DNA from: Chitinophaga pinensis
GTDB lineage: Bacteria; Bacteroidota; Bacteroidia; SXHM01
DNA length: 34,047 bases
Reading direction: 5' to 3'
Assembly: GCA_945889235.1 (NCBI GenBank)
Contig: CAMDBK010000004.1
Coordinates: 1-34,047 of the forward strand
The notes below the pieces were generated by a model, which had not been told where the DNA came from, did no database searches, and saw only the letters and a list, made by a program, of their open reading frames with translations. Position numbers and translations under genes: made by a program. Positions 1-34,047 of this stretch are shown in pieces; position 1 is the first letter of the stretch, and every line of letters begins with the position of its first letter.

Positions 1-164
1 CTCAAAACGAAATTTACATTGTTGCCGCAGGAACGCTGAGCGCATTTACAGGCGCTTACCTTGGTAGTAAACTGGTGAAAAAAGTTACGATGAAATTCAT
101 GCAACTCTTTGTTGCACTCATGCTGATGGTGTTTGCTGTTTTGCTTGGATCAGGAATTATTTAA
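1..164 (+). CDS. C-terminal fragment of a TSUP (TauE/SafE-like) membrane permease, truncated at window start
   Basis: Frame 3 reads QNEIYIVAAGTLSAFTGAYLGSKLVKKVTMKFMQLFVALMLMVFAVLLGSGII*, with the GAYLGSKL motif and hydrophobic tail typical of TauE/SafE C-termini; stop at 162-164. Confidence 0.7.
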   Translation, partial: QNEIYIVAAGTLSAFTGAYLGSKLVKKVTMKFMQLFVALMLMVFAVLLGSGII

Positions 165-167
165 AAA

Positions 168-229
168 CGTCATGCTGAACTTGTTTCAGCATCTCAACAA
201 CAAGACCCTGAAACAAGTTCAGGGTGACG
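168..229. repeat. Long imperfect inverted repeat between convergent genes
   Basis: Arm 168-193 cgtcatgctgaacttgtttcagcatc and arm 204-229 gaccctgaaacaagttcagggtgacg; the reverse complement of the second matches the first at 22/26 positions. The first arm also contains its own palindrome gctgaa-cttgt-ttcagc. Confidence 0.9.
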
Positions 230-242
230 GAATGCAATCTAT

Positions 243-854
243 TCAATTAACAAAGGCTACATAGAATAAACGCAGGCCTAGCAGAACAAGACAAAGGCCT
301 ATTACTTTGTAAAGCACAAAAAGAATTTCGGGCTTAAGAATATTTTTGATTTTTGCTGCAAGAAAAACTTTGGTCATATCTGAAGTGAAAATGGCGAGCA
401 ACGTCCCTGAAAGGTAAATACCAAGGTTTTTATCAAAGCCGTGTTTGTCGCCTGCTACTTTTATAATACCAATCCACACCGCAAATACAAAGGGATTGAC
501 AAAATTCACAAGAAAACCTTTGCTGAAAAAACCTATATAATGTTTGGCATTCAACTGGATTGTATCTTCCTCTGCACTTTTCTTTTTCAGAAAATAGCGA
601 ATTCCGAGAGCTATCAAAACCACACCTCCAACAAGGGCAAGATAAAATCTGCTTTCATCACTCTTCAGATAAACTGAAGCACCGAAAACGCACAGCAATA
701 CAGCAAGAATATCACTAATAAAAATCCCTAAAGCAACTAAACCACCCGCAACAACACCATGCTGCAATGAAGTTTTCAGCAAGGTGAAAAACACAGGTCC
801 GATAAGGATTATGAGGGCGAGTCCAACAAAAAAACCATCCAGGAAAACAGGCAT
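243..854 (-). CDS. LysE/RhtB-family amino-acid exporter
   Basis: 203 aa; GLALIILIGPVFFTLLKTSLQHG near the N-terminus and multiple TM segments, typical of LysE-type translocators. Confidence 0.8.
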   Translation of the reverse strand: MPVFLDGFFVGLALIILIGPVFFTLLKTSLQHGVVAGGLVALGIFISDILAVLLCVFGASVYLKSDESRFYLALVGGVVLIALGIRYFLKKKSAEEDTIQLNAKHYIGFFSKGFLVNFVNPFVFAVWIGIIKVAGDKHGFDKNLGIYLSGTLLAIFTSDMTKVFLAAKIKNILKPEILFVLYKVIGLCLVLLGLRLFYVAFVN

Positions 855-871
855 TATTTTTTATTTAAATA

Positions 872-890
872 AGGCGCGAGCATCGCGCCT
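872..890. repeat. Perfect hairpin repeat aggcgcga-gca-tcgcgcct
   Basis: Arms 872-879 and 883-890 are exact reverse complements; lies directly after the stop of the 891-2423 gene. Confidence 0.85.
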
Positions 891-2423
891 CTACGGTTTT
901 GACACATTCCTTTCTTTCTTTGCAATCTTCTCTAACAAATAATCCAATCCAAGTATTTCAGAACAGGTAACAAAGGCGCTTACCGTAACTCCCAACACAC
1001 CGTGAAAATGCAAATTCTGTCCGGTAAAAAAAAGATTTTTTACTTTCGTTCGGGCAGGAACCATCGTCTTGACAGGGTCAAAGCAATCTTTCACAATTCC
1101 ATACATGCTGCCAGAGGGTGAGGCAATGTAATCGCGGTAACTGAGCGGTGTTGAGCTGTAATAGGCTTTTGTATTTGCACGAATACCGGGGAACTTTTTC
1201 TCTAATTCATCCAACAGAATTTCAGATTTTCTGCGTTTGAATTCTTCATAATCTTCACCGCGAAAATCAGGATGAGCAACGGTGCTGGAAGTGTTCTGCC
1301 ACTTTTTCACTTCATCAAATTTCATGTAAGTGAGCACCGCCATTCCTTCGGCATATTCTTTTGTCTTGGAAGTAGAAACCATAAATGCTCCGTAACTCAG
1401 CGGCCATTCGTTTTCTTTATAGTCAACAGGTTTCCACACATCATTTGTTTTAAAATGATAGTTGTTATGTTTTACATAACGGACTTTATTTTTCTTAAAA
1501 ACCAAGTAAAGCGAAAAAGAAGAAACTGAATTTTCAAGTGACTTAAATCGTGTGTAGTACGATTTGCGAACCTTTCCCTGTTCAAGCAATTCAAGTGTTG
1601 TGAGCGGATGAGCATTGGAAATAAAAAGTTTTCCTTTTACCGTTTTTCCATTTGTGAGTTCAGCAGAACGGATTTCATCTCCTTCAAATTTCAGTTGCTT
1701 TACTTCGCTTCGTTTAAAAATATCTCCTCCGGATTTTCTAATATTTTTGACAAGCAGTTTTGCAATCTGCGAACCACCATCAATTAAACGCCAGGCGCTT
1801 AAAATGTAACTATTCACCACCAACGCATGAATGTAAAAAGGAGTCTTCTCCCCTATTCCGGCATACAAAAGATTGGTTCCGGCCAATACATTCCTTAGCT
1901 TTTCATTTTTGGTGAGTGAAGCAATAAAGTCCTTTGCGTTGGTTTGTAACAGTTCCGAATCGGAATTATAACTCTCTCCGTTTCGCAGGTTATACAAGGG
2001 AAAGCGAAGGCAAACCTTTTTTATTTCATCACAATATTTTTGAATTGCTTTTTGTTCAGCAGGAAATTTTTCAGTTAGAACACAAATGAAATTTTCATAA
2101 CCCTGTGCATAGGGATACTGATTGTTATCTCCTTCAAACGTTAGAATGTCAAAACCATCTTCATCCATTTTCTCCAACTTCAGCTTATCCATAATGCCGA
2201 AATAATTGAAGAAGCGATTTAGGTTTTCACCTTCACCCAAACCACCGAGGTAATGAACACCTGTATCAAAAATAACCCGGTCGCGGACAAAGGTTTGCAG
2301 GTTGCCACCTATTTGTTGGTTCTTTTCCAGCACACAAACTTTATAACCTTCTTCAGCAAGAATATTGGCGCAGAGCAAGCCTCCCAACCCGCTTCCGATT
2401 ATCACCACATCGTATTCCTGCAT
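891..2423 (-). CDS. FAD/NAD(P)-dependent oxidoreductase, phytoene desaturase / retinol saturase-like
   Basis: 510 aa; MQEYDVVIIGSGLGGLLCANILAEEGYKVCVLEKNQQIGG Rossmann motif and C-terminal FTGQNLHFHGVLGVTVSAFVTCSEILG. Confidence 0.8.
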   Translation of the reverse strand: MQEYDVVIIGSGLGGLLCANILAEEGYKVCVLEKNQQIGGNLQTFVRDRVIFDTGVHYLGGLGEGENLNRFFNYFGIMDKLKLEKMDEDGFDILTFEGDNNQYPYAQGYENFICVLTEKFPAEQKAIQKYCDEIKKVCLRFPLYNLRNGESYNSDSELLQTNAKDFIASLTKNEKLRNVLAGTNLLYAGIGEKTPFYIHALVVNSYILSAWRLIDGGSQIAKLLVKNIRKSGGDIFKRSEVKQLKFEGDEIRSAELTNGKTVKGKLFISNAHPLTTLELLEQGKVRKSYYTRFKSLENSVSSFSLYLVFKKNKVRYVKHNNYHFKTNDVWKPVDYKENEWPLSYGAFMVSTSKTKEYAEGMAVLTYMKFDEVKKWQNTSSTVAHPDFRGEDYEEFKRRKSEILLDELEKKFPGIRANTKAYYSSTPLSYRDYIASPSGSMYGIVKDCFDPVKTMVPARTKVKNLFFTGQNLHFHGVLGVTVSAFVTCSEILGLDYLLEKIAKKERNVSKP

Positions 2424-2430
2424 AGTAATT

Positions 2431-3726
2431 TTATTGTGCGAAAACCTTGTCTAAAGCTTTACACATTGCTACAATTGTTTTATCAATATCTGTATCTGTA
2501 TGTGCTTCAGAAATAAAACCAACCTCGTAACCTGAAGGTCCGAGATAAATTCCACTCTCTAATAATTCAGAGTGAAGAACTCTGAATTTACTCATGCTTG
2601 CGGCATCTATTTCATCTGCACTTCTTATATTCTCTTGGTCTGTAAATGCAATCCAGAAAATAGAAGCAATGTTGAACATTCTGAATTTATAACCTTTTGA
2701 ACGAGCATGATCTTCAACAGCTGCGCAGAGTTTTTTTGTTTTTGTTTCAAGTAAAGAATAAAAATCAGCTTTCAAACATTCAGTCAATTGCGCAATTCCT
2801 GCAGCCATTGCAACCGGATTTCCCGACAAGGTTCCTGCCTGATAAACATCACCATCGGGAGAAATCTTTGCCATGATTTCTTTGCTTGCTCCATACATTC
2901 CTACCGGCAAACCACCACCGATTATTTTTCCGTAAGTAATAATATCAGGTTGAATTCCGTAGTAACCGGCAGCACCTTCAAACCCAAGCCGGAAGCCCGA
3001 AATCACTTCATCAAAATGCAGCAGCGTTTTATTTTCTGAGCAGATAGTTCTTAGTTGTTGCAGATATTTTTTAGTCTGTAACAACAAACCGTTGTTAGCG
3101 GGAACAGGCTCAATAATGACTGCTGCAATTTGATTCTCAAATTCTTCAAATGCTTTTTTTACCGCTTCAATATTGTTGAGCGGAACAACAATGGTATCAT
3201 TCACAAACGACTCGGGAACACCGGCAGAAGAACTTGTTCCGAAGGTAACCAAACCCGAACCTGCTTTCACCAACATGGAATCAACGTGTCCGTGATAACA
3301 ACCTTCAAACTTTAAAATTTTGTTTCTGCCTGTAAAGCCACGCGCAAGTCTGATGGCACTCATCACCGCTTCGGTTCCTGAACTTACAAACCTTATTTTT
3401 TCAATAAATTTATTGTTGGATAAAATCAGCTCAGCCAATTCATTTTCTTTTTGTGTTGGCGCACCAAATGAAGTTCCGTTTTGTACTGCAGTAACTATTG
3501 CCTCTCTGACTTTTGAATTATTGTGCCCTAAAATCAATGGTCCCCATGAGCAACAGAAATCTATAAATTCATTTTCATCTGCATCCCAAATCCTGCTGCC
3601 ATCCCCTTTTTGTATAAATAGCGGAGTTCCGCCTACCGAGCGAAAAGCACGCACAGGAGAATTTACTCCACCCGGAAAATATTGCTTCGCTTTTTCAAAT
3701 AATTGTTCTGATTTATCTCTTTTCAT
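2431..3726 (-). CDS. hemL: Glutamate-1-semialdehyde 2,1-aminomutase
   Basis: 431 aa; FPGGVNSPVRAFRSVGGTPLFI, FVSSGTEAVMSAIRLARGFTGRNKILKFEGCYHGHVD, PLP-lysine region TYGKIIGGGLPVGMYG. Confidence 0.95.
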   Translation of the reverse strand: MKRDKSEQLFEKAKQYFPGGVNSPVRAFRSVGGTPLFIQKGDGSRIWDADENEFIDFCCSWGPLILGHNNSKVREAIVTAVQNGTSFGAPTQKENELAELILSNNKFIEKIRFVSSGTEAVMSAIRLARGFTGRNKILKFEGCYHGHVDSMLVKAGSGLVTFGTSSSAGVPESFVNDTIVVPLNNIEAVKKAFEEFENQIAAVIIEPVPANNGLLLQTKKYLQQLRTICSENKTLLHFDEVISGFRLGFEGAAGYYGIQPDIITYGKIIGGGLPVGMYGASKEIMAKISPDGDVYQAGTLSGNPVAMAAGIAQLTECLKADFYSLLETKTKKLCAAVEDHARSKGYKFRMFNIASIFWIAFTDQENIRSADEIDAASMSKFRVLHSELLESGIYLGPSGYEVGFISEAHTDTDIDKTIVAMCKALDKVFAQ

Positions 3727-3740
3727 TTCTTCAAATTTGC

Positions 3741-3770
3741 TTTGCGAATATAGGGTAATTTATACCTTTG
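3741..3770 (+). promoter_or_regulatory. Candidate Bacteroidota promoter for kynU (TTTG-N18-TACCTTTG)
   Basis: tttg 3741-3744, 18-nt spacer, tacctttg 3763-3770 matching TAnnTTTG; ATG 45 nt downstream. Confidence 0.55.
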
Positions 3771-3788
3771 GGCACAAGTAGAATTTCA

Positions 3789-3812
3789 CGCAAAGGCGCA
3801 AAGGCGCAAAGA
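3789..3812. repeat. Three 8-bp tandem units (cgcaaagg, cgcaaagg, cgcaaaga) directly before the kynU start
   Basis: Read directly: cgcaaaggcgcaaaggcgcaaaga, ATG at 3815. Confidence 0.85.
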
Positions 3813-3814
3813 AT

Positions 3815-5104
3815 ATGAGCTTTAACAACACCCTTGAATTTGCACAGTCGCAGGACAAAGCAGATAAACTTTCAACTTTCAGAGACAAATTTTTCTTTCC
3901 GCAACTGAATGGAAAAGAAGCAATTTATTTCTGCGGAAATTCATTGGGATTACAACCAAAAACTGCTGCTTCAGCTTTACAACAAGAATTAAACGACTGG
4001 GCAAAGTTTGCAGTGGAAGGACATTTTCATGCAAAAAACCCGTGGTTCTCTTATGAGAAAATGTTTAATCAACCGCTTGCAAAACTTGTGGGAGCAAAGC
4101 CTTCGGAAGTTTGTGCATTGGGTTCATTGACCAATAATCTTCATTTGCTGATGGTTTCGTTTTACCGTCCGACAGCAAAGCGTTTTAAAATACTGTGCGA
4201 AGAAAAACCGTTTGCTTCTGACCAATATGCATTAGAATCACAAGTGAGATTTCATGGTTTTAATCCTCATGAAACAATTGTAGAACTAAAGCCACGAGCA
4301 GGAGAATTTACTTTGCACTCAGAAGATATTCTTGCAAAAATTGAAGAGCTGAATGAAGAACTCGCATTGGTAATGATTGGCGGTGTGAATTATTATACCG
4401 GACAGGCTTTTGACATGAAATGTATTACTGAGGCTGCACATAAAGTGGGCGCACTTGCAGGTTTTGACTTAGCTCATGCTATGGGTAATCTGGTGATGAA
4501 CCTGCACGACTGGAATGTGGATTTTGCTTGCTGGTGCAGCTATAAATATCTGAACTCGGGGCCGGGAAGCGTAGCAGGAATTTTTGTGCATGAGAAACAT
4601 GGCAATAATCCCGAACTACCGCGCTTTGCAGGCTGGTGGGGAAATAATCCTGATACACGTTTTAAAATGGAAAAAGGATTTGTTCCTGCAGTTGGTGCTG
4701 ATGGCTGGCAACTGAGCAACGCACCTGTATTCTCAATGGCTGTACACAAAATGGCATTGGATATTTTTGATGAAGCAGGGATTGAAAATCTGCGTGAGAA
4801 GAGTGAGAAGCTGACTAGTTACCTCGAATTTTTAATTGATGAAATAAATGTCAACCTGAGCGTAGTCGAAGGGCAAAAACTTAAAATCACAATTCTTACT
4901 CCACGAAATAAAGCGGAACGTGGTTGCCAATTATCACTGGTGTTTTCTGAAAACGGAAAACAAATTCATGAACAATTATTGAAAGCAGGAATTATAACCG
5001 ATTGGCGAAATCCTGATGTAATACGTCTGGCTCCTGTTCCGCTTTATAATTCGTTTGAAGATGTTTGGAAATTCGGTGATGAGTTAAGGAAGATTATCAA
5101 TTAA
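3815..5104 (+). CDS. kynU: Kynureninase
   Basis: 429 aa; IYFCGNSLGLQPKTA, NNLHLLMVSFYRPT, GFDLAHAMGNLVMNLHDWNVDFACWCSYKYLNSGPGSVAGIFVHEKH, ERGCQLSLVF, RLAPVPLYNSFEDVWKF. Confidence 0.96.
   Translation: MSFNNTLEFAQSQDKADKLSTFRDKFFFPQLNGKEAIYFCGNSLGLQPKTAASALQQELNDWAKFAVEGHFHAKNPWFSYEKMFNQPLAKLVGAKPSEVCALGSLTNNLHLLMVSFYRPTAKRFKILCEEKPFASDQYALESQVRFHGFNPHETIVELKPRAGEFTLHSEDILAKIEELNEELALVMIGGVNYYTGQAFDMKCITEAAHKVGALAGFDLAHAMGNLVMNLHDWNVDFACWCSYKYLNSGPGSVAGIFVHEKHGNNPELPRFAGWWGNNPDTRFKMEKGFVPAVGADGWQLSNAPVFSMAVHKMALDIFDEAGIENLREKSEKLTSYLEFLIDEINVNLSVVEGQKLKITILTPRNKAERGCQLSLVFSENGKQIHEQLLKAGIITDWRNPDVIRLAPVPLYNSFEDVWKFGDELRKIIN
4850..4874. repeat. Copy of a dispersed repeat (gtcaacctgagcgtagtcgaagggc) inside the kynU coding sequence
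   Basis: 23/25 identical to the reverse complement of the intergenic element at 23893-23917 (gtcaccctgagcatagtcgaagggc). Confidence 0.85.
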
Positions 5105-5109
5105 AATTG

Positions 5110-5175
5110 TCTCGCAAAGGCGCTAAGAACGCTAAGCAAACAATAAATCTTTGCGAACTTTGCGTCTTGGCGAGA
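5110..5175. repeat. Imperfect inverted repeat between kynU and rnhB
   Basis: Arm 5110-5136 tctcgcaaaggcgctaagaacgctaag; arm 5149-5175 ctttgcgaactttgcgtcttggcgaga; 21/27 complementary. Confidence 0.85.
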
Positions 5176-5182
5176 AACAAAA

Positions 5183-5779
5183 ATGCTTGAACTGCGATTT
5201 CAAAACAAGTTAATTGAAGCCGGTGTGGATGAAGCCGGACGCGGATGCCTTGCTGGACCGGTGTTTGCCGCGGCTGTTATTCTTCCAAAAAAATTCAGAT
5301 CAGAATTGTTGAATGACTCCAAACAACTGAGTGAAAAGAAAAGAGAAGAGCTTCGCCCGATTATAGAAAAAGAAGCAGTGGCATGGGCAGTTGGCATTAC
5401 AACGCATGAAGAAATTGACAAAATAAATATTCTCAACGCTTCTTATCTCGCCATGCACCGGGCGATTGAACAATTAAAAAAAACGCCACAATTGTTATTG
5501 ATTGATGGCAACCGTTTTAAAAAATACAAAGACCTTCCATTCAAGTGTATTGTTAAAGGTGACGGAAAATATATGTCCATTGCTGCCGCTTCCATTCTTG
5601 CAAAAACCCACCGTGATGAATATATGATGAAAATGGACGAGGAGTTTCCGCATTATAACTGGAGAAAAAATAAAGGGTATGGAACGCTGAAACATCGCAT
5701 AGCAATTGAGCAATATGGGGAATCAATTATTCACAGAAAGAGTTTTAAGGTGGTGGTGGTGCAGCCGACATTGTTTTAA
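5183..5779 (+). CDS. rnhB: Ribonuclease HII
   Basis: 198 aa; EAGVDEAGRGCLAGPVFAAAVILP, LLIDGNRF, KGDGKYMSIAAASILAKTHRDEYM. Confidence 0.95.
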   Translation: MLELRFQNKLIEAGVDEAGRGCLAGPVFAAAVILPKKFRSELLNDSKQLSEKKREELRPIIEKEAVAWAVGITTHEEIDKINILNASYLAMHRAIEQLKKTPQLLLIDGNRFKKYKDLPFKCIVKGDGKYMSIAAASILAKTHRDEYMMKMDEEFPHYNWRKNKGYGTLKHRIAIEQYGESIIHRKSFKVVVVQPTLF

Positions 5780-5792
5780 AAGCCTCCCCCTT

Positions 5793-5811
5793 CCCTCTCC
5801 AAAGGAGAGGG
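5793..5811. repeat. Hairpin ccctctcc-aaa-ggagaggg, part of a longer cctccccc... element, between rnhB and pdhB
   Basis: Arms 5793-5800 and 5804-5811 are perfectly complementary; related sequence lies inside the coding region at 26508-26546. Confidence 0.8.
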
Positions 5812-5854
5812 TTAAAACTTATTCCTATTTTTGAACATTCAAAAAAATCAAGAC

Positions 5855-6832
5855 ATGAGAGAGATACAGTTTCGTGAAGCGGTAAAAGAAGCCATGAGCG
5901 AGGAAATGCGCAGGGATAAAAACGTTTTTCTCATGGGTGAAGAAGTAGCGGAATACGATGGTGCTTACAAAGCAAGTCAGGGAATGTTGGCGGAGTTTGG
6001 AGCCGAGCGTGTGATTGATACTCCCATTTCTGAATTGGGTTTTGCGGGAATTGGTGTGGGTGCTGCCATGAACGGGCTGCGACCTATCATTGAATTTATG
6101 ACGTTTAATTTTTCATTGGTTGCAATTGATCAGGTAATTAATGCTGCAGCAAAAATGAAATCCATGTCGGGCGGACAATTTGGTGTTCCTATTGTTTTTC
6201 GCGGACCGACTGCTTCTGCAGGACAACTGGGTGCGCAACACTCACAGGCTTATGAAAGTTGGTATGCAAACTGCCCCGGATTAAAAGTTGTTGTGCCTTC
6301 TAATCCTTATGATGCCAAGGGTTTGCTGAAGGCTGCAATCCGTGATAACGACCCTGTAATTTTCATGGAATCAGAACAGATGTATGGCGAGAAGGGACCG
6401 GTTCCTCAAAGCGAATACATCATTCCGATTGGTGTTGCGGATGTGAAACGGGAAGGAAAACATGTTACAGTTGTATCGTTCGGAAAAATTATAAAAACTG
6501 TTTTTAAAGCTGCCGAAGAATTAGCTAAAGACGGAATTGAAGTAGAAATAATTGACTTACGCACTGTTCGTCCGATTGATTATAACACTGTGATAACTTC
6601 GGTGAAGAAAACCAACCGTTTAGTAATTGTTGAAGAAGCCTGGCCGCTGGGTTCCATTGCAACCGAAGTTGCTTTCAAAGTACAGAAAGATGCATTTGAT
6701 TATTTAGATGCACCTGTGAAAAGAGTAATGACACAAGATGTTCCTTTAGCTTATGCACCAACGCTTGTAGCGGAATTTTTACCTACTGCTGAGAAGGTAA
6801 TTAAAGCTGTGAAAGAGGTAATGTATCTCTGA
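5855..6832 (+). CDS. pdhB: Pyruvate dehydrogenase E1 component subunit beta (ORF track start 5831; ATG at 5855 preferred)
   Basis: MREIQFREAVKEAMSEEMRRDKNVFLMGEEVAEYDGAYKASQGM...; ERVIDTPISELGFAGIGVGAAMNGLRPIIEFM. The TTG start at 5831 falls inside a TATTTTTG (-7-like) motif at 5826-5833, so the later ATG is more plausible. Confidence 0.93.
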   Translation: MREIQFREAVKEAMSEEMRRDKNVFLMGEEVAEYDGAYKASQGMLAEFGAERVIDTPISELGFAGIGVGAAMNGLRPIIEFMTFNFSLVAIDQVINAAAKMKSMSGGQFGVPIVFRGPTASAGQLGAQHSQAYESWYANCPGLKVVVPSNPYDAKGLLKAAIRDNDPVIFMESEQMYGEKGPVPQSEYIIPIGVADVKREGKHVTVVSFGKIIKTVFKAAEELAKDGIEVEIIDLRTVRPIDYNTVITSVKKTNRLVIVEEAWPLGSIATEVAFKVQKDAFDYLDAPVKRVMTQDVPLAYAPTLVAEFLPTAEKVIKAVKEVMYL

Positions 6833-7984
6833 TTAATTTTTAACAACAAGTTTCTTTGACTCACTTTTCTGTGAAGAACTAATGTTCACAAAATATGTTC
6901 CATTCTCAAAACTTTCAAGAGGAATTTTTATTTGGTTTTTTCCTTCTGAAATCTCAGTTTCATAAGCAGCAAAAACCTGCGAAAACAAATTTGTAATTGT
7001 GATGCGGATTGTCTCAGGCTTGTTTGCTGAAATTTCAATATTCAGATTTTCTGTTGCCGGATTAGGGTAAACCGAAGCGCTTTCAAAATTGCTGACAGCC
7101 AATTCAATTCCTGTTGAAACCTGTGCCCAGCAATCAGTAATGGGTGTTGCTGTTGCGCTGTTTCCGCAGTAATTCAAACCATACATATCTTCGAGTGTGC
7201 GCAAAACATTGTAATGATCAATTGTTTCACTATAGCTTCCGGCAATAAGATTATCACCAATAAATACGGTAAGAATATGATTCAATGACACCCAGTTATC
7301 TTCATCAAAAGTTAAAATAAACAAACTGTTATTTGTTTTTGCCCATTGTATGTAGGCATCCATATTATTCTCAACCCAGGCATCTCCGTTTGAAATTGCA
7401 GAAGGCAAAAGGGCCGGGTCATGCATATCGTTTTCAAGATTCGGAATAACAAACGATAATGTTGGCAACTGTGAAAAATCACTTGGAAAATCAGCATAAG
7501 AAAGATGAAGTGATGAAGGAATTCCGTTAGTAGAAGCATTCATCCAGTTTACCCATGGAGAATGTTTGCGGGCATAAAGACCTGAGGTTTCTCCGTTAAA
7601 ACCTGTTGATGGTAAATCTTCTGAATAGCCTGCAAACGTAAAATTGTTGGCGAGCAATTCAGCGCCTAAATTACAGGTAATAAAGGGTTGACCGGCCGGA
7701 AGTCCGTCACCTGTTGAACCTTGATTATCACCCGAAAAAAGCATGATGTAATTAGGTTGGCTTGGATGAGTTAAGCCATAAGAATCAGTAAAGGTTGCTG
7801 CGTTTTGATCAGCAACCAGACTGTTGATGTAAGTAGCGTTTGACGAGCCTTGAATCTGTGAATAGCTGTGGTTTTCAAGTACGCATATAACAACATGATC
7901 GTATTGTGGAATAACTTGAGCAAATGACTGCCGAAGAAAAATAGAGAAAGCCAGAAATGTCAGAAATGAGTAAACTATTTTCAT
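6833..7984 (-). CDS. Secreted phosphoesterase (PF04185-like phospholipase C / acid phosphatase family) with T9SS type A sorting domain
   Basis: Signal peptide; YDHVVICVLENHSYSQI, GLTHPSQPNYIMLFSGDN, FDEDN; C-term SVYPNPATENLNIEIS...GTYFVNISSSQKSESKKLVVKN. Confidence 0.85.
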   Translation of the reverse strand: MKIVYSFLTFLAFSIFLRQSFAQVIPQYDHVVICVLENHSYSQIQGSSNATYINSLVADQNAATFTDSYGLTHPSQPNYIMLFSGDNQGSTGDGLPAGQPFITCNLGAELLANNFTFAGYSEDLPSTGFNGETSGLYARKHSPWVNWMNASTNGIPSSLHLSYADFPSDFSQLPTLSFVIPNLENDMHDPALLPSAISNGDAWVENNMDAYIQWAKTNNSLFILTFDEDNWVSLNHILTVFIGDNLIAGSYSETIDHYNVLRTLEDMYGLNYCGNSATATPITDCWAQVSTGIELAVSNFESASVYPNPATENLNIEISANKPETIRITITNLFSQVFAAYETEISEGKNQIKIPLESFENGTYFVNISSSQKSESKKLVVKN

Positions 7985-8010
7985 CGTAAAATTGTAATAA
8001 TTGATTTCTG

Positions 8011-8018
8011 CAAAAGTA
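8011..8018 (-). promoter_or_regulatory. Candidate -7 element TACTTTTG upstream of the phosphoesterase gene
   Basis: caaaagta on + strand = TACTTTTG on - strand, matching TAnnTTTG, 27 nt before the ATG. No clear -33 element. Confidence 0.4.
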
Positions 8019-8033
8019 AGGTATTCGATAGAA

Positions 8034-9152
8034 TTACGAAGTCTTCTTGTAATTTCTGATTGCCCAGATATTAAGAACTAAACCAATGGCGGCAACTTTC
8101 AACAGATGCGGCAGAATATCTGTAAAGCCGCTACCCTTAAGCACTATCATGCGCATAACCTGAATAAAATAAGTAACAGGATTAAACCAGGTGATAACTT
8201 TTGTCCATTGAGGCATGCTGTCAATTGAAGTGAAGAGACCACTGAGCATAATGAAAATCATGATGAAGAAAAACGATAGAAACATGGCCTGCTGCTGAGT
8301 TTCGGAATACGTAGAAACAAGGAAGCCGAGCCCTAAAACAGATACGAGGTAAACAGCCGCAAAAAGATAAATGAGTCCAAGCTCTCCTTCAGGAACAATT
8401 CCGTAAACAACAAACCCTACTGTTAAGCCAATGCTGAGCACCACCATACCTAACACCCAAAACGGAATAAGTTTTCCGAGAATAAAATGATGTTTACGAA
8501 TAGGCGAAACATTCATCTGTTCAATGGTTCCCAATTCTTTTTCTTTTACAATGTTAAGCGCTGAAACATAGCCACCCATCATGGTTACCAGCACAGCAAG
8601 AATTCCGGGCACCATAAATATTTTATAATTCATGTAGGGATTATACCAGTTTGTTATAGCAATATCAATAACAGGAAAATTGCTGAATTTAGGAGGTTGC
8701 AGCCACTGTGTTCTTATGACAGAATTGAATTCGCGAATGATACCCAACACATAAGCCCCACCCAGGTTGGCTTTCACACCATTGATAGCATTGACCGAAA
8801 TAAAAAGTTTTTGTGAATCATCACGAATCAAGTTGCGCTCAAAGTTGGCAGGAATTTCAAGGATGACATCTGCTTTATCTTTTTCTATATACGAAAGACC
8901 TTTCTGGTAAGAGTCGGGAAAATCAACAAGTTTGAAATAACCGGATGCAGTAATTTTTGAAATCAGTTTTTGACTGTAGGTTGAGTGGTCGTGGTCAACA
9001 ATACAGAGCGAAACATTTTTTACTTCGTAATCAGCTGCAAGTGGCAGAATTAACAACTGAACAATTGGAACCATCAGCACCACAGCCAGTATGGATTTAT
9101 TCCTGAAAATCTGGCGGAACTCTTTTTGCAAAAGGAATCGTATGGTTCTCAT
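8034..9152 (-). CDS. ABC-2 type permease (YbhR-like)
   Basis: 372 aa; LLQKEFRQIFRNKSILAVVLMVPIVQLLILPLA, IVKEKELGTIEQMNVSPIRKHHFILGKLIPF. Confidence 0.9.
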   Translation of the reverse strand: MRTIRFLLQKEFRQIFRNKSILAVVLMVPIVQLLILPLAADYEVKNVSLCIVDHDHSTYSQKLISKITASGYFKLVDFPDSYQKGLSYIEKDKADVILEIPANFERNLIRDDSQKLFISVNAINGVKANLGGAYVLGIIREFNSVIRTQWLQPPKFSNFPVIDIAITNWYNPYMNYKIFMVPGILAVLVTMMGGYVSALNIVKEKELGTIEQMNVSPIRKHHFILGKLIPFWVLGMVVLSIGLTVGFVVYGIVPEGELGLIYLFAAVYLVSVLGLGFLVSTYSETQQQAMFLSFFFIMIFIMLSGLFTSIDSMPQWTKVITWFNPVTYFIQVMRMIVLKGSGFTDILPHLLKVAAIGLVLNIWAIRNYKKTS

Positions 9153-10255
9153 TCGAGTCGTTTTTTAAAATTTTTAAGACTTACTGCCAACAGAAAAAAT
9201 GTAATGCCAGTGAGAATAAGTGTTTCTTTCCAGATGGCTGAAAAACCAAGTCCTTTCACCATAACTGTTTTAACTATTATATAGAACCAGCGTGCAGGAA
9301 CTATATTTGAAATTATCTGAAGCGGCAGCGGAAAATTTTCAACCGGAAACATAAATCCGCTGAAAATTAACGTTGGCAACATCATACCCATCATGGAAAT
9401 CAGCATGGCTTCCTGCTGCGTTTTCGCCCGTATAGAAATCAGTAATCCAAGTGAGAGTGAAGTGATAATGAATAAAATACTTTCAAGAAAAAGTAACCAC
9501 ACGCTCCCAACAATTGGAAGGTCAAGCACAAAAACACTGAGCAATAAAATAGTTGCAACATTCACCAGTGAAAGCAACAGGTATGGTACTGCTTTTGAAA
9601 GTATAACAAGTATGGGGCGGTAGGGTGAAACAAGCAGCACTTCCATGGTTCCCATTTCTTTTTCGCGCACGATGGAAATGGAAGTCATCATCACGCAAAC
9701 GAGCATGAGAACCAACGCCATCACACCCGGCACAAAATTGTGCGCAGCTTTCAACTGCGGATTATACAGCATACGTATTTCTGTCGTAACACGAAGCGGG
9801 ATTTTAATATTATCCATCATTTGCCGCTGATAATCAGCAATGATGGTACTGAGATAATTGTTAATTGTATTGCCGGTATTCGGGTCCGAAGCATCCGAAA
9901 TAATCTGAATTTGTGCTTTGTTCAGGTGTTGCAAATCATTATCAAAATTTAAAGGAAAAATAATTGCGGCTTTTATTTTTCCTTCTTTGAAGGATTTTTC
10001 AATGTCACTGTAAGACAGTGTTATTTTTTCGGTATCGAAATATTCACTGGCTTCAATCTTGCGGATGATGGCATGAGAACTTTCATCATTTGCATAATCA
10101 CAAATAACAATTCGTGAATTCTTTACTTCGTTGGTAAGAGCAAAACCAAAGACCAGAATCTGCACAACAGGCAAGCCAAAAAGAATAAGCAGCGTTCTGC
10201 GGTCACGCAGAACGTGGGCAAATTCTTTTTTTATAAAAACTATAAACTGCTTCAT
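9149..10255 (-). CDS. ABC-2 type permease (YbhS-like)
   Basis: 368 aa; IKKEFAHVLRDRRTLLILFGLPVVQILVFGFALTNEV, IVREKEMGTMEVLLVSPYRPILVILSKAVPY; 4-nt overlaps with both neighbours. Confidence 0.9.
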   Translation of the reverse strand: MKQFIVFIKKEFAHVLRDRRTLLILFGLPVVQILVFGFALTNEVKNSRIVICDYANDESSHAIIRKIEASEYFDTEKITLSYSDIEKSFKEGKIKAAIIFPLNFDNDLQHLNKAQIQIISDASDPNTGNTINNYLSTIIADYQRQMMDNIKIPLRVTTEIRMLYNPQLKAAHNFVPGVMALVLMLVCVMMTSISIVREKEMGTMEVLLVSPYRPILVILSKAVPYLLLSLVNVATILLLSVFVLDLPIVGSVWLLFLESILFIITSLSLGLLISIRAKTQQEAMLISMMGMMLPTLIFSGFMFPVENFPLPLQIISNIVPARWFYIIVKTVMVKGLGFSAIWKETLILTGITFFLLAVSLKNFKKRLE

Positions 10256-10995
10256 ATAACTGCTTTCTTAGCTCCACGTGCGAGCATGTAAAAGACTTCA
10301 TCCATAGATGAAACATTAAACTTTTCTTTCAGTTTTCGCGGTGCATCCAATGCTTCAATGCGTCCGTCAACCATAATGGAAACCCGGTTGCAGTATTCTG
10401 CTTCATCCATATAGTGCGTTGTTACAAAAACAGTCACACCTTTAGCTGATGCTTCATAAATCATTTCCCAGAATTGTCTGCGGGTTACCGGATCTACTCC
10501 TCCGGTGGGTTCATCCAGAAAAATAATTTGCGGGCTGTGAATCAACGCAACAGAAAAAGCAAGCTTCTGTTTCCAGCCCAGTGGTAACGCACCAACCAGC
10601 TTTTTTATTTCGCTGTGCAAACCAAGGCGCTCAATTAATTCCTCACTTTTTTCTTTGATTTGTTTATTAGTAAGCCCGTAAATTCCTGCATAGAATTTTA
10701 TGTTTTCTATCACCGATAAATCTTCATAAAGTGAAAAACGCTGGCTCATATAACCAATGTTTTTTTTGATGTCTTCTGTTTGTTTGTAAACATCAAAACC
10801 AACCACAGAAGCCGCACCGGATGTGGGAATTGAAAGGCCACACAACATACGCATCGCAGTTGTTTTGCCTGCACCGTTTGCACCAAGAAAACCAAATATT
10901 TCGCCTTTTGTTACTTCAAAACTTATTTCATCCACTGCAGTGAAATCACCAAATCGCTTGGTCAGTTTTTCCACTTTTATTACCTGTTCTTCCAT
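10252..10995 (-). CDS. ABC transporter ATP-binding protein (second NBD of a YbhF-like pair)
   Basis: 247 aa; Walker A GANGAGKTTAMRM, Walker B IIFLDEPTGGVDPVTRR, H-loop TTHYMDEAEYCNR. Confidence 0.93.
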   Translation of the reverse strand: MEEQVIKVEKLTKRFGDFTAVDEISFEVTKGEIFGFLGANGAGKTTAMRMLCGLSIPTSGAASVVGFDVYKQTEDIKKNIGYMSQRFSLYEDLSVIENIKFYAGIYGLTNKQIKEKSEELIERLGLHSEIKKLVGALPLGWKQKLAFSVALIHSPQIIFLDEPTGGVDPVTRRQFWEMIYEASAKGVTVFVTTHYMDEAEYCNRVSIMVDGRIEALDAPRKLKEKFNVSSMDEVFYMLARGAKKAVI

Positions 10996-10996
10996 C

Positions 10997-11908
10997 CTAT
11001 TGTTGCATTAATGAAATAAAACAATCTTCAATTCCTGGGTTGATTTTTTTCATCTCAACTTCACGCTGGTTGCGGCTTTCAAGATATTGCAATGTTTCGG
11101 TGCGGTTGTTTTCATTCTTTGTTTTAAAAGAAAGATGTAATGAATCGCCAAAGGCGTAACAACTTTCTGTCAGTTCAAATTGGCGAAGGTCACTAAGCAA
11201 TGTATGCATGGAAGGCGAGGCAACGGCCCATAATTCATTTTTATAATCCTTAATAATATTTTCAGGAGATTCAACCGACATTATTTTACCATTTTGCATC
11301 AATGCAATCCGGTCGCAAAGGTTTGCTTCATCCATATAAGGCGTGGAAACAACAATCGTAATCCCTTGCTCTTTCAGTCGTTTCAGCATATTCCAGAATT
11401 CTTTTCTTGAAACCGGATCAACACCTGTTGTTGGTTCGTCAAGAAAAAGCACAACAGGTTTATGAATGAGTGCGCAGCAAAGTGCCAGCTTCTGTTTCAT
11501 CCCACCTGAAAGTTTTCCAGCTCTGCGATCTTTGAAAGGTTCAAGCTGAACATAAATATCTTTAACAAGATGATAATTTTCCTGAATTTTAGTTCCGAAA
11601 AGTGTAGCAAAAAATTCAAGGTTTTCTTCCACAGATAAGTCCTGGTAAAGGGAGAATCTTCCCGGCATATAGCCTATGTTATTTCTGATTTTATGATAGT
11701 CATTAACAACATCCCAACCATTCACTGATGCCGTACCGGAATCAGCCAACAGCAGCGTAGCAAGAATTCTGAAGATACTTGATTTACCCGCGCCATCAGG
11801 CCCTATCAAACCAAATAACTCTCCTTCACTCACAGAAAAACTCACGCTGTCAACTGCAAGTACAGAGCCCTTGTTGTAAGTTTTTCGGATGTTATTTAGT
11901 TCAACCAT
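10997..11908 (-). CDS. ABC transporter ATP-binding protein (first NBD of a YbhF-like pair)
   Basis: 303 aa; GPDGAGKSSIFRIL, LSGGMKQKLALCCALIHKPVVLFLDEPTTGVDPVSRKEFW. Confidence 0.93.
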   Translation of the reverse strand: MVELNNIRKTYNKGSVLAVDSVSFSVSEGELFGLIGPDGAGKSSIFRILATLLLADSGTASVNGWDVVNDYHKIRNNIGYMPGRFSLYQDLSVEENLEFFATLFGTKIQENYHLVKDIYVQLEPFKDRRAGKLSGGMKQKLALCCALIHKPVVLFLDEPTTGVDPVSRKEFWNMLKRLKEQGITIVVSTPYMDEANLCDRIALMQNGKIMSVESPENIIKDYKNELWAVASPSMHTLLSDLRQFELTESCYAFGDSLHLSFKTKNENNRTETLQYLESRNQREVEMKKINPGIEDCFISLMQQ

Positions 11909-11928
11909 GGCATTGGGCTGTTGGCTAT

Positions 11929-12021
11929 TAGCTGTTGGCTGATAGCTTATAAATTAATTGCATTATATATTTTCTTTTCATACTATTTTGCTAATAACTA
12001 AAAGCTATCAGCGAATGGCTA
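11929..12021. repeat. Inverted repeat between hlyD-like and ABC ATPase genes; distal arm overlaps the hlyD-like stop codon
   Basis: Arm 11929-11948 tagctgttggctgatagctt; arm 12002-12021 aagctatcagcgaatggcta; 17/20 complementary. Confidence 0.8.
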
Positions 12022-12912
12022 TAACTTCACTTCACCATACATTCCTAACTTCAAAAAACCATCATTCTTCACTTTAATTTTAATTGCATAAACAAGATTG
12101 GAGCGCTCATCTTTTGTCATAATTGTTTTGGGAGTAAACTCTGCTTTATCACTTATCCATGTGATTTCACCGGCATATTCTTTATAATTTTCTGCTCCAT
12201 CATCCACAAAAACTTTCACCTGTTGGGCAAGTTTAATCTGTGATAGCTGGCTTCCGCTGATGTAAGCGCGAAGAATAATTTCACTGAGGTCGGCAATTTT
12301 ATACAATGGTTTTCCGGGAGCAGCAACTTCATTTGGCTCCACATATTTTGCAAGTACAGTTCCGTTAACAGGATTGACAATTCTACATTTCCCCAATTGG
12401 TCATTCAATTGCTCAATCTGCACATAAAGCGGCTGCGTTTCCTGCGTAATACCGTTCACAGTTATTTTAAGTGTGGATTGAAGCGCTTCTTTTTGTTTGC
12501 TGATCACATTGATTTGTGCTGTAACATCATCCAATTGTTTTTGAGTTCCCGCATTGGCAGCGACAAGAGTTGTCATGCGTTGCTTTTCTTTTTCAACTGA
12601 TAGCAATTGTTCTTCCAACGCACCAAGTTGAGTGGAAACATCCGGGCGTTTGCTGAGAACCGCATTAATGCTTGCCAGCAATTGTTTCTTTTTCAGATAT
12701 AACTGAATTGAATCAATGTAGCCGATTGGTTGACCGGCTTTTAATTCCTGACTTTCGCTAACACTAAATTCTTTAATTGTTCCTGCAGCTTCTGCAGAAA
12801 TAATGGTTTCCTGCGCTTCAAAAGAACCTGAGGCATCGTACTTTTTTTCTGTGTTTTTGCATGATGCAACTATGGCAACTGCAAGGATAGGAATGATGTA
12901 TTTTAGTTTCAT
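12019..12912 (-). CDS. HlyD/YbhG-like periplasmic adaptor (membrane fusion) lipoprotein
   Basis: 297 aa; lipobox-like AIVASCKNTEKKYDASG, coiled-coil centre, IVNPVNGTVLAKYVEPNEVAAPGKPLYKIADL. Confidence 0.9.
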   Translation of the reverse strand: MKLKYIIPILAVAIVASCKNTEKKYDASGSFEAQETIISAEAAGTIKEFSVSESQELKAGQPIGYIDSIQLYLKKKQLLASINAVLSKRPDVSTQLGALEEQLLSVEKEKQRMTTLVAANAGTQKQLDDVTAQINVISKQKEALQSTLKITVNGITQETQPLYVQIEQLNDQLGKCRIVNPVNGTVLAKYVEPNEVAAPGKPLYKIADLSEIILRAYISGSQLSQIKLAQQVKVFVDDGAENYKEYAGEITWISDKAEFTPKTIMTKDERSNLVYAIKIKVKNDGFLKLGMYGEVKL

Positions 12913-12927
12913 GTTGTGTTGTTTTTA

Positions 12928-14187
12928 TCAGTTTCCGGAAGTGGTTTTATAATTATAGCCTGCCATAAGCAGTTGAATTTCGTGTACTAAAAGATTTTGT
13001 CTTGCCTGGTCTTCAGCATTTACCTCGCGCAGATAATCATTGGAACTAATCACACCATTTTCCAGTTGAACCTTTGAGGTATTCTTGATTTCTGTTCTCA
13101 GTTCAATAAGCTGATTATCCACATGCATCAATTCGCGGAACTTATTTAACTCTGTGTTTTGTTGCGTTAACGCAAGATTGGTATTGAACAAAAAAACTTC
13201 TTTCTGAACATCAATCATTTTGCGGTTTACATCCAGTAATTGGCGTTCATTTTTCATGGTGTAAAATCCTGACAATGCCCAGTTGAAGCGCACTCCGCCA
13301 ATGTAGTATGTATCAAATTTATTGTTCAGCATGTTTAGTGCCGGCCTGCCATAACCTGCCTGTCCGAACAAACCAAGTCTCGGTAAATTTTTTCGCGTGA
13401 TTAATTTTGATTGTGCATCAATGTATTTATTCTGAACCTCAAATAATTTCAGTTCAGTACGATTGATTGTTGCCACAAATGATTCTGAAATTTGTGGCTC
13501 ATCAAGAGTTGTGTTTTCATTCAAGGTCTGATTTATAAAAAGTCCCAACACATCAAGAAATCCTTTTCGAGCTGATTTTAACTCAATTTCTTTCTGTTCT
13601 GCTTTCAGTAATTCGGCTTTTAAAACATCTGCGTTTGTTTTGAGTGCAACGCCATTTTTAATTCCTGCATTTACTTTCTCCATCCCGGTATTAACATCTT
13701 TTCTCAAGAGTTCAACCTGAGTAAGTTGACCGTCAATTAATAAGACTCCAAAAAATAATTGATTAATTCGTTCCCTGAGTTTATATAATTCCACTTCAAT
13801 TTTTTCCTGCTCCACTTCAGCATTTGACTGCATGATTTTCTTTTGTTGACTTATTACTCCGCCATCATAAATCACCTGGCTAACATCTGCATAGAGTTTG
13901 TATTGGTCTTTACTCAGTTTTTCAACATTAGGAACATTAATTGGTAAGCCCGTGACATCGGATTGATAGGTTGCCTGTCCGTTTACTGAAAACTGCGGCA
14001 GATAACCTTTTGATGCATTCTGAACTGTATAATCAGCAGTCTTTGAAATCAACTCCATCTGTTTCACCAGCGGATAATTTTTCTTTGCAAGGTCGTAGCA
14101 CTGTTCAATGTTCAGTTTTGTTTGCGCTTGCAAAACAACTGAAGAGAATAAGAGCAATAGCGACAGGATAAATCTGAATTTGTTCAT
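12928..14187 (-). CDS. TolC-family outer membrane efflux protein
   Basis: 419 aa; signal peptide, LNIEQCYDLAKKNYPLVKQMELI, long alpha-helical repeats, SQVIYDGGVISQQKKI. Confidence 0.9.
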   Translation of the reverse strand: MNKFRFILSLLLLFSSVVLQAQTKLNIEQCYDLAKKNYPLVKQMELISKTADYTVQNASKGYLPQFSVNGQATYQSDVTGLPINVPNVEKLSKDQYKLYADVSQVIYDGGVISQQKKIMQSNAEVEQEKIEVELYKLRERINQLFFGVLLIDGQLTQVELLRKDVNTGMEKVNAGIKNGVALKTNADVLKAELLKAEQKEIELKSARKGFLDVLGLFINQTLNENTTLDEPQISESFVATINRTELKLFEVQNKYIDAQSKLITRKNLPRLGLFGQAGYGRPALNMLNNKFDTYYIGGVRFNWALSGFYTMKNERQLLDVNRKMIDVQKEVFLFNTNLALTQQNTELNKFRELMHVDNQLIELRTEIKNTSKVQLENGVISSNDYLREVNAEDQARQNLLVHEIQLLMAGYNYKTTSGN

Positions 14188-14201
14188 TTTTGATTATTTA
14201 A

Positions 14202-14220
14202 TTTAACCATTCAGTTAATG
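14202..14220. promoter_or_regulatory. Candidate TetR operator 2 (tttaaccattcagttaatg) upstream of the tolC-like gene
   Basis: 17/19 identical to the site at 14857-14875; dyad ttaac-cattca-gttaa. Confidence 0.75.
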
Positions 14221-14233
14221 TAATTATATATTA

Positions 14234-14854
14234 TTATTTCTTAATAGAATTAATGATAAACAACGCAACTTCATTTTTCCGTTGTTCCAAAATCATGCGG
14301 TATTGAAGCTCATCAAAACCAAAAACAAATTGTATCATCGGCTTTCCTAAATACGGGAAAACACAGAGTGAAATTGTATTCATAAGAAGTGTAACCGGGC
14401 TGATAGGAATTATCTTTCCTTTTGCTACTTCATCCTGCATTTGCTGAATGAATTTATTCACCTTTAATCCTCCATGAGTTAAAGGAGCTAATTTTTCTAT
14501 AAAACGCTCGGGATGGCTTGATAATTCATTAACTACAAACAAAGGAAGGAAAGGATTTTCACTCAACATTGCCAGATATTCGGCAACAAATTTTTCAATC
14601 TTAACAAACAATTTATCATCTGAATCAATGATGGAGTTAATCTTCGGCATCATCTTCTGAACATTCTCCATAAAAATGAGTTCAAACAGCTGATCTTTGC
14701 TACGGAAATAATAATGCAACAACGCTTTATTAATCTTTGCTTCATTTGCTATGTCTTGCATGCGTGCACCTGCATAACCTTTCTGAACAAAAATCTTTTT
14801 TGCGGCTGCTTTAATCCGTTCCTCTGTTGTAGCGCTTATTTTTTTTAATCTCAT
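14234..14854 (-). CDS. TetR/AcrR-family transcriptional regulator (CecR-like position)
   Basis: 206 aa; TEERIKAAAKKIFVQKGYAGARMQDIANEAKINKALLHYYFRSKDQLFELIF helix-turn-helix. Confidence 0.93.
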   Translation of the reverse strand: MRLKKISATTEERIKAAAKKIFVQKGYAGARMQDIANEAKINKALLHYYFRSKDQLFELIFMENVQKMMPKINSIIDSDDKLFVKIEKFVAEYLAMLSENPFLPLFVVNELSSHPERFIEKLAPLTHGGLKVNKFIQQMQDEVAKGKIIPISPVTLLMNTISLCVFPYLGKPMIQFVFGFDELQYRMILEQRKNEVALFIINSIKK

Positions 14855-14856
14855 GG

Positions 14857-14875
14857 TTTAACCATTTGGTTAATG
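14857..14875. promoter_or_regulatory. Candidate TetR operator 1 (tttaaccatttggttaatg) directly upstream of the tetR-like start
   Basis: ttaacca-tt-tggttaa: 7-bp arms perfectly complementary. Confidence 0.78.
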
Positions 14876-14917
14876 ACTGCAAATGAATAAACTATTTTTC
14901 AATCTGCCAAATAATAT

Positions 14918-15802
14918 TTAAACTATTTTTGAAATAAGGATAACAAATATCCACTGCACCGGCATCATTCCATCCATGAAAACAGAATAGAAAAATTCTT
15001 TTCGCTGGTTATTTATTTTCAGAATCAAAGCAGCTGAAACCAAGGCAGACAGAGCCAATGCAATCAATTCTGATGTGGTGCAAAAGTTATATTGGAAACG
15101 GATAATAGAAACAATCATAAAAACCATAATAAGAAACAATGAAAAATATTTTGATTTCTCAATTCCAAAACGGGATGGAATAGTTGAAATATGCTTATCA
15201 GTATCATAATTCAAATCACGGATATCAAAAGGGATAGTAAGGGCAAAAATGAAAACAGCACGCGATAAAAAAAGTAAAAAATTATTCAGTTGAAAAAGTT
15301 CAGCAAGGCTGTTTTGTTGAACCAAAGGCAAACCAACGGTAAATGTTGCCCAAACCCATGCAACCAAAAATATTTTCACAAAAGGTAATTCACGCAGCCT
15401 GATAGTTTTTAGTCCCGGCAACTTTATGGGAACAGCATAACCCAATGCAAACAGACCGGGAACAAGCAAAAAAATTAAGGTGTCTTTTTTCAGTGCTGTG
15501 AGTTCACCTATTGAAACAATCAACGACAAAACAGAAAAAGCCCAGATAAACTTCTCGTGTTTCACAATCCAGTTATGTCGTTCAGAACGGAAAGCAGATG
15601 CTTTCAAACCCTTCATTCCTTCAATAAGATTCAGGTTATAAACCAATAGCGTTGAGAAAAAGACAAACACCAGCAGATGCAAATCACCGGTGGAAATTTC
15701 TTCACTCAGTTGAGATAAATGAGTGAGTGCAACCGCAGAAAAAGCAATTAAAAAATTTCCGAAAACAAAGTAGTGTATAGCTTTACTTAACCGTCCAGCC
15801 AC
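14918..15802 (-). CDS. UbiA-like prenyltransferase-family membrane protein
   Basis: 294 aa, multi-TM, DIRDLNYDTDKHISTIPSRFGIEKSKYFS resembles the second Asp-rich UbiA motif region. Confidence 0.65.
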   Translation of the reverse strand: MAGRLSKAIHYFVFGNFLIAFSAVALTHLSQLSEEISTGDLHLLVFVFFSTLLVYNLNLIEGMKGLKASAFRSERHNWIVKHEKFIWAFSVLSLIVSIGELTALKKDTLIFLLVPGLFALGYAVPIKLPGLKTIRLRELPFVKIFLVAWVWATFTVGLPLVQQNSLAELFQLNNFLLFLSRAVFIFALTIPFDIRDLNYDTDKHISTIPSRFGIEKSKYFSLFLIMVFMIVSIIRFQYNFCTTSELIALALSALVSAALILKINNQRKEFFYSVFMDGMMPVQWIFVILISKIV

Positions 15803-16574
15803 GAAATACAGTTTGATATGCTACTATTCCTACTGCAAGGCCCATCAATCCTCCTTCTGCGGCAGCAATAATTTTTCTCTTTCTTGCTGATTTTTTGTAG
15901 CCTTCAAGATAATTTTCATCGAAAATAAACTCGGGATGGCTGACTAATTTTTCATTTGGTTTTTGCCGGGTTGTACCTAACACAATTATATAAGTAGCAG
16001 GCGCAATAGGTCCGTAAAATGCACCCAGCCCACTGCCAATAAAACTGATCCCCGCTGAAGTTAACAGTACTGCAGTTTTTTTCGCTTTCATTCCATCCTG
16101 CCTGCCGTAAATGTACCTGCGCATTTCATCAACTGTTAAATCCAATTCGGGTTCAACAACGTCCATGACTAAAAAACCAAGCGTGTCGGGGCTGTAAATT
16201 ATTTCTTCTTTACCATCAGGATGAGTAATGCTGAAGACATTATCAACCGCTCTTCTCTCCAATTTAATATACTTTACTTTAGCCTCAGAACGAACTTTAT
16301 TAATCTTTACCTTATTAATTGCAGCTGCTTTCTGAACAGGTGTTCTTTTTACATCTGCTTCCACTTTTTCATTTTCCGTTTTGTAATTGTTTTCAATACG
16401 ATTTAGTTTCTCCTCATTAACTTTTGTTCGCGGTTTTATTCCGTAATATATCCAGTTATTATCCTGATAAAGTATATATCCTTCTTTTATTATACCGTTT
16501 GTAAAAAGCACCTTGTCCTGCGCTGAAACAATAACAGGGAATAAAAAAAGAAGGAGAAAAAATTGCTTCGTCAT
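15783..16574 (-). CDS. Hypothetical exported protein with C-terminal TM segments
   Basis: 263 aa; signal peptide MTKQFFLLLFLFPVIVSAQ; 20-bp overlap with 14918-15802. Confidence 0.7.
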   Translation of the reverse strand: MTKQFFLLLFLFPVIVSAQDKVLFTNGIIKEGYILYQDNNWIYYGIKPRTKVNEEKLNRIENNYKTENEKVEADVKRTPVQKAAAINKVKINKVRSEAKVKYIKLERRAVDNVFSITHPDGKEEIIYSPDTLGFLVMDVVEPELDLTVDEMRRYIYGRQDGMKAKKTAVLLTSAGISFIGSGLGAFYGPIAPATYIIVLGTTRQKPNEKLVSHPEFIFDENYLEGYKKSARKRKIIAAAEGGLMGLAVGIVAYQTVFRGWTVK

Positions 16575-17566
16575 TTTATCTCAACCGTTTTCACATCACC
16601 CGCAGGAGTAATGACTTTGTAATGATTTTGAACTTTTGTTTCCACCGGTTTTTTCAAACTGAAACGCATTTTTATTTTGCAGGTATATTGCACTACAGGC
16701 TCCAGAACAACAGGATTTATAACCACATCAAAGTTGTGATACGAAAGCTGGTTGTAAAACATTACCACCGGTTTGCGAATTTCGGTTACGCCTGATTTTT
16801 TACCCACTGCCTCAATGGAAGAACTGCTTGCAGGCTGGTATTTTGAATACCTGTCAATCGGAAAAGTAACAGACGTTTGTTCTGTCAACACACGATAAAC
16901 CGTATCCAGATTTACTTTAAGGTCTTTGTAATTACTCATTTTCCGTTGTGAATAAGCAATAACTGAATCACGTAATGTTTCATAAACTGAACTTGTATTC
17001 TCCACAAAATAATCTACTTTTATCAAATCATAAATCTCATGCTTTGCAGCGGCAGTAAGGATTTTATCCATTGTTTCGCCCTTAGTAAATTTCACGTGAA
17101 TATTTTTCTGCAACTCAAAACCTTTGGGAACTTCATTATAGGTTTTGCTGAAAAACTTTTTGGTTACTTCCAGTTCATAAATCGGAACCTGCGAAACCAT
17201 GTCCAGAAAAATATCGGAAGGTTTAACTCCTGCAGCAGCCACTTCATTCACAAAATTCTGGTAGCGTGTGTTCAGCAAATCATTGGCTACAGAAGCATTT
17301 TCTCCCACCTGCGTCATGTTAAAAATAGCGAGATAGGCATCAGCCTTGCGGTTAAATAGTCCGTTTACTTCAAAGGTCATGCTGTTTTCATCAATCTGAA
17401 TTTCACGCGATATGTTAAAGCTGTTTTGCCAGGTTAACTCTTCGCTATTCTGGTAATTGTAGCGGTTATCAATGCCATACATGGAGTTGCCGACTGCCTG
17501 TGAAAAGCAATTAGAAACAAGCAAGAGACAAGAGACAAGAGACAAGAGATTTAGAAAACTTTTCAT
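16571..17566 (-). CDS. Secreted protein, possibly SIMPL (DUF541)-like
   Basis: 331 aa; signal peptide; ANDLLNTRYQNFVNEVAAAGVKPSDIFLDMVSQVPIYE resembles SIMPL periodicity; 4-bp overlap with the next gene. Confidence 0.6.
   Translation of the reverse strand: MKSFLNLLSLVSCLLLVSNCFSQAVGNSMYGIDNRYNYQNSEELTWQNSFNISREIQIDENSMTFEVNGLFNRKADAYLAIFNMTQVGENASVANDLLNTRYQNFVNEVAAAGVKPSDIFLDMVSQVPIYELEVTKKFFSKTYNEVPKGFELQKNIHVKFTKGETMDKILTAAAKHEIYDLIKVDYFVENTSSVYETLRDSVIAYSQRKMSNYKDLKVNLDTVYRVLTEQTSVTFPIDRYSKYQPASSSSIEAVGKKSGVTEIRKPVVMFYNQLSYHNFDVVINPVVLEPVVQYTCKIKMRFSLKKPVETKVQNHYKVITPAGDVKTVEIK
17522..17549. repeat. Four perfect 7-bp tandem repeats (caagaga / tctcttg) in the signal-peptide coding region of 16571-17566
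   Basis: Units 17522-17528, 17529-17535, 17536-17542, 17543-17549. Confidence 0.95.
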
Positions 17567-17674
17567 GTAGTTTGATTTTTCAGGGTTTAAAGGTGGAGAA
17601 ATTTTTCTAATGACGTTTACTCCCTGTCAGATTTTATCCTCACATAAAAAATCTATTTTCGCCTGAATTTATAA

Positions 17675-20200
17675 ATGAGCCAAAGAAGACCGTTTCATTT
17701 GTTTTTTATTTTACTGCTTTTATCGGCAGCATTTCCTGCTTTTGCCCAAACTATTTCGCTAAGTGGAAGAGTAACAGATGCAAAAACAGGTGAAGCTATT
17801 CCTTTTGCCAATGTTACCATTGTTGGAAAGTTTGTTGGCGCACCTACCGACACGGCAGGTTATTATTCATTTCAGGCACCTAAAAAAACGGATAGCCTGC
17901 AGGTTTCTTCCATTGGTTATACAACCATCAAAAAAACAATACAGGAAGGCATTTCGCAAACTATTGATTTTGAATTGACATTCAATGAAGTTGCTTTAGG
18001 TGAAGTAGTAATCAACCCCGGTGAAAACCCTGCTGATGTGCTTTTCAGGCAAATGATTTCTGTAAAAGAAAAGCACAACATCAAAAATTACAACAGTCTT
18101 ATATACGAGGCGTACACCAAATACGAAGTGGATTTGGATAATGTAAACGCGAAAAGTCTTGACAAGAATTTATTGCTTTCACAATTCCCTATGCTGAAAG
18201 GTTATATAGATACCGTAACCGAAAAGGGCACAAGTATTCTTCCCATGTTTTTGATTGAAAATATTTCGGACAACTACTCAACAACCAATCCCGACAGGCA
18301 AATTGAGAAAATGAAAGGAGTGAAAATGTCGGGAATTGATAAGCAGGATTTTGTAACGGAGTTACTAAGTAACGTGAATCAGAATGTGAACATTTATGAA
18401 AACATGATTACCGTTTTGGGAAAGAGTTTTGTTAGTCCCGTTGCGGATTACGGGCTTAGTGTTTACAAATATTACCTTAATTTTTACGATACACTTTATG
18501 TGAATGGAGAGCCACATCTTCAAATGGAATTCAAACCCAAACGCAGAGGCGAGAATACCTTTAAAGGAAAAATGCTGGTAAATATCAAGTCTTATGCTGT
18601 GCGCAGCATCGAGGCTTCCTTATCTGACAATGTAAATATTGGTTTTGTGCACGACATCTCTTTTCAGCACGATTACAATTTTGTGGAATACAACGATACA
18701 GCCGGAAACTTTCAACAGGCTTGGGTTCCCAAACGCGAGAAACTCAAAATTAAATTCACCAGCAGTTTTGTGAAAGATGCAAAAATGATTGGAAAAAAAA
18801 CCAAGAGTTTTAAAGATTTTGTAGTCAATTCATCGCTCAGCGACACTGTTTTTTCTGCTTATAAAAGCACTGAAATAAATGAAGAAGCTTATTTGAAGGA
18901 TGATAGATTCTGGGAAGAGATGCGCCACGATACACTCCAAAAAACGGAAGCCGGAATTTACGAGATGGTTGACAGTCTCAAACGCACCAAGCGCTTCAGG
19001 TTGTTGAGATATGTTGCCATGTCACTCACCACGGGCTATATGCGAATTGGAAATAAAGTGGGTATTGGTCATGTGGCCGGATTGGTAAGTGGTAATCAGG
19101 TGGAGAAAGTTCGTTTCAAACTTGGATTTCAGACCACTAATAAATTCAGCGAGCGGGTGCAGCTGGAAGGACATCTTGCTTACGGATTAAAAGACGACCG
19201 TTTTAAATACGGAATGAAAGTGCAATTCATTATTGCTAAAAAGCCCTGGAACAAAATTAGTGTCAGCGGCAAAAGTGATATTGACTTTGCCAGCCGTTAT
19301 GCCGAAGACCTTATGGATCGTGATAATGTTACCACTTTTCTTCCTCGTGGTGTTGGACAGCGTTTGTATAATGTGGCCGAGGGAAAAATTGTTTATGACC
19401 GTGAGTTGCACAAAGATCTGATGACTTATTTTGGCATCAACTACAAAAATTTAAAACCGTTTTTTGACTTTGGGTATGTTCAAAATGATGTAATAAAAAA
19501 GCACATCACAGTTGCTGAGCTTTCTATTGGTATACGCTATCAGCGGGGTTCAAAAAATCTTCCCGGAACATTTAACCGTGATGCCGAAGCCAATAAATTC
19601 TTTGCACAATTCCGTAAGAAAAACGAATTCCCTGTAATGTTTGTGCGCTATACCTACGGGGCAAAAAATATTTTAAAAAGCAATTTTGAATACCACGATA
19701 TTTCTGCCGGATTGCAGGGTTCTTTTCAGGTATCATCTAAAATGTCGTTTTATTACAATTTGTGGGCAGGGAAAATTTTCGGCAAACTTCCCTTCTTATT
19801 GTTGAAAAACCCTGAAGGAAATTTCTCCTACTCACACAGCACATACTTCTTCAACAATATGAACTTGCTTGAGTTTTCAGCCGACCAGTACCTGAGCCTG
19901 AATTTTCAATATTTCTTTGGCGGATTGTTGCTTGATAAAATCCCGTTGATTAAAAAACTCAAATGGCGTGAATTAGTTACCTCCAATATTTTTTATGGCA
20001 ATATGAGTGTGGCCAACCGAAATTACAACAAACTCAATACTATTGATTATGCTTATCCTATTCCTTATGTAGAGGCAGGGTTTGGAATTGAAAACATTTT
20101 TAAGTTCCTAAGATTTGACGGAATTTGGAGATTAACCCATACCGACAAATCTGACATTATTGAATTTAGCCCTTACCTGAGTTTTCATATCAAGATTTAA
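17675..20200 (+). CDS. DUF5686 / carboxypeptidase-like regulatory domain outer-membrane protein
   Basis: 841 aa; SP, ISLSGRVTDAKTGEAIPFANVTIVG...DTAGYYSF, ADVLFRQMISVKEKHNIKNYNSLIYEAYTKYEVDL, C-terminal beta-barrel-like segment. Confidence 0.85.
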   Translation: MSQRRPFHLFFILLLLSAAFPAFAQTISLSGRVTDAKTGEAIPFANVTIVGKFVGAPTDTAGYYSFQAPKKTDSLQVSSIGYTTIKKTIQEGISQTIDFELTFNEVALGEVVINPGENPADVLFRQMISVKEKHNIKNYNSLIYEAYTKYEVDLDNVNAKSLDKNLLLSQFPMLKGYIDTVTEKGTSILPMFLIENISDNYSTTNPDRQIEKMKGVKMSGIDKQDFVTELLSNVNQNVNIYENMITVLGKSFVSPVADYGLSVYKYYLNFYDTLYVNGEPHLQMEFKPKRRGENTFKGKMLVNIKSYAVRSIEASLSDNVNIGFVHDISFQHDYNFVEYNDTAGNFQQAWVPKREKLKIKFTSSFVKDAKMIGKKTKSFKDFVVNSSLSDTVFSAYKSTEINEEAYLKDDRFWEEMRHDTLQKTEAGIYEMVDSLKRTKRFRLLRYVAMSLTTGYMRIGNKVGIGHVAGLVSGNQVEKVRFKLGFQTTNKFSERVQLEGHLAYGLKDDRFKYGMKVQFIIAKKPWNKISVSGKSDIDFASRYAEDLMDRDNVTTFLPRGVGQRLYNVAEGKIVYDRELHKDLMTYFGINYKNLKPFFDFGYVQNDVIKKHITVAELSIGIRYQRGSKNLPGTFNRDAEANKFFAQFRKKNEFPVMFVRYTYGAKNILKSNFEYHDISAGLQGSFQVSSKMSFYYNLWAGKIFGKLPFLLLKNPEGNFSYSHSTYFFNNMNLLEFSADQYLSLNFQYFFGGLLLDKIPLIKKLKWRELVTSNIFYGNMSVANRNYNKLNTIDYAYPIPYVEAGFGIENIFKFLRFDGIWRLTHTDKSDIIEFSPYLSFHIKI

Positions 20201-20321
20201 TAAAACAAATAATCGTTTCATCAATATTCTCAAACGCTTATTTAGTTTTTATGTTTGTCTATTGCTTAATCATTAAGATTTTTATTCAAAGGAACATCTT
20301 TGCGAAACTCGGGAAAGTGCA

Positions 20322-20352
20322 TTTGGTATGGCTTTTTCTTTTGCTACTTTTG
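20322..20352 (+). promoter_or_regulatory. Bacteroidota-type promoter for pdhA (TTTG-N19-TACTTTTG)
   Basis: tttg 20322-20325, 19-nt spacer, tacttttg 20345-20352; ATG at 20374. Confidence 0.7.
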
Positions 20353-20373
20353 CGCAGGACTAAATAACAGACA

Positions 20374-21369
20374 ATGGCAAAGACAAAATTCAGCAAAGAA
20401 ACCTATCTGTACTGGTATGAATCCATGCTGCTTTACCGCAAGTTTGAAGAAAAGGCGGGACAACTTTACATTCAGCAAAAAATAAAGGGCTTTTGTCATT
20501 TATATATCGGACAGGAAGCATTGGTGGCAGGCGCAACAAGTGCCACACAACAGGCAGACAATGTGATTACTGCCTATCGTGATCACGTTCATCCGATTGC
20601 AAAAGGCGTTTCACCCAACGCTGTGATGGCAGAGCTTTTCGGAAAAATTACAGGCTGTTCAAAAGGCAAAGGCGGAAGCATGCATATGTTTTCCAAACAA
20701 TATCGCTTTTTTGGCGGACATGGAATTGTAGGCGGACAAATTCCGCTTGGTGCCGGAATTGCTTTTGCAGAAAAATACAACGGAACAAAAAATTTAACAC
20801 TCTGCTACATGGGTGATGGTGCCGTTCACCAAGGTGCTTTTCACGAAACATTGAACATGGCTATGCTGTGGAAGTTGCCGGTGATTTTTATTATCGAAAA
20901 TAACCAATATGCGATGGGAACTTCGGTGCAACGTTCCAGTAGCGTTACTGATTTATACAAATTGGGATTGGCATACGGAATTCCATCTTTTGAAGTGGAC
21001 GGTATGGTTTGTGAAGATGTGCATGATGCAGTTGAAGCAGCTGCAGCAACTGCACGTAAAGGCGAAGGTCCTACCCTGCTTGAAATGAAAACCTATCGTT
21101 ACAAAGGACACAGCATGAGCGATCCTGCAAAGTACCGCACCAAGGAAGAAGTGGAAGCATACAAAGCACAGGACCCAATTCAACGCGTGCTGGCAACTAT
21201 TACTAAAAATAAATTTGCAACTGATTCAGAGTTAGAAGAAATTAATGCGCGTGTAAATGCGCAGGTGGAGGAGTCGGTGAAGTTTGCAGAAGAATCACCT
21301 TTCCCTGATGCATCGGAATTATTTAAAGATATATACGAACAAGAGGATTATCCTTTTATTAAAGACTAA
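20374..21369 (+). CDS. pdhA: Pyruvate dehydrogenase E1 component subunit alpha
   Basis: 331 aa; YRKFEEKAGQLYIQQKIKGFCHLYIGQEA, GKGGSMHMFSKQYRFFGGHGIVGGQIPLG, MGDGAVHQGAFHE, YRYKGHSMSDP. Confidence 0.96.
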   Translation: MAKTKFSKETYLYWYESMLLYRKFEEKAGQLYIQQKIKGFCHLYIGQEALVAGATSATQQADNVITAYRDHVHPIAKGVSPNAVMAELFGKITGCSKGKGGSMHMFSKQYRFFGGHGIVGGQIPLGAGIAFAEKYNGTKNLTLCYMGDGAVHQGAFHETLNMAMLWKLPVIFIIENNQYAMGTSVQRSSSVTDLYKLGLAYGIPSFEVDGMVCEDVHDAVEAAAATARKGEGPTLLEMKTYRYKGHSMSDPAKYRTKEEVEAYKAQDPIQRVLATITKNKFATDSELEEINARVNAQVEESVKFAEESPFPDASELFKDIYEQEDYPFIKD

Positions 21370-21390
21370 ATTATCAGAGTAAACGCAGGT

Positions 21391-22920
21391 ATGAACAACG
21401 AAGATTTATTTAAAAATATTATCGGCCATGCTAAGGAGTATGGCTTTATTTTTCAGTCAAGTGAAATTTATGACGGACTTAGTGCTGTCTATGATTACGG
21501 ACAAACAGGAGTTGAACTGAAACGCAATATTCGTGAGTATTGGTGGAAGTCTATGGTGCAGATGAATGAAAATATTGTGGGCATTGATGCCGCTATTTTC
21601 ATGCACCCCACAACCTGGAAAGCTTCAGGACACGTTGATGCTTTCAATGATCCGTTGATTGATAACAAAGACAGTAAAAAACGATACCGTGCCGATGTGC
21701 TCATTGAAGATTTTGTAGCGAAGTTGGAAGACAAAATAAATAAGGAAGTTGAGAAAGCTGCGAAACGTTTTGAAAATTTTAATGCTGAAATGTTCATCAG
21801 CACCAATCCGCGGGTGGTGGAATACAAAACAAAAATTGATACCATCAAAAAACGCTTTGTTACCGCATTGGAAACCGACAATCTTGCGGATGTAAAACAG
21901 TTAATTATTGATTTAGAAATTGCCTGCCCGATTTCAGGAACCCGCAACTGGACTGATGTTCGTCAGTTTAACCTGATGTTCTCAACTGAAATGGGTTCAA
22001 CAGCAGAAGGAGCAAGCACTATTTATCTGCGACCTGAAACTGCACAGGGAATTTTTGTAAATTTCTTGAACGTACAAAAGACAGGAAGGATGAAAGTTCC
22101 TTTCGGAATTGCACAAATAGGAAAAGCATTTCGTAACGAGATCGTGGCACGTCAATTTATTTTCCGTATGCGAGAATTTGAGCAAATGGAAATGCAATTC
22201 TTTGTTCGTCCGGGAACGCAGAAAGAATGGTTTGCACATTGGAAAGAGCGCAGGATGAACTGGCACAAATCACTCGGCTTCCCAGATACTATGTATCGTT
22301 TTCACGAGCACGCAAAGCTGGCTCACTATGCAGATGCTGCATTTGATATTGAGTTTGATTTTCCATTCGGTTTCAAAGAGCTGGAAGGAATTCACTCCCG
22401 CACCGATTTTGATTTGAAGTCACATGAAAAATTCAGCGGAAAAAAACTTCAGTATTTTGATCCTGAGTTGAACGAAAACTATGTTCCGTATGTGGTAGAA
22501 ACTTCTATAGGACTTGACCGCACGTTCCTAGCTGTGCTTTCTGCTTCTTACAACGAAGAAAAACTGGAAGATGGTTCAGACAGGAGTGTTTTAAATATTC
22601 CTGACTTTCTTGCTCCTGTTAAAGTTGCTGTGTTTCCCTTGTTGAATAAAGATGGCTTGCCTGAGAAGTCGCGTGAGATATTTGACCGACTTAAATTAGA
22701 TCACGTTGTCAGGTATGAAGAGAAAGACACCATCGGTAAGCGCTACCGCAGGCAGGATGCGATTGGAACTCCTTTCTGTGTTACAGTTGATCACCAGACT
22801 TTGGAAGATAATATGGTTACGTTGCGTTACCGCGACAGTATGAAACAGGAACGTGTAGCAGTTGATAACCTTGCAAAGATTGTGGAGGAGAAAGTAAGTT
22901 TGCGGAAGGTGTTGGTTTAA
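21391..22920 (+). CDS. glyS: Glycine--tRNA ligase (single-chain type)
   Basis: 509 aa; GFIFQSSEIYDGLSAVYDYGQTGVELKRNI, YLRPETAQGIFVNF, FRNEIVARQFIFRMREFEQMEMQFF, ETSIGLDRTFLAVL. Confidence 0.96.
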   Translation: MNNEDLFKNIIGHAKEYGFIFQSSEIYDGLSAVYDYGQTGVELKRNIREYWWKSMVQMNENIVGIDAAIFMHPTTWKASGHVDAFNDPLIDNKDSKKRYRADVLIEDFVAKLEDKINKEVEKAAKRFENFNAEMFISTNPRVVEYKTKIDTIKKRFVTALETDNLADVKQLIIDLEIACPISGTRNWTDVRQFNLMFSTEMGSTAEGASTIYLRPETAQGIFVNFLNVQKTGRMKVPFGIAQIGKAFRNEIVARQFIFRMREFEQMEMQFFVRPGTQKEWFAHWKERRMNWHKSLGFPDTMYRFHEHAKLAHYADAAFDIEFDFPFGFKELEGIHSRTDFDLKSHEKFSGKKLQYFDPELNENYVPYVVETSIGLDRTFLAVLSASYNEEKLEDGSDRSVLNIPDFLAPVKVAVFPLLNKDGLPEKSREIFDRLKLDHVVRYEEKDTIGKRYRRQDAIGTPFCVTVDHQTLEDNMVTLRYRDSMKQERVAVDNLAKIVEEKVSLRKVLV

Positions 22921-22934
22921 TACTTTGAAAATAA

Positions 22935-23887
22935 ATGAGAACACTTCTAATCTTATTCTCAGTTATTTTTTGCTTTAGTGCTAACGCACAAGACCCAACA
23001 TTTACACAATACTTTAGTAATCCAATTTATTTGAATCCTGCATTTGCCGGTTATGAAGGATGTTCCAGAATATCCACAGCATATCGGAATCAATGGCCAA
23101 AACTTTCAGGTAATTATCAAACAGGAAGTTTTTCGTATGACCAATATCTAAAGCAAGTTGCCGGTGGTGTTGCAATCAGGTACTTAGCCGATTTCGCAGG
23201 TGATGGAACTATACAAACGCATACTCTGTCTTTATCCTACTCTCCTTCATTCAGATTATTTAATAAAAAACTACTAATCAGTCCTGCTGTTGAAGCAGGG
23301 TGGTTAGGGAAAACTATTGATTGGAGCAAACTCACTTTTGGCGACCAGATAGATCCGAGGTATGGATATATTTATCCTAATGCAAATCCTTCAGAAATAA
23401 AAAACGGGTTGATGTTTTTGATTTTACTGCGGGATTACTTATTTCTCATGGCAACTTTGTTTATGGTGCAGCCTTTCATCATTTGACACAACCCAATGAA
23501 GGATTTGCGGGCACATCTAAACTTCCTTTAAAGATTACTGCTCATATTTCTTATGTTGCACAGTTGAATGATAACTTTAAAATATCTCCCTCTTTTCTTT
23601 ATCAGCAGCAACAGGATTTCCAACAATTAGTTCCAACACTTTCGTTTTATGTTTATGGGATTAAAGCAGGTGTTGGTTCTCGATTTAATTTTTTTAATGC
23701 TGATGCTGTTATCTTTCTACTTGGCTATAAAGGGAAATGGTTTTCGGCAGGATATAGTTATGACATAACCGTTTCAAATCTTGGAAATAGTAGAACAGGT
23801 GGAAGCCATGAACTCAACTTCATTGCACGGTTTAATTGCAAGAATAAGTCAGAGAAAAGAAAGGGAGTTGAGCAGGTGAATTTTTAG
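22935..23887 (+). pseudogene. PorP/SprF-family T9SS outer membrane protein, interrupted by an apparent 1-nt deletion (ORFs 22935-23486 and 23483-23887)
   Basis: N-part QDPTFTQYFSNPIYLNPAFAGYEGCSRISTAYRNQWPKLSGNYQTGSFSYDQYL. The shifted frame continues VDVFDFTAGLLISHGNFVYGAAFHHLTQPNEGFAGTSKLPLKITAHISYVAQL. Confidence 0.85.
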
Positions 23888-23892
23888 ATGTG

Positions 23893-23931
23893 GCCCTTCG
23901 ACTATGCTCAGGGTGACAGGCTCAGGGTGAC
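23893..23931. repeat. Dispersed repeat element gcccttcgactatgctcagggtgac plus partial duplicate ggctcagggtgac between convergent genes
   Basis: 25-bp core 23893-23917, matching the kynU-internal copy at 23/25. Confidence 0.85.
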
Positions 23932-23939
23932 AATACGTG

Positions 23940-26579
23940 TTAAAGCTTACCGCCTAAGACAAAGGACTTCTTGTATTTTTTTTGGTCGCCTGAGGTGTTG
24001 AAGAGTTCAATGTAGGCGACATAAATACCGATGCGGGCTTTTTCGTTGCTGGCATTAATTCCATCCCATGAGACGGTGCCGCTGGTGCCGAGTAACTCGT
24101 TGGTGAGAAGATTCTTTATTGTTCTTCCGCGTGAATCGAAGATGGTGATGCTGCCGATAAATCCGGGAGTATCAAAGGTGTAATTGAAGTTAAGTACATC
24201 GTTGTAGCCATCGTTATCGGGTGAGAAGATGGCGGGTTCAACGGTGATGGGATTGTCTGCAACCTGAGGAATATCGAACTGTGAGTTTTGATAAGCAGGT
24301 GTTGCAAAGCCCACTGTTTCTGCGGCTGAATGCCAGTTAGTGCGGTCGGTAGAGGAGCGGTCAAATGCAATGCGCTCCAACGAAACGCCTTTAAAACTAT
24401 TGAGCAAAGGGATGTGCATTGCTTCATCGTAAATGAGCATATCTATGATGTTGCCAAGTGTATCGTTGAGCACAACCGATCCTGCATCAATGTTGAAGGA
24501 AGGCATGGAAACAACTTTAAGAAAACCGTTGGGGTTTGGTGTACTGTATTGTGATTTTACGGCATCGGGGGAAGTGGTGAGCACTAAATATTCACCGGGG
24601 AAAATAAGGTAGCCGAGCGGTGCAATTATTTTTTGATTGACGGGCGGAACACCAACCGTATCAAAGTTGGCGATGCGTAATGATTTGAGGTCAATTACTT
24701 TTTCGGAGCGGTTGTAAACCTCAACAAAGTCAACACTGTTATCCGTTGGATAAAAAAGAATTTCGTTGACGATGATGTCATTTGAATCAGGAAATTCGGG
24801 GATGGCAAAGCGGATGTTGATGCTGTCGGTGATGGTGTTTCCGGCACAGTCCTGCGTGTTGATAACAGTTAAGGTATAAATAACATTGTGTTGTAAAGGT
24901 TGTGCCAGTGCAAGTGTTACGGTGTTCATGGCGGGCCATGCAGGAGAGGCAGATAGCGGTGTTCCAATTGCGTTATCGATTGAATAATTGTTCAGTGTTA
25001 TGGAAGAAAGGCTGTCGAGTTTTTCGTTGAAGAAAACAATGATGGTTACGCTGTCGGAAACGGTTACGCGCTCTGCAACGGGAGCTTCGGTGTCGGGATT
25101 GGGAGCGTTTACAGAGTTTGTTCTTCCGGGAGTACCGCCTGCAATGTAGGTGCTGGCTTTCCAGTTGGCGGCATCACCGCAGGTATTGTCGGGGTCAATC
25201 TGTTCGAGCGACCAGCCGCCTTCTTCCTTGTCGGGATCAGCGTACCAGTCGATTGTGTATTCAAGTGTGTGTATGATGTTACCTGTGCTATCCTGCAATA
25301 ATAATGTTTGTCCGTCATTGGTGAGTGCGGTGGTAGAAAGCCCTTCGACCTGCACTACATTTCCGTAGCCCTGCATGTAAATAAAGGCATCATCGGTAGT
25401 GAGCACCATAAAACTATCGGGAAGGATGACGGCATCGGGGAGAATTTTTGTTGTGGTACCGTAGGTGAATTTCCAGTCTTTTACATTGATGGGAACGTTG
25501 GTGCGGTTATACAATTCGGTGTATTCAAATTCGGGAATACCAACGTAAGGAGAAGGGTCGGCCATTACTTCGTTGAAGACCACATCGTAGCGCTGGGGGA
25601 AATAATAAATGAACTGATGCTGTGAGGCAAGCATAGTATTTCCGGCAGCATCCTGAACGTTTGAAATGCTGAGTGTGTAAAGTGTTCCGAGATTAAATGT
25701 TGTTGCAAAGGTGAGGTGAACGATGTTGGCATTTGTTAAATCACGCGTGGCGGTTTGGGGATTTCCGAGCGTATTATCTGCTGAATAATTGGTGAGTGTT
25801 TCGGCTGTTGACTGGCTAACGGTTTCGGAAAAAGTAACATCAACAGAATTTGGTGAGGTGATGGAAGCGGCTGTTACTGTTGGCAGAATGTTATCGACAA
25901 AGGTGGAACCGGTAACACTGAAATCATCGAAGATAAAGTTGGCGCTGTTGGTAGTTGTGTATTTGCAGGAGACACCAAAGAAGGAGGTTGTGAGAAATGT
26001 AACATCGTTCACACTTCCTTCGAGTACGAAGTTGTTTCCGCTGGTGCTGTCGCTGTAAAAGTTCCATGTTCCATCGGGGAAGCGTTCTACTTTTATTCGA
26101 CCTTCAGCGGGGTTAATACCGAAAGTGTTTACTGTTCCTGCAAATAATTCGGTGCCGGTGGTTGCACTTTGTTTGAAGAATTTGAGGCGGTCTGTAGAAC
26201 CATTTTCACCAAAGCGCAGGTAGTAGCCATTGAGTGAGCCGCGCAGGTTTTCCTGGTCGGAGACTAAATATATTTTAAGGTTGTTGCTGTTGCTGGGGTC
26301 GAAATTCATGCTGAAATAAAACTCCCACTGGATGGTATCACTGAAGACAACGCTGTTGGCGGTGGCAAGGTAAGCGGTGTCACTCAGAGCGGGTGCATTG
26401 AGGTGGAGCTGGAAACTTCCGTTGACTTCGAACTTGGTGGTTTCGCCTGTCCAGGTGGGGTTGGCTGTGAAGTCGGCATCGGTGAAGTTGTCGGAGAATT
26501 GGGCAAGGGCTTCGCCCCCGCCCTCTTTCCAAAGGAGTGGGGTGAGGAAGATCAGAAGTATGAGGATACTTTTATTCAT
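23940..26579 (-). CDS. Lamin-tail-domain, Ig-like secreted protein with gliding-motility / CHU_C-like T9SS C-terminus (ORF track start 26636; ATG at 26579 preferred)
   Basis: Two LTD-like segments (FNEVMADPSPYVGIPEFEYTELYNRT, IVNEILFYPTDNSVDFVEVYNRS), two SbsA-like Ig segments (SVDVTFSETVSQSTAETLTNYSADN; VTIIVFFNEKLDSLSSITLNNYSIDN), C-term IFSPDNDGYNDVLNFNY. The longer start lies in the terminator stem. Confidence 0.85.
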   Translation of the reverse strand: MNKSILILLIFLTPLLWKEGGGEALAQFSDNFTDADFTANPTWTGETTKFEVNGSFQLHLNAPALSDTAYLATANSVVFSDTIQWEFYFSMNFDPSNSNNLKIYLVSDQENLRGSLNGYYLRFGENGSTDRLKFFKQSATTGTELFAGTVNTFGINPAEGRIKVERFPDGTWNFYSDSTSGNNFVLEGSVNDVTFLTTSFFGVSCKYTTTNSANFIFDDFSVTGSTFVDNILPTVTAASITSPNSVDVTFSETVSQSTAETLTNYSADNTLGNPQTATRDLTNANIVHLTFATTFNLGTLYTLSISNVQDAAGNTMLASQHQFIYYFPQRYDVVFNEVMADPSPYVGIPEFEYTELYNRTNVPINVKDWKFTYGTTTKILPDAVILPDSFMVLTTDDAFIYMQGYGNVVQVEGLSTTALTNDGQTLLLQDSTGNIIHTLEYTIDWYADPDKEEGGWSLEQIDPDNTCGDAANWKASTYIAGGTPGRTNSVNAPNPDTEAPVAERVTVSDSVTIIVFFNEKLDSLSSITLNNYSIDNAIGTPLSASPAWPAMNTVTLALAQPLQHNVIYTLTVINTQDCAGNTITDSINIRFAIPEFPDSNDIIVNEILFYPTDNSVDFVEVYNRSEKVIDLKSLRIANFDTVGVPPVNQKIIAPLGYLIFPGEYLVLTTSPDAVKSQYSTPNPNGFLKVVSMPSFNIDAGSVVLNDTLGNIIDMLIYDEAMHIPLLNSFKGVSLERIAFDRSSTDRTNWHSAAETVGFATPAYQNSQFDIPQVADNPITVEPAIFSPDNDGYNDVLNFNYTFDTPGFIGSITIFDSRGRTIKNLLTNELLGTSGTVSWDGINASNEKARIGIYVAYIELFNTSGDQKKYKKSFVLGGKL
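26508..26546. repeat. Intergenic-type palindromic repeat embedded in the signal-peptide region of 23940-26579
   Basis: ggcttcgcccccgccctctttccaaaggagtggggtgag resembles the 5781-5814 intergenic element (cctcccccttccctctccaaaggagaggg); encodes LTPLLWKEGGGEA. Confidence 0.7.
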
Positions 26580-26614
26580 GATGGGTTTGGGGCTGCAAGA
26601 TAGAGAATAGGGGG

Positions 26615-26647
26615 AAATAAAAAAGGATCCCGCCAATGGCGGGACCC
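26615..26647 (-). terminator. Rho-independent terminator of the giant repeat protein gene
   Basis: Minus strand GGGTCCCGCC-ATT-GGCGGGATCC followed by TTTTTTATTT; 10-bp stem including one G-U pair. Confidence 0.88.
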
Positions 26648-26660
26648 TTTCTCTTTTAAC

Positions 26661-26675
26661 AAACCTTGAAGGTTT
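26661..26675. repeat. Short palindrome aaacctt-g-aaggttt overlapping the giant gene's stop codon
   Basis: 7-bp perfect arms 26661-26667 and 26669-26675. Confidence 0.75.
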
Positions 26676-29600
26676 AGTTTTTTATAATGCGTTTAGTAAC
26701 GCTTCCTTTATCCGTTCTTATCGTGAGCATATACATACCGTCAGCCAAATGGTTGAGGTTATAATCACGCTTAACGGTAATTACATCACGTACATCTTCC
26801 ACCGGAATAATCAACTGCCCGATTGCGTTGGTCAATTCAAGCCGCAGATTTTCATAACCTGAGAACTGGGCATTGAATGTAAACACACTGTTGGTTGGGT
26901 TAGGATAAATACTGATTGCGGCATTCAGGGCATGGTCTTCAATGCCTGACTGGCTGTGTTCAATAATATCGGACATTCCGGTGCAACCATTAGCATCCGT
27001 TACCACCACCATATAGTTACCGCTTGACTGTGTTATTAAAGTCTGGCTGGTAGCTCCTGCAACTGTAACCATGGTATCGTTTTCAAACCACTGATACGAA
27101 GTAAAGGCAGGAGTGCAGGTAAGTGAATCACCTGATTCAACAATAAACGGAACAGGCTGCCAAACGGTAACTGTAACCGGTGAAACGACCAATGATGAGT
27201 CGATACAACCATTCAGATCCAGAACAATTACTCCGTAATTTCCGCTTTGGTTTACGGTAATTTCAGGAGTGGTTGAACCGCTTGTCCATAAGTAGGAAGC
27301 ATAGTTTCCCTGAACACTCAGTATCACATCGTTTCCGTGGCAGAATTGCAAAGGCCCGTCAGAAAGTATAACCGGTGTTGTTACCACAAAAACGTTTACA
27401 TCAATGGTATCCGAAGTTCCCGGACAACTGTTTTGGTCCTGAACCGAAAGCACATAACTACCTGCCTGGTCAACCGTAATGGATGAAGTTGTTTCACCAC
27501 CGGGCGACCATGAGTATGAAGTATAACCAATACCCGCAGTAAGTGTAACATCTTCGCCCGGGCAGAACTCAAGCGGCCCGTCAGGGAAAACAAGAGGTGC
27601 AGGAACAGTAAACATAGTTACGGAAACAGGAGTAGATGCGCCTGTGCAACCACTGTTATCGGTTACAAAAACACTGTAGTAACCTGCCTGTATTACGTTG
27701 ATGGTTTCTGTGAGCGTTACCCCGTCAGACCACTGGTAAGAGGCATAGCCCGGACCGGCATCCAGTGTTAAGCTGCCTCCCTGACAGAATGTATTTGTTT
27801 GGCTGGATGATGTAACCGTTGGCTGCAGTAATGCCGCAACGGTAACACCTACCTGGTCACTGTTTACACAACCGTTATCATCCGTTACTGTTACCACGTA
27901 GGCTCCGTTATTAAACGCTACAATTGAAGAAGTAGTAGCTCCACCGGGGCTCCATGAATAGGAAACAAATGTTCCTGCATCTAATGTAACATTGTTGCCG
28001 GTGCAAATGGTAGTATCGTTTCCGAGGTCAACCACAGGCAGTGCATTTACATTCACGTTTACAGGAAGCGAAGTTCCGGTACAACCAAAAGCATCGGTTA
28101 CATCAACGGTGTATTGCCCTGTTAGATTGACAAGGAAACTCTGATTGGTATTTCCGTTTGACCATTGGTACGTTGTAAAACCATTGCTAGCTGCAAGCAA
28201 TACAGAACCTCCCTGACAGAAAGCTGTAGTTCCTGAAGGCGTAGTAGTAACCACCACAGCAGGACGAACAACTACCGATTGGGTAGTACTGTTTACGCAA
28301 CTGTTTCCATCGGTGTAGATGTAAGTGATGGTATGCGTTCCCGCACTGGCAGCAGAAGGATCAAAGCTATTGCCTGTAATTCCTGCACCTGAAAAGTTAC
28401 CACCTGAAGGCGAACCTGTAAGTGTAACAGCGGAAGCAGCAAAACAATATTCAGCCGCAAGCCCGGTAAATGAAACCACAGGAAGCGGATTTACAACTAC
28501 TGTTTGAGTAGTAGTATTCATACATCCGTTTCCATTAGCAGCAGTGTACGTAATGGTATGTGTTCCAACTCCTGCATCCGAAGCAGTAAATGAATTGCCT
28601 GAAATTCCGGCACCGGAATATGTTCCTCCGGAAGGTATGCCTGTAAGAGCAACCGGTGTATTGTTATCAATACAATATTCCAGTGCAAGACCTGTAAATG
28701 AAGTGGTGCTGATGTCATAAACTTCCACCTGCTGCGAGTGACTGTTTGAGCATCCGAAATTATCGGTGTAGTCATAAGCAACCGTATGTATTCCCGCGCC
28801 TGCCACAGCAGGGTTGAAAACTGTACCCACTACTCCGGGTCCTGAGAAAACTCCACCGGCAGGTGTGCCTGTCATATTTATTACTGATGATTCGTTTATA
28901 CAATACGTTGCGTTAAGCCCTGTAATGTTTACAACCGGTAAGGCATGATACACTACTGAAACATTGTCTGAACTGGTGCAACCGTTATGGTCTTCTTCCC
29001 ACTGATATACATAGGTTCCGATAGCAGTAACAGTTACTGTTGCAGCCGGGTCATTTGCATCGGGACTGTAAGTAGAAGTTCCGGGACCTGAAAGCTGAGT
29101 CCATGTTCCTGTACCCACACTTGGTGTTGCATTGAAAACAAAATCAAGGTCGCACTCACTTCCACCCTGCCCTGCATTTGCAACAGGTAAGGTATTGAAG
29201 TTAACAGTTACCTGACTTGAAGCCGAGCACGTTCCGTTTGTAACAGAGAAGGTAAACGTATAAATTCCGGAAACGGAAACCATCACCGATGAGGTAGGGC
29301 TGTTTACATTTGTGTAAAAAGCAGTTCCCGGACCTGATGAAGACCATGTTCCTGAACCAAGATTAGTTGAACCATTAAATGTGAAATCGAGGTCACACTC
29401 GCTTCCTCCTGTTCCGGCACTTACAACAGGTTGGGCGTAAAAATTAACAGTTACCGAAGCAGCGGAAGAGCAGCCGTTGTTGTTTTCTGTCCATGTAAAT
29501 GTATAGGTTCCAAACGTTGAAACTGTAGCCGTTGCACTTGCTGAAGAAGCATTAGGTGAATAGGTTGCTGTTCCGGGACCTGTTACAGTCCATGTTCCGT

Positions 29601-32600
29601 TACCAACGCTTGGTGAGGCTGCCAGTGCAAATGTTAATCCGCAGCTATTGCCACCTGTTCCTGCATTTGCCACAGGCATTGCATAGACAATGGTGGTTTG
29701 GGTAGTAGTATTGGAACAACCTGTAGATGGATTGGTATAGGAATAGGTAATTACATGCGAACCCAATCCCGCAGTTGCTGGATTAAAGGTGTTACCTATA
29801 ATACCTGCACCGCTGAATGTTCCGCCTGCCGGGAAACCGGTAAGCGTTGCAACAGGGTTTGTAACACAGTACTGGCTTGCCAATCCGCTGGATGTAACCG
29901 CAGGCAATGTATTTATCAAAACAGATTGCGTTTGAGAATTGGTACAACCGTTACCATTGGTGTAGGTGTAGGTAATGGTATGTGTTCCTGCACCCGCAAC
30001 CGAAGCAACATAAGAAGCTGTTCCGTTTCCGATGTCTGTTAATCCTGCACCGTTAGAAGTGAATGTTCCGCCCGGAGCATTATTACCGGTAAGAGTAACA
30101 GGTACAGAAAAATCTTCGCAGTAAGCTAAACTCAAGCCTGTAAACGAAACAACAGGCTGAGGATTTACAACAGCAACCTGTGTTTGAAAATTAACGCATC
30201 CGTTCAGATTGGTGTAGGTATACGTAACTGAATTGTTGCCAAGTGTTGCAATAGATGGGACAAATGTATTTCCTGTAACACCTGTTCCGCTGAATACACC
30301 GCCTGAAGGAGAACCTGTAAGCGCAACCGGTGTGTTATCATTAATACAATAAGGTCCGGCAAGTCCTGAGAAACTAACCACAGGAAGCGGGTTAACTGTT
30401 ACTGCATAGGTTGTGCTGTTATAGCAACCATTACCATCTGTATATTCATACAGGATAGTGTATGGACCGCCAACACCGGCAGTTGCAGCTGAGAAATTGT
30501 TTCCGCTTATTCCCGCTCCGATGAAGGTTCCACCAGAAGGAACACCTGTTAATGTTACCAAAGGTGCATCCACACAATACTGGCTGTTTAGTCCTGAGAA
30601 ACTAACAACAGGAGGCGGATTTACTGTTAACACAGCAGCTACAGATGTTGAGGCTAAGGCGCAATTGATAGAGCCTGTAACCACACACTGATATTGATAA
30701 CTGTTCATTGAGAACGGGGCAGCTGTAATATTCAATGTTGTTGTAGTTGCATTGGAATAAACACCACCGTTAGTGATGTTGTTAAAACCGCTTCCGGTAT
30801 TCACCTGCCATTGATAAGTAAGGTTATTTCCTAAACTTGTAATGCTGAATGATGCGTCAAAGCCAGCGCAGATAGCAGTGTTAACAGGGTCTGTAACAAT
30901 CATTGGGCCCTGACCTACATACAAATTTGCAGTAGCTGAAGTAGATGCAGACGGACAAGAAGTACCGTTAATGATTACCTGATACTGGTAAGCATTCATT
31001 CCCACTGTAGCTCCAGAAATATTCAGTGAAGCAGTGTTGGCACCATTGTAAACACCACCATTGGTTACGTTTACAAAACCACTTCCTGTATTCACCTGCC
31101 ATTGATAGGTAAGACCGCTTCCGTTAGCGGTTACAGTCATAGCAAGATTATCACCGATACAAACTGATTCATCTTGCGGCTGAACCGAGATGAAAGGCGA
31201 AGTGGTTGCATTCAACCTGGCCGAAGTTGTTACTGAAGTTCCTGAACAGATAGTCCCGTTAATTATACATTGATAGATGTATCCATCCATTCCTGAAGTA
31301 GTTCCGGTAATGGTAAGCGTTGAAGTAGTTGCTCCGCTGTAAACACCACCGTTGGTAACGTTTACAAAACCTCCGCCAGTATTTTCCTGCCATTGATAAG
31401 TCAATCCGCTTCCGCTTGCAGTTACTGAGAATACAGCATTATCTCCATCGCACACATACTGGTCAACAGGTTGTGTGCTGATATATGGATTGGGGTCTTC
31501 GGTAAGTACTGCTGAAGATGATGTTGTAGTTCCTGAGCAGTTGATACTTCCTGAAACAATACACTGGTATTGGTTTCCGTCAAATGAAAGCGGTGCGGCA
31601 ACAACCGTTAATGACGAAGTATTTGCTCCGCTGTAATTAATTCCGTTCACTAAATCAACCCATCCGCTTCCGTTATCAACCTGCCACTGGTAGGTTAATC
31701 CAGTTCCGCTTGCAGTTACTGTGAATGTTGCATTATCGCCTACACAGTAATTCATATCTGATGGGCCTTGTGTAATCACAGGAGCGCCATTCATGTGAAT
31801 AATTCCGCTCAGCGAAGTTGATGTACCTGAACAGAATGTACCGTTTATTACACAACGATACTCGTAACCATCCATATTCGGGAACACGCTTGAAATATCA
31901 AGTGTAGCTGTAGTTGCACCGGAATAAACTCCTCCGTTAGCAACGTTTATAAATCCGCTTCCGTTATTTACCTGCCACTGATACGTAATTCCTGTACCTT
32001 GTGTAGTTACACTGAACGATGCAGGATCAGTTGGGCATACATACGCATCAACCGGTTGCTGAGAAATTGAAGGAGATGTTGTAATAGTGATTAATACAAC
32101 ATCAGAAGTTGAACTGCCGACACAAATTGAACCTGAAATAATGCAGTGATACTGGTTTCCGTCCATTCCTGCAGTAACACCTGAAACAGTTAATGCTGCT
32201 GATGTTGCTCCGCTGTATACACCACCATTGCTGATGTTTGCAAAACCACCTCCGCTGTCTTCCTGCCACTGATAGGTTATTCCGGTTCCGGTTGCAGTAA
32301 CTGTAAATACGGCATTGTCACCTTCGCAAATACTTTGAGAAACAGGTTGCGTTGTTATATCAGGTGAATTTGTTGCGTTAAGGGTTGCAACATTTGTAAT
32401 ACTGTTTGCAGTACAATTATTGCTTCCTGTAACAACACATTGGTATTGGTATCCGTCCATACCAACGGTGAAGCCTGTTATGTTGAGTGTATTAGTCGTT
32501 GCCCCACTGTAAACACCGCCATTGCTTACGTTCAAAAAACCACCTCCGGTATTTACCTGCCACTGATAGGTTAAATTAGTTCCGGATGCATTAACACTGA

Positions 32601-34047
32601 ACACTGCATTATCACCTGCGCATGAGGCATAATCAACAGGCTGTGTATTGATAACCGGTGAAGGGTTTTCAATAATTGTAACAGTACCCGAAGTAGTAGA
32701 AGTTAAGCACGTAGCACCTGTTACAACACATGTATATTGATATCCGTTTATTGAAGAAGGGACATTTGTGATTGAGAGTGTGTTAGTTGTAGCACCGCTA
32801 TAAATGCCCACATTATTTACTACTACAAAGCCGTTGCCATCATTTACCATCCATTGATAGGTTAATCCAATACCAATAGCTGCTATATTAAATGAAGCAT
32901 TATCACCCGGGCAAACAAATGCATCATTTGCCTGAACTGTAATTTGCGGAATATCGTAAACTCTTAATGAGTCGGCATACATTCCTTCACAACCATTACC
33001 ATCACTGTAGGTATATGTTACAGGAAATACTCCCAACCCCGAAAGACTTGGGAAAAACTGATTTCCGCTAACTCCTGTTCCGCTGAAAACTCCACCTGAA
33101 GGTGTACCGATAAGCGTAAGAGCAGGCTGGTCAATACATATATCCTGCAATCCGGTAAAGAAAACTGTAGGCGTATCATTTACCAATGTATTCTCGCTGA
33201 TAGAATTTGAGCAGCCAAATCCATCTGAATACGAATACGTGATAGCATACAATCCTCCAACACCGGCAGCAGCAGGGTCAAAGGTTGCAGTTCCGTTTCC
33301 ATTATCGGTTATTCCTGTTCCGGTGAATGAGCCACCGGGATTATGACTGCCTATTAATGTTGCAGGGTTTGCATCCACGCAATAGGCAGCAGCAAGTCCG
33401 CTGAAAGCTACTACCGGCTGAGGATGTACAACAGTTTGCTGGGTTTCACTGTCGGTACAACCATTGCCATTTGTGTAAGAGAATGTGATGCTGTAAGAAC
33501 CACCAATTCCTGCAACAGCAGGGCTGAAAGAAGCTGTTCCGTTTCCGTTATTGGTAATTCCGGGCCCTGAGAATGTTCCGTTTGTTCCCTGATTTCCTGT
33601 AAGCGTAACCGGTGTTGCATTCACGCAATAATCACCAATAAGCCCGGTGAAACTAACCGAAGGAACAGCAACTACTGTAACCGATTGGGTTGATGTATTG
33701 CTGCAACCGTTTCCATTGGTATAAGTGTAGGTAATGGTATGTGTTCCCAGTCCGGCTGTGGATGGGGTAAATGATCCTCCACCGGTTACACCTGGTCCGC
33801 TGAATGTGCCTCCTGTTGGACTACCGGTTAAATTAACAATCGCTGCATTTAAACAGTATTGATGAGGTACGTTAAAACCTGAGAAAGATACAACAGGTAA
33901 AGAATTTACTATAGTTGAGTGTGATGAAGTGTTTGTGCAACCGTTTCCATCGGTATAGGTATAGATTATGGTATAACTTGCTGCTCCAGTTGAAGGTGAG
34001 AATAATCCCCCGGCAGTTACTGCCGGTGTTCCTGAAAAAGTTCCGCC
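26674..34047 (-). CDS. Giant modular Ig/PKD-like repeat surface protein with T9SS type A sorting domain; 5' end beyond the window
   Basis: ORF track 2316 aa, but the frame stays open to 34047 (reads ...VVAVPSVSFTGLIGDYCVNATPVTL...). Multiple repeat families; C-term ISIYPNPTNSVFTFNAQF...LADGMYMLTIRTDKGSVTKRIIKN. Confidence 0.93.
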   Translation of the reverse strand, partial: GGTFSGTPAVTAGGLFSPSTGAASYTIIYTYTDGNGCTNTSSHSTIVNSLPVVSFSGFNVPHQYCLNAAIVNLTGSPTGGTFSGPGVTGGGSFTPSTAGLGTHTITYTYTNGNGCSNTSTQSVTVVAVPSVSFTGLIGDYCVNATPVTLTGNQGTNGTFSGPGITNNGNGTASFSPAVAGIGGSYSITFSYTNGNGCTDSETQQTVVHPQPVVAFSGLAAAYCVDANPATLIGSHNPGGSFTGTGITDNGNGTATFDPAAAGVGGLYAITYSYSDGFGCSNSISENTLVNDTPTVFFTGLQDICIDQPALTLIGTPSGGVFSGTGVSGNQFFPSLSGLGVFPVTYTYSDGNGCEGMYADSLRVYDIPQITVQANDAFVCPGDNASFNIAAIGIGLTYQWMVNDGNGFVVVNNVGIYSGATTNTLSITNVPSSINGYQYTCVVTGATCLTSTTSGTVTIIENPSPVINTQPVDYASCAGDNAVFSVNASGTNLTYQWQVNTGGGFLNVSNGGVYSGATTNTLNITGFTVGMDGYQYQCVVTGSNNCTANSITNVATLNATNSPDITTQPVSQSICEGDNAVFTVTATGTGITYQWQEDSGGGFANISNGGVYSGATSAALTVSGVTAGMDGNQYHCIISGSICVGSSTSDVVLITITTSPSISQQPVDAYVCPTDPASFSVTTQGTGITYQWQVNNGSGFINVANGGVYSGATTATLDISSVFPNMDGYEYRCVINGTFCSGTSTSLSGIIHMNGAPVITQGPSDMNYCVGDNATFTVTASGTGLTYQWQVDNGSGWVDLVNGINYSGANTSSLTVVAAPLSFDGNQYQCIVSGSINCSGTTTSSSAVLTEDPNPYISTQPVDQYVCDGDNAVFSVTASGSGLTYQWQENTGGGFVNVTNGGVYSGATTSTLTITGTTSGMDGYIYQCIINGTICSGTSVTTSARLNATTSPFISVQPQDESVCIGDNLAMTVTANGSGLTYQWQVNTGSGFVNVTNGGVYNGANTASLNISGATVGMNAYQYQVIINGTSCPSASTSATANLYVGQGPMIVTDPVNTAICAGFDASFSITSLGNNLTYQWQVNTGSGFNNITNGGVYSNATTTTLNITAAPFSMNSYQYQCVVTGSINCALASTSVAAVLTVNPPPVVSFSGLNSQYCVDAPLVTLTGVPSGGTFIGAGISGNNFSAATAGVGGPYTILYEYTDGNGCYNSTTYAVTVNPLPVVSFSGLAGPYCINDNTPVALTGSPSGGVFSGTGVTGNTFVPSIATLGNNSVTYTYTNLNGCVNFQTQVAVVNPQPVVSFTGLSLAYCEDFSVPVTLTGNNAPGGTFTSNGAGLTDIGNGTASYVASVAGAGTHTITYTYTNGNGCTNSQTQSVLINTLPAVTSSGLASQYCVTNPVATLTGFPAGGTFSGAGIIGNTFNPATAGLGSHVITYSYTNPSTGCSNTTTQTTIVYAMPVANAGTGGNSCGLTFALAASPSVGNGTWTVTGPGTATYSPNASSASATATVSTFGTYTFTWTENNNGCSSAASVTVNFYAQPVVSAGTGGSECDLDFTFNGSTNLGSGTWSSSGPGTAFYTNVNSPTSSVMVSVSGIYTFTFSVTNGTCSASSQVTVNFNTLPVANAGQGGSECDLDFVFNATPSVGTGTWTQLSGPGTSTYSPDANDPAATVTVTAIGTYVYQWEEDHNGCTSSDNVSVVYHALPVVNITGLNATYCINESSVINMTGTPAGGVFSGPGVVGTVFNPAVAGAGIHTVAYDYTDNFGCSNSHSQQVEVYDISTTSFTGLALEYCIDNNTPVALTGIPSGGTYSGAGISGNSFTASDAGVGTHTITYTAANGNGCMNTTTQTVVVNPLPVVSFTGLAAEYCFAASAVTLTGSPSGGNFSGAGITGNSFDPSAASAGTHTITYIYTDGNSCVNSTTQSVVVRPAVVVTTTPSGTTAFCQGGSVLLAASNGFTTYQWSNGNTNQSFLVNLTGQYTVDVTDAFGCTGTSLPVNVNVNALPVVDLGNDTTICTGNNVTLDAGTFVSYSWSPGGATTSSIVAFNNGAYVVTVTDDNGCVNSDQVGVTVAALLQPTVTSSSQTNTFCQGGSLTLDAGPGYASYQWSDGVTLTETINVIQAGYYSVFVTDNSGCTGASTPVSVTMFTVPAPLVFPDGPLEFCPGEDVTLTAGIGYTSYSWSPGGETTSSITVDQAGSYVLSVQDQNSCPGTSDTIDVNVFVVTTPVILSDGPLQFCHGNDVILSVQGNYASYLWTSGSTTPEITVNQSGNYGVIVLDLNGCIDSSLVVSPVTVTVWQPVPFIVESGDSLTCTPAFTSYQWFENDTMVTVAGATSQTLITQSSGNYMVVVTDANGCTGMSDIIEHSQSGIEDHALNAAISIYPNPTNSVFTFNAQFSGYENLRLELTNAIGQLIIPVEDVRDVITVKRDYNLNHLADGMYMLTIRTDKGSVTKRIIKN

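Follow-up and report, generated by a model that had tools for sequence, protein, structure and literature searches.

In-frame copy of a dispersed REP-like element in a kynureninase gene of a Bacteroidia genome, and the repeats found in the same protein loops of congeneric species

REPs of the GTAG and CGTC superfamilies are short dispersed hairpins that are mostly intergenic and vary in a complementary manner in the stem. Some of them lie in frame in housekeeping genes, and the ORFs that carry them ("REP-decorated" ORFs), including those of tRNA synthetases, are described in the sections of Di Nocera et al. 2013 (PMC3733652) on which we draw here. The RPEs, in turn, are restricted to Rickettsia; these are palindromes of 105–146 bp with long stems, found as in-frame insertions in numerous conserved proteins that are unrelated to one another. 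A guanylate kinase with such an insert kept its activity, although its affinity for the substrate was changed (review PMC2229807). In many genomes, no simple repeats are more common than heptanucleotide arrays, which are present in some Bacteroidetes as well (Mrazek 2007, via the part of PMC4679880 that deals with them). In-frame insertion of REPs and RPEs is already known, and such capture of repeats (RPEs, intragenic REPs) has so far been described as scattered accidents. Alternation of REPs with other repeat classes was not found in the sections of PMC3733652 used here. In the literature searched, which covers the field in part, we found no case of a single loop being filled again and again, in sister species, with repeats of unrelated classes, so the novelty of this observation is unproven.

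The element and its copy in kynU

The window, that is, the whole stretch of 34,047 nucleotides analysed, belongs to a 2.98-Mb draft genome of 340 contigs, 79% complete (G000). It was compared with six congeners (G001–G006); the genomes are drafts, mostly or all MAGs. The kynU gene encodes kynureninase: its intact ORF of 429 aa scores 458 bits with the TIGR01814 model (cut-off 246). The features are as follows.

3815..5104, forward strand: kynU, intact, with the repeat in frame
4850..4874, forward strand: copy of the REP-like element, GTCAACCTGAGCGTAGTCGAAGGGC, encoding VNLSVVEG, KynU residues 346–353
4849..4853, forward strand: TGTCA tag, conserved 5' of the stem across the listed family copies
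4854..4857, forward strand: ACCT, 5' arm of the family stem; its outermost A is opposite G4873, a mismatch
4858..4869, forward strand: apical core GAGCGTAGTCGA, invariant in the family stack
4870..4873, forward strand: AGGG, 3' stem arm as defined by the family stack
23893..23917, reverse strand: second copy of the element, intergenic, matching GTCAACCTGAGCGTAGTCGAAGGGC at 23 of 25 positions

An earlier note on this DNA, made from the sequence alone, had described the 25-mer as translated in frame within kynU and as similar to the intergenic copy, and both statements are confirmed. In a search of the window with GTCAACCTGAGCGTAGTCGAAGGGC, allowing up to 3 mismatches, the intergenic copy (2 mismatches) is the sole other match, the number expected from shuffled sequences being 0. 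In the protein, VNLSVVEG is preceded by YLEFLIDEIN and followed by QKLKITILTPRNKAERGCQL. A direct duplication of 13 nt, GCTCAGGGTGACA, is seen at 23906–23932, at the end of the second copy.

The suggestion that near-identical copies are dispersed throughout the genome also holds. The 18-nt core CCTGAGCGTAGTCGAAGG occurs in the window genome in 41 exact copies and at 90 sites with at most 3 mismatches, against 2 for the reversed control. All seven genomes of the genus contain the element, with 23–67 sites in each of the six congeners (at most 2 mismatches). In the wider class, the exact core has a patchy distribution, being found in 37 of 395 genomes, the seven of the genus included. A text search of the literature for the repeat sequence itself yielded no paper.

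The stem was analysed by stacking 95 copies with the core GAGCRTAGTCGA. Watson–Crick pairing at the four stem positions amounts to 93, 91, 93 and 87, against 56, 52, 35 and 63 expected from base composition, and drops to chance at position 5. The compensatory variants include CCCT/AGGG, TGCT/AGCA, CTTC/GAAG, CGGT/ACCG and CAGT/ACTG, and nearly all copies listed have the TGTCA tag ahead of the stem. The element thus has the structure TGTCA, a variable covarying 4-bp stem arm, GAGCGTAGTCGA and the complementary arm, and the palindromic nature ascribed to it by the earlier note is borne out at the level of the family. The folding energies of single copies are not above those of shuffled sequences, and hence the claim of a hairpin is based on covariation, not on folding of single copies. 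The same applies to the kynU copy, whose folding energy is no better than that of shuffles; given this weak fold and the mismatched outermost pair, the hairpin should be ascribed to the family and not to this copy. Inverted dimers of the element, about 25–45 bp apart, are common.

As a high-copy hairpin-forming unit of 20–40 nt that is predominantly intergenic (64 of the 86 surveyed copies lie outside any ORF of at least 100 aa), the element is a REP in the broad sense. Its TGTCA agrees with the terminal tag of the CGTC families (CGTC, TGTC or CCTC), which include a TGTC variant. However, its stem is of 4 bp, its core is of 12 nt, and there is no CCA tail, whereas CGTC REPs have a stem of 8–9 bp, a loop of 4–5 nt and a CCA tail; further, the GTAG of the element is situated inside the apical core, whereas in GTAG REPs it is at one end, or foot, of the stem-loop (all according to the cited sections of PMC3733652). 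Since the tag agrees while the stem and loop sizes and the GTAG position differ, we consider the element a REP-like variant and not a member of these families. The comparison with RPEs drawn in the earlier note is valid as a concept, a palindromic repeat in frame in conserved proteins, but not as a family assignment, the present element being about 25 bp long and residing in Bacteroidia genomes from environmental samples. Finally, high-copy short hairpins and inverted dimers are shared with REPIN/RAYT systems, the difference being that no repeat-flanked transposase gene was found among the 15 PF01797 loci of the seven genomes.

Occupants of the KynU loop and of loops in other proteins

The earlier note described the region as length-variable in kynureninases. 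Indeed, in the alignment of KynU with its orthologs from the six congeners (87–90% identical), the loop following YLEFxIDEIN is the sole internal length-variable site. Its content differs between the species.

G000 (window genome): REP
G002, G005: AGTCGGC/AGTTGGC heptads
G003: AGTCCAA-type heptads
G001, G006: AGTCCAC/AGACCAT heptads
G004: plain short loop KEKGT, no repeat

The expectation that about eight extra residues would be seen only here was not borne out. In five of the six congeners the loop is filled with a heptad array and is of a length similar to that of the REP-bearing loop, and human kynureninase (3e9k, 2hzp, 7s3v) has a long loop without a repeat at the same place. Hence this loop is filled recurrently, the KynU REP being one of its occupants and not a unique insertion of eight residues. 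At that, no congener carries the same residues, and copies of the 25-mer type are numerous; neither of the patterns that the earlier note named as speaking against an inserted dispersed repeat, shared residues with divergent DNA or a lack of other copies, was observed. Heptad arrays in this loop are also found in more distant KynU proteins of 58–63% identity (for instance, L113, L115, L129 and L135). Exact searches with the loop strings of the congeners yielded few further copies, since heptad arrays vary in sequence, and period-7 autocorrelation was used instead.

The AlphaFold2 model of KynU (30 homologs; mean pLDDT 85, pTM 0.87) places the insert at the end of helix 323–347 and in the loop preceding strand 358–360. 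The confidence is lower in block 351–360, with pLDDT about 70 against the mean of 85. KynU with its repeat-made loop presumably retains enzymatic function.

Two other repeat classes have to be considered along with the REP. Period-7 arrays, defined with a threshold of our own choice, number 30 and 33 per 400 kb in two genomes and are the commonest among periods 4–15. They differ from the heptads of Mrazek 2007, as presented in the cited part of PMC4679880, in that the unit sequence varies and the arrays recur in protein loops occupied by REPs. PAL2 is the palindrome CCCCTCTCC...GGAGAGGGG; it is found at 30–39 sites in each of six genomes and is absent from G004, with 0 in controls. One PAL2 copy, CCTCTCC-AAA-GGAGAGG, is situated in the window at 5794–5810, in the intergenic gap following an RNase HII-like ORF (5183–5779).

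Copies of the element within genes are not confined to kynU. In surveys run on stretches of genomes, 20 of the 86 REP copies lie within ORFs of at least 200 aa. In an unbiased sample of 433 kb, 85% of which is covered by ORFs, the counts inside ORFs are 6 of 28 for REP cores, 11 of 23 for heptad arrays and 5 of 8 for PAL2. Apart from KynU, examples of proteins with a REP in the middle are listed below together with HisS and with the occupants of the same loops in congeners.

LpxB (TIGR00215): REP in G000; PAL2 in five congeners
GT4 glycosyltransferase: REP in G000; decayed REP in G004 (19/24 by eye); heptads in the others except G003, which is below the threshold
Amidohydrolase, aminofutalosine deaminase-like group: REP in G000, G004 and G006, with different stems; heptads in G001, G002, G003 and G005, some of them degenerate and below the threshold
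PLP enzyme of the D-cysteine desulfhydrase family (DcyD): REP; no alternative class found in congeners
CCDC81-HU-domain protein (p202, L202): REP; no alternative class found in congeners
Conserved unnamed protein (p016, L016): REP in G000; PAL2 in G002
HisS, histidine-tRNA ligase: REP in G003, G004 and G005; heptads in G000, G002 and G006

Thus, for six of the eight REP-bearing loops, at least one congener has a repeat of another class at the corresponding place, the exceptions being the p202 and DcyD sites. As a control, we considered 2191 windows elsewhere in these proteins, of which 24 (1.1%) contain any class in any congener. The eight proteins were selected for carrying a REP and have no more than five further indel sites, of which one is close to a REP in G003; the random-window control is therefore generous, as the REP sites are nearly the only indel loops.

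Repeats are seen in further loops as well. HutU has heptads in G000 and G003 only, and two different heptad families are present in PheT. PAL2 inserts in a PALP (DcyD-like) enzyme (13 residues) and an M20 peptidase (9 residues) are restricted to G000 among the species examined, the others having insert-free loops at these sites. The REP loop of L309 in G005 contains a second palindrome, TCCCGATAGCTATCGGGA, in the arrangement ATGCTG-TCCCGATAGCTATCGGGA-GTAGTCGAAGC.

In a tree of seven genes, some nodes of which are modestly supported, G000 is outside the cluster of G001, G005, G006, G004 and G002. Mapped on this tree, the repeat states require several independent changes, exemplified by the amidohydrolase loop with REPs in G004 and G006 and heptads in G001 and G005. 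The HisS of G004 (C18) and that of G005 (C141), L301 and L302, are 99% identical, compared to about 85% for genes overall, which points to a recent transfer or to binning contamination.

The reading frame of the REP varies between proteins, yielding TLSVVEG, PFDYAQGD or PSTTLRVT. In annotation these peptides, as well as HPERSRRV (see below), should be regarded as encoded by repeats and not as homologous motifs. Repeats that are usually intergenic keep supplying protein sequence at tolerant spots, and the same loops of several core enzymes, occupied by REPs, heptads or a second palindrome within one genus, form natural replicates useful for the study of the entry of repeats into genes, the speed of their turnover, and the effect of repeat-made loops on enzyme function.

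Possible origins of the repeat-filled loops

The 25-mer is very probably a copy of a genus-wide dispersed REP-like hairpin that landed in, or replaced, a tolerant KynU loop predicted to be at the surface, the loop being a recurrent acceptor of unrelated repeats. It is safe to state that tolerant loops are filled repeatedly from a pool of dispersed repeats. Most likely, insertions and replacements by short repeats would occur rarely and everywhere, and selection would leave those that are open in frame and situated in tolerant loops. In KynU, the repeat would persist since it is free of stops in the frame used and nearly any short sequence is tolerated by the loop. The process may well be near-neutral, with entry via transposition or templated repair. 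In the material considered, neither a target-site duplication nor a transposition intermediate was seen, and no mobilising enzyme was identified. More tentatively, and with some doubt, one may suggest that a few tolerant loops serve as docking sites where unrelated families of short repeats replace one another between sister species, providing core enzymes with a steady supply of new loop sequence, perhaps by one shared insertion route.

A specific route would be mobilisation of the hairpin into kynU as single-stranded DNA by a Y1 (HUH) transposase of the RAYT type. All seven genomes encode PF01797 proteins, and the constant loop, covarying stem and 5' tag resemble those of RAYT substrates as characterized in the cited sections of PMC3733652. 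However, no REP core was found in the about 1.5 kb around any of the 15 PF01797 loci, that is, there is no REPtron, and the presence of heptads or PAL2 in the REP-bearing loops would be left unexplained. We consider this route unlikely, if still worth keeping in mind.

A lower probability still is assigned to the loops being active hot spots, at which the DNA or RNA of the site attracts repeats or template switching swaps them, so that the alternation is mechanistic and goes beyond tolerance. It would account for unrelated classes at the same codon position in several proteins, for the similar boundaries of the KynU inserts across species (AAT before the insert, AAAA after it), and for the events that look like replacement, such as that of the REP in DcyD, where about 15 nt were swapped for 27 nt. 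On the other hand, the sites yielded no common target motif, and elsewhere REP cores show no preference for the vicinity of heptad arrays (1 of 28 lies within 100 nt, with 3.6% expected). Moreover, the loops are nearly the only length-variable sites of these proteins, hence tolerance alone suffices; with so few other indel sites, a hot spot is inseparable from the only tolerated place. Composite insertion, with REPs and heptads travelling together, was considered separately and is not supported by the same count.

Exaptation, the repeat being kept because the hairpin or the peptide acts in translational pausing or regulation, is very improbable. The covariation of the family stem indicates selection on the hairpin or a mechanistic need for it, but the kynU copy is mismatched and folds poorly, other species have unrelated sequences or none in the KynU loop, and the frames of the repeat differ between proteins. 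An assembly artefact hardly deserves consideration: short repeats can indeed cause misjoins of unrelated contigs in a draft of this kind, but both flanks belong to the same gene in frame, at 87–90% identity to the congeners, and sites of the same kind exist in other genomes, with a REP-bearing HisS in three of them, one having a 1.3-Mb contig.

Repeats in sorting tails and signal peptides

Some copies are situated near protein termini. In the secreted proteins L015 and L214, a REP occupies the same place in the C-terminal type IX sorting tail (KIVSLSVVEGQ and QLVTLSKVEGQ, respectively), and L238 and L249 have heptads at this place.

The basic REP frame HPERSRRV was met only ahead of signal-peptide-like segments. 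In L183, L189, L210 and their orthologs it directly precedes the hydrophobic core of the signal peptide, as if forming the positive n-region; the start codons are putative. In the window, a heptad array (CAAGAGA)n is situated at 17512–17554, in the signal-peptide region of a 331-aa ORF (16571–17566, reverse strand), and heptads in signal peptides recur across the window genome.

A further type of dispersed repeat, with inverted arms CTCGCAAAGGCGCTAAG ... CTTTGCGTCTTGGCGAG, is found directly 3' of kynU, at 5111–5174. It has about 20 loose matches per 400 kb, and in G002 the part of an L210 ortholog that forms the signal-peptide region is encoded by a sequence related to it.
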